From the NCBI GenBank assembly GCA_024710005.1, contig JANJVQ010000024.1:1-64000 (forward strand): a stretch of 64,000 nucleotides of DNA, read 5' to 3'. Both the position numbers and the translations under genes were made by a program. Each line of letters starts with the position of its first letter. Within the stretch, counting starts at the first letter, position 1. Origin of the DNA: Paludibacter sp. (GTDB taxonomy: Bacteria; Bacteroidota; Bacteroidia; Bacteroidales; Paludibacteraceae). Below, piece by piece: positions 1-64,000 of this stretch. The notes beneath the pieces were generated by a model that worked only from the letters and a program-made list of their open reading frames with translations, did not search any database and was not told the DNA's origin.

Positions 1-2
1 TG

Positions 3-860
3 ATAATAGGTATAGGAGAGATTTTGTGGGATGTTTTTCCACAAGGCAAAGTGTTGGGTGGCGCACCGGCTAATTTCGCATTTCATGTGTCACAGCTCGG
101 GTTAAATGGATGTGCTGTCAGTGCCATTGGAGATGATGAATTAGGCAAAGAAATTCTGCATGTGCTTGATGAGAAAAGACTTAGTACACATATTGAGAAA
201 GTAAATTATCCCACAGGAACAGTACAGGTAACTCTTTCCGGGAAAGGAATTCCTCAGTATGAAATATGCGAAGGCGTGGCCTGGGATAACATTCCTTTCT
301 CTGATGAACTGGAGACGATGGCAAAACGTACGAAAACGGTTTGTTTTGGATCGTTGGCTCAACGCAGTGCAGTTTCACATGCAACAATCAATAAGTTTTT
401 AGACTCAGTACCAGCTGATGCCATGAAAATATTCGACATCAACCTCCGTCAGCATTTCTATTCCAAGGCATTAATTGAAGAGTCGCTCAAAAGATGTAAT
501 GTGTTGAAAATTAATGATGATGAAGTGGTGCTTGTGTCGAATCTTTTTGGGTGGAACGGTATGAGTGAAACGGAAACAGCGACACGCCTCATGCAGGATT
601 ATAAGCTTGATATTGTGGTGCTGACCAAAGGAACAGAAGGAAGTTATGTGTTTACTCCCGCTGAAACCTCTTTTTTACCAACTCCACTTGTGGAAGTGGC
701 AGATACAGTTGGAGCAGGCGATTCTTTTACCGCAGGTTTTGTAGCCTCGCTTTTAAAAGGGAAAAGCATCAGCGAAGCCCATCGTAAGGCGGTTGAAATC
801 TCGGCTTATGTTTGTACACAACATGGTGCCATGCCTTTATTACCCGATTCATTGATTTAG
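3..860 (+). CDS. PfkB-family carbohydrate kinase, probably fructokinase (5' end outside window)
   Basis: The open frame runs in from the left edge. In-frame codons before the first possible start (TTG at 24) read I-I-G-I-G-E-I-L-W-D-V-F-P, the conserved N-terminal strand of ribokinase/PfkB sugar kinases, so the gene begins just outside the window. Next comes GGAPANFAFH, the substrate-binding segment typical of bacterial fructokinases. Near the C-terminus is DTVGAGDSFTAGF, which holds the anion hole and the catalytic Asp. The expected reaction is ATP-dependent phosphorylation of fructose in the cytoplasm. The next gene is a hybrid sensor with a periplasmic sugar-binding domain. That pairing resembles the Bacteroides thetaiotaomicron fructan locus, where a fructokinase lies near the fructose sensor BT1754. 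The family is clear; fructose as substrate is inferred from motif and context. Confidence 0.88.
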   Translation: MIGIGEILWDVFPQGKVLGGAPANFAFHVSQLGLNGCAVSAIGDDELGKEILHVLDEKRLSTHIEKVNYPTGTVQVTLSGKGIPQYEICEGVAWDNIPFSDELETMAKRTKTVCFGSLAQRSAVSHATINKFLDSVPADAMKIFDINLRQHFYSKALIEESLKRCNVLKINDDEVVLVSNLFGWNGMSETETATRLMQDYKLDIVVLTKGTEGSYVFTPAETSFLPTPLVEVADTVGAGDSFTAGFVASLLKGKSISEAHRKAVEISAYVCTQHGAMPLLPDSLI

Positions 861-887
861 ATATATACGATTTCTTTTTTAGTGTAC

Positions 888-926
888 AACCGGTGAAACA
901 ATTGTTTCGCCGGTTTGTTTTCTTAT
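888..926 (+). terminator. Rho-independent terminator after the sugar kinase
   Basis: AACCGGTGAAAC at 888-899 pairs with GTTTCGCCGGTT at 904-915, with one G-T wobble and an AATT loop. A T-rich run follows. It lies 27 bases after the kinase stop codon and separates it from the sensor gene. Confidence 0.8.
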
Positions 927-944
927 TACAAAAGCTTATATTTG
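914..944 (+). promoter_or_regulatory. Bacteroidota-type promoter of the hybrid sensor gene
   Basis: TTTG at 914-917 and TATATTTG at 937-944 are separated by 19 bases and match the Bacteroidota -33/-7 consensus. Transcription would start near 950, only a few bases before the ATG at 957. The -33 box overlaps the end of the preceding terminator, so the sensor is transcribed on its own. This also rules out the upstream TTG at 915 as the start. Confidence 0.75.
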
Positions 945-956
945 TTTTTTTTTACC

Positions 957-3722
957 ATGATAAGAACATTGCTGATAATCGCCCTGATTTCATTATCATT
1001 CGTTTCGTGCTCAAACGAAAAGAAAAAGACCTCGTTTAATATTGGTGTTTCTCAATGTAGTGATGATGCCTGGCGCAGAACTATGAATGAAGATATTCAG
1101 CGAGAAGCATCATTCTATGCCGGATTGAATGTAACCATTAAAACAGCTTATGACAGTAATCAAAGGCAGATTCGTGATATCGAAAGTTTTATTGCTGATC
1201 GGGTCGATCTGATTATTGTTTCACCTAATGAAGCGGTCCCTCTGACACCTGTAATTGAGAAAGCGATGGGAGAGGGAATCCCGGTGATTTTGGTTGACCG
1301 TAAAATAAGCTCGGGTAATTACACGGCATTCGTGGGAGCTGATAACTATCAGATAGGGAAAGAAGTCGGAGTGTATGCAGCTAATTTATTGAATGGAAGA
1401 GGAAGAATAGTTGAAATAAGAGGTCTGGAAGGTTCTACCCCGGAGAAAGAGCGTCACGAAGGTTTTTTAAGTGTCATTAAGTCGTATCAGGAGATTCAAA
1501 TCATAGCGGATGATTTTGGTAACTGGTTGCGAAAGGATGCCAAAGAACGCATGCACGGGATACTGAAGCAGAATCCTCAGATTGATCTGGTCTTTGCACA
1601 TAATGATGAAATGGCAATCGGGGCTTATGAAGCGTTAAAAGTGCATAATGATATTAAATTTCCGGTAATGCTCGGTATTGATGCCCTGTCGACTCCGGAT
1701 GGTGGAATTCAACAGGTAATCAATGGCGTACTCGATGCAACTTTTATATATCCGACCGGAGGTGAGAAGGCTATCCAGACGGCGTATAATATCCTGAATA
1801 ATAAAATTTTCGAAAAAGAAAATATACTGTATACAGCCGTTGTCGACAAAACCAATGCCCGCGTTATCAAGTTGCAGACAGATCAGATTCACCAACATCA
1901 ATACAGAATCGGACAGCTGAATGAGGTGTTAGATAAGAATCTGGCTAAATATGCCACCCAACGCACCCTGCTTTTTGCTTCCTTTGTTATTCTTGTTCTG
2001 TTTATGGCTTTTATTTTGCTCCTGATAAGGACTGTACAACATAAGAACAAAACAAATAAACTACTCGAAGCTCAGAATGCGGCAATCAACAAACAAAAAG
2101 AGGCTATAGCAGAACAAAGAGATCAATTGATTACCTTATCGAAAAATATTGAAGATGCAACACAGGCGAAACTTGTTTTCTTTACCAATATTTCACATGA
2201 ATTCAGAACTCCGTTAACACTGCTGCTTGGCCCCTTAGAAAATATCGTCAAAAACGAAAAATTATCGGAGGAAGGAGCCCGCCTGGCTATGTTGATGCGA
2301 AAAAATGTTCAGGTGCTGATGAAGCTGATAGATCAAATTATTGAATTCAGAAGGTATGAAAACGGGAAAATGCAGATGTATTTTACCCTGAGTGATTTAA
2401 AAGTATTCATCAGGGATATTTATGACTCCTTTTACGAACTGAGTAAAAAGAAACATATTCATTTTGATTTTTCTGCTTCAACCGATGACTATATTGTGTG
2501 GTTTGATTCTGATAAGATGGAAAAGATATGTTATAATCTGCTGTCTAATGCTTTTAAATTTACACCGGAGAACGGGAGTATAAATATCCGTCTTTCATCG
2601 TTTGTTGAAGACAATGAAAGATATGCCCGGATTGTTGTATCAGATAATGGAAAAGGAATTCCGGAACAGCATCTGAATCTTATTTTTAATCGGTTTTATA
2701 AAATTGACAGATTAAGTTCAGGTTCAGGAATTGGTCTTGAGCTCACTAAAATACTGGTTGAACTTCACAATGGTACCATTGAAGTCGAGAGTACGGAAGG
2801 GAAAGGTAGTGTTTTTATCGTCACCATCCCCTATAAACAAAGTGATATATCGGTTACGGAAGAATATCCGGTGCTGAATGCTTCTTTGGAGGATAAGAAG
2901 GAAGAGGTATCCTTGCTTGAATCGAGCGTGGAAATTAAGGATAGAGCGTATCAAAGATCTGCAAAACCACTTGTGTTGATCGTGGACGATAATGCTGATA
3001 TCAGGGTTTTTCTGAAGGGATTATTGCAGGATAGCTTCGAAGTGATTGAGGCTGATAATGGTCAGAGTGGCTTGTATAAAGCCATGAAATATGTTCCGGA
3101 GTTGATTATCAGTGATGTGATGATGGATGTGATGGATGGGTTTGAATTATGCTCGCAGGTCAAGGAAAATATCTCAACCAGTCACATCCCCGTGATGCTG
3201 CTTACTGCCTGTGCACAGGATGAACAGCGGGCAGTTGGTTTCGAAAGCGGCGCAGATGCTTATATCCCGAAACCTTTTAATGAGGAGTTGCTTAAAATCA
3301 GGGTGCGTAAAATCATCGAAAACAGAGAAAAAGTAAAGGCCTATTTTCAGCAAAACCTCACATTTGGAGAACGTAAAGAATCTGTTGCTGAAATTGATAA
3401 AACGTTTATGGAAAAATTCCGGCAGATTGTGGAAGAGAATATTATCGAAACAGATTTGAATGTAGATGAAATCGGTCAGCGGCTCGGACTCTCCCGGGTT
3501 CAGTTGTACCGGAAAATCAAATCCCTGACCAATTATGCTCCCAATGAACTTATCCGGATTATTCGCCTCAAAGCAGCGGAGCAAGCAATACTCAATAGCG
3601 AAAAATCAATTTCCGAAATAGCATACGATACCGGATTTTCCTCTCCCTCTTATTTTACAAAATGCTTTAAGGAGTATTTCAATGAAAGTCCTACTGAGTA
3701 TTTGAAGCGGGTGAAAAGTTGA
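957..3722 (+). CDS. Hybrid two-component system sensor/regulator (HTCS) with periplasmic sugar-binding domain
   Basis: A 921-residue single-protein signalling system. The start at 957 gives a signal sequence ending in SLSFVSC (lipobox-like Cys18). Residues about 25-310 form a type I periplasmic binding domain like ribose/LacI-family sensors. One membrane helix lies at about 338-360. Then come a HisKA domain (NISHEFRTPLTLLLGP, His about 414), an HATPase domain (NLLSNAFKF, DNGKGIP, GSGIGLEL), a receiver (VLIVDDN, phospho-acceptor Asp about 720 in SDVMMD, Lys in KPF) and a C-terminal AraC-type helix-turn-helix at about 820-921. In Bacteroides, HTCS proteins with this sensor fold bind a monosaccharide, and BT1754 binds fructose. 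The adjacent fructokinase makes fructose the best guess here. It would activate nearby sugar-use genes, presumably to the left of the window. Confidence 0.93.
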   Translation: MIRTLLIIALISLSFVSCSNEKKKTSFNIGVSQCSDDAWRRTMNEDIQREASFYAGLNVTIKTAYDSNQRQIRDIESFIADRVDLIIVSPNEAVPLTPVIEKAMGEGIPVILVDRKISSGNYTAFVGADNYQIGKEVGVYAANLLNGRGRIVEIRGLEGSTPEKERHEGFLSVIKSYQEIQIIADDFGNWLRKDAKERMHGILKQNPQIDLVFAHNDEMAIGAYEALKVHNDIKFPVMLGIDALSTPDGGIQQVINGVLDATFIYPTGGEKAIQTAYNILNNKIFEKENILYTAVVDKTNARVIKLQTDQIHQHQYRIGQLNEVLDKNLAKYATQRTLLFASFVILVLFMAFILLLIRTVQHKNKTNKLLEAQNAAINKQKEAIAEQRDQLITLSKNIEDATQAKLVFFTNISHEFRTPLTLLLGPLENIVKNEKLSEEGARLAMLMRKNVQVLMKLIDQIIEFRRYENGKMQMYFTLSDLKVFIRDIYDSFYELSKKKHIHFDFSASTDDYIVWFDSDKMEKICYNLLSNAFKFTPENGSINIRLSSFVEDNERYARIVVSDNGKGIPEQHLNLIFNRFYKIDRLSSGSGIGLELTKILVELHNGTIEVESTEGKGSVFIVTIPYKQSDISVTEEYPVLNASLEDKKEEVSLLESSVEIKDRAYQRSAKPLVLIVDDNADIRVFLKGLLQDSFEVIEADNGQSGLYKAMKYVPELIISDVMMDVMDGFELCSQVKENISTSHIPVMLLTACAQDEQRAVGFESGADAYIPKPFNEELLKIRVRKIIENREKVKAYFQQNLTFGERKESVAEIDKTFMEKFRQIVEENIIETDLNVDEIGQRLGLSRVQLYRKIKSLTNYAPNELIRIIRLKAAEQAILNSEKSISEIAYDTGFSSPSYFTKCFKEYFNESPTEYLKRVKS

Positions 3723-3731
3723 TTTGTTTTG

Positions 3732-3817
3732 GTGTATGTGATACACTACCAGTGGTGTTACCCATACACCACCTATGGTGTGTCACATGCACCATCAGTG
3801 GTGTATCTACTCCACCA
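3732..3817. repeat. Four consecutive GGTG/CACC hairpins between convergent genes
   Basis: Four small inverted repeats follow each other: GTGTAT/ATACAC (3732-3746), GTGGTGT/ACACCAC (3752-3772), ATGGTG/CACCAT (3775-3795) and TGGTG/CACCA (3799-3817). All but the first share a GGTG-CACC stem. They fill the gap between the convergent HTCS and DUF2271 genes and run into the 3' end of the latter. They may act as a two-way terminator or mRNA-end stabiliser, although there is no clear T-run. Confidence 0.6.
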
Positions 3818-4538
3818 TCACCGTACACCTTTTTACAATATTCAACGCTGTTGTCAAGGTATTCAATTCCGGATACAGTTTTCCATCCCTGCCGGCGTAA
3901 TGACTGTGTCCGACTGGTTTAAATTCAACTTCTTTACCTAATTCGCCGGTATTGATGTTGGCTTCATATACCACGGCTGGCTGACTGGAGGTTTTGTACT
4001 CTTTGTCATCAGGATATTTGTTGTTGTGCCAGAATTCGTTCCAGTCCCACGACTGATTGATTTCCATGTAAACCTTGTATATGCCTGAAAGCTTTTCTTT
4101 CGGAATCAGGTGGAAGACGAATGATCCGGGAGGCGTTGCGCCGCTATAGGCATCGGGTACGGGCTGTTTGGGTGTGGGCATGTAAGTGCCGTACTCGTTT
4201 TTCTTTCCCCGCTGATGTGCCCAATATGGAAGTGTTGCTGGTCGCTGAATTTCGCCGGCCTGCCACATGCCTTTAGATCGGTCTGCCCGTTTGAAATAGC
4301 CTTTGGCTATCGACTCGGCTACATATAATGTCTGGATGTATTTTCCGTTTTCATCTGCCAGCCAAATGGCCATCAGTGGGTGGTTGTGCGATTTGCCTTT
4401 TTCAAAATTGATGGTAAGCACGGTAATATTGTCTTTATTACCGAATAAGCCTGATGTGGCTATGTCTGGTGTGCGCTGCGCATTGGCTGTCATGCTTGCC
4501 ATGATGGCCAAACTGATGATAAAAAATATCTTTTTCAT
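3807..4538 (-). CDS. DUF2271 family periplasmic protein
   Basis: 243 residues with a clean signal peptide (MKKIFFIISLAIMASMTANA, cut before QRTPD). The body shows features of the DUF2271 family: a strand with HPLMAIWLAD, then YVAESIAKGYF, a WQAGEIQRPATLPYW stretch, and SGATPPGSFVFH before a C-terminal HSHYAGRDGKLYPEL segment. DUF2271 proteins are exported and lack an established reaction; relatives are often found near iron- or flavin-linked membrane proteins. It is the last gene of the carotenoid operon, 11 bases after the TonB-dependent receptor, so it probably works with that receptor. The stop lies inside the GGTG/CACC hairpin cluster. The family call is fairly secure; the role is unknown. 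Confidence 0.75.
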   Translation of the reverse strand: MKKIFFIISLAIMASMTANAQRTPDIATSGLFGNKDNITVLTINFEKGKSHNHPLMAIWLADENGKYIQTLYVAESIAKGYFKRADRSKGMWQAGEIQRPATLPYWAHQRGKKNEYGTYMPTPKQPVPDAYSGATPPGSFVFHLIPKEKLSGIYKVYMEINQSWDWNEFWHNNKYPDDKEYKTSSQPAVVYEANINTGELGKEVEFKPVGHSHYAGRDGKLYPELNTLTTALNIVKRCTVMVE

Positions 4539-4549
4539 TGTGGTGGATT

Positions 4550-6925
4550 TTAAAATTTAACAATGATGCCAATAGTTGGTAAAACGGTTCCTGCAAATGC
4601 TTCTATCTGTCTTAACTGATATCTGTCGGCATCCTTTTCCTGTGGAATGCCATCGGGACTCAAATTGGTCCAGATTGGGGTGCTTTCCGCCTGATAGTTG
4701 TACACGTTTTGCACATCTGCGTACAAATTTAATAACCATTTTTTAAAATAAAACTCTTTATCGATACGGATGTCTAACTGATGATTGGGCTTTAACCTGA
4801 GACTGTTGAAGTTGTCATAGTCAATGTAAGGCTGATTGGTGATGTCCCAGGCGGCTTTCAATTCGGAAAGGTTCTGATCGATAGGAGAGTAGGGAGCACC
4901 TCCGGAAAAACGCCACCTGCCGGCAATGTTCCAGTTTTTTGGTAATTTGTAAGATGCTATCAGGTTCAATAACTGATTGGTGTCCCAGGTGGAGGGAATG
5001 TATTCATCCTTGTCGTTCGTAAATTCACTTCTGAAAAGGGTGTAAGTAGCGGTGACGTTCAAATTATTCATCTCCATGATTTTCAGGAGAAATTCTACGC
5101 CATAAGCCCGTCCTTTACCGGTCGAAACTATTTCTTCGTCGCCAACCTGTCCGAAATTGGTGCCTTTACTGGCAGTACTGAGTCCATCGGAAACAGAAAA
5201 CGGATAATATTGATATTGCTTGTAAAATCCTTCTACGGTCAACCTGAGTTGTCGGCCCCGTTGAAATTCAAATCCCGCAATTGCCTGATTCGAAATGGTA
5301 TAACGCAGGTTTTCATTTTGATTTACCAACACTCCGGTAGAGATGTCTCTGTATCCGAGTGTTGTATATGCCGGACGCATCGCATACCTGCCTATATTGG
5401 CATTCAGGTTGATGTTTTCGGTCAGTTCGTATGTCGCCGAAATCCTCGGAGATAGCTGATTAAGCGGGTTGCTCATGTTGTTGTTGTAATTATTCCCCAC
5501 GAAATTGACTCCCAGCGACAATTTCAGTCTTTCATCCAGAAAATCGTCGGATGCCTGAGCAAATGCCTGATAACCAAACAGGTTGATGTCGGTGCTGTAA
5601 TTCAGGTTGCTCACGTTGTTGTTGAAATAAACCAAGCGGGAGGTAGCGTTGGTGTATCTCGACAGAGTTGCGCCTGCTCCCCAGGAAAATTTGATATTTC
5701 CCCCGGGATAGTTTTGTTCGAACCTGAATTTATTTTCAATTTCATCTGAAGTGTAATCGGAAATTTTGCCCAGACTTTCATTATTGTCTTTGTATTTAAA
5801 ACTGGAGTTACGCAACATGTTGCGACTCAGCACCCAGGTGTCGAAATGATTATCAGAGAAATGTTTGAAAACAGCTCCCACCGTATAATTCCATTGTTTG
5901 TAAACCGGAAGATAGGAGAGAAGATAAGTTTGAGCTTCTGTTGGGTTTTCAATTCCCAGATTTAGTGTCATGTCATCAATCGCTCCAATCCCCAACAGTG
6001 TCAGCTGATTTTTCTTGTCAAAATCAATCTTGTATTTAACCTGAAAGTCATTATAAGTTGGTAAGAAAGGCAGTCCGATTACGCTGAACAGCAATTGCAG
6101 ATAAGACTGACGGGCGGAAATGATAAAATTAGATTTTTCGCCGATGGGGCCGTCTAAGGTAAAGGCTGCATCGGAAGCTCCAATGGATAGTTTTCCCTGT
6201 ACTCTTTCTTTATTTCCTTCTCTTTGTCTTATTTCCATCACAGAACTCAGGGCATTGGTACGGTTGGCAGGATAAGCGCCGGTATAAAAACTGATGTCCT
6301 GCACAAAGTCCGGGTTGATGATCCCTACCACACCACCGGAAGAACCTTGTGTGGTAAAGTGATTAATGACAGGTATTTCGATGCCGTCTAAGTAAAACAC
6401 GTTTTCCGACGGACCGCCACCACGCACGATCAAGTCGTTGCGGTTCGGGTCGGTCACCGCCACACCCGGCAGCGTCTGTATCAGTTTGGATACGTCCCTG
6501 TTGACCCCTGCACTCTTTTCAATTTCCTGCACACCAATGTTGGTAACCGAAAGCGGACTCTCAATTTTCTTGGCATTCGGATTCCGTTTTACCACGAACT
6601 CGTTCAACACTTGTGTCGTCTCATTCACAGGTATATCAAGAAAAGTTGTTTGATTTCCCTGCACCTGTATTTCAGGTGATAAGGTTGTCTGAAATCCAAC
6701 CAGACTGACCACTAATTGTTTAAAGCCCGGGTCGATGCCTGTGAAAATATAATTTCCGTCTAAGTCGGACGTGGAGCCAATGTTTGTCCCCTGGATGATG
6801 ATGTTCGCAAACTCCAGTGGCTCGTTTGTTTTCGAGTTGTAAATCCTGCCTCTGATGGTACCCTTTTGCGCAAATACAAAAGAGGTAAAGAGGATTAGGA
6901 GCGTAATGTTTATTATTTTCTTCAT
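4550..6925 (-). CDS. TonB-dependent outer-membrane receptor with carboxypeptidase-regulatory-like N-domain
   Basis: 791 residues. A signal peptide (MKKIINITLLILFTSFVFA) precedes a carboxypeptidase-D regulatory-like beta-sandwich (residues about 22-105: GTIRGRIYNSKTNEPLEFAN). The plug domain follows (about 115-225), with VSKLIQTLPGV, DLIVRGGGPSENVFYLDGI and SSVMEI. A long beta-barrel ends in an aromatic/hydrophobic terminus (IGIIVKF). No SusD partner is present, so it is more like siderophore, cobalamin or peptide receptors than glycan importers. It starts 5 bases after the phytoene desaturase stop and is followed closely by a DUF2271 gene, so both are probably transcribed with the pigment genes. 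The ligand cannot be told from sequence. Confidence 0.9.
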   Translation of the reverse strand: MKKIINITLLILFTSFVFAQKGTIRGRIYNSKTNEPLEFANIIIQGTNIGSTSDLDGNYIFTGIDPGFKQLVVSLVGFQTTLSPEIQVQGNQTTFLDIPVNETTQVLNEFVVKRNPNAKKIESPLSVTNIGVQEIEKSAGVNRDVSKLIQTLPGVAVTDPNRNDLIVRGGGPSENVFYLDGIEIPVINHFTTQGSSGGVVGIINPDFVQDISFYTGAYPANRTNALSSVMEIRQREGNKERVQGKLSIGASDAAFTLDGPIGEKSNFIISARQSYLQLLFSVIGLPFLPTYNDFQVKYKIDFDKKNQLTLLGIGAIDDMTLNLGIENPTEAQTYLLSYLPVYKQWNYTVGAVFKHFSDNHFDTWVLSRNMLRNSSFKYKDNNESLGKISDYTSDEIENKFRFEQNYPGGNIKFSWGAGATLSRYTNATSRLVYFNNNVSNLNYSTDINLFGYQAFAQASDDFLDERLKLSLGVNFVGNNYNNNMSNPLNQLSPRISATYELTENINLNANIGRYAMRPAYTTLGYRDISTGVLVNQNENLRYTISNQAIAGFEFQRGRQLRLTVEGFYKQYQYYPFSVSDGLSTASKGTNFGQVGDEEIVSTGKGRAYGVEFLLKIMEMNNLNVTATYTLFRSEFTNDKDEYIPSTWDTNQLLNLIASYKLPKNWNIAGRWRFSGGAPYSPIDQNLSELKAAWDITNQPYIDYDNFNSLRLKPNHQLDIRIDKEFYFKKWLLNLYADVQNVYNYQAESTPIWTNLSPDGIPQEKDADRYQLRQIEAFAGTVLPTIGIIVKF

Positions 6926-6930
6926 ATTTA

Positions 6931-8409
6931 TTATTCGTTAAAATGATTTTCAACCCGTTCTGCAGTCAATTTTGAACTAATTACCGCCATGGGTAAGCCT
7001 GCTCCCGGCACGGTGGATGCACCTACATAAAAGACATTGTTGTAATCTTCGTCTTTGTTGGCCGGACGAAATGCTCCGATTTGCATCATGTGATGAGATA
7101 ATCCCAGGCCACTTCCCATGTATAGGTTGAAGTATTTCTCCCATTCCACGGGTGTGTAAACTGTTCTGGAAATGATGGATTTTGTAATATCCTGCCCAAT
7201 GCGTTTGGAAAAATCGCTGATAATGCTATCTACAATCTTATCTTTATCATCCCAGTTTTTCTTGTAAAGCATGTTGGGTACGGGGCAGACAAAGAACAAA
7301 CTTTCGCAACCCTCAGGCGCACAATCATCATTATGCTTGGATAGCATGTTGACGTAATAGTAAGGTTTTTCGAGCGTGTCAGGTTGTTTTAATACCTTCA
7401 GTGCGTAATCCTTGTAATTGGTTCCCAGAAAATAATTATGGTGGTTTACCTGAGGCAATTTACCTTTTACCCCTATGTAAAAGGTAAGATAACCCATGGT
7501 CCACTTCATTTTCCGGAGTCTGCTTTCTCGGTATTTTCTTTTGTTCAGCACCCTGCCGCGGAATACGGCCGCATCTGCATTGATCACATAAGCATCAGCA
7601 GTCCAGACTTTGCCGCTCTGGTCAATGAGTTTTGTTATTTTTCCATCTTTCTTTTTAAATCCGGTGATTTCCACACCATAGTTGATTTTAACGCCGGCTT
7701 TTTTCAACTCGTCAACCAATCCATCCACAATCTTATACATCCCGCCTTTAACATTGTAATAACCATCGTGTTTAAACTCGATATGCGAGAGCAGGGTGTA
7801 AACTGCTGAAGTATCAAAGGGTGTTCTGCCTAAGAAAAAAGCAATGAGCGAAACAATCTGTTGTGCTTCTTTCGAATCAAAATGTTGCTCTACCTGCTGC
7901 CAGAAAGTTTTCAGCAAGACGGGCAGGTGTACCGGATTTACCTTCATCAGGGTAATCAGGTACTGCAATACCGAGTCGAAATTTGATTTGATAACAATGT
8001 CAACCGTATCATTATACAGTGCTCCCGATTTACCTAAGTATTTCAGCATCTTTTCCTTAAAGTCAGGTTCTTTTTCTGCAAATTCTGCAGCCAGCTTGTC
8101 AATGTCCTTATAAAGCGTATAGGTTTTTGGACTATCGCTGAAATTTACAGTATAAAGCGGGTCGAGTTCGATAAACTCGAACGGGAGCTCTATGCCGCAA
8201 TCTTTGGCAAATTCTTTGAATTCATACGACATGCTGAAAAAACTCGGGCCGGTATCGAAGGTAAATCCATCTTTTTTTATCTGATTCAGACGGCCTCCGG
8301 CCTGATTGTTTTTTTCAATTATTTCAACATCGTATCCCTTTTTTGCCAGTCGCAAGGCAGTTGTTAATCCGCCCAATCCGGCGCCTACCACTAATACTTC
8401 TTTTTCCAT
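6931..8409 (-). CDS. crtI: Phytoene desaturase (CrtI-type carotenoid oxidoreductase)
   Basis: 492 residues, the normal CrtI length. The N-terminal FAD-binding fold is VVGAGLGGLTTALRLAKKGY followed by the ADP-contacting EIIEKN and AGGR (residues about 6-40). The C-terminal carotenoid-oxidase signature reads YVGASTVPGAGLPMAVISS (about 460-480). CrtI enzymes introduce double bonds into phytoene to give lycopene-like products, bound to the membrane surface. It lies between the TPR-like gene (1-base gap) and the TonB receptor (5-base gap). Only one desaturase copy is visible; many Bacteroidota clusters carry a second CrtI-like enzyme for later steps. The degree of desaturation, or an alternative carotenoid substrate, cannot be read from sequence. 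Confidence 0.92.
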   Translation of the reverse strand: MEKEVLVVGAGLGGLTTALRLAKKGYDVEIIEKNNQAGGRLNQIKKDGFTFDTGPSFFSMSYEFKEFAKDCGIELPFEFIELDPLYTVNFSDSPKTYTLYKDIDKLAAEFAEKEPDFKEKMLKYLGKSGALYNDTVDIVIKSNFDSVLQYLITLMKVNPVHLPVLLKTFWQQVEQHFDSKEAQQIVSLIAFFLGRTPFDTSAVYTLLSHIEFKHDGYYNVKGGMYKIVDGLVDELKKAGVKINYGVEITGFKKKDGKITKLIDQSGKVWTADAYVINADAAVFRGRVLNKRKYRESRLRKMKWTMGYLTFYIGVKGKLPQVNHHNYFLGTNYKDYALKVLKQPDTLEKPYYYVNMLSKHNDDCAPEGCESLFFVCPVPNMLYKKNWDDKDKIVDSIISDFSKRIGQDITKSIISRTVYTPVEWEKYFNLYMGSGLGLSHHMMQIGAFRPANKDEDYNNVFYVGASTVPGAGLPMAVISSKLTAERVENHFNE

Positions 8410-8410
8410 A

Positions 8411-9145
8411 TTATTTTTTTGTTGAGAATTTTGGATATAGTTCTTTTTTTACCCACTGAAATTCAGGTTCAGCCTTAAGTGCTTTCTGTAAATATATTAA
8501 TGCTTTATCCTGCTGATTATATTCGTAATAAGCTGTCGCAATCACGGTCAGCAGGTTCAGGTAATTCCAGTTTTTGTTTCTCCACGAAGGATTTTCCTCC
8601 ATATTTTTTAATGCCTTTAGATAATGATTTAATGCTTCATCCTTAGCTCCGCCAAAAAATTCCGGTGTATAAAACAAGATGTTGCCATACAAAAAGAATC
8701 CCAGCGGGTTTTTCGGGTCTGATTCCATAGCGGTTTTGGCATACGTGATACTCTTACCTCCGATAAAGGGCGCCTGCATTTTATTCAGACCGATTCTGAA
8801 TCCAATCATCGAACCCCTGTAAGCAGCAATCATCGAAGGTTGATAGTTCCTTTTTTCTAAGATTTCCATGTTCTTTTCCATCTTCTCCATCCAGATTTTT
8901 GCTTCGTTTTTTTTGTTGGTACCCAAACACCAACCTATGTAGCCGTATTGGTAATTAATTTGCTCCATCAGAAATGCGCTGCTCAGGTTCTTTTGTTGCT
9001 CTGTTTCCTGTAAAATTTTCTTCCACTCAGTCATGTTACCTGAAATGTAGGCATCGTATATCCTGCTGCTGAATGTGGGCCCGGCAACAGCAGAATAGAT
9101 TAACAAAAGCATCAGCACAATTAGGCTATATTTCTTCCTTTCCAT
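8411..9145 (-). CDS. Exported TPR-like protein of the carotenoid operon
   Basis: 244 residues with an N-terminal hydrophobic signal (SLIVLMLLLIYSAVAGPTF). The rest is helical with TPR-like features in the C-terminal half: AKTAMESDPKNPLGFFLYG at about 135-155 and DKALIYLQKALKAEPEFQW at about 215-233. No catalytic motif is seen. The start overlaps the glycosyltransferase 3' end by 25 bases and the stop lies one base before crtI, so it is embedded in the pigment operon. It may scaffold the membrane enzymes or handle the pigment in the periplasm, but no function is established here. The start at 9145 places the signal peptide naturally. Confidence 0.7.
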   Translation of the reverse strand: MERKKYSLIVLMLLLIYSAVAGPTFSSRIYDAYISGNMTEWKKILQETEQQKNLSSAFLMEQINYQYGYIGWCLGTNKKNEAKIWMEKMEKNMEILEKRNYQPSMIAAYRGSMIGFRIGLNKMQAPFIGGKSITYAKTAMESDPKNPLGFFLYGNILFYTPEFFGGAKDEALNHYLKALKNMEENPSWRNKNWNYLNLLTVIATAYYEYNQQDKALIYLQKALKAEPEFQWVKKELYPKFSTKK

Positions 9146-10212
9146 TGGTATGTCTTGTTTTTTTTATGTTGAATTGATTTTTTAATCAGTAATCCTAAGT
9201 TGTAAAGCTGCGTATAATGCAACAGTATGTTGTCAGCAATTTTTTGCCGGCTCGTAACTGAAATGAATACGCGTGTCCCGATGGTCATTACAATATATAT
9301 AGGGGTAAAAAACCAGGGTAAAAAGCTCATTATCCATATTATTCCGGTGAAAGTAATGAACCAGAAGATGATAGCCAGTAAATATGAGTTGCCAAAAAAA
9401 GCTGCTACGTTTTTACTGAAACCTTCCATGGCTTCTTCATAATTCTCATACATCCTGCAACTGATGTCATCATTGCCGGTCAGACAAGCAATCTTCATTT
9501 TTTTCTTTTTCAAAAAACGGGCAATTTGAATATCTTCCACTTTCTCGTGTTTAAATCTTTTGTGTGGCTCAAATGCCCTGTAAATATCGGTATCGAAAAA
9601 CATAAACTGACCGTTTGCCGCAGATAAGGAGGAAAATCCCGATCGTCTGACCAAAAATAAGGGTAATAAACTCAGCAAAATATAATTCATGATGGGTACC
9701 ACTTTCTTTATTCCCCGGTTCCCGAGTATTTGTTTCGGAAATACCGAAAGAAAAACCGGGCGCTTTATTTCGAAATACCCTGCGATGCTGTCGATTGCTT
9801 CGGGTTTTAACCTGACATCAGCATCTAAAAAAAACAGATATTTACCTTTTGCTGTTTTTGCTCCCCGGTAACAGGCATGATTCTTTCCCAACCAGGAATT
9901 CTCAGGCAATCCTGAGCTAATTAATTGTATTCTTGAGTCTGCAATTATTTTTTCTGATACAATTTCCCTTGTGTTGTCCTCCGAATCATCATCTACCACG
10001 ATAATCTCAAGGTTGCGGTAACTTTGTTGTGTAAGGTCGTGCAACAGATTTTCAATTTTTCCGGATTCGTTCCTGACCGGAATAATGACTGAGATAAGGT
10101 GGTTGGATGTGGTTTTGTACAGGCAATAATTTGCCCTGAAAACAACATTCAGTAATGCAATCAAAAATTGCAATCCTGCAAAGATTATTATGAAGTAGGC
10201 GAAGTATATCAT
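9121..10212 (-). CDS. Membrane GT2 glycosyltransferase, carotenoid glycosylation (CruG/CrtQ-like)
   Basis: 363 residues. An N-terminal membrane helix (1-25) is followed by a GT-A fold: SVIIPVRNESGKI and IIVVDDDSEDNT for nucleotide-sugar binding, FLDADV as the DxD-type metal site, and EDIQIARFLKKKKM as the catalytic acidic region. Two or more C-terminal membrane helices follow (about 275-330). This layout matches carotenoid glycosyltransferases of the CruG and CrtQ groups, which add a sugar to a carotenoid hydroxyl or carboxyl group. It overlaps the upstream acyltransferase by 4 bases, a sign of translational coupling. Position between CruF-like, acyltransferase and crtI genes supports a carotenoid substrate; the sugar is unknown. 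Confidence 0.82.
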   Translation of the reverse strand: MIYFAYFIIIFAGLQFLIALLNVVFRANYCLYKTTSNHLISVIIPVRNESGKIENLLHDLTQQSYRNLEIIVVDDDSEDNTREIVSEKIIADSRIQLISSGLPENSWLGKNHACYRGAKTAKGKYLFFLDADVRLKPEAIDSIAGYFEIKRPVFLSVFPKQILGNRGIKKVVPIMNYILLSLLPLFLVRRSGFSSLSAANGQFMFFDTDIYRAFEPHKRFKHEKVEDIQIARFLKKKKMKIACLTGNDDISCRMYENYEEAMEGFSKNVAAFFGNSYLLAIIFWFITFTGIIWIMSFLPWFFTPIYIVMTIGTRVFISVTSRQKIADNILLHYTQLYNLGLLIKKSIQHKKNKTYQWKGRNIA

Positions 10213-10826
10213 ATGATTATTTTGCTTTGTTTTTCCAGACAGTCATGGTAGAAATGCTGGTATTGTTTTTCATAATCTTTTTCAGGCAATTGTTCCTTAT
10301 CAGTCTCTTTTAAGTAAAAAAATACAGTTGGTTTTTCGTGTTGAAAGTAATCGACAAACTGAACCAGAAAGACTACCTTAGTCCTCTCAGTTGTGTTGAT
10401 ACGATTGATTCCCTTCATAAACCGGATGTCATTGCAATAGGATGAATAGAGTTTTCCCTGTGGATAAACCAGTACCAGATTGTTTGTATCCAACAGAAGT
10501 TCAGAGGCATACCGGATGCTTTCAAGTATTGACTTGTTGTGCGGGGCTACTGAGAAGCCGCCGGCATAAGAAAAAAGCCACCTTTTCGCTAACTCTTTCT
10601 CATCCATCATAAAATGAAATTTCTTTTTAAACAGCCTGATGTTTAGATACAAAGCCCAGAATCCATCCCACCAGCTGAGGTGATTGGATAGTAGCAATAC
10701 AGCATGATTACTTATATCAATGTCTCCTTCAATCACTACCTGGTGAAAATTATGTCTGATTTTCTCCTTTGAATATAGATTGAAGAAATTGACAACTAAT
10801 GGATTATGTTTTGCTTTGATAATCAT
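10209..10826 (-). CDS. PlsC-like acyltransferase, probably acylating the glycosylated carotenoid
   Basis: 205 residues, short for the lysophosphatidate acyltransferase family. The HX4D catalytic motif is NHLSWWD (about residues 48-54) and the second block is VYPQGKLY, replacing the usual FPEGT. No long membrane anchor is obvious. In staphyloxanthin and related pathways an acyltransferase esterifies the carotenoid sugar. The gene sits directly between the CruF-like gene (no gap) and the glycosyltransferase (4-base overlap). A role in the same pathway is therefore inferred; acylation of a lipid instead remains possible. Confidence 0.75.
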   Translation of the reverse strand: MIIKAKHNPLVVNFFNLYSKEKIRHNFHQVVIEGDIDISNHAVLLLSNHLSWWDGFWALYLNIRLFKKKFHFMMDEKELAKRWLFSYAGGFSVAPHNKSILESIRYASELLLDTNNLVLVYPQGKLYSSYCNDIRFMKGINRINTTERTKVVFLVQFVDYFQHEKPTVFFYLKETDKEQLPEKDYEKQYQHFYHDCLEKQSKIII

Positions 10827-11483
10827 TTATAACAGAATAAACAGGATTACAAAAAAAACAAACTGAGCTATAAGCACTGTTTCAGAGAGTTTGTTCCTGA
10901 TTTTAATACCCGTGAACTGGATCAGGGTATGAAACAGGGACGCAATCACAAACCAGGCGATATAATTTTCAATCGGAATGATTCCGTCTTTCCACGTCCA
11001 CATGTCCATCCGGGGTGCTACCTGCTCCATCACAACATCATAAATCAACATCATTCCCGCACCCAATGCAATTCGTATAATATTGTGTGTTTTTATTTTT
11101 TGCGTGATGGTTGTAGTTGTGTAAACGAGTAGCAGCCAGTTTAATCCAATGATAAGGGGTGTATCCCATAATTTACATCCGAGACCTTTACCATACATGT
11201 ATTCGCCGAATATAATACCTGTTTGAACTCCCAGAATCTCGATAAAAAAACCTGATAACAAAATCAGACTGAAAATCAGTATTGTTTTTGTTGAAAATTT
11301 GTTTTCGTGGTGTATTAACAGCAATCCGAAGTTCATCAGCAGCGCTAAAGGAGTTAGTCTCATGAAGAATGCTGAAGTAACAGGAATGAGCATTCCTGCA
11401 ACTCCAATGAGATAAAACCAAACAAGGAATCGTTGTACTTCCCGTGGATCCCTTATGATCGTTATTAGTTTATTTGGTTTCAT
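10827..11483 (-). CDS. cruF: CruF-like carotenoid 1,2-hydratase (DUF422 membrane protein)
   Basis: 218 residues and about seven hydrophobic helices. Family hallmarks are IIFGEYMYGKGLGCKLW with LIIGLNWLLLVY (about 90-120) and the downstream YDVVMEQVAPRMDMWTW and IENYIAWF blocks, whose polar residues lie in otherwise hydrophobic segments. CruF proteins hydrate the psi-end of acyclic or monocyclic carotenoids to give a 1-hydroxyl group, which is then glycosylated. Start and stop overlap the IPP isomerase gene by 4 bases and abut the acyltransferase. With a glycosyltransferase nearby, the pair looks like the CruF-CruG couple known from cyanobacteria. The symbol is by family resemblance. Confidence 0.8.
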   Translation of the reverse strand: MKPNKLITIIRDPREVQRFLVWFYLIGVAGMLIPVTSAFFMRLTPLALLMNFGLLLIHHENKFSTKTILIFSLILLSGFFIEILGVQTGIIFGEYMYGKGLGCKLWDTPLIIGLNWLLLVYTTTTITQKIKTHNIIRIALGAGMMLIYDVVMEQVAPRMDMWTWKDGIIPIENYIAWFVIASLFHTLIQFTGIKIRNKLSETVLIAQFVFFVILFILL

Positions 11484-12007
11484 GCTTGCCTGTTTTTTAC
11501 GTGCTCCTGAACCTTTTGGACAATCATCTTAAACCATTCAGAATATTTTTCCGGAGAGGCATTTACTTCATTCAGAAGCGTTTCATAATCAACATATCGA
11601 TAATCCATTACTTCATTCGGATTGGGATTCGGTTTTTCATCGCATACTCCCCAGAATACGTGGTCGATTTCGTGTTCAGTCAATCCATTTTCAAGTTCGG
11701 CCCTGTAATGAAAGCTGAATAAATCAGTCAGCGGTGCTGTTATGCCCATTTCGTATTTCAGTCTTCTTACAGCGGCGTCGGCTGTCTTTTCTCCTGGAGC
11801 GGGGTGACTGCAACAGGCATTCGACCATAAGCCTTTCGAATGATACTTCTCCGTTGTTCTTTGTTGCAATAACCATTCTCCTTTGCTGTTGACGATGAAA
11901 ACCGAAATGGCACGATGCAGGTGTGCTCCCTGATGCGCTTCCATTTTATTCATACTCCCGATGGTTATATCCTGTTTGTTTACTAATATTACGTCATTAT
12001 CCACCAT
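11480..12007 (-). CDS. idi: Isopentenyl-diphosphate delta-isomerase, type 1
   Basis: 175 residues, normal for the Nudix-type IDI. Visible are HLHRAISVFIVN, LLQQRTTEKYHSKGLWSN, the active-site Cys in NACCSHP, GEKTADAAVRRLKYEMG (Nudix-like helix) and the metal/active Glu in LTEHEIDHVFWG. The enzyme interconverts IPP and DMAPP in the cytoplasm and raises the DMAPP supply for prenyl chain growth. It lies 3 bases after crtB and overlaps cruF by 4 bases, so it is dedicated to the carotenoid operon. No prenyl diphosphate synthase gene is in the operon, so GGPP or FPP must come from elsewhere. Confidence 0.93.
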   Translation of the reverse strand: MVDNDVILVNKQDITIGSMNKMEAHQGAHLHRAISVFIVNSKGEWLLQQRTTEKYHSKGLWSNACCSHPAPGEKTADAAVRRLKYEMGITAPLTDLFSFHYRAELENGLTEHEIDHVFWGVCDEKPNPNPNEVMDYRYVDYETLLNEVNASPEKYSEWFKMIVQKVQEHVKNRQA

Positions 12008-12010
12008 ATA

Positions 12011-12847
12011 TCAAATCATTTTTAATTTATACATGAACATCGCTTTCAGTAACAACAAGGTTTTTCTGAAATTCGAAACACGCACCCTGATATGCAATAT
12101 TTGTGAAGAAGGAGTGGATTCAATTTTTTTCAGTAAAGTTGAATAATATAAATAGGCGGTTAATACTGCCAGGCGCGATCGTCCGGGTAAAGACCTGATA
12201 CCTTTGTATGCTTCCTTGAATTCAGCCTTAACTTCATCTACAATAATATTCTTAGCTTGTTCCTCGAATGAATCTAACCTGCAATTGCAAAAATAGGTAC
12301 GTTGTAAATCGTGCATGTCAGTTTTTAAATCCCTTAGGAAATTTACTTTCTGAAAAGCTGACCCGAGTTTCATGGCCGGCGATTTCAATTCCTCATATAG
12401 TTTTTTATTTCCGCGGGTAAAAATTTTCAGGCACATCAGTCCGACTACATTGGCTGAACCATATATATATTGTTCGGTTTCATCTTTATTTGTATAGGAC
12501 TTTTTATTCAAATCAGCTTTCATGCTGAGCATGAAAGCATTAATTAAGTCATAAGAAATATCATATTCATTTACAACCAGTTGAAACGCATGTAAAACCG
12601 GATTTGTACTGATTTTATCGGCTATAGCCTCTTTAAGATCACTTTCGAGTTTATCTAACAGCTTTTCTTTGTTGTAATCATGAAAAGTATCCACTATTTC
12701 ATCTGCAAGCCGGACAAAACCATAAACTCCAAAAACAGCTGAACGCATATCTTTCTCAAGCATGCTTACAGCACTGTAAAATGAAGTGCTGTAACACTTG
12801 GTAATAAGCTGCGAAGTTTTAAAAGTTGCTTTGTTGTATATTTCCAT
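12011..12847 (-). CDS. crtB: Phytoene/squalene synthase family protein, phytoene synthase
   Basis: 278 residues from the ATG at 12847. An ATG at 12859 is also open. The 12847 start leaves a short leader after the promoter, and the first residues (MEIYNKATFKTSQLITKCYSTSF) match family N-termini. The two Asp-rich sites that bind the prenyl diphosphates are DEIVD (about residue 60) and DLKTD (about 178, in NFLRDLKTDMHDL). The enzyme joins two GGPP molecules head-to-head to phytoene, the first committed carotenoid step. It is the first gene of a nine-gene minus-strand operon and faces a divergent MarR-type gene. A C30 product (from FPP) cannot be excluded. Confidence 0.92.
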   Translation of the reverse strand: MEIYNKATFKTSQLITKCYSTSFYSAVSMLEKDMRSAVFGVYGFVRLADEIVDTFHDYNKEKLLDKLESDLKEAIADKISTNPVLHAFQLVVNEYDISYDLINAFMLSMKADLNKKSYTNKDETEQYIYGSANVVGLMCLKIFTRGNKKLYEELKSPAMKLGSAFQKVNFLRDLKTDMHDLQRTYFCNCRLDSFEEQAKNIIVDEVKAEFKEAYKGIRSLPGRSRLAVLTAYLYYSTLLKKIESTPSSQILHIRVRVSNFRKTLLLLKAMFMYKLKMI

Positions 12848-12867
12848 AATCTGATTCATTTGATAAG

Positions 12868-12898
12868 CAAATATAGTATGATTTTGTATTATACCAAA
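12868..12898 (-). promoter_or_regulatory. Promoter of the carotenoid operon
   Basis: On the minus strand TTTG (complement of 12895-12898), 19 bases and TATATTTG (complement of 12868-12875) fit the Bacteroidota consensus exactly. Transcription should start near 12862, about 15 bases before the preferred crtB start. No other convincing promoter is seen in the operon down to 3807. Confidence 0.78.
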
Positions 12899-12901
12899 CA
12901 A

Positions 12902-12919
12902 AACAAGTACAAAATTGTT
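12902..12919. promoter_or_regulatory. Candidate operator between crtB and the MarR-type gene
   Basis: AACAA (12902-12906) and TTGTT (12915-12919) form a short inverted repeat centred between the two divergent promoters. Its size and position suit a MarR-type dimer, but the centre is not symmetrical, so this is only a candidate. Confidence 0.3.
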
Positions 12920-12924
12920 CTAAA

Positions 12925-12958
12925 TTTGTAATGATAACAGAAATTAATCGTATTTTTG
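12925..12958 (+). promoter_or_regulatory. Promoter of the MarR-type regulator gene
   Basis: TTTG at 12925-12928 and TATTTTTG at 12951-12958 with 22 bases between. The predicted start of transcription is near 12965, about 17 bases before the ATG at 12982. It diverges from the crt promoter, only 26 bases away. Confidence 0.65.
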
Positions 12959-12981
12959 TGTCGTTTTAAGTATTTGTTTTT

Positions 12982-13662
12982 ATGAAGGCGAAACATATTT
13001 TGCTTGATTTGCTTGATTATCTGGAACTTTATGTGTCAGATAATGAGAGAGATGGTCGAAAGTTAAGTACGGTCGACTTTATAGGTTTTCTCAATAAGAA
13101 TATAGAGATAGCATCACTCAAGCGGGATGCAATAAGTGGAGGAAAAGATGATTTTCTAACCGATCAGTCTGTTGAAAATAAAATTTCGACGGATATTTCT
13201 ATTTTGGTTTCATTACTTTTCAGGTATGCCAAGACTTACATAAAAAAAGCGTTAAAGGGAACTCAGATTAATACCGCTGATGAATTTTCATTTTTGATTA
13301 CTTTGCTTACTTACGACAGTCTCTCGAAGCAGGAGCTGATTAATATTCAGGTAATGGAAAAAACGTCCGGTATTGAGATTATTAACCGCCTGATAAAGAA
13401 GGGATACATTTGTCAGTTTGATGATGAGAGTGACAAGCGAAGCAAGAGGATTAGAATCACGGATTCTGGAAGAAGAGAACTTATTTCGATATTGCCACAA
13501 ATGAATATGGTAGCGAAAATAATCGTGGGAAAATTAAGCAAGGAGGAACAACAAACCCTGGTTTATTTGCTACGAAAACTGGATGATTATCACAATGATA
13601 TTTTCATGAATCAAAAACAGGCCGGATTAGAGGAGTTGGCCGGATTAAAAGATATGAGTTAA
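12982..13662 (+). CDS. MarR-type winged-helix transcriptional regulator
   Basis: 226 residues, longer than the usual 140-160 of MarR proteins because of an N-terminal helical extension (1-85). The winged-helix region is ADEFSFLITLLTYDSLSKQEL (about 98-118), then IEIINRLIKKGYICQFDDESDKRSKRIRITDSGRRELI, with the typical wing DKRSKRIRIT followed by a GRREL helix. A C-terminal helix completes the dimer region. It is read away from the carotenoid operon across an 80-base divergent promoter region, so it most likely controls that operon and itself. The inducer is unknown. The extension shows no recognised ligand domain. Confidence 0.82.
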   Translation: MKAKHILLDLLDYLELYVSDNERDGRKLSTVDFIGFLNKNIEIASLKRDAISGGKDDFLTDQSVENKISTDISILVSLLFRYAKTYIKKALKGTQINTADEFSFLITLLTYDSLSKQELINIQVMEKTSGIEIINRLIKKGYICQFDDESDKRSKRIRITDSGRRELISILPQMNMVAKIIVGKLSKEEQQTLVYLLRKLDDYHNDIFMNQKQAGLEELAGLKDMS

Positions 13663-14078
13663 TATAAATAGCCTTATAATGCGAATTTTAACTTCATTTT
13701 AATTAAGTTAACGTGATAAATAAGGTTTTTTATGTCAAAAATCATTGTTTTTTTTGTGTTGTCCCATATAATCAAGTATCTTTGTGTCGTTATATACGTG
13801 CATATATTGCTTAAAAGTTGATGGATAAGGTACTGATGTTATGAAAGGGTATGTGTATAGAGTTGTAATGAAGTGTATTTGTTCTTTGCCGGTTTGCTTA
13901 TCAGGTGTGTAAATAATAAGCCAATTCAGAAGTAACCGGTTCCGTCTGTTGTCACCTTACAGGATTTATTTGTTTTTATGAATATATGGAAATACTTCAG
14001 AAATCATAAAACAAACACAAGTTTAGGTTGTTACCGTTATATATAGCTTTTAAAAAGCGTTTAGATTGTTTGTTTAGA
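13663..14078. other. Gene-free upstream region and long leader of the beta-helix cluster
   Basis: About 416 bases without a convincing gene. They hold one good promoter (13753-13784). The distance from its predicted start (about 13790) to the first start codon at 14079 is about 290 bases. A 23-codon open frame at 13841-13912 (begins MKGYVYRVVMKCIC) could be a leader peptide or a chance frame. No strong terminator for the MarR gene is seen. Confidence 0.5.
13753..13784 (+). promoter_or_regulatory. Promoter upstream of the split beta-helix cluster
   Basis: TTTG at 13753-13756, a 20-base spacer and TATCTTTG at 13777-13784 match the Bacteroidota promoter. It would drive the cluster from 14079 with an unusually long leader, unless a second start site lies closer. 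Confidence 0.6.
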
Positions 14079-15290
14079 ATGAAGAAACTAAATTTAATCA
14101 TATTCAGTAGTTTGTTTGCGCTTCTTTCGTATTCGCAATTACCTCAGAGAACCGTTAATTTCAGTAATACAATAGGAAGTGCAGCTAATTTTACATCCAT
14201 CTCGGCTGCTCTCTCAGGTATTTCAACGCCCGCAACAGTCTGGGTGGCAGCAGGGCAATACACAGAAGATGAGATTATTGTACCCTCGGGCGTGACCCTG
14301 ATAGGAGGTTTTCCTGTCAGTGCGACATCGTATAGTGATAGAATTTATCCGGGAAATGCCAATTCAAATCAGCAATCGGTTTTAGATGGCGATTATGCGC
14401 ACCGGGTGGTAACTGTATATGGTACGCTGGATGGATTTGTGGTTACCAAAGGCTATGTTTTTGATTCCATTCCAAATTCTATCAATGGTGCGGGTGGCGG
14501 TGTGTTGATTGATGGGGGTGTTGTGATGAATTGTATTATCCATAATAATGTTGCCTCGGAAGTGACACCTTCTCCTGCAACAATTCCGGGTACTTTTGTG
14601 GCAAGTATCGGCGATATTTATTGTACTGACGGAACTATCTTGCAGCCGGTTTATTCCCTGAATCAACAGGGGAAAATCATTGCAACACTTAATGGAGGTA
14701 TCCCGGCGGGAAAGGTGGCGCAAGGTATTGTTTTTTATGTGGATCCATCGCCTACTGCAAATAAATTTTATGTAATGGCGAAAGTGAGCACATCGAAGAA
14801 AGTGTTTTTTAACCCTACATTTGATGTGCCAGGAATACCTAATACTGCCTTGTCGAATGATGCCAGAGCGGATTTTAACGGACGCGCAAATACAGATTCA
14901 CTGAATGCATATATTCCGAGATGGATAGTGCAAATGGGGGGTAATCCCTGGTATAATCAGGATTATGCTGCAAAATATGTGAATGAATATAACATTCCGG
15001 CAGGCACACAGGGGCAATGGCATCTTCCTTCGGGAGGAGAACTTTATAAGATGTGGGAGGTGCATCCGCAAATGGAGGCATGTGCGCGTGATGTGCTGGG
15101 CTGGACAACTGCTCAGACACCTATGTTTAAAAAGGATTTTTACGTTTCATCAACAGAATATAATGCTGGTGAAATATGGGCTTTAACCACCTATTCTTAC
15201 CCCTGGGGAGGCTGGGGTCTGGCAAGGGGTAACAAAACACAGAGTGGGTATATTGTTCCGGTTTCAGTAAAGAGTCAAACTCAGGATTGA
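14079..15290 (+). CDS. Secreted protein: N-terminal beta-helix segment plus DUF1566-like C-domain
   Basis: 403 residues from the ATG at 14079, which gives a compact signal peptide (MKKLNLIIFSSLFALLSYSQ). An upstream in-frame start at 14028 would only add 17 charged residues. Residues about 20-165 look like the start of a right-handed beta-helix: SISAALSGISTPATVWVAAG, VPSGVTLIGGFP, LDGDYAHRVVTVYGTLDGFVV, GAGGGVLIDGGVVMNCIIHNN. The rest resembles DUF1566/Lcl_C: GDIYCTDGTILQPVY, GIVFYVD, then WHLPSGGELYKMW and FYVSSTEYNAGEIWAL. No sorting tail is present at the C-terminus. The two genes that follow appear to continue the same beta-helix. Probably surface-exposed; the role is unknown. Confidence 0.75.
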   Translation: MKKLNLIIFSSLFALLSYSQLPQRTVNFSNTIGSAANFTSISAALSGISTPATVWVAAGQYTEDEIIVPSGVTLIGGFPVSATSYSDRIYPGNANSNQQSVLDGDYAHRVVTVYGTLDGFVVTKGYVFDSIPNSINGAGGGVLIDGGVVMNCIIHNNVASEVTPSPATIPGTFVASIGDIYCTDGTILQPVYSLNQQGKIIATLNGGIPAGKVAQGIVFYVDPSPTANKFYVMAKVSTSKKVFFNPTFDVPGIPNTALSNDARADFNGRANTDSLNAYIPRWIVQMGGNPWYNQDYAAKYVNEYNIPAGTQGQWHLPSGGELYKMWEVHPQMEACARDVLGWTTAQTPMFKKDFYVSSTEYNAGEIWALTTYSYPWGGWGLARGNKTQSGYIVPVSVKSQTQD

Positions 15291-15297
15291 TTGATTT

Positions 15298-16197
15298 ATG
15301 ATACAAAAGATAAAAATATTGCTCCTATTGTTAAACAGTTTTGTTTCTCTTTCAGTGGTTTACTCACAAACTGCTGAGGGTGGAGGTGTTTATATCAGAA
15401 ATAACGGAAAATTGATAAACAGCATCGTGACGAACAATTATGCTGTTACAGGTTTTGGTGTAGCTGGTACTGCAGGTGAGGTAATTAACAGTACAATCAA
15501 AGATAATTTTTATCTGAAAACTTCTATTGTAAATCCGGGTGATTTGTTTTTTGACGATGGGGTAGTCTATACACCTCAATATGATACAAATGGAAATCTT
15601 GTTTTTCCAGAGGGATATAGTGCTTCGAATGTTGTGGGTGTATGCTTTTGGAGTAATACCAATAACAATTATATGGATGGACGTTCCTGGATTGTTGCGG
15701 TGGACGAGTCCAATACAATTTGGTGTCCGAATGGTATGACTGGAGGAAGTGGATACAACCCGATTGATATTCCGGGATTGTTTAACTTTCCAAATGCAGA
15801 GGCTGCTTTGATGGATTATGAGGGAAGAGAAAATACCTATCTGATTGTAAATGAACCTGGTTTTGTAGAGAATCCCACGATGTCATATGCATTAACAATA
15901 AGCAATTGTGCGGCAAAATACAGCTATGAATATAAAAGATTGTCAGGAGAGGAAGCAACATGGTTCCTGCCAACGTTAGGACAGTTAAGGGTGTTGGAGA
16001 ATGAACTAACGCTTGTTAATCATGTGCTTATGAAGTTAGGGAAAACAACGATCTCAGGTCGTCATTGGTCATCAAATGAGTATTCCCGTCAACAGGCGTG
16101 GTCTTATTTTTTCCCGCATACGTCTCAACAACCGGCAAATACAACTAAATCAGTCAGCCTGAAAGTTCGACCGATGTCAATTGTAGCACATAATTAA
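15298..16197 (+). CDS. Secreted protein: short beta-helix segment plus DUF1566-like C-domain
   Basis: 299 residues, starting 7 bases after the previous stop, with its own signal peptide (IKILLLLLNSFVSLSVVYSQ). Residues about 26-70 are beta-helix rungs (GGGVYIRNNGKLINSIVTNN, GEVINSTIKDN). The remainder parallels the preceding protein: GDLFFDDGVVYTPQYD, GVCFWSN, then ATWFLPTLGQLRVLE, HWSSNEYSRQQAWSYFF and a final KVRPM, the DUF1566-like signature. It is therefore a paralogue of the preceding protein with a shorter helix segment and no sorting tail. Cotranscription with the next gene is near certain: its ATG follows this stop directly. The function is unknown; the fold suggests binding to a surface or glycan. 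Confidence 0.75.
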   Translation: MIQKIKILLLLLNSFVSLSVVYSQTAEGGGVYIRNNGKLINSIVTNNYAVTGFGVAGTAGEVINSTIKDNFYLKTSIVNPGDLFFDDGVVYTPQYDTNGNLVFPEGYSASNVVGVCFWSNTNNNYMDGRSWIVAVDESNTIWCPNGMTGGSGYNPIDIPGLFNFPNAEAALMDYEGRENTYLIVNEPGFVENPTMSYALTISNCAAKYSYEYKRLSGEEATWFLPTLGQLRVLENELTLVNHVLMKLGKTTISGRHWSSNEYSRQQAWSYFFPHTSQQPANTTKSVSLKVRPMSIVAHN

Positions 16198-18222
16198 ATG
16201 AAATGGTTAAATTACATATTGATGTTTGTTTTGCTGTCATTGAGTTGTACAGCAATAGCACAGACAGCTCCTGTCAGTATAGCGGGTAGCCTGAGTGTGT
16301 CAAATTCAATTGTCGATAATGATCAGAAGTACGATCAGTCCGAACCATCTGTAGTGCTGACTTATTCAGCCGTAAGAGGTGACGTAGTACCTGCCGGAGC
16401 CGGTAATAAGGCAATTCTGGGAACTACAGAGTATAAAGATCATGTAGCCTGGCCAAAGGATGAGTTTTCATATTACGTTTCGCCGGTTACCGATTTTGTA
16501 AATGCCGGAAATCAATCTGTCCCGTCTTATGTTCCTGACAAGGATATAAATGGTAATCCCAGGATATACAATGGCCGGATTGATATTGGAGCAGTTGAGT
16601 ATTCCATGATATTTGACAGAGGTGATGGTATCTGGAATAATATAGCTAAATGGAATGTAGGACGCATACCTACTGAACATGATGTAGTCACCGTTGTGAA
16701 TAAAGCCACGGTGACGAATGTAGACGCTGTTTCAAAATCAATTATTTCGATTGGTGAAGCCGGTAAGATACAGATTGATACCATGGCTCAACTGGAAGTT
16801 AAAACTACAATTAACAATACAAGCCCGGATAAAATTCATATTAAAGCATCTGCTACCTCTCCCAATGGGACATTAATTTTTAGAAACCCATATGCTGTGC
16901 CTGTTTCAGCAAGCGTTGAAATGTATTCCATGGCATATATCAATGAAAATTTACCGGATGATGATTTAGATAAATTCAACTGGCAGTTTTTTGGTATCCC
17001 GATGCGGTCTCTAAGTCCGTTGCCTCCCGAACCTGATGCTGGCTGGTATGTAAGATGGCTGAGGGAGGATTCGACGGGTTATAATAAATGGCAGAATCTG
17101 ACGGTAAACGATATGCTTACTTCGTTCAGAGGATATGAATTAGCTCAGCAGGATGAAAAGATGTATACTTTTAAAGGGATTCTCGAGAATAGGGATACAA
17201 CCATATTGTTGACAAAATCTGCGGTTCCATATTATGCCGGTCAGCATTTATTGGCAAACCCATACACAGCCTCAATCAATATCAGTGATATGGTGTTTGG
17301 TGCCAATACAGAAGCAACTGTTTATATATATCATTCAGGATCTTATGCCGATTGGAATGAAGATCAGGAAAACGGTCGGCTCGGTACGGGAAGGGGACAG
17401 TACCTGGCTGTACCTCAGAACGCAGCAAGCATGATTTTACCTGCTATTCCATCGATGCAGGGATTTATTGTCAGAGCAACGGCAAATCATGGAAGTGTTT
17501 CAATTCCTTATGCTTCGGCAACCAGAAATACAACCCGGCAAAGAGTAAGAAAAATCAACCGGATTAACCCGTATCTGACTGTTGAATTAACCGACCAACG
17601 GGTGTTGGATCGCGTTTGGCTGTTATATGAACCTACGGCGGGTAAGCAGTTTGACAATGGATGGGATGGCTTTAAAATGTTTAGTAAAGAAGGGACAGCC
17701 ATGATTTATGCCAATGAGCCGGCAGGAGATCTTCAGGTGAATACGGTGAGTGATTTTAACGATATTTATTTACACTTTTTACCCGGCAAAAATGATAATT
17801 ACACACTGAGAATTGTAAACAGCAATATGGGTGAAGTGTATCCCGATTTGTATCTTGTAGACATGCATGAAGGTAAAGTCGTTAATATTCAACCGGACAC
17901 CACTATTTATAACTTTTCGGTGACGGGAACAGGTACGTCTCCTAATCGGTTTAAAATTACGACAGGTTCTGATACAAATCTATCCGGTGATGATTTAATC
18001 AAAATTTACAGTGTGGATGATAGCAGGGTTATCATTCATAATTTAACGGAAGAGGACGGAACTTACGCCCTTTATGATATTGCTGGCAGCATGTTGAAAA
18101 CAGGCTATTTGAAGGCAGGGACATATAGCTCATTTAAAGTTCAGCACAACGCGGGCGTAATGATTTTAAGGGCAAATGCGGGTGCAGTTCGTAAAACAGA
18201 GAAGATATTGATCAGGAAGTAA
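16198..18222 (+). CDS. Secreted protein with beta-helix end segment and type IX secretion sorting tail
   Basis: 674 residues; the ATG directly follows the previous stop codon. A signal peptide (MKWLNYILMFVLLSLSCTAIAQ) is followed by a segment that looks like the last rungs of a beta-helix protein: SNSIVDNDQ, VLTYSAVRGDV, then DINGNPRIYNGRIDIGAVEY (about 115-136), the common end motif of such proteins. A region beginning GIWNNIAKWNVGRIPTEHD resembles the cell-wall-associated repeats found in large Bacteroidota surface proteins. The C-terminus (GVMILRANAGAVRKTEKILIRK) fits a type A type IX secretion sorting domain, so it should cross the outer membrane and be anchored there. It is the only member of the trio with this tail. 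Confidence 0.75.
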   Translation: MKWLNYILMFVLLSLSCTAIAQTAPVSIAGSLSVSNSIVDNDQKYDQSEPSVVLTYSAVRGDVVPAGAGNKAILGTTEYKDHVAWPKDEFSYYVSPVTDFVNAGNQSVPSYVPDKDINGNPRIYNGRIDIGAVEYSMIFDRGDGIWNNIAKWNVGRIPTEHDVVTVVNKATVTNVDAVSKSIISIGEAGKIQIDTMAQLEVKTTINNTSPDKIHIKASATSPNGTLIFRNPYAVPVSASVEMYSMAYINENLPDDDLDKFNWQFFGIPMRSLSPLPPEPDAGWYVRWLREDSTGYNKWQNLTVNDMLTSFRGYELAQQDEKMYTFKGILENRDTTILLTKSAVPYYAGQHLLANPYTASINISDMVFGANTEATVYIYHSGSYADWNEDQENGRLGTGRGQYLAVPQNAASMILPAIPSMQGFIVRATANHGSVSIPYASATRNTTRQRVRKINRINPYLTVELTDQRVLDRVWLLYEPTAGKQFDNGWDGFKMFSKEGTAMIYANEPAGDLQVNTVSDFNDIYLHFLPGKNDNYTLRIVNSNMGEVYPDLYLVDMHEGKVVNIQPDTTIYNFSVTGTGTSPNRFKITTGSDTNLSGDDLIKIYSVDDSRVIIHNLTEEDGTYALYDIAGSMLKTGYLKAGTYSSFKVQHNAGVMILRANAGAVRKTEKILIRK

Positions 18223-18229
18223 ACAAGGG

Positions 18230-18922
18230 ATGAAAGAATTTTTATACATATTATTTTGCGTGGTGATCCTGGGACTTGGAATCATACTCCTGAATTCAAA
18301 GGGAGCTAATGAGCTTTTTCTCACGGATTATCCCGTTTATGTAAGTCCCGGTGTTGATTTTTCCAAGATGAACCATATTAAGAGTACTTATAGTCCTTCC
18401 AAAACAACGCAAACAACAACCCGGAGTCTTATTGGGAAAGATTTGAGTAAAAAAGCGGTTGCAAAAGGAAATACAGTGTTCCCTTCCCAAAGTGGTAATT
18501 CCGGCCTTGCATCTACTTCACTGTATTCAGGAGGATTATTTGATAGCCGTATGAACAGAGCTAATAACTCCGTTACGGGTCAGGGTGTAAATGTGATGCC
18601 TTCCTTGCCGCTGATCAGATCGGGAGAAGGAAGTGCGACTTCAGGTAATCAGAATGGAAGTGGGTTGATTGCAGGAGGTTCTGCTGAGCCTGGAAATGCT
18701 TTCAGGGCATTTGTTCCCTTAAATCCTGTCAATGATTATAGGGAAGGCGACATTATGCATCCCGGAGGAAATCCAGGTCAGGATGACCAATTGGTGAGTG
18801 TTCCTGTTGGTGACGGTTTATTACCCTTGTTTCTGATGGGTGTCTTTTATGTCCTTTTCGCGCTGAAGAAAGAAATGTTTCGTAAAGAAAACAGCATATT
18901 CCATAAAAAAACCGGCTATTGA
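18230..18922 (+). CDS. Membrane-anchored protein with Ser/Gly/Asn-rich middle, unknown function
   Basis: 230 residues, 7 bases after the previous gene. An N-terminal membrane segment (FLYILFCVVILGLGIILL, 4-21) and a C-terminal one (PVGDGLLPLFLMGVFYVLFAL, about 193-213) flank a low-complexity region rich in Ser, Gly, Asn and Thr. The C-terminal PVGDGLLPLFLM...YVLF pattern recurs in short Bacteroidota membrane proteins and is followed by a Lys-rich tail, as in a stop-transfer anchor. No enzyme motif is present. Being last in the four-gene cluster, it may anchor or help assemble the secreted proteins. The function cannot be assigned. Confidence 0.65.
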   Translation: MKEFLYILFCVVILGLGIILLNSKGANELFLTDYPVYVSPGVDFSKMNHIKSTYSPSKTTQTTTRSLIGKDLSKKAVAKGNTVFPSQSGNSGLASTSLYSGGLFDSRMNRANNSVTGQGVNVMPSLPLIRSGEGSATSGNQNGSGLIAGGSAEPGNAFRAFVPLNPVNDYREGDIMHPGGNPGQDDQLVSVPVGDGLLPLFLMGVFYVLFALKKEMFRKENSIFHKKTGY

Positions 18923-18940
18923 TTGAATAACCGGTTTTTT
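18905..18940 (+). terminator. Terminator of the split beta-helix cluster
   Basis: A7-CCGG at 18905-18915 pairs with CCGG-T6 at 18931-18940, extended by TATT/AATA with one mismatch around a 5-base loop. The stem includes the stop codon of the preceding gene. The A and T runs on both sides let it act in both directions, also for the convergent DUF4914 gene. Confidence 0.85.
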
Positions 18941-18958
18941 GTGTGTGTGTGATATGTT

Positions 18959-20848
18959 CTATTCCATTGGGATAAAAGCATTGTAATCTTCAACACTTGC
19001 TCCATTCAAACAAGCTTCGATAATTTCTCTTCCCAGTGGGTTAAGTTCAGGAACCAGATACTGTTGTAGTTCTTTCTTGAAGAAATCATAGAGCAGATTG
19101 GCTCCCTGGTCGTAACCTTCAGTTCCCATTTCAGTTTGTTTGTGAACCTGAAGGAATCTTGAAGGGATTTTGGCTCCTTCAATGGTCAGGTAGTTTAGTT
19201 CGTAGCCTAAAAGCGGACAACGGGCAGCCTGATACTGATCCTTTCTCAATTTTGCATTACCCCGACGTGTCAGGTATTCACGCATTAATAATTGTGGTTT
19301 GAAGCCCACTTTCCAAACTCCGATATATTGATTAGGGACAAGCGTATACCTGGTTGCCGGCGTATCGAGAATTTGTTGCAGTAAGATATTGGCATGTTCT
19401 ACCATTTTGCCGGTAGCAAAAGGCCAGTACGAACCAACGCCTTCTGAGCCCATTCCGCTACCACCTACAATACTCGGGTTAGCATGGCCACGTGGAGATA
19501 CAAGCCGCCATAACCAGGCCAATGCCGGTGGAAGGATATGGAATAGTCCCACGATACCATAATTAGGCTTTTCAGCAGAACTTGGAGGGGTTCTTACCCC
19601 GAAACTTCGCACATCGACAGAAACCGGTGTGCCGATTACATTCGGTACAATTTCTCTCGGTAGGATAACACGCGGATTCGGACAGGGCTTCCCGGGTTCA
19701 TCTTCGGTGTGATTCCAAATCAGGACGGTGCCATCAGGATTTGATTGCAAATTCAGAAACAATAAAGGCTTCGGAGGTTTAATGGTAATCTTTTCCAGAA
19801 AAGGATCATCTCCGTATTCTCTTACACTGTCAACACGAATAAACCAGGCATTTTCTGCATCAAGAACAGTCAGTTTGCCATTGGCTTTCTGAATGGATGG
19901 ATGACACAGTGCCATGTCGTCGGTAACAGGATTAAAGGAAGAAAACAGAGGGAGATTTATCAAACGACGCTCTCCAGTGAGAGGGTTTTCTCCGATTAAT
20001 ACCTGACCGTTTGGTTCACGCAGGATGTGTTGCAACATCTCACTTTTTCCACCGCCACTGGCGCCTTCGTGCATAAAAGTAGTCGTGTTGTCGTATGGGC
20101 TAACAGCCTGAACAGTGGAACAGTGCGCGGTAATCCATCCTTCTTTTTCACCTTTGGTGAGTAATGCGCCATACAAACCTTTCTTGGCACTTGGTCCCGG
20201 ATAGAGGTTGTATGAAAATATTTCGTGGCGGTTATTCTCGCGGTTATGAACAACAATCTGTTTGCCATTGAAATGGGTATGCCTGAATGTAGGTGCAACA
20301 TAGATAATAGAATCCAGTTCCATGTTTTCAGGAAGCTCGCTTACCGGCATGATTACCTGTAACATGGCGAGTCCCATAGCAAAAAATCCCGCATTGGCCG
20401 GTGCGATGGCCATACCGCTCACGCCGATACCTTCGCGTCCGGCAAAATAGAAAAATACGGCAAGGTCCTGAGATTTCAACCAGTCAAATGTTTCTTTTTT
20501 TAGATTGTCGAATTCGTAACCGAATTTAGTCTTAAATGTTTCTTTGTCTGTTGGTTCATCGTCTGCAATCGCCATGGTGTCAGGGTCGCGGCGACGCATG
20601 TAAGGGTCGGTATAATTGGCTGAAACGCCATTGCTTACCCTGTGTACGATCGCTTCTGTGTATAAGCCTTTACCCGGTATGTCATATTGTACTTCAAATG
20701 TGTTTTTGCCTTCACCACCCAAAGCGGCTACAGCCAGTTCTTCCACACTGTTGAATACAGTGAAACTTTTGCAGTTGTTTAGCACTTCAACTGCTTCAGC
20801 AGGTAATTTGATACCTTTTTTTTCTAAGTTTGAAATGAAATTGTTCAT
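18959..20848 (-). CDS. DUF4914-like P-loop protein of unknown function
   Basis: 629 residues, the full length usual for the DUF4914 family, which is found mainly in Bacteroidales and some Clostridia. There is no signal peptide, so it is cytoplasmic. A phosphate-binding loop is plain at about residues 260-272: HEGASGGGKSEML, similar to the P-loops of HPr kinase and PEP carboxykinase. Other strongly patterned segments are FAGREGIGVSGMAIAP (about 135), VGGSGMGSEGVGSYWPFA (about 465) and NPDGTVLIWNHTEDEPGKPC. A kinase or nucleotide-dependent carboxykinase-like reaction is plausible but unproven. It follows an XRE-cupin regulator gene by 70 bases and shares a near-palindromic site with it. Confidence 0.7.
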   Translation of the reverse strand: MNNFISNLEKKGIKLPAEAVEVLNNCKSFTVFNSVEELAVAALGGEGKNTFEVQYDIPGKGLYTEAIVHRVSNGVSANYTDPYMRRRDPDTMAIADDEPTDKETFKTKFGYEFDNLKKETFDWLKSQDLAVFFYFAGREGIGVSGMAIAPANAGFFAMGLAMLQVIMPVSELPENMELDSIIYVAPTFRHTHFNGKQIVVHNRENNRHEIFSYNLYPGPSAKKGLYGALLTKGEKEGWITAHCSTVQAVSPYDNTTTFMHEGASGGGKSEMLQHILREPNGQVLIGENPLTGERRLINLPLFSSFNPVTDDMALCHPSIQKANGKLTVLDAENAWFIRVDSVREYGDDPFLEKITIKPPKPLLFLNLQSNPDGTVLIWNHTEDEPGKPCPNPRVILPREIVPNVIGTPVSVDVRSFGVRTPPSSAEKPNYGIVGLFHILPPALAWLWRLVSPRGHANPSIVGGSGMGSEGVGSYWPFATGKMVEHANILLQQILDTPATRYTLVPNQYIGVWKVGFKPQLLMREYLTRRGNAKLRKDQYQAARCPLLGYELNYLTIEGAKIPSRFLQVHKQTEMGTEGYDQGANLLYDFFKKELQQYLVPELNPLGREIIEACLNGASVEDYNAFIPME

Positions 20849-20865
20849 GATTGAATTTGTTGTTC

Positions 20866-20911
20866 TTAATACCTATTAATTTTGAATCGAAATGAAGTAA
20901 TACTTAATATT
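20866..20911. promoter_or_regulatory. Candidate regulator-binding sites in front of the DUF4914-like gene
   Basis: AATACTTAATATT at 20899-20911 is a near-palindrome that recurs exactly at 21517-21529 in front of the XRE-cupin gene. A second perfect 6+6 palindrome, TTAATA-CC-TATTAA, lies at 20866-20879. Both fall in the 70-base gap before the DUF4914-like start codon. Control by the neighbouring regulator is inferred. Confidence 0.5.
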
Positions 20912-20918
20912 GCGGGAT

Positions 20919-21467
20919 CTATATGTTTTTAAATGAGGTAACACAAAGCAGTTCTGCCGTGTATTTACTTGAGTTTAAAAATCTGAAGTTTCGTCGTGCA
21001 TTGAAATACACGCTGTCTCCTTCTTCCAGATTAAATGTTTGATGGTCCAGTTCAAATTCCAATTCGCCTTTTATTAAATAACAAAAAATCTGACCAGACT
21101 GTTTTTCAAACATATTGCTACTGTTTGATTTTTCAGGAAAACGTATCATGAACGTATCCATAAGTTTGTTAAGTCCTTGATAGGAAAGAGAAAATATATC
21201 TGCGCCAAATTCATTTGTCCCGGTTAGTTTAACTTCTTTTCTTCTGATTACAGGTATTTCCTCTGTTTCGTTTTCTCCAATTAAATCTCCAACAGTTGTT
21301 TGTAGACTTTCTGCAATATGCTTTAAAGTGATGATGGTGGGAAAGGCTTTTGCTTTTTCGATTTGAGATAAAGCGCTGGAACTGATTCCTACTTTCTTAG
21401 CCAGTTCGTTCAATTGCAGACCGATCTGTTCTCTTTTGCGTTTTATTCTTTCACCTATTCTTTGCAT
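20919..21467 (-). CDS. XRE-family regulator with C-terminal cupin domain
   Basis: 182 residues from the ATG at 21467. The longer frame from 21518 would start upstream of the promoter. Residues 1-66 form a helix-turn-helix of the Cro/C1 type: IGERIKRKREQIGLQLNELA, then VGISSSALSQIEKAKAFPTI and LKHIAESLQTTVGDLI. Residues about 110-180 form a small cupin (GQIFCYLIKGELEFELDHQ, LEEGDSVYFNARRNFRF). Such proteins are usually local repressors that bind a small ligand in the cupin. The repeated site at its own promoter and in front of the DUF4914-like gene suggests self-control and control of that gene. The ligand is unknown. Confidence 0.88.
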   Translation of the reverse strand: MQRIGERIKRKREQIGLQLNELAKKVGISSSALSQIEKAKAFPTIITLKHIAESLQTTVGDLIGENETEEIPVIRRKEVKLTGTNEFGADIFSLSYQGLNKLMDTFMIRFPEKSNSSNMFEKQSGQIFCYLIKGELEFELDHQTFNLEEGDSVYFNARRNFRFLNSSKYTAELLCVTSFKNI

Positions 21468-21483
21468 ACCAATAATTTTGGTG

Positions 21484-21529
21484 CAAAGATAATATAAATA
21501 TTTCGATAAATTAAGCAATACTTAATATT
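21484..21529 (-). promoter_or_regulatory. Promoter and probable operator of the XRE-cupin gene
   Basis: TATCTTTG (complement of 21484-21491) fits the -7 box, giving a transcript start about 10 bases before the ATG. Upstream, AATACTTAATATT at 21517-21529 lies over the -33 region and overlaps the inverted repeat TTAAG-N5-CTTAA (21511-21525). This position suits a repressor. Confidence 0.55.
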
Positions 21530-21614
21530 ATTTTTCGGTATTCTTTGTGATTACATATTATTTAATGTTGTAAATAATATGAAATCAATGTGATATGTGT
21601 TTTTTAGCGTGGGT

Positions 21615-21650
21615 GCAAAAAAACGGGTGAATTCAATTATCCACCCGTTT
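21615..21650 (-). terminator. Terminator after dps
   Basis: AAACGGGTG (21621-21629) and CACCCGTTT (21642-21650) pair perfectly. On the minus strand the hairpin is followed by seven T residues. It lies 35 bases after the dps stop. Confidence 0.85.
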
Positions 21651-21684
21651 CTTAAGTCATGATTAATTTATTGTGCGTTTTTAC

Positions 21685-22161
21685 TTATTTTGAATGGTAT
21701 GCGACCAACATCCAAACCATTTTTTCCTGTTCTTTGATGTAATCACTCATCATTGCGACGGTGGATTCATCTCCGGCCTCAGAAGCGAGTTCGAGAATTG
21801 CTCTTTCTGATGCAATAAAATGACCGTATGTTTCCAATACATGTTTCAATCCTGCTTCGCCATCTGTTACGTATCCACTCTCTTTTACTTTGGATACCTT
21901 GAGATATTCGCTGAAATTATGTGCTGGCACTCCGTTGAGCATCAATATACGCTCGGCAATTTCATCAACCTTCTCTGCGGCATTGTTATACAAACTCTCG
22001 AATTGTTCGTGCAATACAAAGAAGTTTTTACCTTTTACATGCCAGTGTAATCCTCTTAAATTTGTGTAGAATACCTGATAATCCGCTAATAATTGCTGTA
22101 ATGCTTCAACTGTCTTTTTTGATGATTCAGCATCTAATCTGATAAAATCTAATGTTTTCAT
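21685..22161 (-). CDS. dps: Dps family DNA-protecting ferritin
   Basis: 158 residues, normal for Dps. The ferroxidase-site signature is present: LRGLHWHVKGKNFFVLHEQFE (about 35-56) with the His and the downstream Asp/Glu in AEKVDEIAERIL. The C-terminal helix (VAMMSDYIKEQEKMVWMLVAY) is also typical. Dps forms a dodecamer that oxidises and stores iron and shields DNA during oxidative stress. The gene stands alone, with its own promoter and terminator. No regulator site could be identified with confidence. Confidence 0.95.
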   Translation of the reverse strand: MKTLDFIRLDAESSKKTVEALQQLLADYQVFYTNLRGLHWHVKGKNFFVLHEQFESLYNNAAEKVDEIAERILMLNGVPAHNFSEYLKVSKVKESGYVTDGEAGLKHVLETYGHFIASERAILELASEAGDESTVAMMSDYIKEQEKMVWMLVAYHSK

Positions 22162-22206
22162 TGTGTCTTATTTTTTAATGTTAGTATAATCTTTATTTTG
22201 ATGTTA

Positions 22207-22238
22207 CAAATTTATATAATTTATCAATATAAATCAAA
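22207..22238 (-). promoter_or_regulatory. Promoter of dps
   Basis: On the minus strand TTTG (complement of 22235-22238), 20 bases and TAAATTTG (complement of 22207-22214). Transcription would begin near 22200, about 40 bases before the start codon. Confidence 0.65.
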
Positions 22239-22321
22239 TAGATATTGTTTATGTCTCTATAGGTGGTTTGAATGATGTCTAATTATCTGTCATAACCCTG
22301 ACTTTTATAAACATAATTAGT

Positions 22322-22329
22322 TATATTTG
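22322..22329 (+). promoter_or_regulatory. -7 box of the M48 protease gene
   Basis: TATATTTG lies 30 bases before the ATG at 22359. No clear TTTG is seen at the -33 distance, so only the -7 part is supported. Confidence 0.5.
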
Positions 22330-22358
22330 CATATGTATAATAATAAAACATGCACGAT

Positions 22359-23153
22359 ATGAAAAAAACAGGCTTATTATTCATGATAATGATCTTTACC
22401 GTGTCCTGTTCTCAGGTTTTAATTACGGGAAGAAAGCAACTTGTTTTGGTCTCAGACACAGAACTGTTAAACATGAGTTTACAAAGTTATAAACAGTTTA
22501 TAGATTCGGTTCCGTTGTCGAATGATGTTGTACATACGACTATGGTAAAGAAAACCGGGACTAAAATAGCTGCTGCCGTTGAGGCGTTCTTAAGAGCCAA
22601 TGGTCATGAAGCTGAGATTTCAAACTTTCAGTGGGAGTTTAATCTTGTAAAAGATTCCACCGTAAATGCGTTTTGTATGCCGGGAGGTAAGGTGGTTTTT
22701 TTTGAAGGAATATTGCCGGTTACTCAAACCGAAGCCGGTGTTGCTGTGGTGATGGGGCATGAAATAGCCCACGCGGTAGCAAATCACAGCAAGGAGAGAC
22801 TTAGTCAGCAAATATTGCTGTCTTATGGTGCCTCAGCTGCTGATTTGTTATTTTCGCAGAAGTCGGAAACTACCCGTTATGGAATTCAGACTTTGTATGG
22901 ACTGGGCGCTCAACTGGGTGTAATACTGCCTTATTCAAGGGAACACGAATATGAGGCTGATCGGCTGGGACTGATTTTTATGGCAATGGCCGGTTATAAT
23001 CCCAACGAGGCGGTTGCTTTCTGGGAACGCATGTCGGCAAATGATCCGGATGCTCAACTCGATTTTATGAGCACACACCCAACCAATGCCAAAAGGATAG
23101 CTAATATGAAAAATGTATTGGCAGAAGCAATGGGTTACTATCAAAAGAATTAA
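22359..23153 (+). CDS. M48 family zinc metalloprotease lipoprotein
   Basis: 264 residues from the ATG at 22359, chosen because it begins the signal peptide (MKKTGLLFMIMIFTVSCSQ, lipobox Cys17). The zinc site is HEIAHAVANH (about 128-137), with the third ligand in HEYEADRLGL (about 198). A GMTPGG-like FCMPGGKVVFFEGIL segment precedes it, and MSTHPTNAKRI is near the C-terminus, as in the YcaL/LoiP/BepA group. Such proteases work in the periplasm on misfolded or unassembled outer-membrane proteins. It lacks the C-terminal TPR of BepA. Anchoring at the inner or outer membrane cannot be decided. Confidence 0.92.
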   Translation: MKKTGLLFMIMIFTVSCSQVLITGRKQLVLVSDTELLNMSLQSYKQFIDSVPLSNDVVHTTMVKKTGTKIAAAVEAFLRANGHEAEISNFQWEFNLVKDSTVNAFCMPGGKVVFFEGILPVTQTEAGVAVVMGHEIAHAVANHSKERLSQQILLSYGASAADLLFSQKSETTRYGIQTLYGLGAQLGVILPYSREHEYEADRLGLIFMAMAGYNPNEAVAFWERMSANDPDAQLDFMSTHPTNAKRIANMKNVLAEAMGYYQKN

Positions 23154-23170
23154 TTATAAAGTAAATTGTT

Positions 23171-23821
23171 ATGTTTTTAAATATTAGTTTATTAGAGTGG
23201 ATTGGTTATCTGAGTTCAGTGCTGGTGGCGGTGTCTTTAACCATGAGTTCCATCGTGAAACTCAGGTGGCTTAATCTTATTGGAGCAGGTTTTTTTTCAT
23301 TCTACGGTTTTGCGATTGGTTCGTTGCCTGTAGGGTTGCTCAATATGTTTATTGTAATGGCAAATATTTATTACCTGATCAGGATATATAACCGGAAAGA
23401 AACATTCAAACTGATTCCTACCACATTGAATGAATCTTACCTGCAGTATTTTCTTGATTTCAATAATAAAGAAATAAAGACATTCTTTCCTGATTTTATG
23501 CAGTTTGTTGGAGCAAAGAAGGGTCAAACTGAAGATGCAATAACACTGTTGTTATTACGGGATGCACAGGTTGCCGGCGTTTTTTTTGGAATTAAGAAGT
23601 CGGATGATCTGTTTATTTATCTCGATTATGTTTCAGCTCCTTATCGCGACCTGAAACCGGGCGAGTATATTTACAGGAAAAAAGTAAATGTGTTGAAAGA
23701 TCTTGGCGTAAAACGTTTAATTTGTGAAATTGAGCATCCACAACACAAAGAATATTTGCGGAAGATGGGATTTGTAGAAGGCAAATCCGGTGATAAAAAC
23801 AGGTTTGTGAAAGAAGTGTAA
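23171..23821 (+). CDS. YgjV-family inner-membrane protein with GNAT-like C-terminal domain
   Basis: 216 residues. Three hydrophobic segments in residues 1-75 (WIGYLSSVLVAVSLTMSSIV, LRWLNLIGAGFFSFYGF, LPVGLLNMFIVMANIYYLIRI) match the YgjV/Imp family. The C-terminal half (about 85-216) is soluble: RDAQVAGVFFGIKK, FIYLDYVSAPYRDLKPGEYI and VKRLICEIEHPQHKEYLRKMGF, with the last block resembling the end of an acetyltransferase fold. The complete acetyl-CoA loop (QxxGxG) is not seen, so activity is doubtful. It follows the protease by 17 bases and may be cotranscribed. Confidence 0.75.
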   Translation: MFLNISLLEWIGYLSSVLVAVSLTMSSIVKLRWLNLIGAGFFSFYGFAIGSLPVGLLNMFIVMANIYYLIRIYNRKETFKLIPTTLNESYLQYFLDFNNKEIKTFFPDFMQFVGAKKGQTEDAITLLLLRDAQVAGVFFGIKKSDDLFIYLDYVSAPYRDLKPGEYIYRKKVNVLKDLGVKRLICEIEHPQHKEYLRKMGFVEGKSGDKNRFVKEV

Positions 23822-23875
23822 TTTTACTCTTTGTCTGAATCAACGCGTAATTAATAATTCTAATCATTGTATTGA

Positions 23876-26089
23876 ATGCATCCACATCAAAAGTTTGGGA
23901 CAGCTCCTGTGTTTTTTACGGCTATTTCTACCATTTTGGGAGCAATTTTATTTTTAAGATTTGGTTTTGCAGTTGGAACTGTTGGCTTTTGGGGCGTAAT
24001 CCTGATTATATTGTTGGGACATATTGTGACAATTCCTACCGCACTTGCTTTGTCTGAAATTGCCACCAATAAAAGGGTAGAGGGTGGGGGTGAGTATTAT
24101 ATCGTTTCCAGGTCGTTTGGATTGAATATCGGTGCGACGATTGGCTTGGTGTTGTATTTGTCTCAGGCTGTGAGTGTCGCGTTTTATGTGATTGCATTCA
24201 CGGAAGCATTTTCATTCTTGTTTGATTTTCTGAAGGATAGATTTGATATTTTATTACCCAGACAGGTAATCAGCATTCCTGTAATGCTTTTATTAGCTTA
24301 CCTGATTATCACCAAAGGGGCCAATATGGGTGTTAAAGCGTTGTATGTCATCGTAGGTATTCTGGCCTTCTCTTTGTTGATGTTCTTTCTGGGTTCAACT
24401 GAATATGCCTCAGAGTCATCTTTTAATTTGGCCAATGCAGAATTCAGGAATATGGGTAGTTTCTTTGTGGTCTTTGCCATTGTTTTTCCTGCTTTTACGG
24501 GTATGACTGCCGGAGTGGGATTATCCGGCGATTTGAAAAACCCAGGCAAATCGATACCCTTAGGTACTATCGGAGCTACCTTGCTTGGAATGGTTGTTTA
24601 TTTTTTAATTGCTTATAAACTGGCAGCGTCTGCTAGTCCTGCTGATCTCGCAGGCAATCAGATGATTATGGCGGATATAGCCGTCTGGGGTTTTCTGGTG
24701 GTGCCGTTGGGACTGGCAGCATCTACCATCTCTTCAGCATTAGGTTCTGTAATGGTAGCTCCACGTACTTTGCAGGCTCTGGCAACAGATAAATCATTCC
24801 CTTCCGCGAAAATCAACGAGTGGTTGAGCAGAAGCAGCGTGAAAGACGGTGAGCCTGTTAATGCCTCCGTTGTAACCTGTATTATTGCATTCTTTTTTGT
24901 ACTGTTGGGTGATGTGAATATTGTAGCCCAGATTATTTCGATGTTTTTCATGGTAACATACGGCTCAATCTGTTTGATTTCTTTCCTGAATCATTTCGGA
25001 TCATCGCCTTCTTATCGTCCTTCATTCAGGTCTAAATGGATTTTTTCGCTGGTGGGATTTGTTGCCTCTGTCTGGATTATGTTTCAGATCAGCGTTTTAT
25101 ATACCGTTTTGTCGCTGACTGTATTGGTTCTGGTATACATTTATATTAACTACCTGCACAAAAGCCGTAAAGGACTCGAATCGATTTTTGCCAATTCGAT
25201 TTTTCAGCTTAACCGTTGGTTGCAGGTCTATATCCAGCGTGAAAAGGTAACACGTACAGAAAAAGAATGGAGGCCTAGTGCTATTTGTATCTCGAAGAAT
25301 TCGTTTAAGTATGATAATGCATTCCGGTTGTTGAACTGGTTGTCTTACCGGTTTGGTTTTGGTACCTATCTTCATTTTATCAAGGATTATTATTCAAGAA
25401 GTACAAGTGAGCAGGCTAATCAGGAGTTAGAAAAAATTCTGAAAAATATTGAAATTGAAAACAGTGTTTATGTCGACACAATTGTTTCACCATCAAATAC
25501 TTCTGCGATTGTTCAGGCTATTCAGCTGCCGGGAATTGCCGGTATGGAAAACAATATGTTGATTTTTGATTTTGATAAAGAAGATTCTGACGAACTGGAT
25601 GTTATCATTGATAATTACCGGGTAGTCAATGCTGGAAATTTTGATATTTGCGTGCTGGCTGTCAGCAGAAAACCGGTGTTTTATAAAAATGGGATTCATG
25701 TGTGGCTTAAAACTTTTGATGAAGTGAATGCCAATTTGATGATATTAATGAGCTTTATTATTTTAGGTCATCCCGACTGGAAAAAAAGCAATATTAAAAT
25801 TCACTATTTGTGCCGCGAAGAAGAAGCCGAATCTGTTCAGTCGTGGTTGGATGAATTAATCATGAGTGGAAGAATGCCTATTTACAGGCATAATATCGAA
25901 ATAGTTATCAGAAAAGAAAATAAAGCTATTAAAGAAATCATCAGTGATTATTCATCAGAAGCTGGATTGTCTATAATCGGATTTATCCCCGAAGATGTAA
26001 AACAAAATGGTCGTGAAGTTTTTGAAGGTTATGATCGCTTAGGTAATGTGTTGTTTGTAAATGCCTGTTCAGCCAAGATAATTGATTGA
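23876..26089 (+). CDS. SLC12-like APC-superfamily cation/chloride or amino-acid transporter
   Basis: 737 residues. The N-terminal half (about 1-430) has some 12 hydrophobic helices beginning FGTAPVFFTAISTILGAIL, with the unwound first helix (STILGAIL) of APC transporters and GGGEYYIVSRSFG in place of the amino-acid permease signature. The C-terminal 300 residues are soluble and resemble the regulatory tail of cation-chloride cotransporters. The overall layout fits bacterial SLC12-like proteins rather than ordinary amino-acid permeases. The substrate, K+/Cl- or an amino acid, cannot be decided. It stands after the YgjV-like gene and converges on a DUF486 gene with a 4-base gap. Confidence 0.8.
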   Translation: MHPHQKFGTAPVFFTAISTILGAILFLRFGFAVGTVGFWGVILIILLGHIVTIPTALALSEIATNKRVEGGGEYYIVSRSFGLNIGATIGLVLYLSQAVSVAFYVIAFTEAFSFLFDFLKDRFDILLPRQVISIPVMLLLAYLIITKGANMGVKALYVIVGILAFSLLMFFLGSTEYASESSFNLANAEFRNMGSFFVVFAIVFPAFTGMTAGVGLSGDLKNPGKSIPLGTIGATLLGMVVYFLIAYKLAASASPADLAGNQMIMADIAVWGFLVVPLGLAASTISSALGSVMVAPRTLQALATDKSFPSAKINEWLSRSSVKDGEPVNASVVTCIIAFFFVLLGDVNIVAQIISMFFMVTYGSICLISFLNHFGSSPSYRPSFRSKWIFSLVGFVASVWIMFQISVLYTVLSLTVLVLVYIYINYLHKSRKGLESIFANSIFQLNRWLQVYIQREKVTRTEKEWRPSAICISKNSFKYDNAFRLLNWLSYRFGFGTYLHFIKDYYSRSTSEQANQELEKILKNIEIENSVYVDTIVSPSNTSAIVQAIQLPGIAGMENNMLIFDFDKEDSDELDVIIDNYRVVNAGNFDICVLAVSRKPVFYKNGIHVWLKTFDEVNANLMILMSFIILGHPDWKKSNIKIHYLCREEEAESVQSWLDELIMSGRMPIYRHNIEIVIRKENKAIKEIISDYSSEAGLSIIGFIPEDVKQNGREVFEGYDRLGNVLFVNACSAKIID

Positions 26090-26093
26090 TATA

Positions 26094-26462
26094 TCATTTC
26101 TTAAACATAAAATACACCGCCAGGATTATAAACACAAAAGCGATGATATGATTGGTTTTCAGACTTTCATTTTTGAATACCAACAGGGAAAAGACGGCAA
26201 AAACAGAAAGGGTAATAATTTCCTGAATAACTTTTAGTTCTACAAGTGAGAACGGTCCGCCGTTGCCTGCATATCCGATTTTATTTGCCGGCACCTGAAA
26301 CAGGTATTCAAACAAGGCAATTCCCCAGCTAATCAGGATGATTGCTATTAATCCAAGTTTGTTAAACCATTTCCATTCGGCAAATTTGAGATGCCCGTAC
26401 CAGGCGAAAGTCATAAAGGTGTTGGATAATATCAACAACGCGATGGTTAGAAAACCTTTCAT
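26094..26462 (-). CDS. DUF486 small membrane protein (DMT superfamily)
   Basis: 122 residues with four membrane helices: GFLTIALLILSNTFMTFAWY, LGLIAIILISWGIALFEYLF, LKVIQEIITLSVFAVFSLLVF and NHIIAFVFIILAVYFMF. The WYGHLK, FEYLFQVPANKIGY and EIITLSVF motifs are those of DUF486, a half-size relative of drug/metabolite transporters that should work as a dimer. No substrate is known for the family. The tRNA-Ser gene lies 34 bases upstream on the same strand. Confidence 0.88.
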   Translation of the reverse strand: MKGFLTIALLILSNTFMTFAWYGHLKFAEWKWFNKLGLIAIILISWGIALFEYLFQVPANKIGYAGNGGPFSLVELKVIQEIITLSVFAVFSLLVFKNESLKTNHIIAFVFIILAVYFMFKK

Positions 26463-26496
26463 TTGATGGTGGACTGATAATATAGGTTGAATATCG

Positions 26497-26583
26497 CGGA
26501 AAGTGAGGGATTCGAACCCCCGGTACAGTTACCCGTACACCGCATTTCGAGTGCGGCCCGTTCGACCACTCCGGCAACTTTCC
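26497..26583 (-). tRNA. tRNA-Ser (anticodon CGA)
   Basis: 87 bases on the minus strand. The acceptor stem is GGAAAGT/ACTTTCC with discriminator G. The anticodon loop CTCGAAA (complement of 26545-26551) has anticodon CGA (26547-26549), which reads UCG. A long variable arm (TGTACGGGTAACTGTACC) and the T-loop GGTTCGAATCC are typical of class II tRNA-Ser. CCA is not encoded. Confidence 0.96.
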
Positions 26584-26593
26584 AAAAACAGCG

Positions 26594-26601
26594 CAAAGGT
26601 A
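26594..26601 (-). promoter_or_regulatory. -7 box of the tRNA-Ser gene
   Basis: TACCTTTG (complement of 26594-26601) lies 10 bases before the mature tRNA 5' end, leaving a leader of only a few bases. No clear -33 TTTG is seen. Confidence 0.5.
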
Positions 26602-26618
26602 AATATTTATTTTTGAAA

Positions 26619-26657
26619 ATAAACCCGGAAGCATACAAAATGATGTTCCGGGTTTAT
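26619..26657 (-). terminator. Terminator of the ROK kinase operon
   Basis: ATAAACCCGGAA (26619-26630) pairs with TTCCGGGTTTAT (26646-26657) around a 15-base loop. On the minus strand it follows the kinase stop by 24 bases and ends in a T-rich run. Confidence 0.8.
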
Positions 26658-26681
26658 AAAATTATTGATTAAATCCTGTTG

Positions 26682-27638
26682 TTAAATCTCCCAGGCTAAT
26701 GCGCTTGCCCCAAGGATAGCAGCATCGGCTTCTTTTAAATCAGAGAATAACACTTTGACTTTACCTTTCCAAATAGCAAGCAGATTTTTCTCCATGTGCT
26801 CAACAATCGGCTTCATGATGTAGTCACCCGATTTTGTCAAACCACCAAATAATACGATGGCTTCAGGTGCACTGAATGCAACAAAGTCCGACAGGGCTTC
26901 ACCTAAAATCTTACCGGTATATTCAAAAATTTCCAGGGCAACCATATCTCCTTGCAGGGCAGCATCATGTACATCTTTCGATGTAATTGATTCAGCCGGG
27001 ATATTCCGCAGTAAGCTGTCGTCTTTTCTGGTCTCCAGAATTTCGCGCGCTGTACGTGCAACTCCGTTTGCCGATGCGTAAGTTTCCAAACAGCCGGTTT
27101 TACCGCAGGCACACTGGCGACCATTGTTGCGTACGGAGCAAGTATGTCCGAGCTCCCCGGCAAAACCGTCGTGACCGTAAACCAATTTTCCATCAATAAC
27201 GATTCCGCTTCCCACACCGGTTCCCAGTGTAATCATGATGAAGTTTTTCATCCCACGGGCAGCGCCATATGTCATTTCACCGATGGCAGCGGCATTCGCG
27301 TCGTTGGTTAACACAGTTGGAATACCGAATTTTTCGGACATTAAATTTGAGAATGGTATTACTCCCTTCCAGTTCAAATTGGGTGCAAATTCAATATTCC
27401 CTGTATAATAGTTCCCGTTTGGAGCACCAACACCGATACCTTTGATTTTTGAGATGCCTCCTGCATCATCAATCAATTTGTTGAGCTCAACATATATATC
27501 GTCAATATACAGGTTGATGTCCTGATGAGTTCCGGTTTTTACGGCAGATTTTGATAATACATTTCCACGGGCATCAACAATACCGAAAACGGTGTTGGTT
27601 CCGCCCATATCCATGCCAATTACATAAGGTTTATCCAT
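26682..27638 (-). CDS. ROK family sugar kinase, probably glucokinase
   Basis: 318 residues. The N-terminal phosphate loop is GMDMGGTNTVFGIVD (8-22), the catalytic Asp is in LTNDANAAAIGE (about 108), and ITLGTGVGSGIVIDGKL follows. The ROK zinc site is GHTCSVRNNGRQCACGKTGCLETYAS (about 165-190; Cys residues in CACGKTGC). The enzyme phosphorylates glucose or a related hexose in the cytoplasm. Its gene follows the sugar transporter gene by 52 bases on the same strand, so the two form an uptake-phosphorylation unit. Mannose or N-acetylated sugars are less likely alternatives. Confidence 0.9.
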   Translation of the reverse strand: MDKPYVIGMDMGGTNTVFGIVDARGNVLSKSAVKTGTHQDINLYIDDIYVELNKLIDDAGGISKIKGIGVGAPNGNYYTGNIEFAPNLNWKGVIPFSNLMSEKFGIPTVLTNDANAAAIGEMTYGAARGMKNFIMITLGTGVGSGIVIDGKLVYGHDGFAGELGHTCSVRNNGRQCACGKTGCLETYASANGVARTAREILETRKDDSLLRNIPAESITSKDVHDAALQGDMVALEIFEYTGKILGEALSDFVAFSAPEAIVLFGGLTKSGDYIMKPIVEHMEKNLLAIWKGKVKVLFSDLKEADAAILGASALAWEI

Positions 27639-27690
27639 ATTTTGGTTTTTTAGAAATTATTTAATAAACAAATGATTAATAACTCATATC

Positions 27691-28986
27691 TTACTTCACA
27701 GGGATGTCTGTGTTTACATTTTTAGATCCAATAAGGGAGTAGTACAGTAAGTATACAAGACCGGCTGCTATTACCCAATAACTTACAAGGTAATTGCTTG
27801 TGCCATCTACAATAGCATTCTGAAGTAATGGTAAAATACCACCACCGCAAACAAGTACCATAAAGATACCGGAAGCCTTTTCTGTATACTTTCCTAAACC
27901 TTCAACAGCAAGGTTGAAAATACCTCCCCACATCACGGATGTACATAACCCGATTAATACCAATAATGCTGCGTTAACAGGCACTTCTGCCAAACCAAAT
28001 AACTCAGCTCCTCCGGTAAATACGGGTAAATTAACTAAAACATCGGTAGGCGCAAACATGGCAGCTAAGGTCAGTATCAAACCTACAACCGAAGCAACAC
28101 CCAGCATAGCTTTTGCAGAAACCTTACTTCCTATGGCAGCTCCTAACAGACGACCGACAAGCATCAACAACCAATACGTAGCGGCAACTGAACCTGCAAC
28201 CGCTTCAGCGATGCCAACCCCTCCGTCACCGATGGGATTCTGTAGCCATTTGTTTAATACATTGGGAACTCCAACTTCAACGCCAACATAAACGAAAACA
28301 CCTATTGCACCCAGCACAAAGTGACGGAAAGATAAAGCGCTGTGTGCAGATTTTTCTATTGAAGCCTGTTTTTGTTCTTTCGTTTTTTCAGGAATGGCAG
28401 TACGGGAGATTACCAAAAATGCAAATGCGAAAATTGCCAATGCTGCATACATCAAAGGAAAGACATCGCTGATTCGTGCGTCTGCAATTGCAGGGATTAG
28501 AATACCTGTTAGCACGATAACAGCTGTACCGCTTAACGAGTTGAAAGAACCACCAATCTGGATAAGCTGATTTCCTTTATTTCCACCGCCTCCGAGTGTA
28601 TTTAACATCGGGTTAACGACAGTGTTTAATAAACACATTGAGAATCCGGCAACAAAAGCTCCAAGCAAATATACTCCGAAGCTACCCACTGCCCCTGAAA
28701 GTGTTTGAATGCCCACCCCGGTAAAGCCAATAGCTATTGCAATCAGGGCAGTTTTTTTATAACCCAATTTCTGAAGTAAGTTCCCGGCAGGATATCCCAT
28801 CACAGCATAAGCTATGAAGTTTGCAAAAACCCCAAGTGTACCCATCCAGTTCGGGACGTTGAACTGAAACTTCAGAATATCTCCCATAGGAGATGCGAGA
28901 TTTGTTACAAATGATATCATCCCGAAGAGGAATATCATCACAATAATGGCAATGACATTGCTGCCTTGTTTTGTTTGTGTACTCAT
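27691..28986 (-). CDS. MFS sugar transporter (GluP/FucP-type)
   Basis: 431 residues, 12 predicted membrane helices, no signal peptide. Motifs of the glucose/galactose transporter branch of the FucP family are visible: FGMISFVTNLASPMG in helix 1, VFANFIAYAVMGYPAGNLLQKLGYK (helix 2 and loop 2-3), FVAGFSMCLLNTVVNPMLNTLGG, and MWGGIFNLAVEGLGKYTEKAS near helix 10-11. It should import a hexose by proton symport across the inner membrane. It precedes the ROK kinase gene and is driven by a promoter near 29050. The sugar is inferred as glucose or galactose from the family and neighbour. Confidence 0.9.
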   Translation of the reverse strand: MSTQTKQGSNVIAIIVMIFLFGMISFVTNLASPMGDILKFQFNVPNWMGTLGVFANFIAYAVMGYPAGNLLQKLGYKKTALIAIAIGFTGVGIQTLSGAVGSFGVYLLGAFVAGFSMCLLNTVVNPMLNTLGGGGNKGNQLIQIGGSFNSLSGTAVIVLTGILIPAIADARISDVFPLMYAALAIFAFAFLVISRTAIPEKTKEQKQASIEKSAHSALSFRHFVLGAIGVFVYVGVEVGVPNVLNKWLQNPIGDGGVGIAEAVAGSVAATYWLLMLVGRLLGAAIGSKVSAKAMLGVASVVGLILTLAAMFAPTDVLVNLPVFTGGAELFGLAEVPVNAALLVLIGLCTSVMWGGIFNLAVEGLGKYTEKASGIFMVLVCGGGILPLLQNAIVDGTSNYLVSYWVIAAGLVYLLYYSLIGSKNVNTDIPVK

Positions 28987-29047
28987 TTTGTTAATAGATT
29001 TATTAGTTTATTATTAGTTTGATAGATTACTTGTTAATAAAAACGCA

Positions 29048-29055
29048 CAAAAATA
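29048..29055 (-). promoter_or_regulatory. -7 box of the sugar transporter-kinase operon
   Basis: TATTTTTG (complement of 29048-29055) lies about 62 bases before the transporter start codon; a TTG is found 22 bases upstream. It fits the Bacteroidota consensus moderately well. Confidence 0.5.
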
Positions 29056-29116
29056 CAATTTTTCCATGGCTTAACCACAATTTTCTCAAAGATTAATTCT
29101 GTTGTATAACATATTT

Positions 29117-31285
29117 TTATAACTCTCTGAATATAAACTCACTCATTCGTTTGTATAAATGCCTTCTTGTTTGTTTTCCTGTTATACTGTGGTTTTTGTC
29201 TGTATAAATATGCATTTCGAATTGCTTGCCTGCTTCAACCAATTTGTCGGTGTAAATCAGGGTGTTGTTGTAGTGTACATTATCATCTGCCGTGCCATGC
29301 ACAATCAACAACTTTCCTTCCAACTGGCCGGCTTTCAGTACTGCGGATGTCTGTTCATATCCGGAGAAGTTTTCTTCCGGAGTTTGCATGAATCTTTCCG
29401 TATAAGCAGTATTGTAAAAACGCCAATCGGTCACGGGTGCAACTGATATGCCGGCCTTAAATACTTTTTCGCCGCTACTCATTGCCCATAAAACAACTGA
29501 GCCTCCGTAACTCCAGCCCCAGATGCCAATCCTTGTTTTATCAATGTAGCTCAGACTGCCCAGGTATTCTGCTGCTTCAGTCTGGTCTCTGGCTTCCAGC
29601 ACGCCCAATTGTTTGTAGGTCGATTTCATGAAAGCCGCTCCCCTTGAGGCTGTTCCCCTGCCATCTACACACACCACCAGATAACCTTTCTGAGAAAGAT
29701 AATATTCCCATCCGACACTCCATTCGTTGAGCGCTTCCTGCGATCCGGGGCCTGAATATTGAATCATAAGAACCGGATATTTTTTACCGGGGTCGAAACC
29801 GGAAGGTTTGAGCATCCAGCCATATAACCTGATGTTGTCAGATGTGGTAAAGTTGAAAAATTCTTTGTTGTTTAACTTAAGTGTCTGGAAATTAGATGCA
29901 AGAATAGCATTGTCTTGTATATCTCTTATTTTTGACCCGTTGTTGCTTCTGATTACAAACTTCTCAGGCTCTGTGACGCTGGAGAACTCATGCATAAAGT
30001 AGTTGAATCCCGAACTGAACCAGGCATTGTTTTTACCTTTTGCATCAGTCAGACACACTTTCTTACCTTTTGCATCTATAGAAAAAATATTTCTTTGTAC
30101 GGGCGAAAGTTCAGCACTTTGATAATATACAATATTTCTGCGTTCGTCAATGCCGTAAAAATCAGTGATATCCCATTCTCCTTTTGTGATTTGTCGTGCT
30201 ATTGTGCCATCCATCCTATGTTGGTAGATGTGCAGGTAACCGTCGCGGTCGCTTACGCCATAAAAGCCGGTATTGTCTTTGCGGAATTTCAATAAATCAA
30301 TATGTTGGTAATCGATGTATGTTTTACTTTCTTCCCGGGTGATTAAGCGTGCTATACCGGTTTTGGGATTCGCGAAATACATATCCAGGCGGTTTTGGTT
30401 TCTGTTCATTGAGAAAATTGCCAACTGGCTCGCGTTGCTGGTCCATTTGATTCGGGGAATGTAGTAGTCGTTCTGCGCTTTCAGGTCGATGACGCGCGTG
30501 GTTTTGTTGAAATCATCGTAAATGCAAACGATAGCTTTGGGGTTCTTTTCTCCGGCTTTGGGATATTTAAACCGGGTCATTTCCGGATAAAGCAGGAATC
30601 CGGATTCTTCCTTATTTAAGAAAGTTTGAAAAGAAAATTCTTTCACCTCCCTTTCATCAAATTTGATGAATGCAAGCAGCTTGCTGTCCGGACACCAGTC
30701 GTAATGATAGGTTATTCCAAACTCTTCTTCATATAACCAGTCCGATATGCCATTACTGATTTTTCCCGCTTCTCCGTCTTTGGTAATCTGGATATCTGTT
30801 TTGAAATCAACCTTTTTCATGTGCAGGTTATTCCCGTGAGCAAAAGCAATATACCGGTCATCTGCCGAAAAAACAGGAGCCTCCTGGGGTGTCTTGGATG
30901 ACAGGGGATCAAACTCTTTGTATTTGATGTCGTAAATGTAGTATTCGGCTGTAAAGGAACGCCGGTAACGCTTTTTAATATTTTTGTAAACCAGTATTTT
31001 GGTCTCTTTCGGACTTAATATGTAGCCGGAAAATGAGTCAATCAGTTTATTTTTCACCTTGTTGATTGATAACAAAGTGTCAACGGCAGCTCCTGATTTG
31101 TAGCTGTATTTTACAATGGTCTGGCTGTCGACCATCAGAGTGTAATGTTCCCCATCATTCATGGAAACAGGGATTTGGCTCTTTTCCGGCCTGAATTTAC
31201 CATCCGTGATGTCGTATAAAAATTGATCTGCATTGGTTGTGCATGTGATCATCATCAGCAGCATTAAAAGAATTTTGCTTTTCAT
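29117..31285 (-). CDS. S9B prolyl oligopeptidase (dipeptidyl peptidase IV type)
   Basis: 722 residues. A signal peptide (MKSKILLMLLMMITCTTNA) sends it to the periplasm. Residues about 25-470 are the beta-propeller, which carries the substrate-binding Glu pair region DWLYEEEFGITYHYDWCPD. The alpha/beta hydrolase domain has the Ser in GIWGWSYGGSV (about 592), the Asp in HGTADDNV (about 667) and the His in DKNHSI (about 699). DPP-IV enzymes remove X-Pro or X-Ala dipeptides from peptides; in Bacteroidota they help feed on proteins. It is 12 bases after the NtrY-like kinase gene on the same strand, perhaps cotranscribed, though no functional link is known. Confidence 0.93.
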   Translation of the reverse strand: MKSKILLMLLMMITCTTNADQFLYDITDGKFRPEKSQIPVSMNDGEHYTLMVDSQTIVKYSYKSGAAVDTLLSINKVKNKLIDSFSGYILSPKETKILVYKNIKKRYRRSFTAEYYIYDIKYKEFDPLSSKTPQEAPVFSADDRYIAFAHGNNLHMKKVDFKTDIQITKDGEAGKISNGISDWLYEEEFGITYHYDWCPDSKLLAFIKFDEREVKEFSFQTFLNKEESGFLLYPEMTRFKYPKAGEKNPKAIVCIYDDFNKTTRVIDLKAQNDYYIPRIKWTSNASQLAIFSMNRNQNRLDMYFANPKTGIARLITREESKTYIDYQHIDLLKFRKDNTGFYGVSDRDGYLHIYQHRMDGTIARQITKGEWDITDFYGIDERRNIVYYQSAELSPVQRNIFSIDAKGKKVCLTDAKGKNNAWFSSGFNYFMHEFSSVTEPEKFVIRSNNGSKIRDIQDNAILASNFQTLKLNNKEFFNFTTSDNIRLYGWMLKPSGFDPGKKYPVLMIQYSGPGSQEALNEWSVGWEYYLSQKGYLVVCVDGRGTASRGAAFMKSTYKQLGVLEARDQTEAAEYLGSLSYIDKTRIGIWGWSYGGSVVLWAMSSGEKVFKAGISVAPVTDWRFYNTAYTERFMQTPEENFSGYEQTSAVLKAGQLEGKLLIVHGTADDNVHYNNTLIYTDKLVEAGKQFEMHIYTDKNHSITGKQTRRHLYKRMSEFIFREL

Positions 31286-31297
31286 ATTTCAACTTCC

Positions 31298-34200
31298 TTA
31301 TTTATTTGATTTTCTGTTTACTCTGATTTCGAATGTAGTTCCTTCGTCTTGTTTGGTGATAAAGGAGATGTGACCTCCCATGTGTTCGATGATACTTTTT
31401 GAGATGCTTAATCCTAATCCCATACCGGCACTCTTGGTGGTGAAGTTGGGCTTGAAAATTTCGTTTCGGATGGTTTCGGAAATCCCAGCTCCGTTATCCG
31501 TGAAACGGATAATTACGGTTTCTTCCTCAAACTCCAGGGTGACATCAATTTTACCTTTTACCCCTTTTTTGATTGATTGCGTGGCATTTTTCAGGATGTT
31601 ATTGAATACCTGAATGATTTGTTCAGGATCACCGGATACGATGATGTCTTTTTCGGGCCCGGTATAACTGATCCGGATGTTCTCGTAGTTATGTTGAAAC
31701 AGATTTACCACAGATACCAGCTTCCCGGCAATGTCCACGTCTGTGAATTTTGTTTCGGGCATACGGGCAAATTGTGAAAAAGTGCCTGCAATGCGCGATA
31801 AATTATCAATCTGTTCAACCAACGTGTGCGCCGCTTTTTCAAAATAACCGTCGAACTGCTCCGGATCCAATTTCTTTGTCCGTTGCAATTGCTGTATGGT
31901 TAGTTTCATCGGTGTCAGGGGATTGTTGATTTCGTGCGCAACCTGTCTTGCCATGGTTCTCCATGCCGATTCTCTTTCGGCTGTCAGCAAAAGCTGGGCG
32001 CTTTTCTCCAATTCGTCAACCGTACGGTTATATTGTTCAACGAGTTGACCAATCTCATCTTTCGATTTGTACTCAATTTTTTCATTTTTACCACCCAATC
32101 GCATGGATTTCAGTTTGCTTTCAAGTTGATGCAAGGGTTCCGCAAGTTGCCGGCCTGCAATGAGTATCAGGATGATAGAAAGAATAATGATAATCAGGTA
32201 TATCTGGATGATTGCTCCCAGAAACTGCTCTATTTTCGCGTTGATTTCGGTCTGACTGAAATACTGGGGGATTGAAATATAACCGATTTGCAGGTAGTCA
32301 CCGTTGACGAGGTCGGAATAGGCAGCCAGATATGCCAACTTCCCGATTTGTTCGTATTGATTTTCCGTGGTACGGTCGGGGAAATACACTTCAGGCGACA
32401 TCAGTCCACTAATCAGGTTCTTGCTGAAAATAAGCGATTGAGAACTTCCCCTGAGTTTTCCTGCATTATCATAAATATTGATGTCGGTTTGGTATCTGTA
32501 TGCCAGTTCCTGTAAGTTGGTATTCAGACTTTGTTCATCAACAGTAGCAATATCTTCAGTCCAATAATACAAGTCCTGAAGCGAGTTCCGGATGTATTGC
32601 TTTTTCTTTTCAAGTTCGGCAATCTGTTCCTGCCGGTAATTACTTCTGATGTAATTCACGGAGAAGATAAGGATACTGATGAAACTCACAAATAGCAGTG
32701 ATATGAATACCAGTTGAAATTTGGATGTGAGTCCGAGTGCATACGTTCTTTTGTTTTTTATCAGTCCGAATAGCCAGAAAACCACCCTTGCAAACAGCAG
32801 ATAAGCCAGGATGATAAACAAAGAATAAAAAATCAGGTTGCGGAATGAGGTGCGAACAATTTCAGTAATGACAATCCGGACGTCGTTTTTGGTATAGACA
32901 TAGTATTCGCGGTTTTCATCACTCATACGGGTAAATCCATCATCCAGACCGTGAAACAGGATGTCCGATTCATTCCACCCGAATTTCTGGTCACTGTAAA
33001 TCAAATTTGATTTTTCATATTTTGCAATTGAGATATTGGATTGTTTGAATGCATCCGACTCTTTGCTGATTAACAGGTCCGGAAAACTGTAACTTCTGAA
33101 ATTCCGCTTCGGTTGGAATTCAAAAACCAGTATTTCCTTTTCAGTATGTAGTACCTCCGGGTTTTCACGGACAAGGTCAACCAAACCGATAAAACTCATA
33201 TCGTATAAGGATGCAGGCAAACTGTAAAAACCGGTGTTTTTGAGTCTTTTGCCCGTAAATTCAAGAAAGCGGACATAATAATCTGTTTCAGGAGCATTGC
33301 CCGATACAGGATAAATCTGTACGTTGTATTTGTTCCAGAATCCGTATAAATGTTTCTGGTATATGTGCTTGTTGACCGAGTCGGTGTCGGCTTTATCCAG
33401 CATGAGTTGTTTGAGTACCTCATCTTTTCGCAGGTTCTTATCCAGTTCTTCCAGTAAGAGTTCGGCAATCGGGTCGTTATCAGCGTTACCGTTAACCAGA
33501 ATATTTTCTGCCTGAATTTTATATTTAATCAGCTTTTTATGTTCTGACAGATAATAGGAACTGAAAAAAGAAATGATGCTGATTATAAAAATAAAAAGCC
33601 CAAAAGTGTTGAAAGTGAATTTATTTTTAAAGAAAATGCGCCTGATGGAATCAAAAATCAGGATTGTAATCAGTAATACGACAAACAGCCAGGTGAAATC
33701 CTTGAATATCAGTGCATGTAAAAGGGTGACAGCGGCTATGTAAATCAGTTCGATACCTGTACTTTTTCCCGGTTTTGTTTTGTAGTCTTCTTTCCTGTTT
33801 ATTATCAACAGAAAGAAGAAAATCCCCGTCCCCAGTAAAAAGATGATTGTTTGCGCCCAGATATTAATAAAATGGATGTCGCGCAGGATTGCTATATTGA
33901 AACTGATGTTCGAATTCAGAACAATGCTTTTGAGTGTTTCAAAGTAGAATAGTATATAAAGATAAAAGGCTGATTTCTTAAGCCACAAACGATTGTCAGT
34001 GAAATTTACTTTCAGATGATAGACCAGCAGGGCGGCTACTAAAAAAAGACAAACAGCAGAAAGATGTGTAAATGAATCGATGAGTTGATTCGTTGCATAA
34101 TGATTGGGCGAAAATAACTGGTTGGAAAAAAACAGGCCCGGAAAATCGGCATAGCTGCATATTAAGATGGTAAGTCCTGATAGCAGGGTAACTGCAACAT

Positions 34201-34906
34201 ACTGACTTTGTGTAATCCTTTTAACCCGAAAGAAATGGTTGATGTTGAAATAAATAAAAATAAACAGTAAAAACGAGAAACTGAAGATAATGAAGCCGGC
34301 GACCCGGAGCGCTTTATTGTCGTTGGGGCCGGGTATCAGGCTAAAGAGATAATCTCCCTCCTCTGTGCTGACTTCGACTGCTCCCGGATTTTTATTTTCA
34401 ACGATGGTTACATTTTTGTTGATGTCGAAACGTGGATGGAAATCATTTTGCAGGTAATCGTTTTCGTACGGAAAATCCATCCTGACAGGTATGAAGGCTA
34501 CAACAGCAGCATTTTCTCTTACATTATACCACTTGTAGATGCCGTATGCGTTGGGTAGCTTAATGTAATGCCATCGTTCGTCCTGAATGATATGTTCAAA
34601 TTCCACATCAAAGCGGTTGGTGTTCCATATGGTAAGTTGTTCTTTTTCAAAAACATAAAAGGCAATTTGATTCTGTTGGTCGATTAGATCCTGTAGGAAA
34701 GCTTCTTCATGTAGCGTCCCCGGTAGTCCTGATGAAGCGATTAGCCGGTCGGATTTTGATATGGTATGATGCAGGGTATTGTTAAATTTTTGTGCTGAAA
34801 AAGGTTGGGTGAGGGTTTGGTGGTACAGATATTCAACCAGAAAACCCGACAGTAAACAGATGATGAATACCGCCGGAAGTATTTTATATTTACCTTTCAA
34901 CCTCAT
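31298..34906 (-). CDS. Large NtrY-like membrane sensor histidine kinase
   Basis: 1202 residues. A signal anchor at the N-terminus and about ten hydrophobic helices in residues 10-770 surround extracytoplasmic regions. A final membrane helix (IIQIYLIIIILSIILILIAG) leads into a HAMP domain (AEPLHQLESKLKSMRLGGKNEKIEY, about 905-955). HisKA follows with the phospho-acceptor in ARQVAHEINNPLTPMKL (about 990), and the ATPase domain has NNILKNATQSI, DNGAGIS and MGLGLSISKSI. The input signal is unknown and no response regulator gene is next to it. It lies 9 bases after rlmH in the same direction. Bacteroidota carry such oversized NtrY-like kinases with unassigned roles. Confidence 0.88.
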   Translation of the reverse strand: MRLKGKYKILPAVFIICLLSGFLVEYLYHQTLTQPFSAQKFNNTLHHTISKSDRLIASSGLPGTLHEEAFLQDLIDQQNQIAFYVFEKEQLTIWNTNRFDVEFEHIIQDERWHYIKLPNAYGIYKWYNVRENAAVVAFIPVRMDFPYENDYLQNDFHPRFDINKNVTIVENKNPGAVEVSTEEGDYLFSLIPGPNDNKALRVAGFIIFSFSFLLFIFIYFNINHFFRVKRITQSQYVAVTLLSGLTILICSYADFPGLFFSNQLFSPNHYATNQLIDSFTHLSAVCLFLVAALLVYHLKVNFTDNRLWLKKSAFYLYILFYFETLKSIVLNSNISFNIAILRDIHFINIWAQTIIFLLGTGIFFFLLIINRKEDYKTKPGKSTGIELIYIAAVTLLHALIFKDFTWLFVVLLITILIFDSIRRIFFKNKFTFNTFGLFIFIISIISFFSSYYLSEHKKLIKYKIQAENILVNGNADNDPIAELLLEELDKNLRKDEVLKQLMLDKADTDSVNKHIYQKHLYGFWNKYNVQIYPVSGNAPETDYYVRFLEFTGKRLKNTGFYSLPASLYDMSFIGLVDLVRENPEVLHTEKEILVFEFQPKRNFRSYSFPDLLISKESDAFKQSNISIAKYEKSNLIYSDQKFGWNESDILFHGLDDGFTRMSDENREYYVYTKNDVRIVITEIVRTSFRNLIFYSLFIILAYLLFARVVFWLFGLIKNKRTYALGLTSKFQLVFISLLFVSFISILIFSVNYIRSNYRQEQIAELEKKKQYIRNSLQDLYYWTEDIATVDEQSLNTNLQELAYRYQTDINIYDNAGKLRGSSQSLIFSKNLISGLMSPEVYFPDRTTENQYEQIGKLAYLAAYSDLVNGDYLQIGYISIPQYFSQTEINAKIEQFLGAIIQIYLIIIILSIILILIAGRQLAEPLHQLESKLKSMRLGGKNEKIEYKSKDEIGQLVEQYNRTVDELEKSAQLLLTAERESAWRTMARQVAHEINNPLTPMKLTIQQLQRTKKLDPEQFDGYFEKAAHTLVEQIDNLSRIAGTFSQFARMPETKFTDVDIAGKLVSVVNLFQHNYENIRISYTGPEKDIIVSGDPEQIIQVFNNILKNATQSIKKGVKGKIDVTLEFEEETVIIRFTDNGAGISETIRNEIFKPNFTTKSAGMGLGLSISKSIIEHMGGHISFITKQDEGTTFEIRVNRKSNK

Positions 34907-34915
34907 ATAATAAAC

Positions 34916-35389
34916 TTATTCGTGGTGATAGCTTTCGCCTCGGATGATGGTCATAGCCCTGTACAGCTGTTCTGCGAATATCAACCGTATCATTTGGTGC
35001 GAAAAAGTCATCGGCGACATGGAAATCATACCGTTGGCTCTATCATATATTCTTTGTGAAAATCCAAACGGACCACCTATAACAAAAATCATTCTTTTTG
35101 CAGAAGAATGCATTTTCTTTTCCAGAAAACCGGCGAATGCTACGGAACTGAATTGTTTGCCTTTTTCATCTAATAAAATTACATCGTCCTGGTTTTCAAT
35201 TTGTTTGAATATTAAATCTGCTTCTTTCTCTTTTTGTTCCTGTGTTGATAAATTTTTCGTGTTTTTTAATTCAGGAATAACAACTGTTTCAAAACTCAGG
35301 TAATGCAGTAGCCGGTTTTGGTAATCATCAATTAATTTTTGTAATGATTCACTGTTGGTTTTTCCTATCATCAAAAGTACGAATTTCAT
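34916..35389 (-). CDS. rlmH: 23S rRNA pseudouridine-1915 N3-methyltransferase
   Basis: 157 residues, the full length of this small SPOUT enzyme. The knotted SAM-binding region is clear: VILLDEKGKQFSS (about 73-85), FVIGGPFGFSQ (about 103-113), and the C-terminal SMSPMTFSHQMIRLIFAEQLYRAMTII...YHHE. RlmH methylates pseudouridine 1915 in helix 69 of 23S rRNA after subunit joining. It is read away from the DUF4783-nadC pair, an arrangement often found in Bacteroidota. Confidence 0.95.
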   Translation of the reverse strand: MKFVLLMIGKTNSESLQKLIDDYQNRLLHYLSFETVVIPELKNTKNLSTQEQKEKEADLIFKQIENQDDVILLDEKGKQFSSVAFAGFLEKKMHSSAKRMIFVIGGPFGFSQRIYDRANGMISMSPMTFSHQMIRLIFAEQLYRAMTIIRGESYHHE

Positions 35390-35505
35390 AAAATCATCGG
35401 GTTTAACTATTCATGGTCTGTTATTTGTTAAACAAAAAACGGATTTATTTCAGTTTTTGAGTGTCATTGAATTTTGTCTGCAAATACATAAAATAAAATA
35501 AAAGT

Positions 35506-35537
35506 TTTGCTCTGACTAAATAATTGATGTATTTTTG
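35506..35537 (+). promoter_or_regulatory. Promoter of the DUF4783-nadC operon
   Basis: TTTG at 35506-35509, a 20-base spacer and TATTTTTG at 35530-35537. Transcription should start near 35544, leaving a leader of about 93 bases. Confidence 0.72.
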
Positions 35538-35551
35538 CCCCGAACTTCACC

Positions 35552-35612
35552 TTTAATAAGGTGCAAATATGGCACTTTTTAACGAGATATCCTGCCTGTA
35601 AAGGCATGTTTT
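35552..35612 (+). promoter_or_regulatory. Hairpin-containing leader of the DUF4783-nadC operon
   Basis: The leader carries CACCTT-TAAT-AAGGTG (about 35552-35567) and GCC-TGTAAA-GGC with flanking pairs (about 35592-35609). Neither is followed by a T-run. Whether they form a regulatory element is open; no known riboswitch consensus was recognised. Confidence 0.3.
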
Positions 35613-35636
35613 TGTGAACTTTTAAAAATCAGAACA

Positions 35637-36026
35637 ATGAAAACCCTGATATCTTTTTTAATGTTAATTTGTTCGTTCGGCATCGTTAGCGCCCAGCAGG
35701 ATGTTTCAGACAATATCTTAAACGCACTTGCTGGTGGGGATGCTGTTACACTTTCTTCTTTTTTCAATGATAATGTGGAATTGGTCGTAGGAGCAACTAA
35801 TGATGTTTTCAGTAAACAACAGGCTACAGGTATTATCAGCGATTTTTTCCGCAGAAATAAAGTGAGTTCATTTCAGGTATTACACAAAGGAACAAAAGAT
35901 ACTTCCGCGTTTTCCATTTGTACCATGAAAGCCGGAAATGCCTCCTACCGGGTATATGTTCTGGTGAGGAAAACCTCAACTCGACAGTTAATTCAGCAAT
36001 TAAGAATAGAATCATCCAATGACTAA
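35637..36026 (+). CDS. DUF4783 family periplasmic protein
   Basis: 129 residues with a signal peptide (MKTLISFLMLICSFGIVSAQ). The mature part is a small NTF2-like fold candidate: ILNALAGGDAVTLSSFFNDNVEL, VFSKQQATGIISDFFRRN and FSICTMKAGNASYRVYVLVR are typical DUF4783 segments. No function is established for the family. The last 8 bases overlap the nadC start, so translation is coupled. The pairing rlmH-DUF4783-nadC recurs in Bacteroidales. Confidence 0.85.
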   Translation: MKTLISFLMLICSFGIVSAQQDVSDNILNALAGGDAVTLSSFFNDNVELVVGATNDVFSKQQATGIISDFFRRNKVSSFQVLHKGTKDTSAFSICTMKAGNASYRVYVLVRKTSTRQLIQQLRIESSND

Positions 36027-36858
36027 CGAATTTGAACAGTTGATATCGCTGTGGTTTGCAGAAGATATCGGTGACGGGGATCATACTACCTTATCCTGTA
36101 TCCCTGAAAGTGCAAAAGGAAAATCTCAGTTAATTATCAAGGAAGAAGGAATTTTGGCGGGAGTAGAAGTTGCCCGCCGTATTTTTAATGCTTTCGACCC
36201 GGAACTAATGATGACTGTTTTTATACAGGACGGTGCGCATGTAAAGCCGGGTGATATCGCTTTTGTGGTGGAAGGGAAAATACAATCATTGCTTCAGACC
36301 GAACGGCTGATGCTGAATATCATGCAGCGGATGAGTGGGGTGGCTACACGCACCAATCAATATGTAAAAGCGCTGGAAGGTACGCGTACCAGGGTGCTGG
36401 ATACCCGCAAGACAACTCCGGGGCTTCGCTTGTTGGAGAAAGAAGCCGTTCGCATAGGTGGCGGTGTGAATCATCGTGTCGGTTTATACGATATGATTCT
36501 GTTGAAAGATAACCATGTTGATTTTGCCGGTGGCATTCCCAATGCCATTAACAGGGCAAAGGAATACCTCAAAGAGAAGGGCAAAGATCTCAAAATCGAA
36601 ATTGAAGTCAGGAATTTTGACGAACTGGCTCAGGTAATGGAAGTCGGTGGTGTCGACCGCATCATGCTTGATAATTTTACGCCTGAAAATACTAAAAAAG
36701 CCGTCGAAATTATCGGCGGAAAATATGAAACCGAATCATCGGGCGGAATCACTTTCGATACTTTGCGTACTTATGCAGCCTGCGGAGTGGATTATATTTC
36801 CGTCGGAGCACTGACTCATTCCGTTAAAAGTCTGGATATGAGTTTTAAAGCCGTTTAA
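36019..36858 (+). CDS. nadC: Nicotinate-nucleotide pyrophosphorylase (quinolinate phosphoribosyltransferase)
   Basis: 279 residues, normal length. Landmarks are EDIGDGDHTTLSCIP (14-28), AERLMLNIMQRMSGVATRT-type segment (TERLMLNIMQRMSGVATRT), LDTRKTTPGLRLLEKEAVRIGG (about 132-153) and RVGLYDMILLKDNHV (about 156-170), then EIEVRNFDEL and MLDNFTPE. The enzyme converts quinolinate and PRPP to nicotinate mononucleotide in NAD biosynthesis. Its 3' end overlaps the convergent MATE gene by 14 bases. nadA and nadB are not in the window. Confidence 0.96.
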   Translation: MTNEFEQLISLWFAEDIGDGDHTTLSCIPESAKGKSQLIIKEEGILAGVEVARRIFNAFDPELMMTVFIQDGAHVKPGDIAFVVEGKIQSLLQTERLMLNIMQRMSGVATRTNQYVKALEGTRTRVLDTRKTTPGLRLLEKEAVRIGGGVNHRVGLYDMILLKDNHVDFAGGIPNAINRAKEYLKEKGKDLKIEIEVRNFDELAQVMEVGGVDRIMLDNFTPENTKKAVEIIGGKYETESSGGITFDTLRTYAACGVDYISVGALTHSVKSLDMSFKAV

Positions 36859-38191
36859 AGTTTTTAGTAAAGCGCACAAGCGTAATGGCAGCAACAATTG
36901 CCGCGAGTCCATCAGCAGTTGGAATAGCAGCCCATGCTCCGTTCAATCCGAAAAGAGGAGGGAGGATGAGTATGGCCGGAACCAGAAATATAAACTGTCG
37001 TGTCAGGCTTAGAAAAATGGAAATTCTGGCTTTGCCTATTGACTGGAAAAAGTTGCTGATGACAATCTGAAAACCTACCAGCGGAAACATGATGATTGCT
37101 ATGCGTAACGCATTGGAGGCAATCTGAATCAGCTCTTTGTCGGATGTAAACATGCTCACGGAGAATTCAGCAAAGAACAATCCGGCAACAAAGCCTCCAC
37201 TGGTCAGTATAGTCGCGATGATGATAGCTGTTTTGAGCGTTTTAAACATCCTGTCATATAACTTTGCTCCGAAATTAAACCCGACAACCGGTTGTGTTCC
37301 CTGATTCAGGCCTAATACAACCTGAATAACCAAAATCAGCAAACTGTTAATGATGCCATAAGCACCAATAGCCAGATCGCCACCATATTTTATGAGTGTG
37401 GCATTAACAATAACCATCACCATACTCGAAGCTAATTGCATGCTGAAAGGTGACATGCCGATACTCACGATGGCATGGACTATTTCTTTTTCAAGTTTCA
37501 GATACGCCTTTTTAAACCGGATTTGTGAGACAGGCAGGAAGAAGTGACTCATTACCCAAATGCTGCCCGTTGTGTAGGCAATGACTGTTGCCCAGGCAGC
37601 TCCTTTAATTCCCCAATCGAAGACGAAAATAAACAGGGCATCCAGTGCAACATTGATTACGGCACTAATTAACATCGTATACATGGCTTTCCGTGGAAAA
37701 CCGGTTGCCCGCATGATGTTGTTGAACCCGAAATTCATCGCCGAGAAAATGGATGCAGGTACAATAATACGCATATAATCTTCGGCATAACCGATGGTTT
37801 CTTCAGTTCCTCCGAAGAAGCGCAATAAATCACCCATGAAAATATAGGTAAGTATGGATACAACCCCTGATATCAGGATGGTCAGCGTCAGTGCGTTCCC
37901 CAGTATTTTTTCAGCTTTCTCAATATTGTTTTCTCCCAATGTGATTGAAATACGTGAAGAAGATCCGGCTCCTATTAACATGCCGAATGCCATCAGTAAT
38001 ATCATGAAAGGGAAAGTCAGCGCCAACCCCGATATGGCTAAAGCGCCCACACCCTGACCTATGAAAATACGGTCGACAATATTATATAGTGACATGACAA
38101 TCATACCCACGATTGATGGGATAGAGTATTGCCAGATCAGTTTTCCGATTTTCTCAGTACTGAGTTTATTTGTGGCGGTGGAAACAGACAT
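36845..38191 (-). CDS. MATE family multidrug/cation antiporter
   Basis: 448 residues and 12 predicted membrane helices in two homologous halves. Family features include IWQYSIPSIVGMIVMSLYNIVDRIFIGQGVGALAISGLALTFP-type helix 1-2 (position 18-60), SSSRISITLGENNIEKAEKILGNAL after helix 2, and GLNQGTQPVVGFNFGA in the second half. MATE pumps export drugs or other organic cations using Na+ or H+. It is monocistronic with a promoter near 38231 and overlaps nadC tail-to-tail. Confidence 0.93.
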   Translation of the reverse strand: MSVSTATNKLSTEKIGKLIWQYSIPSIVGMIVMSLYNIVDRIFIGQGVGALAISGLALTFPFMILLMAFGMLIGAGSSSRISITLGENNIEKAEKILGNALTLTILISGVVSILTYIFMGDLLRFFGGTEETIGYAEDYMRIIVPASIFSAMNFGFNNIMRATGFPRKAMYTMLISAVINVALDALFIFVFDWGIKGAAWATVIAYTTGSIWVMSHFFLPVSQIRFKKAYLKLEKEIVHAIVSIGMSPFSMQLASSMVMVIVNATLIKYGGDLAIGAYGIINSLLILVIQVVLGLNQGTQPVVGFNFGAKLYDRMFKTLKTAIIIATILTSGGFVAGLFFAEFSVSMFTSDKELIQIASNALRIAIIMFPLVGFQIVISNFFQSIGKARISIFLSLTRQFIFLVPAILILPPLFGLNGAWAAIPTADGLAAIVAAITLVRFTKNFKRL

Positions 38192-38230
38192 GCTTGATGA
38201 TTATATATAATCCCTTTTTATTACGGGCTC

Positions 38231-38238
38231 CAAAATTA
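38231..38238 (-). promoter_or_regulatory. -7 box of the MATE transporter gene
   Basis: TAATTTTG (complement of 38231-38238) lies about 40 bases before the MATE start codon, with TTTG about 23 bases further upstream. Confidence 0.5.
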
Positions 38239-38344
38239 CAAAAAAGTGCAGTATAAGTATGCAAATACGCATTTAAAATAATAAATTAACAAATTATACT
38301 AATTTTCACAAGTTGAGCATCAGTAATCTTCTGTAATAAATGTT

Positions 38345-38500
38345 TATATTTGCATGCTGAAAAAGCATTTAGTAAAGATTATTTAATTTAAGTCCAAATA
38401 CAATTGATTATGAGACGAGCATGATTACGGGTACTCACCAACGTTGATGAGAGTCCGGCATGCGAGTTCCATGTGACAATTAAAAATAAATTATTAACAT
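38345..38500 (+). promoter_or_regulatory. Promoter and structured leader of the PKD lipoprotein gene
   Basis: TATATTTG at 38345-38352 is a good -7 box. It is followed at once by ATGCT-GAAAA-AGCAT and a leader of about 140 bases. Around 38417-38463, GCATG and CATGC can close a stem enclosing CTCAcCAA/TTGaTGAG. The leader is G+C-richer than the AT-rich sequence around it. It resembles a folded RNA, but no known class was recognised. Confidence 0.4.
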
Positions 38501-40096
38501 ATGAAATTAGTATTGAACCGGTTGTTTTATATATTGTTAGCTTCAGTGTTTATTACCAGTTGTAAAACACCTATTGAACCGGATTTTAGCTATTCGCCTG
38601 AAATGCCCAAAGCCGGAGAAAAGGTGACTTTCACCAATCTGACAGAAGAAGCTGAATACTGGAACTGGACTTTTGGTGACGGAGGAAAGTCAACCGCGAA
38701 AAATCCAACTTATGTTTTCAAGAAACCCGGAGTTTATGATGTAACACTGATGGCAGATTCTAATAAGAATTATGTCAGGACAAAACAGATTACAATTTAC
38801 GATACCATTCCGTCAATATATCTGGAAAGTGACACAGTTCAGTATTATCAACCGGCAACATTCAGTGTGTTGGTGTATAATCCCTACAGTTATGATGTAA
38901 GTTATGAATGGACTTTTTCTTCGAATGCTCATAGTGAGAAAATTACGGATAGAAAGTCGACAGCAGCATCTTTGTCGGTCTATTTTAGTCATAAAAACAC
39001 ACTGGATACCGTAAATCTAATTATTGCGGTCGGAGATAAAATTGATACAATCAGTAAAATCTTTTATATCGAAGATGTGCCTGCCCGCAGTATTTTGATG
39101 GCTCAAAAGAATGGTAAGATTCTCAGACAAAGAATGTTCGAAAAGGGATTGGAAACGTATACAGAAACTAGTTTCCTTTCCGGGAAACATCCGTTTTACA
39201 TACAGGCACTGTCGAATAAACTGTATGTTTTTGATGCAGGAACCCATGTGAGTTCGGTTAAGTCGGAACTCGACGGCAAAACAGGTGATGGTAATATACG
39301 GGTGATTGATTTTGCTACAGGAAATGAAACCGAAATTATTCACAACAGAAACACCGCTGCCATTCATGGTTTTTACAACGGCTTTGTAGATGGTGATGAT
39401 ATTTACTGGACGGATTTCAGTGAGTTTGTGTACAAAAGCCCGGTAAGCAGTGGCGTGCTGGGAGCATTCGACTGGAGGGGGGACGAAGATTTGCAGACTT
39501 CGGTAGGTTATTATATGGTAAAAACAGACAGGTTGGGATATTTCGGAAACGGGTTAAGTAAAAACCAACTGAGTACCGGTATCCGCAATTACGATAATCA
39601 TTATTTCTGGTCAAAAGGCGGAACCGGGAAAGGAATTTACAGATTTACCGGAACGGATATCCTGAGTCAGAACCTTACGGGAGCAGGGGTGCCTCCGGCA
39701 GCAGGTTCTATTCTGAATGAATTTGCCATTCGTTCTTTTACGCTCGATCCGCTCAATCAGAAGGTGTACTTCTCTGTTACAGCTCCGGCAGAATCGATAG
39801 GATTTTGGGTTGCTAATATTAGTGGAACAAATGCTGTTCGCATCGACAATGCACCAATGAACAGTCCGGTTGATTTTATAACCGGAATTGTAGTCGACCA
39901 CGTTACAAACCGTGTTTATTGGGCCTATCGAGCTCCTGATGCGCTGAATGAAAGTTATTTTCAGGCGAACCCAACACATCGTACCGGTGTGAAATCGGTA
40001 CGGTTGTCCAGAAGTAACAATGTTGACAAGGAAATTGTGTATTTTGCAGCCGGTGTAGCTGCTTATGGCATTGCCATTGATGAAGAATTAAAATAA
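38501..40096 (+). CDS. Lipoprotein with PKD domain and YWTD-like propeller
   Basis: 531 residues. The signal peptide ends in SVFITSC, a lipobox with Cys near residue 21. Residues about 28-100 form a PKD domain (FTNLTEEAEYWNWTFGDGGKSTAKNPTYVF region, with WTFGDGG as its core). A second Ig-like part follows (to about 185). Residues about 195-525 carry repeated strands of the type DDIYWTDF, NHYFWSKGG, QKVYFSVTAP and NRVYWAYRAP, as in low-density-lipoprotein receptor-like propellers. The protein should sit on the outer membrane and bind a polymer or protein. The next gene, a glycosyltransferase, follows by 3 bases. Confidence 0.82.
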   Translation: MKLVLNRLFYILLASVFITSCKTPIEPDFSYSPEMPKAGEKVTFTNLTEEAEYWNWTFGDGGKSTAKNPTYVFKKPGVYDVTLMADSNKNYVRTKQITIYDTIPSIYLESDTVQYYQPATFSVLVYNPYSYDVSYEWTFSSNAHSEKITDRKSTAASLSVYFSHKNTLDTVNLIIAVGDKIDTISKIFYIEDVPARSILMAQKNGKILRQRMFEKGLETYTETSFLSGKHPFYIQALSNKLYVFDAGTHVSSVKSELDGKTGDGNIRVIDFATGNETEIIHNRNTAAIHGFYNGFVDGDDIYWTDFSEFVYKSPVSSGVLGAFDWRGDEDLQTSVGYYMVKTDRLGYFGNGLSKNQLSTGIRNYDNHYFWSKGGTGKGIYRFTGTDILSQNLTGAGVPPAAGSILNEFAIRSFTLDPLNQKVYFSVTAPAESIGFWVANISGTNAVRIDNAPMNSPVDFITGIVVDHVTNRVYWAYRAPDALNESYFQANPTHRTGVKSVRLSRSNNVDKEIVYFAAGVAAYGIAIDEELK

Positions 40097-40099
40097 AGG

Positions 40100-41008
40100 A
40101 TGCTTTCCATACTGATACCTACATACAATTACGACATTTCTCAACTGGTAAAGGACCTGCATGCTCAGGCTGAAGGATTGGGTGTTCAGTATGAAATAAT
40201 TGTTATGGAGGATGGTTCGGATCAATTTCTCGTCGCCAATCAGCAAATCGGTTTATTAAATCACTGCCGCTACATTGCACTACCTGATAATATAGGTAGA
40301 TCTGCTATCCGCAACCGGCTGGCAGATGAGGCTCAGTTTCCATACCTTCTTTTTATGGATTGTGATGCATCTGTCTGTAATAAAGATTATCTCCTCAGAT
40401 ACCTTCCTTTCTGTGAAGGAAAAGTAATTGTGATTGGCGGAACGGCATACGATCCGGACTGTCATAATCCGGCGTTTAGCCTGCGATTGAAATATGGTCG
40501 TGAAAGAGAGTCGAATCTGGCTTATCTGTTGCAACATCACGAAAAGGAAAATTTTGCGACGTTTAATTTTCTGATTTCCAAATCAATTTTCAGTACAATA
40601 AGATTTGATGAATCAATTGCAGGCTATGGACACGAAGATACCTTATTCGGTCATGCGTTGCATGAAGCCGGGTTTATATTTCAGCATATCGATAACCCGT
40701 TAATTCACAAAGGACTGGATGACAACCGGACTTACCTGAAAAAAACAGCCGAAAGCGTACGGAACCTGTATTTACTTTTCAACTCCGGGAAGTATCCTTT
40801 TCTGGCAGACGAATCGAAACTGCTGCGGATGTTTCTGCGACTTAAGAAATACCATCTGACAAAGCTTGCTGCTTTGAAATTTGTATTTGTCAGAAAATTA
40901 ATGGAAAAGAATTTGACAGGGATGCATCCGGATTTATTTATTTATGATGTTTATAAGTTGCTCCTGCTTTGTAAGTTTCAGGTTAATGCTGACAAGATGA
41001 CAGTTTGA
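40100..41008 (+). CDS. GT2 family glycosyltransferase
   Basis: 302 residues, cytoplasmic, no membrane helix. N-terminal GT-A elements are MLSILIPTYNYDISQLV, IIVMEDGSDQFLV and the acceptor-side IGRSAIRNRLADEA, with FMDCDASV as the metal-binding DxD equivalent. A later segment (GYGHEDTLFGHALHEAGF) matches the ED catalytic region. It adds a sugar to an unknown acceptor. It follows the PKD lipoprotein gene by 3 bases, which suggests cotranscription; whether it glycosylates a surface component is inference. Confidence 0.9.
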   Translation: MLSILIPTYNYDISQLVKDLHAQAEGLGVQYEIIVMEDGSDQFLVANQQIGLLNHCRYIALPDNIGRSAIRNRLADEAQFPYLLFMDCDASVCNKDYLLRYLPFCEGKVIVIGGTAYDPDCHNPAFSLRLKYGRERESNLAYLLQHHEKENFATFNFLISKSIFSTIRFDESIAGYGHEDTLFGHALHEAGFIFQHIDNPLIHKGLDDNRTYLKKTAESVRNLYLLFNSGKYPFLADESKLLRMFLRLKKYHLTKLAALKFVFVRKLMEKNLTGMHPDLFIYDVYKLLLLCKFQVNADKMTV

Positions 41009-41135
41009 ATGTCTGAATTACATGTATATGGTCGATAAATGATGACAAATCAGGCCTTATCCGGCTTTGGCACAAAATCTGATTAACTGCACACGTCTAA
41101 TTAAAAATTTAAACAATTAAAAATATATCGTGATT

Positions 41136-41405
41136 ATGAACATCAAACCATTAGGAGACCGCGTGTTGGTAAAACCGGCACCGGCTGAAGAAAAAACCGT
41201 GAGTGGAATCATTATTCCGGATTCAGCAAAAGAAAAACCATTGAAAGGTGAAGTGTTGGCAGTAGGTAAAGGAACCAAGGATGAGACCATGGAAGTTGCA
41301 GTGGGCAATACCGTGCTTTACGGTAAATATGCCGGTACAGAACTGGAACTGGATGGAGAGAAATACCTCATCATGAGACAATCAGACATCTTTGCCATCA
41401 TTTGA
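41136..41405 (+). CDS. groES: Co-chaperonin GroES
   Basis: 89 residues from the ATG at 41136. A GTG at 41130 is in frame, but the family starts [11 protein letters not shown]. All core motifs are present: [22 protein letters not shown] with the mobile loop, [21 protein letters not shown] and the terminal [11 protein letters not shown]. Seven copies cap GroEL during folding. It precedes groEL by 55 bases in the usual order. No CIRCE inverted repeat is visible in the 127 bases upstream. Confidence 0.97.
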
Positions 41406-41460
41406 TAATCATCGGGTTAGTTAATTGTAATTAGTAATTAGTTAAATTGTAATTGAAATT

Positions 41461-43092
<1,632 letters not shown>

Positions 43093-43124
43093 TATCACCC
43101 AAACAGCATAATAATTTAGTTTTG

Positions 43125-43162
43125 AAATCTCCGGTGGAAATGCTTCTGCCGGAGATTTTTTA
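43125..43162 (+). terminator. Terminator of groES-groEL
   Basis: AAATCTCCGG (43125-43134) pairs with CCGGAGATTT (43149-43158), followed by T residues. The downstream metY stop lies at its edge, so it may serve both strands. Confidence 0.85.
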
Positions 43163-44425
43163 TTTCGCCTGCTCCAAATCTTCCATCAAATCTTCCACGT
43201 CCTCCAACCCTACCGACAGCCGGATGGTCGTATCGTGGATGTGCATCAGGGCTTTGGCTTCTTTGCTGTAGTTGCCGTAAATGGTGGTGTAGGGGTGAAG
43301 GGCCAATGATTTGTTGTCGAACAGGTTGGTAGCCCGTTTAATTAGTTTCAGTTTATTGAGAAAGGCAAAGCAGGCGGCTTCCGATTCCAGATCGAAGGTG
43401 AGCATGGCGCCCGGGTTGGAGCCGAACTGACTTTTGCTCACGGCATAAAAAGGATTACTTGCTAATCCCGGGTAATTTACGCATTGCACTGCCGGTAGGT
43501 CAGCTAATTGATGAGCCAGGGCTGCTGCCGTAGCCGATGCTTTTTGATAGCGCAGTTGCAGTGTTTCGAGTCCCAGGCTCTGCATGTAGGCGACCTGTGG
43601 GGTCATGTAGGCTCCGAGGTTACGATGTATCTCACGTTTGAGTTTGAATGTGAAAGCATCGTGCCCTTTTTCTGAAGCCAGTTGTTTCAGTCTTTTCGAA
43701 TGAAGCCAGTCAAACTTTCCATAGTCGAGAATGAGTCCTCCTACACTGGTGGCTCCCCCCGAAATGTATTTGGTGCTGGAAACCACTTCTATATCCACGC
43801 CAAAATCGCCGGCATTGAAATTACAAAAAGGAATAATCGTGGTATCGGCGATCAGCGGGATGTGTTTTTCTGCTGTCAGTCGGGATATCAGTTTTAAATC
43901 GACAACTTCTAATTGTGGATTCGAGATAATCTCCAGAAAAACAGCGCAGGTGTTTTCGTCGATGTTTTTTTCAATATCCCGGATGTCGGTCAGGTCGCAA
44001 AAACGGGTTTCCACGCCAAATGCGGCCAGGGTTGAATCGAGCAAAGAATAGGTGTTGCCGAATAAATGTCTTGTTGTCACAATATTGCAGCCCGACCAGG
44101 CAACACACATCAGGGCGTTGCTAATGGCCGCCATACCAGAGTTTAGCGCCGTAACGCTGTGCGCACCGGTTAATGCTTTTATCTTGTTTTCGAAGGCCTG
44201 TACGGTTGGATTGGAAATGCGGGCGTACACAAAATCGTTGGTTTTGCCCGTGAAAGCCAACTCCATGGCCTCGGCCGAATCGAATTCGAACGCTGCCGCG
44301 TTGTAAACCGGCACACTCAATGCCCCGTAAGGGTCTTTTTTAACCCCATCGGCATGGATGGCCTGTTTGTTAAAACCTGTTTTTTCTTCCATTGTTTCTG
44401 CGGATAAAGGTTTTACATACTGCAC
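43160..44425 (-). CDS. metY: O-acetylhomoserine sulfhydrylase (Cys/Met metabolism PLP enzyme)
   Basis: 421 residues from 44425; a second ATG at 44392 would start closer to the family N-terminus (MEEKTGFNKQAIHADG). PLP-enzyme features are visible: GALSVPVYNAAAFEF, YARISNPTVQAFE (substrate-binding loop), ALNSGMAAIS, and the PLP Lys in VVSSTKYISGG (about 215). RLSVGLEDVEDLMEDLEQA ends the chain. It converts O-acetylhomoserine and sulfide to homocysteine. MetA in this window carries the acetyl-type residue, so the two enzymes match. The gene follows pheT by 15 bases on the same strand. Confidence 0.9.
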   Translation of the reverse strand: MQYVKPLSAETMEEKTGFNKQAIHADGVKKDPYGALSVPVYNAAAFEFDSAEAMELAFTGKTNDFVYARISNPTVQAFENKIKALTGAHSVTALNSGMAAISNALMCVAWSGCNIVTTRHLFGNTYSLLDSTLAAFGVETRFCDLTDIRDIEKNIDENTCAVFLEIISNPQLEVVDLKLISRLTAEKHIPLIADTTIIPFCNFNAGDFGVDIEVVSSTKYISGGATSVGGLILDYGKFDWLHSKRLKQLASEKGHDAFTFKLKREIHRNLGAYMTPQVAYMQSLGLETLQLRYQKASATAAALAHQLADLPAVQCVNYPGLASNPFYAVSKSQFGSNPGAMLTFDLESEAACFAFLNKLKLIKRATNLFDNKSLALHPYTTIYGNYSKEAKALMHIHDTTIRLSVGLEDVEDLMEDLEQAK

Positions 44426-44440
44426 CGTGTGCAGTGGTTT

Positions 44441-46900
44441 CTACCGGAGTTTGGCGCCCAGTTTCTGCTCGAAATTCGAGAGCAGCTTTTTCATGATGGC
44501 GTCAGTCTGGTTGTCGGTAAGCGTTTTAGTTTCATCCTGAATGATGAAGCTCACCGCATAAGATTTCTTGCCAGCTTCTAAGTTTTTTCCTTCGTACACG
44601 TCGAACAGAGTCACTTTCTTCAGCAGCTTGCGCTCCGTTTCAAAGGCTGTTTTCTCGATGTCGGCAAAACTGATGTTTTTGTCGAGCAGCAAGGCCAGGT
44701 CGCGTTTTACTTCCGGAAATTTAGGAATGTCGGCAAACTGAATGTGGTGCCGTTTGATTTCTTTCAGGATGTTTTCCCAATATAAATCAGCATAATATAC
44801 TTCCTGTTCGATGTCTGCTTTTTTTCTGATTTTCGAACCGACGATACCGTAGATAGCCAATTTCCTGCCCGATTGTGTTTGTATGGCAATGGCTTCGCTC
44901 AATAAATCATCTTCAAATTCAACCAGGCTCAGTTTGGAGCGGTTCACGCCAACTCTTGCAAGGATATTTTCAACATAAGCCTTGAGTTCGTAAACGCTGG
45001 TTTTGGCTTCGGCAACTGCCCAGGATGGAGCCTGTTTCTGACCCGTCAGCCAAATGCCCAGGTGGAATTCTTCGTTATAAGCCGCCAGGGTTTCGTCTTC
45101 TTTTTTGTTTTCAGCATGATACTGATAACAATTTCCAAATTCATATAATTTCAGGTCGGCATGCTTCCGGTTGATGTTGTAAGCAATGCTTTCGAGACCG
45201 CCAAACAGCAAAGTCTGACGCATCACGTTCAAATCGCTGCTGAGCGCGTTCAGTATTCTTACACTGTTTTCGGCAGGGAAGGAGCTGAGTCCTTCATAAT
45301 ATCCTCCTTTAGTTAGTGAGTTGTTCAGTATTTCATTGAAACCCTGTGCAGTCAGCTGTTCCGCTATCAGATTCTGAAGTTTATGACTGTCGGGTTTACT
45401 GCTGTAACTCAAAGTCGATTTCAGCGTTTCACCGATTTCGATGTTGTTATAACCATAAATACGCAGGATATCTTCTATCACATCCACATCCCGTTGCACA
45501 TCCACGCGATAAGAAGGCACATGCAGCAAATATCCGTTTTCATCTTTGCGCACGATTTTCATTTCCAGCGCCGTCAGTATCGTTTCAATATTTTCTCTTC
45601 CGATGGCTTTTCCAATCAATGCATTGATTTTTTGCAGGGATACTTCCACTTCAAATGGTTTTACCTCCTGCGGATATACATCCACAATTTCGCTGGAAAT
45701 TTCTCCACCGGCCACTTCCTGTATCAGCAAGGCGCAACGTTTCAGTATATAAATGGTATTGGCCGGGTCGCAACCTCTTTCGAAACGGAAGGAAGCGTCG
45801 GTATTCAGTCCGTGTCGCCTGGCTGTTTTCCGGATACTTACCGGGTTGAAATAAGCGCTTTCTAAAAACACATTCGTCGTGTTTTCAGTCACACCCGAAT
45901 CCAGTCCGCCAAACACACCCCCGATACACATCGGCTTTTCAGCATCACAAATCATCAAATCATCGGCGCTTAGTTTCCTTTCTGTACCTTCTAAGCTGAT
46001 GAAAGGTGTATTTTCTGGCAGGGTGCGTACCCTTACCTTTTTTCCTCCTATTTTATCGGCATCGAAAGCATGCAGTGGCTGACCCATTTCATGCAGCACG
46101 TAATTGGTGATGTCTACAATATTATTAATAGGTCGCAACCCAATAATCTGTAACTTATCTTTCAGCCATTTGGGCGATTCGGTTACTTTTACATTCGAAA
46201 TGGTGACTGCGGAGTAACGGGGACAAGCTTCCGGAGCTTCGACGCTAACCGGGATGCTGAGGTTGGTGTTTTGTACGTCGAAATTGTCGACCGCAGGCTT
46301 ATTCAGCTTGATTTCCGGATTTCTGAAGGAGAAATAAGCTGCCAGATCACGTGCAACCCCGAAATGAGAAGCGGCATCGATGCGATTCGGTGTGATATCC
46401 ACTTCAATCAGATAATCATCTTCGATACCGTAATATTCTTTCGCCGGCATGCCCACCGGGGCGTTTTCCGGTAATACGATAATACCGGCGTGACTGGTAC
46501 CCAACCCGATTTCATCTTCCGCGCAAATCATCCCGAACGATTCAACGCCCCTTATTTTAGAACGTTTGATGGTAAAGCTTTCTTCTCCGGCATAGAGTAC
46601 CGTGCCGATAGTGGCAAATACTACTTTCTGACCGGCAGCTACGTTGGGTGCACCGCATACGACCTGTAAAGGTTCACCGGAACCAATGTTTACCGTGGTT
46701 ACATGCAAATGATCTGAATTTTCATGCTTGTCGCAGGTCAGCACTTCCCCGATTACAAGTCCTTCTAATCCACCTTTCACAGTTTGAACTTTTTCAACAC
46801 CTCCGACTTCCAATCCGATGGAGGTCAGTATTTTGCCGGTTTCTTCAGCCGGAAGATCAATATTGATGTATTGCTTTAACCAATTATATGAAATATTCAT
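44441..46900 (-). CDS. pheT: Phenylalanine-tRNA ligase beta subunit
   Basis: 819 residues from the ATG at 46900 (MNISYNWLKQYINIDLPAEE). The longer frame from 46930 would start inside the promoter. Domains in order are an N-terminal tRNA-binding domain (about 40-150, GLVIGEVLTCDKHENSDHLHV), the B3/B4 editing region (about 215-400), B5 (about 405-475) and the C-terminal FDX-ACB anticodon-binding domain (about 725-819, starting HIQFADIPKFPEVKRDLALL). It pairs with PheS, encoded elsewhere, to charge tRNA-Phe. metY follows. Confidence 0.96.
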   Translation of the reverse strand: MNISYNWLKQYINIDLPAEETGKILTSIGLEVGGVEKVQTVKGGLEGLVIGEVLTCDKHENSDHLHVTTVNIGSGEPLQVVCGAPNVAAGQKVVFATIGTVLYAGEESFTIKRSKIRGVESFGMICAEDEIGLGTSHAGIIVLPENAPVGMPAKEYYGIEDDYLIEVDITPNRIDAASHFGVARDLAAYFSFRNPEIKLNKPAVDNFDVQNTNLSIPVSVEAPEACPRYSAVTISNVKVTESPKWLKDKLQIIGLRPINNIVDITNYVLHEMGQPLHAFDADKIGGKKVRVRTLPENTPFISLEGTERKLSADDLMICDAEKPMCIGGVFGGLDSGVTENTTNVFLESAYFNPVSIRKTARRHGLNTDASFRFERGCDPANTIYILKRCALLIQEVAGGEISSEIVDVYPQEVKPFEVEVSLQKINALIGKAIGRENIETILTALEMKIVRKDENGYLLHVPSYRVDVQRDVDVIEDILRIYGYNNIEIGETLKSTLSYSSKPDSHKLQNLIAEQLTAQGFNEILNNSLTKGGYYEGLSSFPAENSVRILNALSSDLNVMRQTLLFGGLESIAYNINRKHADLKLYEFGNCYQYHAENKKEDETLAAYNEEFHLGIWLTGQKQAPSWAVAEAKTSVYELKAYVENILARVGVNRSKLSLVEFEDDLLSEAIAIQTQSGRKLAIYGIVGSKIRKKADIEQEVYYADLYWENILKEIKRHHIQFADIPKFPEVKRDLALLLDKNISFADIEKTAFETERKLLKKVTLFDVYEGKNLEAGKKSYAVSFIIQDETKTLTDNQTDAIMKKLLSNFEQKLGAKLR

Positions 46901-46927
46901 GACGGGATGTGTTTTTTTATTGACCGG

Positions 46928-46935
46928 CAAAGATA
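46928..46935 (-). promoter_or_regulatory. -7 box of pheT-metY
   Basis: TATCTTTG (complement of 46928-46935) lies 28 bases before the ATG at 46900, which supports that start. No clear -33 TTTG. Confidence 0.55.
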
Positions 46936-47008
46936 AGGAAATTAGCGGAAAAGTGAAAACGGAAAGGGGAAAACTGTCGGCTGAATTAAATAAAAATTCA
47001 CATAAAGT

Positions 47009-47038
47009 TTTGAAGTGTGCAAAAAATAATTATTTTTG
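47009..47038 (+). promoter_or_regulatory. Promoter of the acyl-CoA ligase gene
   Basis: TTTG at 47009-47012, an 18-base spacer and TATTTTTG at 47031-47038. The transcript start should be near 47045, giving a leader that contains the heptamer repeat at 47058-47085. Confidence 0.65.
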
Positions 47039-47057
47039 CAGCCGACAACGTTTAATT

Positions 47058-47085
47058 AGTGGTTGGTTGTTAGTGGATAGTGGTT
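47058..47085 (+). repeat. Degenerate heptamer repeat (AGTGGTT)
   Basis: Four 7-base units in the 5' leader of the acyl-CoA ligase gene: AGTGGTT, GGTTGTT, AGTGGAT, AGTGGTT. The unit is the reverse complement of the AACCACT unit at 56916-56943. Confidence 0.6.
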
Positions 47086-47103
47086 AATTAAAATCAACAG
47101 AAC

Positions 47104-48840
47104 ATGATAAAAGAAAATTTTATCCGTCTTTTTGAGGATGCTTTCCGTAAGTATTGGGACATGCCTGCTTACAGTAATTATGGGGAGAACATCACCCTGA
47201 CTTATGCAGATGTGGCCAACCGGGTGGCTAAATTGCACATCCTGTTCGAACAATGCAACATTCAGCCATTTGACAAAATCGCGTTGATAGGCAGAAATAA
47301 TGCGAATTGGGCAATTACCTATGTAGCTTCAGTGACCTACGGAGCCGTTATTGTTCCTATTCTACAGGATTTTAACGCCAATGATGTGCATCACATCACG
47401 AACCATTCCGAGTCGAAATTGCTGTTTACCAGTGATAATATCTGGGAAAATCTGGAAGAAGAAAAGTTGACAACTGTAAAAGCAGTTTTTTCACTCACCG
47501 ATTTCAATTGCTTAACCATTATTGACAGGAAAGAAGAAGAGCAAAATGATTTTGCACCGGTCATTGAGCGAAATCAGGTTAAACCCGAGGTTATCAATAC
47601 CTTGTTCCGTTCGAAGTATCCGCATGGTTTCCACAAAGACCACGTGCGTTACATCGATAAATCGAATGCCGAGCTGGTGTCGATTAACTACACGTCGGGT
47701 ACAACAGGTTTCAGTAAAGGCGTAATGACCAGTGGAAATGCCCTCGCCGGCAATATTGTTTTTGCCATCGGGACAGGCATTATTCAGGAAGGATATAAAA
47801 TTATCTCGTTTTTACCGTTGGCACATGCTTATGGTTGTGCCTTTGATTTTCTGACTTCAACCTGCCGCGGATGTCACGTGCATTTCATTGGTAAAATACC
47901 TTCGCCGAAGATTTTATTAACAGCATTTGCTGAAATAAAGCCGAATGTAATTTTCCTTGTTCCGCTAATCATTGAAAAGATTTACAAGAAACAGATTCAA
48001 CCTCTGATTGCCAAGCCGACCATTCGCTGGGTGTTGAGACTTCCTTTCCTTGATCAGACGATTTTGTCGACGATTCGTAAAAAGCTGATTCATGCCTTCG
48101 GAGGTGAGTTTGCCCAGTTGGTTTGCGGAGGCGCTCCCATGAATGCCGAGGTGGAAGAGTTCCTGCAGAAAATCAAATTCCCTTATACGGTGGGTTATGG
48201 TATGACCGAATGTGCTCCGTTGATCAGCTTTACAGCAGCCGATCAGTTTAAGGCAAAATCTGCCGGGGCTGTCATACCGCAGATGGAAGCCAAAATTATG
48301 GATGCTGATCCGAATACCGGTATCGGAGAAATATGCGTGAGAGGAGAAAATTTGATGAACGGTTATTTTAAAAACCAGGAGGCAACCGATAGTATTATCG
48401 ATGAAGAAGGTTGGTTGCATACCGGCGATTTGGGAATGATTGAAGAAGATGGGACTATCTTCATTCGTGGGAGAAGTAAGAGTATGATTTTGGGTCCCAG
48501 CGGACAAAATATCTATCCGGAAGAAATAGAAGCCAAATTAAATAACATGCCTTTCGTGATGGAAAGTCTGGTCGTTGAAAATAACGGTCGTTTGCATGCG
48601 TTGGTTTATCCGGATTATGAGGCCGTTGACCTCGAAAAACTGGATCAAAAACAGTTGGAAAAGGTGATGGAAGAAAACAGAGTGGCGTTGAATAATATCG
48701 TAGCTTCCTATGAATCAATTGCCAAAATTCACTTATATCCCAATGAATTTGAGAAAACACCGAAAAAAAGCATCAAAAGATATTTATATGCCACTGCTTT
48801 TAGCAAAGCGCAGGGTGTTGAAAGTCAGGCTGTTGTGTGA
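47104..48840 (+). CDS. AMP-forming long-chain fatty acid-CoA ligase family
   Basis: 578 residues, cytoplasmic. The adenylate-forming core motifs are present: SINYTSGTTGFSKGVM (about 196-211), the substrate-side GYGMTECAPLIS (about 365-376), WLHTGDLGMIEEDG (about 438-451) and IFIRGRSKSMILGPSGQNIYPEEIE with the hinge. KTPKKSIKRYLY holds the catalytic Lys. It activates a fatty acid to acyl-CoA via acyl-AMP. The chain length is unknown. It stands alone, divergent from pheT. Confidence 0.9.
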   Translation: MIKENFIRLFEDAFRKYWDMPAYSNYGENITLTYADVANRVAKLHILFEQCNIQPFDKIALIGRNNANWAITYVASVTYGAVIVPILQDFNANDVHHITNHSESKLLFTSDNIWENLEEEKLTTVKAVFSLTDFNCLTIIDRKEEEQNDFAPVIERNQVKPEVINTLFRSKYPHGFHKDHVRYIDKSNAELVSINYTSGTTGFSKGVMTSGNALAGNIVFAIGTGIIQEGYKIISFLPLAHAYGCAFDFLTSTCRGCHVHFIGKIPSPKILLTAFAEIKPNVIFLVPLIIEKIYKKQIQPLIAKPTIRWVLRLPFLDQTILSTIRKKLIHAFGGEFAQLVCGGAPMNAEVEEFLQKIKFPYTVGYGMTECAPLISFTAADQFKAKSAGAVIPQMEAKIMDADPNTGIGEICVRGENLMNGYFKNQEATDSIIDEEGWLHTGDLGMIEEDGTIFIRGRSKSMILGPSGQNIYPEEIEAKLNNMPFVMESLVVENNGRLHALVYPDYEAVDLEKLDQKQLEKVMEENRVALNNIVASYESIAKIHLYPNEFEKTPKKSIKRYLYATAFSKAQGVESQAVV

Positions 48841-48910
48841 ATTGTGAAAAAAAGTTGAAAAAAAATAAAAAAAAACATTCAAAAAGTTTTTCCAATATAA
48901 AAAATAGATG

Positions 48911-48918
48911 TAATTTTG
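48911..48918 (+). promoter_or_regulatory. -7 box of the small lipoprotein gene
   Basis: TAATTTTG lies 53 bases before the start codon, in a very AT-rich stretch. The upstream -33 box is not clear. Confidence 0.5.
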
Positions 48919-48971
48919 CATCGATTTTGAATTGCAAACTAATATGTCGAATTTTTTAAAAGATTTTTAAA

Positions 48972-49157
48972 ATGAAAAAAGTAATTTTATTTTTTGCTGT
49001 TGCCGCAGTATTCGCTGCATGTGCACCTAAAGCTGCTGAAACTACAGAAGAAGCTGTTGATACTGTAGCTGTAGAAGAAGTAGTTGTTGACTCTGCTGCT
49101 GTTGTTGATACAACTGTAGTTGAAGTTGCTGCTGAAGAAGCTCCTGCTCAACAGTAA
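48972..49157 (+). CDS. Small Ala/Val/Glu-rich lipoprotein
   Basis: 61 residues. MKKVILFFAVAAVFAAC is a complete lipoprotein signal with Cys17. The mature part is a repetitive acidic string of Ala, Val, Glu, Asp and Thr (EEAVDTVAVEEVVVDSAAVV) with no fold motif. A promoter -7 box and a perfect terminator bracket the gene, so it is a real single-gene unit although short. Such small acidic lipoproteins are often abundant in Bacteroidota envelopes. Function unknown. Confidence 0.8.
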   Translation: MKKVILFFAVAAVFAACAPKAAETTEEAVDTVAVEEVVVDSAAVVDTTVVEVAAEEAPAQQ

Positions 49158-49178
49158 TTATCGCTAAAAGAACAAAGG

Positions 49179-49207
49179 AAGTCCGTTATTTTAACGGACT
49201 TTTTTTG
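49179..49207 (+). terminator. Terminator of the small lipoprotein gene
   Basis: AAGTCCGTTA (49179-49188) and TAACGGACTT (49192-49201) form a perfect 10-base stem followed by T residues. Confidence 0.9.
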
Positions 49208-49234
49208 TTTTTACTGATTTCAGCGATTTTTTTG

Positions 49235-49242
49235 TATTTTTG
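49235..49242 (+). promoter_or_regulatory. -7 box of hisG
   Basis: TATTTTTG lies 23 bases before the hisG ATG; the -33 box is unclear in the T-rich sequence upstream. It follows the terminator of the small lipoprotein gene, so hisG starts a new unit. Confidence 0.5.
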
Positions 49243-49265
49243 CATTCCATAAAAAAAATATCGAC

Positions 49266-50120
49266 ATGTTATTAAGAATTGCAGTACAGGCTAAGGGTCG
49301 TTTGTTTGAAGAAACGATGGCTTTGCTGAGTGAAACAGGTATTAAGTTAGAGTCTGGAAAAAGGTTGTTGTTGGTCCCTGCGCGGAACTTTCCGTTGGAA
49401 GTGCTTTTCCTGCGTGACGATGATATTCCGCAGTCGGTTGCCGATGGGGTTGCCGATGTGGGTATCGTAGGTGAAAATGAATTTGCTGAAAAAAAGAAAA
49501 ATGCTATCATTGCTAAACGTTTGGGATTCAGTAAGTGCCGTTTGTCGCTGGCTATTCCCAAAGAGATTGAATATCCCGGTATTCAGTGGTTTGATGGTAA
49601 AGTGGTAGCTACTTCTTATCCGGAGATTTTAAAAGATTATTTGAGCGCACGTAATGTGAAGGCTGATGTGCATGTAATTACCGGTTCGGTTGAAGTGGCA
49701 CCGGGCATCGGATTGGCCGATGCTATTTTCGACATCGTTAGTTCCGGTAGTACCCTGGTTACCAATCACCTGAAGGAGGTGGAGGTGTTGATGAAATCTG
49801 AAGCTGTGCTCATTCAGCATCCGTCGCTTTCAAAAGAGAAGCAGCAAATCCTCGAAGAATTATTGTTCAGAATCGAAGCGGTTCAACTGGCTGAAGATAA
49901 GAAATATGTGCTGATGAACGTGCCGTCAGAAAATATTAAACAAATAACAGAAGTGTTACCAGGCATGAAGAGTCCGACCATTCTGCCGCTGGCAAAAGAA
50001 GGCTGGAGTTCGCTGCATGCCGTAATCAGTGAAAAAGAATTCTGGGATATCATTGGTAAACTCAAGAATCTGGGAGCTGAAGGCATTCTCGTTGTGCCGA
50101 TAGAAAAAATGATTCTGTAG
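49266..50120 (+). CDS. hisG: ATP phosphoribosyltransferase, long form
   Basis: 284 residues. LRIAVQAKGRLFEETMALL at the N-terminus, ARNFPLEVLFLRDDDIPQSVADGVADVGI with the catalytic region, and EVAPGIGLADAIFDIVSSGSTL, the PRPP-binding P-loop (about 150-171), are all present. The last 75 residues form the regulatory HisG C-domain (LMNVPSENIKQITEVLPGMKSPTI). The enzyme starts histidine biosynthesis. No other his gene is next to it; coaX follows 12 bases later. A separate his operon must exist elsewhere or hisG has become detached. Confidence 0.95.
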   Translation: MLLRIAVQAKGRLFEETMALLSETGIKLESGKRLLLVPARNFPLEVLFLRDDDIPQSVADGVADVGIVGENEFAEKKKNAIIAKRLGFSKCRLSLAIPKEIEYPGIQWFDGKVVATSYPEILKDYLSARNVKADVHVITGSVEVAPGIGLADAIFDIVSSGSTLVTNHLKEVEVLMKSEAVLIQHPSLSKEKQQILEELLFRIEAVQLAEDKKYVLMNVPSENIKQITEVLPGMKSPTILPLAKEGWSSLHAVISEKEFWDIIGKLKNLGAEGILVVPIEKMIL

Positions 50121-50132
50121 CATTTTATTGTC

Positions 50133-50861
50133 ATGAACCTTTGCATTGATCAGGGAAACTCACGTACCAAGATTGCTGTTTTCGACAGGAATAATATGGT
50201 ATATGAAGCTGCTTTTGATCAAACGGAATGCGAACATAAAATAAACGGCATACTCCATGATTTTCAGGTTGAAAGCGCCATTCTTTCCAGTGTGGTACAC
50301 GATAACGCTGCATTGGAGCAATTGTTGCGTCAAACCTGTGAGCATTTTATCAGTCTGAGCCATCTGACACCCTTGCCCATCAGGAATACCTATCGGACAC
50401 CCGGTACGCTGGGCAAGGACAGGCTGGCAGCGGTAGTGGGAGCAGCTTTCTTGCAACCTGATACGGATATTCTGGTCATCGATGCCGGTACAGCTGTCAC
50501 GTATGATTTTATTGATGCATCAGGTGTTTACCACGGAGGCAATATTGCCCCGGGTGTAGAGATGAGATTAAAAGCATTGCATACTTTTACACAAAAACTC
50601 CCGTTAGTTAAAATTGATACCAACGTGGATTTTCTGGGTAAGGATACGCAATCAGCTATCCAGGCTGGTGTTTTGTATGGTATTGTGTTAGAGATAGATG
50701 GATATATCGAACGGCTTATGCTAAAATATCCTAAACTTTCAGTATTTTTAACAGGAGGCAGTGCCGTTCTCTTTGATAACAAGTTAAAAAGTCGCATCTT
50801 TGCAGATAAAAATTTAGTATTAACAGGACTCAATCGAATATTACAACATAATGTTAAATAA
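50133..50861 (+). CDS. coaX: Type III pantothenate kinase
   Basis: 242 residues. ASKHA-fold motifs: LCIDQGNSRTKIAVFD (phosphate 1), VIDAGTAVTYDFIDASGVYHGGNIAPGVEMR (about 111-141, phosphate 2 and substrate) and VFLTGGSAVLFD (adenosine). It makes 4'-phosphopantothenate, the first step of CoA synthesis, and needs a monovalent cation rather than being inhibited by CoA. It begins 12 bases after hisG; its 3' end overlaps the next gene by 11 bases, so a translationally coupled run starts here. Confidence 0.95.
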   Translation: MNLCIDQGNSRTKIAVFDRNNMVYEAAFDQTECEHKINGILHDFQVESAILSSVVHDNAALEQLLRQTCEHFISLSHLTPLPIRNTYRTPGTLGKDRLAAVVGAAFLQPDTDILVIDAGTAVTYDFIDASGVYHGGNIAPGVEMRLKALHTFTQKLPLVKIDTNVDFLGKDTQSAIQAGVLYGIVLEIDGYIERLMLKYPKLSVFLTGGSAVLFDNKLKSRIFADKNLVLTGLNRILQHNVK

Positions 50862-52107
50862 AATACAAGCGGTTTTATTGGTTTTTCTTCTTTTCTTTGT
50901 TCAATTGTCTGTTGGTCAGAATAATACCAATTCACCTTATACGCGTTACGGTTATGGAGAGCTGGTAGATGTCAATTCCGCGGAACAACGTGCCATGGGA
51001 GGAACAGCTATCGGGATGAGAAACGGAAGTTCAATAAACGCCGCCAATCCTGCATCTTACAGTGCGGTGGACTCTACCACTTTCATGTTTGATGTCGGGT
51101 TGACCGGCTTGTTTTCGAGATTCTCCGATCCGAATGGAAGCAAAACAAGCTTTAATTCGAACCTGGAATATGTGAACTTGCAATTTCCGATTACCAAATG
51201 GTTAGGTTTTAGTGCCGGTATGTTGCCTTATTCTTTTTCGGGATATGATTTTCATGATACCGATTCAGTGTCGATGCCGGGAAATAGCGCTGATCCTGCT
51301 TATGCTTATTACGCCCGGAAATACACGGGTACAGGGGGTATCAGTCAGGTGTATTCCGGAATCGGGCTGAAATTGTTTAACTTTATGTCACTGGGAGTAA
51401 ATGCGTATTATATGTTTGGAGATGTCACAAACAGCCGGGCAGTTGTGTTTTCCAATGATGGTTTCAGTTCTTCGACGTCCATTCAAAATAATGCAATCTC
51501 GGTAAGTAACTTCAGGTTTAGATATGGAGCACAGTTTCTTCATACATTCAAAGATAAGCATGAACTAACACTGGGATTGATTTATGAGAATAAAGCACCG
51601 TTTAATGGTAAATTTATTCAGTATAATCTGGCTGTTCCTGCTGATACAATTACTTACGGTCATCATTTTGAATTGCCGCAGGTGTTCGGAGTGGGGTTGA
51701 ATTATACTTTCAACAAGAAACTGACCTTGTCTGCCGATTATTCGATGCAACAATGGGGTAATGCATTGTTTTTCGGCAAGACCGACAGTTTAAGCAACAG
51801 AACCAAACTGGCTGTGGGTGTGGAATACATTCCCGATCCAAGGGGAAATAATTATACCGACAGGGTGCGCTATCGTGCCGGATTAAACCTGCATGATCCA
51901 TATTATAAAATACCCGGTACGAATCCGGTTAAAAACTTTGGTATAACTTTTGGCGTAGGATTGCCGTTGCGTACCAGTAACACCATGGTGAATGCTTCCT
52001 TCGAATATGGGAAGTCGGGTGAAAGAAGCGTATTCAGAGAGGATTATTTTAAATTTACACTGAATGCAACATTCAATGAAAACTGGTTCTTTAAGAGGAA
52101 ATTATAA
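50851..52107 (+). CDS. Outer-membrane beta-barrel protein of the coaX operon
   Basis: 418 residues. A signal peptide (AVLLVFLLFFVQLSVGQ) precedes NNTNSPYTRYGYGELVDVNSAEQRAMGGTAIGMR and alternating amphipathic strands to the end, finishing in NENWFFKRKL. The N-terminal segment resembles OmpP1/FadL-type plug regions (AMGGTAIGM, INAANPASYSAVDSTTF). It should form a barrel in the outer membrane; whether it transports lipids is unknown. The order coaX-barrel-TPR-lptC is repeated in many Bacteroidota, which hints at an envelope role. Confidence 0.8.
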   Translation: MLNKIQAVLLVFLLFFVQLSVGQNNTNSPYTRYGYGELVDVNSAEQRAMGGTAIGMRNGSSINAANPASYSAVDSTTFMFDVGLTGLFSRFSDPNGSKTSFNSNLEYVNLQFPITKWLGFSAGMLPYSFSGYDFHDTDSVSMPGNSADPAYAYYARKYTGTGGISQVYSGIGLKLFNFMSLGVNAYYMFGDVTNSRAVVFSNDGFSSSTSIQNNAISVSNFRFRYGAQFLHTFKDKHELTLGLIYENKAPFNGKFIQYNLAVPADTITYGHHFELPQVFGVGLNYTFNKKLTLSADYSMQQWGNALFFGKTDSLSNRTKLAVGVEYIPDPRGNNYTDRVRYRAGLNLHDPYYKIPGTNPVKNFGITFGVGLPLRTSNTMVNASFEYGKSGERSVFREDYFKFTLNATFNENWFFKRKL

Positions 52108-52131
52108 AAATTTGAGAAATAAAAAAAGTAT

Positions 52132-53526
52132 ATGAAGAAGCTAATTGTATTGATGTTGAGCATCGTTGTTTTAACGAACTGTTATGCTCAGAGAAGATCT
52201 AAAAAAGCCGCTAAAGAAGAAGTGGATCCGCAAACAGAAGTGGTGGCGCCACAGCCAGCCGAACAGCCGGAGGTGCCTGTTGTAACAGAAGAATGTCTGG
52301 TCAACCTGAGTTTGTTTAATGAATCGGCGAAAAATAAACAGTATGCCGATGCCGTAAATTCATGGAATCAGGTGTTTGAGAACTGCCCGAATGCCAACCG
52401 TGCCGTTTATACCCACGGTCGTAACATTTTGCACTGGCAACTGAGTCAGGCAAAAGATGAGGCAACGTATCAGAAATTATTTGAAAAACTGATGTTCATG
52501 TTCGATCAGCGCATGAAGTATTTCGGTGACGATCAGCGTTATCCTACTCCATGGATTAAAGGTTTAAAAGCCCTGGATTATGTGGTTTATGCTAAAAATG
52601 ATGAACTGAAAAGACCTGCTTATCAGTGGATGGAAGAATCAATCGATGGTCTGGGTACTAACGCTGAAATTGAAGTTATCCGTCAGTTTGTGGTATTATC
52701 AGATAAAATTTATGCTACGGATAAGAATCATGGTGAAAAATATATCGCTGACTATCTGAAAGCCAATGAAATTCTGGAAGGAATCATCAGCAGTTCTGAA
52801 GGCACGAATGCTGAACTGGCAGCTCAGTATAAAAACGGATTGGATATCGTTTTTGCCCAGAGTGGAGCAGCCGACTGTACAACACTTGAAAACCTGTATA
52901 AGGATAAAATTGGTCAAAACAGCAACGATTTAGCTTATCTGAATAAAATTATCTCTTTCTTCAGAAGAGTAAGGTGTGTAGATTCGAAAGTGTATTTCGA
53001 TGCAGCGGTAATGGCACATAAAATCCAACCTTCTGCCGAATCGGCAAATGCCCTTGCCGGAATGTCTTTTAATCAGGAGAAGTATCAGCAGGCAATCAAT
53101 TATTACGAAGAAGCGACCCGTTTGAGTGAAGTAAATGCGGATAAGGCAGATTATCAATATACCATTGCACAGATCTATTATTCGAAGCTGGGCAATTATC
53201 CCCGTACGAAAACACATGCGCTTAACTCGCTTGAATTCAATTCTGCAAACGGAAAGGCGCACATGATTATAGGTCTGGCTTATGCCGGCGCTAAAGGAAT
53301 TTTTGACGATCCTGTACTTTCAAAAACAGTTTACTGGGTTGCTGTTGACAGACTGGTAAGAGCCAAACAAGTTGATCCGTCATTAGCTGAAGATGTGGAT
53401 AAACTGATTTCGACTTACAGTCGTCATTTCCCATCAAAGGAAGATATTTTCTTTAAACCTGAATTGCAGGATGGAAAATCATTCTATGTGGGTGGTTGGG
53501 TTGGTGAATCAACAATTTGCAGATAA
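52132..53526 (+). CDS. Exported tetratricopeptide repeat protein
   Basis: 464 residues with a signal peptide (MKKLIVLMLSIVVLTNCYAQ). A basic and acidic linker (RRSKKAAKEEVDPQTEVVAP) and a Pro/Glu-rich stretch come next. The rest is helical with TPR units, for example NKQYADAVNSWNQVFENCPN (about 60-80), NALAGMSFNQEKYQQAINYYEEATRL (about 303-328) and YTIAQIYYSKLGNYPRTKTHALNSLEF. Such repeats bind partner proteins in the periplasm. It is 24 bases after the barrel gene and 3 bases before lptC, so it belongs to the same operon and may support outer-membrane assembly. Confidence 0.85.
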   Translation: MKKLIVLMLSIVVLTNCYAQRRSKKAAKEEVDPQTEVVAPQPAEQPEVPVVTEECLVNLSLFNESAKNKQYADAVNSWNQVFENCPNANRAVYTHGRNILHWQLSQAKDEATYQKLFEKLMFMFDQRMKYFGDDQRYPTPWIKGLKALDYVVYAKNDELKRPAYQWMEESIDGLGTNAEIEVIRQFVVLSDKIYATDKNHGEKYIADYLKANEILEGIISSSEGTNAELAAQYKNGLDIVFAQSGAADCTTLENLYKDKIGQNSNDLAYLNKIISFFRRVRCVDSKVYFDAAVMAHKIQPSAESANALAGMSFNQEKYQQAINYYEEATRLSEVNADKADYQYTIAQIYYSKLGNYPRTKTHALNSLEFNSANGKAHMIIGLAYAGAKGIFDDPVLSKTVYWVAVDRLVRAKQVDPSLAEDVDKLISTYSRHFPSKEDIFFKPELQDGKSFYVGGWVGESTICR

Positions 53527-53529
53527 ACA

Positions 53530-54105
53530 TTGAAAACAGCTGAAAAGCAATATGTTGTAAAAAGTATAACAACCGCCCTTCCGGTGGTTGTTGTGCTTTT
53601 TTTGCTTTTTTCCTGCACTTCCAATGTCCCTGAACAAATAGACCCGGTGCAAAACCGGGCTGATTTTCCTCGTTTACATTCAATGGATGTCAGCACCGTG
53701 ATCTCGGATTCGGGTATCACGAGGTATCGCATCGTAACTCCTCAATGGGATATCTACGACCGGTCGAGTCAGCCTTACTGGGAGTTTCCGTATGGTGTAC
53801 ATTTCGAACGGTTCGACGAACAATTGGTAATTGATGCCAATATCCACAGTGAGTATGCGAAATACCTGGAAAATGAGCAAATCTGGGAGTTGAGAGGAAA
53901 CGTGAGGGCAACCAATATTCAAGGTGAATTATTTGAAACGGAACAACTTTTCTGGAATCAAAAAACGGAGAAAATTTATTCTGACAGCCTGATAAAAATT
54001 ACCCAGGAAGATTATATCATCATCGGAAAGGGCTTTGAATCGAATCAGGAAATGACGAAATATCAGGTGAAACAAACGCAGGGAGTGATTCCGGTGAATG
54101 AGTGA
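53530..54105 (+). CDS. lptC: LptC-like LPS export protein
   Basis: 191 residues from a TTG start; no ATG fits before the signal region. A hydrophobic anchor ending in a lipobox-like LLFSC (about residue 29) is followed by a beta-jellyroll: DSGITRYRIVTPQWDIYD, YGVHFERFDEQLVIDANIHSEYAKYLENEQIWELRGNVRATN and EQLFWNQKTEKIYSD. The repeating strand pattern is that of LptC, which hands LPS from the inner-membrane exporter to LptA. The Bacteroidota version is often lipidated. Genes before it are a TPR protein and a barrel. The gene name is by fold and context. Confidence 0.82.
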   Translation: MKTAEKQYVVKSITTALPVVVVLFLLFSCTSNVPEQIDPVQNRADFPRLHSMDVSTVISDSGITRYRIVTPQWDIYDRSSQPYWEFPYGVHFERFDEQLVIDANIHSEYAKYLENEQIWELRGNVRATNIQGELFETEQLFWNQKTEKIYSDSLIKITQEDYIIIGKGFESNQEMTKYQVKQTQGVIPVNE

Positions 54106-54111
54106 GGTTGA

Positions 54112-54160
54112 CAGACGCCAGACGCCAGACGCCAGACACCAGACACCAGACACCAGACAC
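54112..54160 (+). repeat. Heptamer tandem repeat CAGAC(G/A)C, seven units
   Basis: Three CAGACGC units (54112-54132) followed by four CAGACAC units (54133-54160), all exact, begin 7 bases after the lptC stop. They lie between lptC and the porin gene and do not code. Confidence 0.9.
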
Positions 54161-54198
54161 TGTGCGTAGTTGGATTGGATTAAATAAATTGATTTTAC

Positions 54199-56088
54199 AT
54201 GTTGAAGGATTTTCACATATTGTTTTTACTGATGTTGTTCCCGGTTGTATTATCGGGCAATGATGATGTTGTTGGCAAAAAAGTGAAAGCTTCAGTAAAA
54301 ACATGGAGAATCATGGATGCGTTCTCGACAGTTGATTCTATTCCTGTCGACACCTTACATCTGAATTTTCAGAACGATAACCACATCGACCGTTACAGTA
54401 TTTCCAATGCATTTCGTGGAAATTTGGGTTCTCCTATTCAACCGAAGGTTTATTTCGATAGACCTGAGCAGGATGAGTTTATTTTTGCTGATGCCTATTA
54501 TCCCTATATGCGTAGGGTTGAGTCAGCTACATTTTATAACACCACGACTCCTTTTTCAAGTCTGTATTATCTTACCGGCGGTACCAATTATTACGAAGAC
54601 GAGCAAATCCGCTTCTTGTTTTCGGCCAATGCCAACAAAAAGTTAAATATCGGTACCACGCTCGATTATATTTATGCAAGGGGAGAATACGCTAACCTGG
54701 CTGCAAAAAGATTTGCAGGGTCTTTATTCGGAACCTACGATGGAAAAAAATACAAAGCAACTGCTTTTTTTAGTGCGAACAATCACAGCCATTACGAGAA
54801 TGGCGGAATTCAGGATACATCCTATATCAATGGCTCCATTCAATATCCCTCGTATAACATCCCGGTAAATATCAATGGATATGCGAATTTCAAGCATAAT
54901 CAGGCTTTTTATAACCATCAATATAGCATCGGCATTGAGCGACCAATACGCATAAACCCCGATTCGGTTAACATGGAATATGTGCCTGTCACAATTTTTG
55001 CACACACCGTCCGGTTGGATGACATGAGGAAGCGCTATTATGAGCAATCGGTTGAAAAAGACTTTTATGCCAATACATACCTGCCTCATACTGAAACCAA
55101 CGATACGGCATCTCTGTTGAAACTGAGTAACCGCGTTTCTGTAAGTATGGCTGAAGAGTTTAATAAATGGCTTAAGTTCGGACTGACCGCCTATATCGAA
55201 AATGATTATCTAAGGTATGGTTATTTAGTTGATAGTGTGTTAACACACAGGAATCAGTCGAATACACGGGTAGGAGGGGTGTTGTCGAAAAATCAGGGAG
55301 ATTTATTACGTTATAACATCACCGGCGAACTGACCTTCCTGGGACCCAAAGCCGGCGATATGATGCTGGACGGAAACCTGAGCAGTTATTTCAATTTGTT
55401 TAAGCAAAAAATAAACCTGATTGCACATGGGTATGTAAAAAGACAAAATCCGTCAGATTTCCTGAATTTTTATCATTCCAACCACTTCCGTTGGCAACGG
55501 AATTTTGCAGCCATGTACAAAACTCGTCTCGGTGGAACATTCGCCATTCCCACACTCGGATTTGATTTCAATCTTTCGGTTGATAACCTGACGGATATGG
55601 TTTATTTTGATAAAGATGCTTTACCGCAACAGTATAATGGTAATATTCAGGTAGTGGCCGCTAACCTGAAACAGGATTTTCGGGTGGGAAGTTTCGCGCT
55701 TGAGAACAACGTAGTGTATCAGTTAAGCTCCAATCAGGCGGTGTTGCCTTTGCCCGAGATTGCCTTGTATCACAATTTATATTATCATGGACTGTGGTTC
55801 AAGGTGCTTAGCATGCAGATAGGCGCTGATGTGCGTTATCATACAGCGTATTACGCACCCTCGTATATGCCGGCAACCGGACAGTTTTTTGTGCAGGACA
55901 AGATGAAAACAGGAAATTATCCGGTGATGAATGTATATATCAACGCCCATCTGAAACGAACCCGTTTTTTTGTACAGTATTACCACCTGAATCAGTTGTT
56001 TATGAAGGGTGATTATTATTCGATGCCGTATTACCCGATAAACCCGGCTACACTGAAAATGGGGTTGACCTGGAATTTCTATGATTGA
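54199..56088 (+). CDS. Putative porin (Porin_10-like)
   Basis: 629 residues. A signal peptide (FHILFLLMLFPVVLSG) is followed by a long strand-rich barrel, with blocks such as YYPYMRRVESATFYNTTTPFSSLYYLTGG (about 97-125), LRYGYLVDSVLTHRNQSNTRVGG and a C-terminal LKMGLTWNFYD. It matches the Porin_10 group of Bacteroidota. It should form a channel or lipid-linked barrel in the outer membrane. The start is 93 bases after lptC, with a heptamer repeat between, but there is no terminator. The stop overlaps the next gene by 8 bases. Confidence 0.8.
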   Translation: MLKDFHILFLLMLFPVVLSGNDDVVGKKVKASVKTWRIMDAFSTVDSIPVDTLHLNFQNDNHIDRYSISNAFRGNLGSPIQPKVYFDRPEQDEFIFADAYYPYMRRVESATFYNTTTPFSSLYYLTGGTNYYEDEQIRFLFSANANKKLNIGTTLDYIYARGEYANLAAKRFAGSLFGTYDGKKYKATAFFSANNHSHYENGGIQDTSYINGSIQYPSYNIPVNINGYANFKHNQAFYNHQYSIGIERPIRINPDSVNMEYVPVTIFAHTVRLDDMRKRYYEQSVEKDFYANTYLPHTETNDTASLLKLSNRVSVSMAEEFNKWLKFGLTAYIENDYLRYGYLVDSVLTHRNQSNTRVGGVLSKNQGDLLRYNITGELTFLGPKAGDMMLDGNLSSYFNLFKQKINLIAHGYVKRQNPSDFLNFYHSNHFRWQRNFAAMYKTRLGGTFAIPTLGFDFNLSVDNLTDMVYFDKDALPQQYNGNIQVVAANLKQDFRVGSFALENNVVYQLSSNQAVLPLPEIALYHNLYYHGLWFKVLSMQIGADVRYHTAYYAPSYMPATGQFFVQDKMKTGNYPVMNVYINAHLKRTRFFVQYYHLNQLFMKGDYYSMPYYPINPATLKMGLTWNFYD

Positions 56089-56938
56089 ACATCTTGCAAT
56101 GAAGAATTGTTTCATTAAAATAATGCGTAAACACACTGTCATTTGGATAATTGCTGTACTGTTGGTACTGGTACTGCTGATTTGGTTCGGGAAAACCGGA
56201 TCAGTCAGGGATTTGCCTGAAATACAGGAAGAGGGTCGTATGTCGGTGCTGATTGAGTCGGGCGAACATGGCTTTACGCGTGACAGTGTGCATGTGTATG
56301 GTTTTCAGTATGAACTGATCAGAAGATTTACGGATTCGCTGGGTGTTGAATTGGTTGTTATTAACGAGGATAAAACCAGGGACGGCATGCGTGAACTTAC
56401 AAACGGAGCCTGTGATGTACTGGTTTCCCTGCGACCGGTAATGATTGATTCTGTCAGGTCGGTTGTAAGTTTGAATCCGATACTGTCAACCCGGCTGATG
56501 CTTGCGCAACAAATAGATTCTACAGGAAAACTGCTTATCAGTAAACAGTATGAGTTGGATGGTGATACCCTGACCGTGATGAAGAACTCGCCTTTTATGG
56601 TCAGACTGGGATATCTGGCTGAGGAGTTGGCAATCAACCTGACCATAAATGATATTGCAGTGGATAGTCCGGATGAAATTGTCAAATTAGTAAATGATAA
56701 GCAAATAAAATATACAATTTGTCCCGAATACCTGACCGGTAGATTTAAAGCCCGGTATGCTGATGTTGATTTCAGTGTTCCTCTCAGTTTTAAACAGGAT
56801 TTAACCTGGACGGTAAACAAAAAATCCCCGGAGTTGCAAAAACGCCTGAATGCATTTCTGGATGGGTTTATCGGAACAGCAGAATTTGCGACGATTTACA
56901 ATAAATACTTTAGTCAACCACTAACCACTAACCACTAA
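56081..56938 (+). CDS. Membrane-anchored SBP_bac_3-like binding protein (MltF-like without lytic domain)
   Basis: 285 residues from 56081; ATGs at 56099 and 56123 are also possible and would put the anchor helix (VIWIIAVLLVLVLLIWFG) closer to the N-terminus. After the anchor comes a family 3 solute-binding fold: RMSVLIESGEHGFTRDSVHVYGFQYELIRRFTDSLGVELVV (about 52-93), CDVLVSLRP and DLTWTVNKKSPELQKRLNAFLDGF. This resembles the N-terminal domain of the lytic transglycosylase MltF, but no SLT domain follows. The last four codons (LTTNH end) are made of the heptamer repeat. Cotranscribed with the porin and probably metA. Confidence 0.75.
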   Translation: MIEHLAMKNCFIKIMRKHTVIWIIAVLLVLVLLIWFGKTGSVRDLPEIQEEGRMSVLIESGEHGFTRDSVHVYGFQYELIRRFTDSLGVELVVINEDKTRDGMRELTNGACDVLVSLRPVMIDSVRSVVSLNPILSTRLMLAQQIDSTGKLLISKQYELDGDTLTVMKNSPFMVRLGYLAEELAINLTINDIAVDSPDEIVKLVNDKQIKYTICPEYLTGRFKARYADVDFSVPLSFKQDLTWTVNKKSPELQKRLNAFLDGFIGTAEFATIYNKYFSQPLTTNH

Positions 56939-56943
56939 CCACT
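56916..56943 (+). repeat. Heptamer tandem repeat AACCACT, four units
   Basis: Four exact AACCACT units. The repeat includes the last codons and the stop codon of the binding-protein gene and ends 16 bases before metA. The reverse complement of the unit recurs in degenerate form at 47058-47085. Confidence 0.9.
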
Positions 56944-56959
56944 ATAAACTTATTTAGTT

Positions 56960-57877
56960 ATGCCAGTAAATATACCCGCTACATTACCTGCAGTTGATTT
57001 ATTAAGGAATGAGAATATTTTCGTAATGGATTCTGACCGGGCATCTCATCAGGAGATTCGTCCGCTAAAAATAGTGATTCTGAATTTGATGCCCATCAAG
57101 ATTACAACAGAAACCGATTTAATCCGTCTGCTGTCGAATACACCCTTGCAGATTGAACTTGATTTGTTGCAGATGGACAGTCACGAATGCAAGAATACAC
57201 CCGTGGAACACATGATGACGTTCTACAAGAATTTCGATGAAATTCGCAAGAGTAATTACGACGGCATGATTATCACCGGCGCTCCTGTAGAGCACTTGCC
57301 TTTCGAAGATGTTGATTACTGGAATGAATTGACGGAAATCTTCGATTGGGCTAAAAAGCATGTGACATCCACATTTTTTATTTGCTGGGCGGCTCAGGCC
57401 GGCTTATACTATCATTACGGCATACCGAAATACATGTTGAATAAAAAGATGTTCGGTGTGTTCGAGCATCATATCCATAATCCGCAGAATCCTATTTTCA
57501 GGGGATTTGACGATGTGTTTTATGTACCTCACAGCAGGCATACCGAAGTACGTTCAGAAGATATCCTCAAGGTACCGGAACTGACCATCCTGTCAGAATC
57601 GCCAGAATCTGGTGTTTATATGGTAATGGCACGAAATGGTCGTGAGTTTTTCGTTACCGGTCACTCAGAGTATTCACCGTTGACATTAGATGGGGAGTAT
57701 AAAAGAGACTTGGCAAAGGGATTACCCATCGATTTGCCATTGAATTACTATCAGGATAACAACCCCGATTTGAGTCCGCAGGTACGTTGGCGCAGTCATG
57801 CCAATCTGCTCATTACAAATTGGTTGAACTACTTCGTTTATCAGGAAACACCGTACGATCTATCCCAGATTGAATAA
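56960..57877 (+). CDS. metA: Homoserine O-acetyltransferase (MetA family)
   Basis: 305 residues. The catalytic Cys142 lies in [10 protein letters not shown], and the His/Glu pair in [10 protein letters not shown]. The residue after TGAPV is Glu111; in this family Glu111 marks acetyl-CoA use, while the E. coli succinyl enzyme has Gly there. The product would therefore be O-acetylhomoserine, the substrate of MetY at 43160-44425. The start is well supported by the match [13 protein letters not shown]. It is the second-last gene of the coaX-porin run and precedes the U32 gene by 8 bases. Confidence 0.94.
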
Positions 57878-57885
57878 CAGAACTT

Positions 57886-59700
57886 ATGAGGAAAATTGAA
57901 TTGCTGGCTCCTGCAAAGAACCTGGCCTGTGGCATTGCAGCAGTAGATCACGGGGCGGATGCCATATACATTGGCGCTTCCCGTTTCGGAGCAAGATCAG
58001 CAGCCGGTAATTCGGTGAAAGATATTGCTACATTAATTCAATATGCACATCGCTTCAGGGTGAAGGTGTATGTTGCACTCAATACTATTCTGACGGATGA
58101 TCAACTTGAGGAGGCAGAAGAATTGATTTGGGAGTTGCATGAGATTGGTGCGGATGCGATTATCATACAAGATATGGGTATTCTGCAAATGAAACTTCCG
58201 TCGGTGGTGTTACATGCCAGCACGCAAACCGACAATCGCACGGTGCAAAAAGTAAAGTTTTTACAGGATGCCGGTTTATCGCGGGTAGTCTTAGCTCGTG
58301 AACTCACCTTAGAGCAGATTCGTTCCATCGCTCCTCAAACGCAGGTTGAACTGGAAGTTTTTGTACATGGCGCCCTTTGCGTAAGTTACAGCGGACAGTG
58401 TTACATCAGTGAAGCGATGACAGGCCGCAGTGCAAACAGAGGCGCTTGTGCGCAATACTGCCGGTTACCTTATACTTTGTATGATGCAAACGGAACAGTC
58501 TTGCAACAGGATAAACATTTACTCTCGCTGAAAGACTTAGATTTGTCGGCGCACCTCGAAGAATTGATGGATGCCGGAGTGACTTCCTTCAAGATAGAAG
58601 GAAGATTGAAAGACGAAGATTACGTGAAGAATATTACGGCATATTACCGTAAAAAGATAGATGCTATACTGAATACTTCCGGGAAAGGTAAATATAAACG
58701 TGCATCCTCCGGTACAACAACTTTCCATTTTGAACCCAATCCGGTTAAAAGTTTCAGGCGATCATCAACAGATTATTTTTTGCTGGGTCGTCACAATGGC
58801 ATCATTCAACCCGAAACGCCAAAGTCAACCGGAGAGAAAATAGGCATCATCTCAGGAATTGGCAGAAATTACTTAGAAGTAAAAACTTCGGCGGTACTGC
58901 ACAATGGCGACGGAATCAGTTTTATCAATGAAAAAGGAGTTTTGGAAGGCTTCCGCATCAACAGGGTAGAGGGGAATCGTATTTTTCTGATGGAAATACC
59001 CGAAATCAAGCCCGGAACGGAGATTTACAGGAACTTCGACCAGGCATTTGATCAATTGCTGAAAGGCAATACCTCGGAAAGGAAGATTGCAGCCCATGTG
59101 CGTTTCGAAGAGATAACGGATGGGTTCTCTATACAGTTGGAGGATGAAGATGGTGTGTGCGTAACCAGACAATTTGCATGTGAGAAACAATTGGCCAGAC
59201 GAACAGAGAAAGTGCTTGAAAACATCAAATTACAGTTGTCCAAAACCGGTCAGACTATTTTTTCGGTGGAAGATGTTCAAATCAACATCCAGCAACCCTG
59301 GTTTTTTCCGGCTTCGGTATTGAACGAATGGCGGAGGATGGCTTTTGATGCATTGGAAACGGCCCGACAGGAGTCGTACGAAAGAGAACAACCGGCCACC
59401 AGAAAGAATCCCGAATATCCATCGAAACAACTTACTTATACCGGCAATGTGACCAACCGCTTAGCCCGGCAGTTTTATGAATCCTGTGGCGTAACCGACA
59501 TTGCCCCCGGATTTGAAATCAAAGCCGAAAAGGGAGTGCCGCTCATGTTCACCAAACACTGCATCAAATACGAAATGGGCTGGTGTCCCCGCGAAGGAGG
59601 AAAATCCCCCTTCGCCGAGCCTTATTATCTGCAACACAAAGAACAGCGGTTTGAACTCAAATTCGATTGTGTGAAATGTGAGATGTTAGTTAGTAGATAA
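57886..59700 (+). CDS. U32 family protein, probably RlhA/TrhP-like RNA hydroxylation factor
   Basis: 604 residues. The N-terminal barrel begins IELLAPAKNLACGIAAVDHGADAIYIGASRFGARSAAGN, with HASTQTDNRTVQKVKFLQ and VFVHGALCVSYSGQCYISEAMTGRSANRGACAQYCRLPY (about 163-200), the U32 signature with its Cys cluster. The C-terminal third (about 400-604) includes another Cys set (TKHCIKYEMGWCPREGG, FDCVKCEML). E. coli relatives RlhA and TrhP take part in RNA base hydroxylation, although the family was first called collagenase-like peptidases. The exact target is unknown. It is the last gene of the plus-strand run and converges on an outer-membrane gene with a 1-base gap. Confidence 0.9.
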   Translation: MRKIELLAPAKNLACGIAAVDHGADAIYIGASRFGARSAAGNSVKDIATLIQYAHRFRVKVYVALNTILTDDQLEEAEELIWELHEIGADAIIIQDMGILQMKLPSVVLHASTQTDNRTVQKVKFLQDAGLSRVVLARELTLEQIRSIAPQTQVELEVFVHGALCVSYSGQCYISEAMTGRSANRGACAQYCRLPYTLYDANGTVLQQDKHLLSLKDLDLSAHLEELMDAGVTSFKIEGRLKDEDYVKNITAYYRKKIDAILNTSGKGKYKRASSGTTTFHFEPNPVKSFRRSSTDYFLLGRHNGIIQPETPKSTGEKIGIISGIGRNYLEVKTSAVLHNGDGISFINEKGVLEGFRINRVEGNRIFLMEIPEIKPGTEIYRNFDQAFDQLLKGNTSERKIAAHVRFEEITDGFSIQLEDEDGVCVTRQFACEKQLARRTEKVLENIKLQLSKTGQTIFSVEDVQINIQQPWFFPASVLNEWRRMAFDALETARQESYEREQPATRKNPEYPSKQLTYTGNVTNRLARQFYESCGVTDIAPGFEIKAEKGVPLMFTKHCIKYEMGWCPREGGKSPFAEPYYLQHKEQRFELKFDCVKCEMLVSR

Positions 59701-59701
59701 A

Positions 59702-60535
59702 CTATTTTTTTCCAAATTCAGCAAGCCTTATCCCGATAGTTAATTTCAATACCGGATAAAAAGGATATGGTTTTAACAGATTGTTAAGATCATTCATCTG
59801 TGTATCCAAATTTGCTTGCAAATCGTTTCGTATATTGTTCATCTCGGTTTCTACCTGTTGTTTTTGCGATGTGGAAGGTGTCGCACCTCCATAGTCGATG
59901 TTATCAGCTATAAAACCACTTGGTAATTGAGCCGACATCACAAAAGCCCCGGTATAGTATGCTCCCACTTCAAGTCCGAATGAAACGCCACTTTTACGAG
60001 GAACAAAGCTACCTAAACCGACCCCAACATACGGAGCAGTTTTTGAAGTGGGTTTTATGTTGATGACAAAGTCGCCAATTTTATCCTGCGGAATAAAAGG
60101 ATTGACCGTATTTCCATTAACATTCTGACTGGGAAGCTGTAAATCAGAAGTTGGAGAACCGATAACCGCTGCGTCCAATAAAAATGTTCCATAACCAGCA
60201 GTTAAATAAAATAGTCCGATGGGCTGAAATCCGACCTGAAACGACATACCTCCGGTTTTAAAGTTTGCACCAAGGTCAAAGCCCAGATCTCCGCCTGAAG
60301 GCATAGGAACAGAAACAGACAATGCATCGCCCACCAAAGGCTGCAAAGATTGTGATGTGATATTCACATCAATAATTTCGTATCCGGCTTTGATAGCCAA
60401 AGACTTGAAGGGCCTGTAATACACATCTGCACCAAGACCATTTGTAGAACCTTTGATTGAGACTCCAAAATCACCTGCCGAACCAATAAATGTTGTGGAC
60501 AGAAATAACACTAATAATAATTGAGCTTTTTTCAT
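59702..60535 (-). CDS. Outer-membrane beta-barrel protein, unknown function
   Basis: 277 residues from the ATG at 60535 (MKKAQLLLVLFLSTTFIGSAG, signal peptide). The mature chain shows repeated strands: GLGADVYYRPFKSLAIKAGYEII, LGANFKTGGMSFQVGF, YVGVGLGSFVPRKSGVSFGLEVGAYYTGAFV, and a C-terminal LKLTIGIRLAEFGKK. A helical insert rich in Gln, Asn and Asp lies at about 220-250. It is a single gene; its leader contains a TATCAC/GTGATA hairpin at 60597-60616. Function not recognised. Confidence 0.72.
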   Translation of the reverse strand: MKKAQLLLVLFLSTTFIGSAGDFGVSIKGSTNGLGADVYYRPFKSLAIKAGYEIIDVNITSQSLQPLVGDALSVSVPMPSGGDLGFDLGANFKTGGMSFQVGFQPIGLFYLTAGYGTFLLDAAVIGSPTSDLQLPSQNVNGNTVNPFIPQDKIGDFVINIKPTSKTAPYVGVGLGSFVPRKSGVSFGLEVGAYYTGAFVMSAQLPSGFIADNIDYGGATPSTSQKQQVETEMNNIRNDLQANLDTQMNDLNNLLKPYPFYPVLKLTIGIRLAEFGKK

Positions 60536-60694
60536 TTTAAACATGAATTTAAGAGTAAAACAATTTGTTATGGTTTCATATTACATTCTGATATTCTATC
60601 ACTCTTTTGGGTGATAAAATTATATTTTTCAATATATCAACAAGATAGACCATGTAATTGTTCATTTCAAAGCTTGGCCGAGAAAAATAAGTTA

Positions 60695-60730
60695 CATCAT
60701 AATATTTTTATCAGTGTAAATATTATGATG
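60695..60730. repeat. Perfect 13-base inverted repeat
   Basis: CATCATAATATTT (60695-60707) and AAATATTATGATG (60718-60730) pair perfectly around a 10-base loop in the 270-base gap between the barrel gene and the nitroreductase gene. It may end the nitroreductase transcript, although it lies 79 bases beyond that stop codon. The rest of this gap shows nothing further. Confidence 0.6.
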
Positions 60731-60808
60731 CTGAACTTCTGTCTTTGGTTGTCTTTGAGAAGCAGATTGCAGTTAGTGCAAGAAATAGGTGAATTTGGGT
60801 GTGAATTG

Positions 60809-61555
60809 TTATGTGTTTAGAAATCCTTGTTGTTTTAGTGCATTTAAAAATTTCTCCGAAAAGAATTCATTGTTTTTCTTCGTGTAACGAACATCTGTAA
60901 ATACCTGCGCAAGCGTTTCCTTGTTGTTTTCAGCCGTGAATTGCTGGTAGAAAGCACTATTTTCCTTTTCAGCATAAAGCTGGTTGATATCTTGCTCTGT
61001 AAAAGGTTTGTAAGTTTGATGATGTACCACCGATTCGAGCGGTAAACGGTCGGTTATTGGCGGGTTATCAGCCGGAAAACCCACCGTGATGGTTGTTACG
61101 GGCACCACTAATTTGGGAAGTTTCAATGTTTCAATAATTTCCTGCGCATTATAAGTTGTCGTTCCTAAGTAGCAAATTCCCAGTCCGTTGCTTTCAGCGG
61201 CCACGGCAAAAGTCTGCGCGAAAATCATTGCATCAATAGCCGAAGCCATGAACGATTGAAAATTATCGTAGCCTGGTTCTGCCTTTCTGAGTTTGCACCA
61301 TTGCGAAAAGCGACTGTAATCGGCACAGAATGTCAGCACCGCCGGAGCACGGGTTACCATCGGCTGATTGAAATGCGCCGGAGCGAGTTGTTTCTTCAGT
61401 TCTACATCAGTAGTAACCACCACGCTGTAAGCCTGCATATTACCGGTGTTCGACGATTGAGCAGCAGCTTGCAGTAATTCAGTCATTAAACCAGGAGAAA
61501 TACCTTCATCGGTATAATTGCGGATGGTGCGGCGGGAAAGTAAAAAATCGAGCAT
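60809..61555 (-). CDS. Nitroreductase family flavoprotein (NfsA/FRP-like)
   Basis: 248 residues from the ATG at 61555 (MLDFLLSRRTIRNYTDEGIS), which follows the promoter; the longer frame from 61597 begins upstream of it. RRTIRNY binds the FMN phosphate, AAQSSNTGNMQAYSVVV and ICYLGTTTYNAQEIIETL are further FMN and dimer segments, and TITVGFPADNPP closes the core. Such proteins reduce nitro compounds, quinones or flavin with NAD(P)H. The physiological substrate is unknown. It is a single gene. Confidence 0.88.
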   Translation of the reverse strand: MLDFLLSRRTIRNYTDEGISPGLMTELLQAAAQSSNTGNMQAYSVVVTTDVELKKQLAPAHFNQPMVTRAPAVLTFCADYSRFSQWCKLRKAEPGYDNFQSFMASAIDAMIFAQTFAVAAESNGLGICYLGTTTYNAQEIIETLKLPKLVVPVTTITVGFPADNPPITDRLPLESVVHHQTYKPFTEQDINQLYAEKENSAFYQQFTAENNKETLAQVFTDVRYTKKNNEFFSEKFLNALKQQGFLNT

Positions 61556-61585
61556 AATACTTAACGTTAATGTGTGAATGAGGTG

Positions 61586-61593
61586 CAAAGGTA
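61586..61593 (-). promoter_or_regulatory. -7 box of the nitroreductase gene
   Basis: TACCTTTG (complement of 61586-61593) lies about 30 bases before the ATG at 61555. Confidence 0.5.
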
Positions 61594-61756
61594 TCAAAAA
61601 TAAAAGAAATTGTGAAGTTGCATGATTTTATTTACGAACTGCATTGTTTAAAATTTTGGTATGTCAAAAACTCGTTTTACATTCGCATTGAATTAGTGTT
61701 TAAATCAGGTTTCACATCTGGTAAGTTTATCCGTAAATTCCGTCCAACCATCCTAT

Positions 61757-61840
61757 AGAGCCTACTCGTTCAGCATCAAAGAGCAATGTGGCTCTATAAA
61801 AAAGAGCAACGTTGCTCTATGCCCGAGAGCCTACTTGCTC
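61757..61840. repeat. AGAGC palindromes and direct repeats
   Basis: AGAGCAACGTTGCTCT at 61803-61818 is a perfect 16-base palindrome. AGAGCAATGTGGCTCT at 61780-61795 is an imperfect copy. AGAGCCTACTCG (61757-61768) recurs as AGAGCCTACTTG (61826-61837). Confidence 0.75.
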
Positions 61841-61924
61841 TACAACATCGAACGAACTTGCACTACAAACACGAACTAAGTAGCTCAGCTCCCTTGAACG
61901 CACTTGCACGATGCCCGTTATGCC

Positions 61925-62012
61925 CTGCATAAAATTCATTTATATAGGGCGTAAAACTCATTTATGTAGGGCGTAAACTTCAATTAGTAAGGGCGTAAAT
62001 TTTGATTTCGTA
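61925..62012. repeat. 22-base tandem repeat containing GGGCGTAAA
   Basis: GGGCGTAAA starts at 61947, 61969 and 61991, an exact 22-base period, with a shared CATTTATRTA part between copies. A weaker fourth unit precedes them at 61925-61946 (17 of 22 positions). Confidence 0.8.
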
Positions 62013-62039
62013 CTTTTGCTTGACTTTTACTGATTTTAG

Positions 62040-62162
62040 TAGACACTTTTAAATTGGTTGTACTAAATAAATAGACACTTCTGGAATAGTTGTACTGAAA
62101 ATATAGACACATCTAAGTTTTTCAACTAAAATTATAGACACTTTCACTGTTTAAATTCTTTG
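62040..62162. repeat. 32-base tandem repeat TAGACAC...GTTGTACT, possible IS21-like end
   Basis: TAGACAC begins at 62040, 62072, 62104 and 62135. The first two copies also share GTTGTACT at the same offset. The reverse strand starts units with GTGTCTA, recalling the multiple terminal repeats of IS21-family elements. No transposase gene is in the window, so at most a solo end is present. Confidence 0.65.
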
Positions 62163-62251
62163 TATGCTACTGATTTAACCGACATGAACATTCTTAAGCT
62201 GCTGTTTGTTATGAAAAAACGTAAATTGATTATAAATTAAAACACAACGCA

Positions 62252-62905
62252 ATGAGAAAAAGCAAATTCAACATTATTTATCTGCATTTTATGTTAGTTA
62301 TGTTTGTAGCATGTTCAGAAGACGGATTAGTTGACGAAAATGGTGATGGTTCGGGTAGTGTAGCACATGAATATACCTTGACTACTAACAATACTTACCA
62401 ATTTATTGTTGGTGAAGATACAGTAGCAGGAGATCTACGTATGCTAAATAGTTTAAACAATAACTTGTATTTATCGCTGGATTTAGGGTTTGGTAGTGGG
62501 GGCATTATTTTACCCAAAAAGACTGGAAACTTCAAAAGTGGTTACAATTTTGGTCCGGCAAATGGTACAGAAGGTAACAATGCTTACCTGAATGTTTTCC
62601 TGACTTATAAAGGTGAAAAGTATTATGCATATTCATCACATGCTTATGGTTATCGGGAACAGGATTTGATACCTGACAGTGAATGCCGGATAACAATAAA
62701 AAAATTCGAAGGCGATTATAAAATTGTTGAAATCTGGAGTTTCTCCGGATATGGGCAGTACACGCTTTTCATGGGAGATGTAGAAGTGTTATTTGAAGGA
62801 ACCTTTAAAACGAAAGATGGGTCAAAAAGTATAGACGTGAAAAAAGGTCAAATCAAAGCATTCGATGAGCCTAACGGAACAACCGTCAGGTACCCGGAAA
62901 ATTAG
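62252..62905 (+). CDS. Orphan lipoprotein of unknown function
   Basis: 217 residues. The signal region ends in MLVMFVAC, a lipobox with Cys near residue 21, followed by an acidic linker (SEDGLVDENGDGSGS). The mature part is strand-rich: YQFIVGEDTVAGDLRMLN, NLYLSLDLGFGSGGIILPKK, CRITIKKFEGDYKIVEIWSF, then VLFEGTFKTKDGSKSIDVKKGQIKAF, the pattern of small beta-sandwich lipoproteins in Bacteroidota. No family was recognised. Repeats lie on both sides; a palindromic hairpin (62960-62992) follows and may end transcription. Confidence 0.72.
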   Translation: MRKSKFNIIYLHFMLVMFVACSEDGLVDENGDGSGSVAHEYTLTTNNTYQFIVGEDTVAGDLRMLNSLNNNLYLSLDLGFGSGGIILPKKTGNFKSGYNFGPANGTEGNNAYLNVFLTYKGEKYYAYSSHAYGYREQDLIPDSECRITIKKFEGDYKIVEIWSFSGYGQYTLFMGDVEVLFEGTFKTKDGSKSIDVKKGQIKAFDEPNGTTVRYPEN

Positions 62906-62959
62906 TAGGGGATAGCAATCTTAATATTTTTGTATTAAACTTTAAAATTAGCGTTAATC

Positions 62960-62992
62960 AAACCTGACAGGTTTTTAAAACCTGTCAGGTTT
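62960..62992. repeat. Palindromic AACCTGACAGGTT hairpin
   Basis: The 16-base arms at 62960-62975 and 62977-62992 are perfect inverted copies around one T. Each arm contains AACCTG-A-CAGGTT, itself palindromic. It resembles an intergenic repeat common in Bacteroidota and may also end the lipoprotein transcript. Confidence 0.75.
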
Positions 62993-63015
62993 GTCTGTTT
63001 ATAACAAATTCAAAT

Positions 63016-63059
63016 GAAAGTAAGGAGGACATCGACTGAAAGTGGGGAGGATATCGACT
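63016..63059. repeat. Two tandem 22-base units
   Basis: GAAAGTAAGGAGGACATCGA at the start of unit 1 (63016-63037) is repeated at 63038-63059 with three substitutions over 22 bases. Function unknown. Confidence 0.7.
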
Positions 63060-63161
63060 GTAGGATGAAATAGCTCCCTGAGATTGAAAGAAAGAGTGGG
63101 TGAAGTGTGCAAATTGTAAAGGAAATCATGCAAAAGGTAAAAAGTTTTAACTAAAAATCTG

Positions 63162-63169
63162 TATATTTG
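63162..63169 (+). promoter_or_regulatory. -7 box upstream of hsdR
   Basis: TATATTTG lies 78 bases before the hsdR ATG, in the gap after the repeats. The -33 box is not clear. Confidence 0.45.
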
Positions 63170-63246
63170 TGCTTTTCAAAAAGATAGAGAAATATTACCC
63201 CGTTAACCGGATCTGTAATTCAACATAACAACTAATTACCAAGTCC

Positions 63247-64000
63247 ATGCACTTTAACGAAGATGCCCGTGTGAAGATACCCGCCTTGTTACATTTGGTG
63301 CGTTTGGGATATTCCTATATTCCCCGCGATGAACATGAAAATCGCAATGAAGACAATAATATATTTCCGGAAATTTTCAAAGCAAGTGTGGCCCGACTGA
63401 ATCCCGGGATCTCTGAAATTGAATTAGATAACCTTTACAGTGACCTCCATTTGAAGTTGGACTTTGATGATTTGGGAAGGGATTTCTATGAGACTTTGTC
63501 GGCTGGCACTGGATGGAAATTGTTCGATTTTCAGCATCCTGAGAAAAATAGCTATCATGTTACCACTGAACTAAGCTGTAAGAATGGCGATGAAGAATTC
63601 CGACCGGACATCACCCTGTTGATTAACGGGATGCCGCTGGTGTTTATCGAGGTGAAGAAACCCAACAATAAAGAAGGGATTCTGGCAGAGCGGAAGCGAA
63701 TGAACGAACGTTTTGCCAATAAGAGATTTAAACGCTTTGCCAATATCACACAGCTGATGATTTTTTCCAATAATATGGAATACGAAGATGGTGTGATAGA
63801 ACCTGTGCAGGGTGCATATTATGCTACATCGGCCTACTCTGATATACATTTCAATTATTTCAGAGAAGAAGAAAAACTGAATCTTACGGCTTTACTTGCT
63901 CCGGAAAATGAACAAACGGAAAATCTGATTCTGAAAGACAATAACATTGTCAGCATCAAGTATTCCGACGAGTTTAAAACCAATAAAGACTACAACAAAC
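63247..64000 (+). CDS. hsdR: Type I restriction enzyme R subunit, N-terminal part (cut by window end)
   Basis: 251 codons are visible from the ATG at 63247 with no stop before the window end. Translation begins MHFNEDARVKIPALLHLVRLG. At about residues 118-140 lies RPDITLLI followed by PLVFIEVKKPN, the PD-(D/E)XK nuclease core (Asp, Glu, Lys) found in HsdR N-terminal domains. A further segment, FKRFANITQLMIFSNNMEYEDG, matches the same domain. The helicase motor would follow to the right. HsdR cuts unmethylated DNA in complex with HsdM and HsdS, whose genes must lie outside the window if present. It stands beyond a repeat-rich stretch, as often seen with mobile defence islands. Confidence 0.88.
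   Translation, partial: MHFNEDARVKIPALLHLVRLGYSYIPRDEHENRNEDNNIFPEIFKASVARLNPGISEIELDNLYSDLHLKLDFDDLGRDFYETLSAGTGWKLFDFQHPEKNSYHVTTELSCKNGDEEFRPDITLLINGMPLVFIEVKKPNNKEGILAERKRMNERFANKRFKRFANITQLMIFSNNMEYEDGVIEPVQGAYYATSAYSDIHFNYFREEEKLNLTALLAPENEQTENLILKDNNIVSIKYSDEFKTNKDYNK

Follow-up and report, generated by a model that had tools for sequence, protein, structure and literature searches.

Why would a Paludibacter genome spread what looks like one beta-helix over three adjoining genes? Cargo of the type IX secretion system (T9SS) is recognized by the tail that every exported chain carries at its C-terminus. In the 64,000-nucleotide stretch analyzed here (the window), three consecutive genes, A, B, and C, are followed by a fourth, D, and a sorting tail, a weak one, can be discerned on C alone. 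How, then, would A and B reach the cell surface, and in what form?

Anatomy of the locus

Gene A (14079..15290; this and all features below lie on the + strand) encodes 403 aa: a signal-peptide-like start, a beta-helix N-terminal start with its first rungs (residues 20-175, 14136..14603, with ...GGGVLIDGGVVMNCIIHNNVAS close to the end), and a C-terminal domain (residues 177-403, 14607..15287). We label as CTL1 the Lcl_C-like, DUF1566-type C-terminal domains of A and B. Gene B (15298..16197; 299 aa) consists of a signal-peptide-like start, about two rungs (QTAEGGGVYIRNNGKLINSIVTNNYAVTGFGVAGTAGEVINSTIKDN...; residues 24-79, 15367..15534) that are strongly conserved across 5 orthologs, and a second CTL1 domain (residues 80-299, 15535..16194). 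Gene C (16198..18222; 674 aa) has a signal-peptide-like start, the last rung, and a choice-of-anchor-Q-like beta-helix end, DINGNPRI...IDIGAVEY (residues 23-135, 16264..16602). These are followed by a C-terminal module (residues 141-674, 16618..18219) that recurs in further proteins of the genus, frequently very long ones, and that carries a divergent type A T9SS tail in its tail-like end (residues 609-672). Gene D (18230..18922) encodes an N-terminal hydrophobic stretch, a low-complexity linker, and PVGDG with a C-terminal hydrophobic stretch and a basic end.

The earlier note had described three adjoining secreted polypeptides, and this description holds. A, B, and C are intact ORFs with gaps of 7 bp (A/B) and 0 bp (B/C), D starts 7 bp after C, and by a hydropathy heuristic each of A, B, and C opens with a hydrophobic, signal-peptide-like stretch. 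B and C share one frame, with only a stop codon and a start codon between them, in the window and in locus L074; judged from coordinates, this relation is lost in L075, L077, and L078. Scans for promoters (20 against 17.9 in shuffles) and terminators (2 against 3.6) gave results close to those of shuffled sequence.

A probable division of the beta-helix

Some right-handed beta-helix proteins are single chains that close with a choice-of-anchor-Q-like part and a T9SS-like tail. They have the same start, rungs, and DIGAxE-like end as the cassette, and they occur in the genus too (L015, L016, L019, L023, and L026; ends judged by eye). Compared with single-chain relatives from the genus and the order, A corresponds to their N-terminal end, B to interior rungs, and C to the C-terminal end, just as the earlier note had read them. 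The best E-values (A 1.5e-15, B 1e-6, C 1.3e-8) are optimistic, since the panel was small (seven entries, five distinct) and composition adjustment was off; the strongest, in this small panel, aligns A residues 1-157 to residues 1-154 of one single-chain protein. The GGGVY-like rung position opens mature B in all 13 copies examined. In a second family, f106, C starts at the corresponding GAAVKL-like position, while the start of Paludibacter C corresponds less clearly. The rungs of B show higher identity to distant B than the CTL part does in 7/8 comparisons; the rung part of A evolves faster than its CTL part.

Each single-chain protein is one polypeptide in which no CTL1 was seen, whereas the cassette comprises three polypeptides with a CTL1 domain at both breaks. 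Among the listed matches of profiles A1 and A8, none showed CTL1 inserted between the rungs of one chain. A choice-of-anchor Q T9SS protein would have all its rungs in one chain; those of the cassette sit on three. These comparisons support the view that one beta-helix is probably split over three secreted chains, with the weak sorting tail on the last alone, and that this split is conserved.

The CTL1 domains

The paralogous DUF1566-like ends proposed for A and B stand as Lcl_C-like domains, while the Pfam assignment itself (Lcl_C, PF07603) stays below the gathering cut-off of 34.9 bits, with 18.8 for A and 19.6 for B. One B ortholog reaches 33.2, also under the cut-off, and a CTL1 protein at L173 passes it with 53 bits. 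The boundaries in A rest on this sub-cut-off match and on our own CTL HMM, which was seeded with A itself and built on 12 of the 14 sequences of A and B after a motif filter had removed two B orthologs. In a CTL1 tree the B domains of both lineages cluster (86%), as do, weakly, all A domains (67%). A PDB sequence search gave weak matches to the C-terminal domain only, to 4eps (E 2.5e-4 and 9.5e-5) and 8q4e (E 0.046). Folds of this kind are associated with target proteins of diversity-generating retroelements; the conservation of the CTL part among close orthologs (dN 0.03-0.14) speaks against such a role here. The Lcl_C domain of the Legionella collagen-like protein is described as a trimer that binds glycosaminoglycans (PMC11162425). 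A and B resemble that protein in ending Lcl_C-like, but their domains score below the cut-off and sit on beta-helix rungs, whereas the Legionella domain follows a collagen-like repeat.

The weak sorting tail and gene D

Was the earlier note right to place a type IX sorting tail on C alone? T9SS tail models recognized none on A or B, and in that part the claim survives, but C itself scores 17 bits with TIGR04183 (type A tail) against a cut-off of 23. All five orthologs scanned are likewise below it (14.1-22.2), and PF18962 has no match in C. Three other proteins with the C-terminal module of C do pass TIGR04183 (24.9-26.3 bits). The choice-of-anchor Q model NF041518 scores 20.0-23.4 bits in Paludibacter C (21.4 in the window), with all five under the cut-off of 25. 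For the module, 35/60 genomes match P0003, the source genome counted.

Gene D is possibly an accessory of the C-type module, as this genome's other C-module protein (L070) likewise has a D-like gene behind it. In a crude test of 19 loci with module matches, limited to 500 bp downstream, three had a complete D-like gene (L033, L044, and L050) and 13 had none. "Complete" denotes a small gene with two hydrophobic ends, the open-ended ORFs at L035, L037, and L049 being uncounted; the 500-bp limit missed one D-like gene farther away (L072).

Conservation within and beyond the genus

The cassette is present in 7/48 genomes of the genus, in one of them only as pieces at contig ends. In five further genomes A, B, and C are intact at 56-93% identity; in one of these the genes lie on two contigs, and B is truncated where its contig stops. 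The order A-B-C-D with short gaps is kept in L074, L075, L077, and L078. Where computable, dN/dS is 0.04-0.14, with dS often near saturation. By the earlier note's own measure, homologues occurring mostly alone would speak against its reading. All full-length B homologues listed adjoin an A, in 6/48 genomes of the genus and in 4/56 of family f106; in samples of 393, 395, and 395 genomes, full-length B was listed in G000 and G253 only, again beside A. The split is old and under purifying selection.

The version in f106, found in 4/56 genomes, is a diverged PorP/SprF-A1-B1-A2-B2-C cassette. Its C ends in a type B tail (TIGR04131/CHU_C, 64.3 bits in G253 and 64.4 in G871, the two scored; cut-off 35). 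NF041518 passes its cut-off of 25 in G253 (41.2) and G871 (26.5) and falls under it in G835 (19.2), and the PorP/SprF gene, scored in G835 only, reaches 155 bits against 90.55. The C proteins of both lineages have a common beta-helix end and a different anchor, type B in G253 and G871 versus a divergent type A module in Paludibacter. The second A of f106 carries its own N-terminal helix start, so the five pieces cannot form one continuous helix. The recurrence of a similar division in distant relatives suggests a working multi-part complex, not a broken gene.

Are there precedents? In SprB/SprF and PG1035/PorP, a protein with a type B CTD is bound to a PorP-like partner (PMC9143113). The f106 cassettes are alike in that a PorP/SprF-like gene precedes them (G835 being the one scored) and C ends in a type B tail (G253 and G871 being the two scored), while the Paludibacter cassette instead carries gene D and a type A-like module, and no PorP-like gene was noticed beside it. 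Unlike the reading proposed below, the available text of PMC9143113 gives neither pair a CTD-less co-cargo subunit. Hitchhiker or piggyback transport of complexes is described for Tat hydrogenase and peroxisome import (PMC9251779). Here, likewise, a signal-less subunit would travel with a signal-bearing one, though what is available of that source does not mention T9SS, and a passenger role in our case would be by analogy. Short and long tails are treated in PMC11969387, and PMC9936825 mentions non-CTD peptidase genes of a Flavobacterium, which do not count as evidence for passengers. Our literature searches found neither split beta-helices nor tail-less T9SS co-cargo.

A wider operon pattern

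CTL1-ended, tail-less proteins also precede secreted proteins in operons without a beta-helix. A secreted protein lies at most 57 bp downstream of 13/16 CTL1-ended secreted proteins versus 0/12 proteins with other DUF1566-type ends; the p-value of 1.5e-5 is optimistic, because the 27 loci are top search matches, some of them related among themselves. To be counted, a protein had to have its last CTL match no more than 18 aa from its C-terminus, and cassette loci were excluded. This rule leaves out proteins with an N-terminal CTL2, L125, and the protein at L170, where 76 aa follow the CTL. L176, L127, and L126, the last belonging to the cassette loci, are outside the count as well; L121, L123, and L129 coincide in part with loci already used or excluded. 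Among the 13 downstream partners, eight complete final ones and three intermediate L173 proteins were scanned for tails, the other two running off the contig or the retrieved stretch. Five of the eight final partners score above the cut-off of a T9SS tail model, one misses it by 0.8 bit, and two have no tail: L122, without a family match, and L189, an OmpA-type lipoprotein. None of six upstream CTL1 proteins scanned has one.

Since the pattern holds without a beta-helix, the split helix is one case of a wider arrangement, and stacking need not explain the split. CTL1 could then mark a class of multi-subunit T9SS cargo in Bacteroidales, in which tail-less secreted chains would join the next-encoded tail-bearing chain non-covalently, by beta-helix completion or CTL1/CTL2 pairing, and be exported as passengers; as a generalization we hold this doubtful.

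How might the three proteins work?

Our preferred reading, to which we give a probability of roughly 0.48, is that A, B, and C make up, as its subunits, one heteromeric surface protein, the pieces completing one beta-helix and A and B being exported with the tail-bearing C. Its own signal peptide would take each chain into the periplasm. A right-handed beta-helix would result, its start and first rungs coming from A, about two middle ones from B, and the last rung and end from C. Because a T9SS-type tail is present on C only, C would take A and B across the outer membrane as its passengers, and the assembly would display two ligand-binding, perhaps carbohydrate-binding, CTL1 domains on the surface. 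Of the earlier note's reading, the three-chain split is supported and conserved, whereas reassembly into a single complex stands as a proposal. Two points go further than that reading or run counter to it: the five f106 pieces, which cannot all stack as one helix, and the operons without a beta-helix.

Might A and B instead be separate ligand-binding proteins, derived from duplicated pieces of a beta-helix gene, that are co-expressed with C yet fold alone, leave the helix incomplete, and stay periplasmic or are released, for instance in vesicles? We think this unlikely, but several observations lean toward it: the lack of a recognized tail on A and B, the C-terminal position of CTL1 on unrelated N-terminal parts, and the independent start of the second A in f106. 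AlphaFold2 modeled no interface between the pieces, with pLDDT 31.4 for A (7 sequences) and 32.7 for mature B joined to C1-140 (9 rows, a few residues misplaced in the alignment), and neither model was used. The two tail-less final partners raise this account and lower both our preferred reading and its extension to a CTL1 class. According to a review, the CTD is necessary and sufficient for T9SS export (PMC10202324), and where a protein lacking the CTD turned up extracellularly, vesicles were what its authors pointed to (PMC6247017); both count against passengers. Our preferred reading is further weakened by the sub-cut-off tail of C, by the faster change in the rungs of A, and by the failure to see, among the matches listed, a single chain with CTL1 placed amid its rungs. 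Stand-alone folding sits poorly, though, with a B of only about two rungs and a C of about one; the rungs of B nevertheless outconserve its CTL in 7/8 distant comparisons, and both lineages keep the order A-B-C.

CTL1 might itself be an unrecognized C-terminal T9SS export signal, with A and B exported independently and meeting C outside. It does end, or nearly end, secreted proteins of up to 1592 aa, with no other recognized tail in those scanned. Yet related DUF1566-type domains end proteins without a secreted neighbor (0/12), CTL1 proteins are mostly paired with a tail-bearing neighbor that independent export would make needless, and L125 combines CTL1 and CTL2 in one chain of 1206 aa with CTL1 at the N-terminus; we judge this account improbable. 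Gene decay, in which insertions or frameshifts broke up one beta-helix gene, or an artefact of the assembly would fit the shared frame of B and C, but that relation is absent at three loci and every piece has a signal-like start. We rejected it, as the genes are intact and conserved in two families under purifying selection.

If A and B do prove to be passengers, tail-based predictions of T9SS cargo miss subunits, and the T9SS translocon may pass assembled heteromers. The cassette would also be a natural split beta-helix, useful for asking what minimum number of rungs is able to dock.

The four genes in the window

The window comes from contig 15 of a draft genome of 3.24 Mb. On its forward strand four ORFs stand in a row: A (14079-15290), B (15298-16197), C (16198-18222) and D (18230-18922). 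The gaps of 7 bp between A and B and 0 bp between B and C bear out the earlier note, which had claimed near-contiguous neighbours, and D follows C by a further 7 bp. All four proteins begin with a hydrophobic stretch; that note had given A, B and C a signal peptide each, and a hydropathy-type heuristic likewise reads their starts as putative signal peptides. At the C-terminal ends of A and B, where DUF1566-like domains had been claimed, a Pfam/NCBIfam scan does find Lcl_C, yet below cut-off. The same scan places choice-of-anchor Q and a type A tail (the C-terminal sorting domain, CTD, of the type IX secretion system, T9SS) in C, both sub-cut-off, and finds no match in D. A weak Pfam match of C to VERL (E 0.02) was judged implausible. 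The tail of C, itself a weak match, is absent from the 78 matches to Por_Secre_tail (PF18962) at E<=0.001 in this genome, so the standard model misses such divergent tails.

Are A, B and C parts of one beta-helix? They were compared with single-chain beta-helix proteins of the same genus and order (seven entries, five distinct), with E-values valid for that small panel and composition adjustment off. A aligns with the N-terminal region of the single chains, as far as residues 153-203 (lowest E 1.5e-15). For B the match is internal (E 1e-6, 48% over 44 residues), and for C it is C-terminal (lowest E 1.3e-8, covering residues 390-512 of 597), which confirms the proposed division into start, middle and end. 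The pieces of a cassette in G253, a genome of another family of the order (f106), are placed in much the same way. On reading the sequences, all 13 listed copies of mature B open at one shared rung position, a GGGVY-like motif, and f106 C opens at a corresponding GAAVKL-like position, Paludibacter C less clearly so.

Conservation and history of the cassette

Orthologs of A occur in 6 of 36 same-genus genomes searched, the window's own included, and those of B in 6 of 48. The cassette is found in 7 of 48, a count that takes in G027, with A and C pieces at contig ends only, and G010, where it lies on two contigs; the A-B-C-D order is intact at loci L074, L075, L077 and L078. Where an estimate of dS was possible, A, B and C have dN/dS values of 0.04-0.14; D has 0.18-0.19, and past the closest relative dS is near saturation. 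The rungs of A evolve faster than its C-terminal domain (dN 0.057 vs 0.034 and 0.151 vs 0.079), and those of B more slowly (0.023 vs 0.042 and 0.115 vs 0.135). In two Paludibacter-like genomes the gene immediately before A encodes a long protein that matches the C-terminal module of C (L053:11029-16533 and L052:12352-15663).

Among the listed matches to the B profile, those spanning the rungs and most of the C-terminal domain come from the window's genome and G253 for 393 genomes of the order, and from the window's genome alone for 395 of the class and 395 of the phylum, these samples overlapping. Any match occurs in 97, 57 and 70 genomes, respectively, many to the C-terminal part only; that domain is therefore common. 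Full-length B without A is not among the matches listed for the genus, f106, order, class or phylum samples.

G253 was found with the profile of A. On its contig a PorP/SprF-like gene is followed by A1, B1, A2, B2, a C of 2690 residues and a protein of 1125 residues, which matches FGE-sulfatase and fibrinogen-C as scanned in L128. The order A1-B1-A2-B2-C recurs in 4 of 56 f106 genomes searched, G253 and three more in two other genera; the stretch fetched from G872 stops within C. All four genomes appear to have a PorP/SprF-like gene upstream (scored in G835 only, 155 bits). Choice-of-anchor Q near the N-terminus of C is over cut-off in G253 and G871 and below it in G835, and the two C proteins scanned for a tail (G253, G871) have type B, at 64 bits. 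The two lineages thus have in common A, B and the end of the beta-helix in C, and differ in the anchor. The 1125-residue protein directly follows C in two f106 cassettes (L128:382-3759 and L187:15174-18551), and L186 holds an ORF resembling it.

Rungs of f106 B and window B are 33-52% identical and their C-terminal domains 22-37%, rungs exceeding domains in 7 of 8. In a tree of these domains, those of B from both lineages group at 86% and those of A weakly, at 67%; within f106, B1 (99%), A1 (87%) and B2 (58%) form groups, and A2 forms no clear one (27%). An ancestral A-B-C followed by A-B duplication in f106 would be the simplest history, and transfer of the cassette between the two lineages is a possible alternative. 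The second f106 A cannot extend the first helix.

A wider pattern and a possible role of gene D

CTL1, the domain that ends A and B, starts with xGDIxCxDG or similar and is also found at the end of proteins whose N-terminal parts differ. Loci outside the cassettes, 27 in all, gave 16 cases of a CTL1-ended protein. In 13 of them the next gene, in the same orientation and no more than 57 bp away, encodes a protein whose start is signal-like, and such a secreted neighbour accompanies 0 of 12 other DUF1566-type ends (Fisher p 1.5e-5, the loci not being independent). The three misses are L201, with just 311 bases left on that side of the contig; L202, without a secreted neighbour; and L190, with an overlapping 1246-residue CTL-bearing ORF that has no signal-like start. 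A second such domain, CTL2, opens 10 of the 13 downstream proteins.

Eight of these 13 partners are complete and not CTL1-ended, and two run off the sequence. A T9SS tail is over cut-off in five of the eight and 0.8 bit short in one; none was found in the 628-residue protein at L122 or the OmpA-type lipoprotein at L189, in three intermediate, CTL1-ended proteins of L173, or in any of six upstream CTL1 proteins scanned. L173 (G265 contig 11, 1-8313) has five consecutive secreted ORFs, four of them CTL1-ended in succession: the first ends in CTL1, three start with CTL2 and end in CTL1, and the last opens with CTL2 and is cut by the contig end. In L125:539-4159, CTL1 and CTL2 adjoin at the N-terminus of one chain, where others have a gene boundary; their union in one chain suggests that the two associate.

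Proteins of the D family have a hydrophobic N-terminal stretch, a Ser/Gly/Asn-rich linker, a P[VIL][GPE]D[GD]-like motif, a C-terminal hydrophobic stretch and a basic end (18230-18922 in the window; L070:6203-6892; L052:15826-16563). Window D has no family match at E<1. In several cases such a gene comes directly after one for a protein that carries C's C-terminal module. Because the other protein of this genome with that module (L070) likewise has a D-like gene behind it, D may be an accessory for the type A-like module in Paludibacter; elsewhere the link is loose.

A proposed route to the surface

The best reading of these sequences is that A, B and C form one heteromeric surface protein. 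How might tail-less chains leave the cell? A and B would reach the periplasm by their own signal peptides, stack their rungs onto the stub of C and exit through the T9SS together with it. Such passengers are conceivable, since, by published accounts, the T9SS transports proteins in the folded state, very large ones included (PMC9251779), with the CTD held within the translocon pore (PMC10994853). Vesicles offer an alternative way out, to which the presence of one CTD-less protein outside cells has been attributed (PMC6247017). For the heteromer in f106, PorP/SprF would be the likely anchor partner of C, by likeness to SprB and PG1035 (PMC9143113). The novelty of the arrangement is judged against an open-access library that covers a part of what is published. 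CTL1 is related to the C-terminal domain of Lcl, described as a trimer that binds glycosaminoglycans (PMC11162425), and these two properties would fit both a gluing and a ligand-binding role for CTL1.
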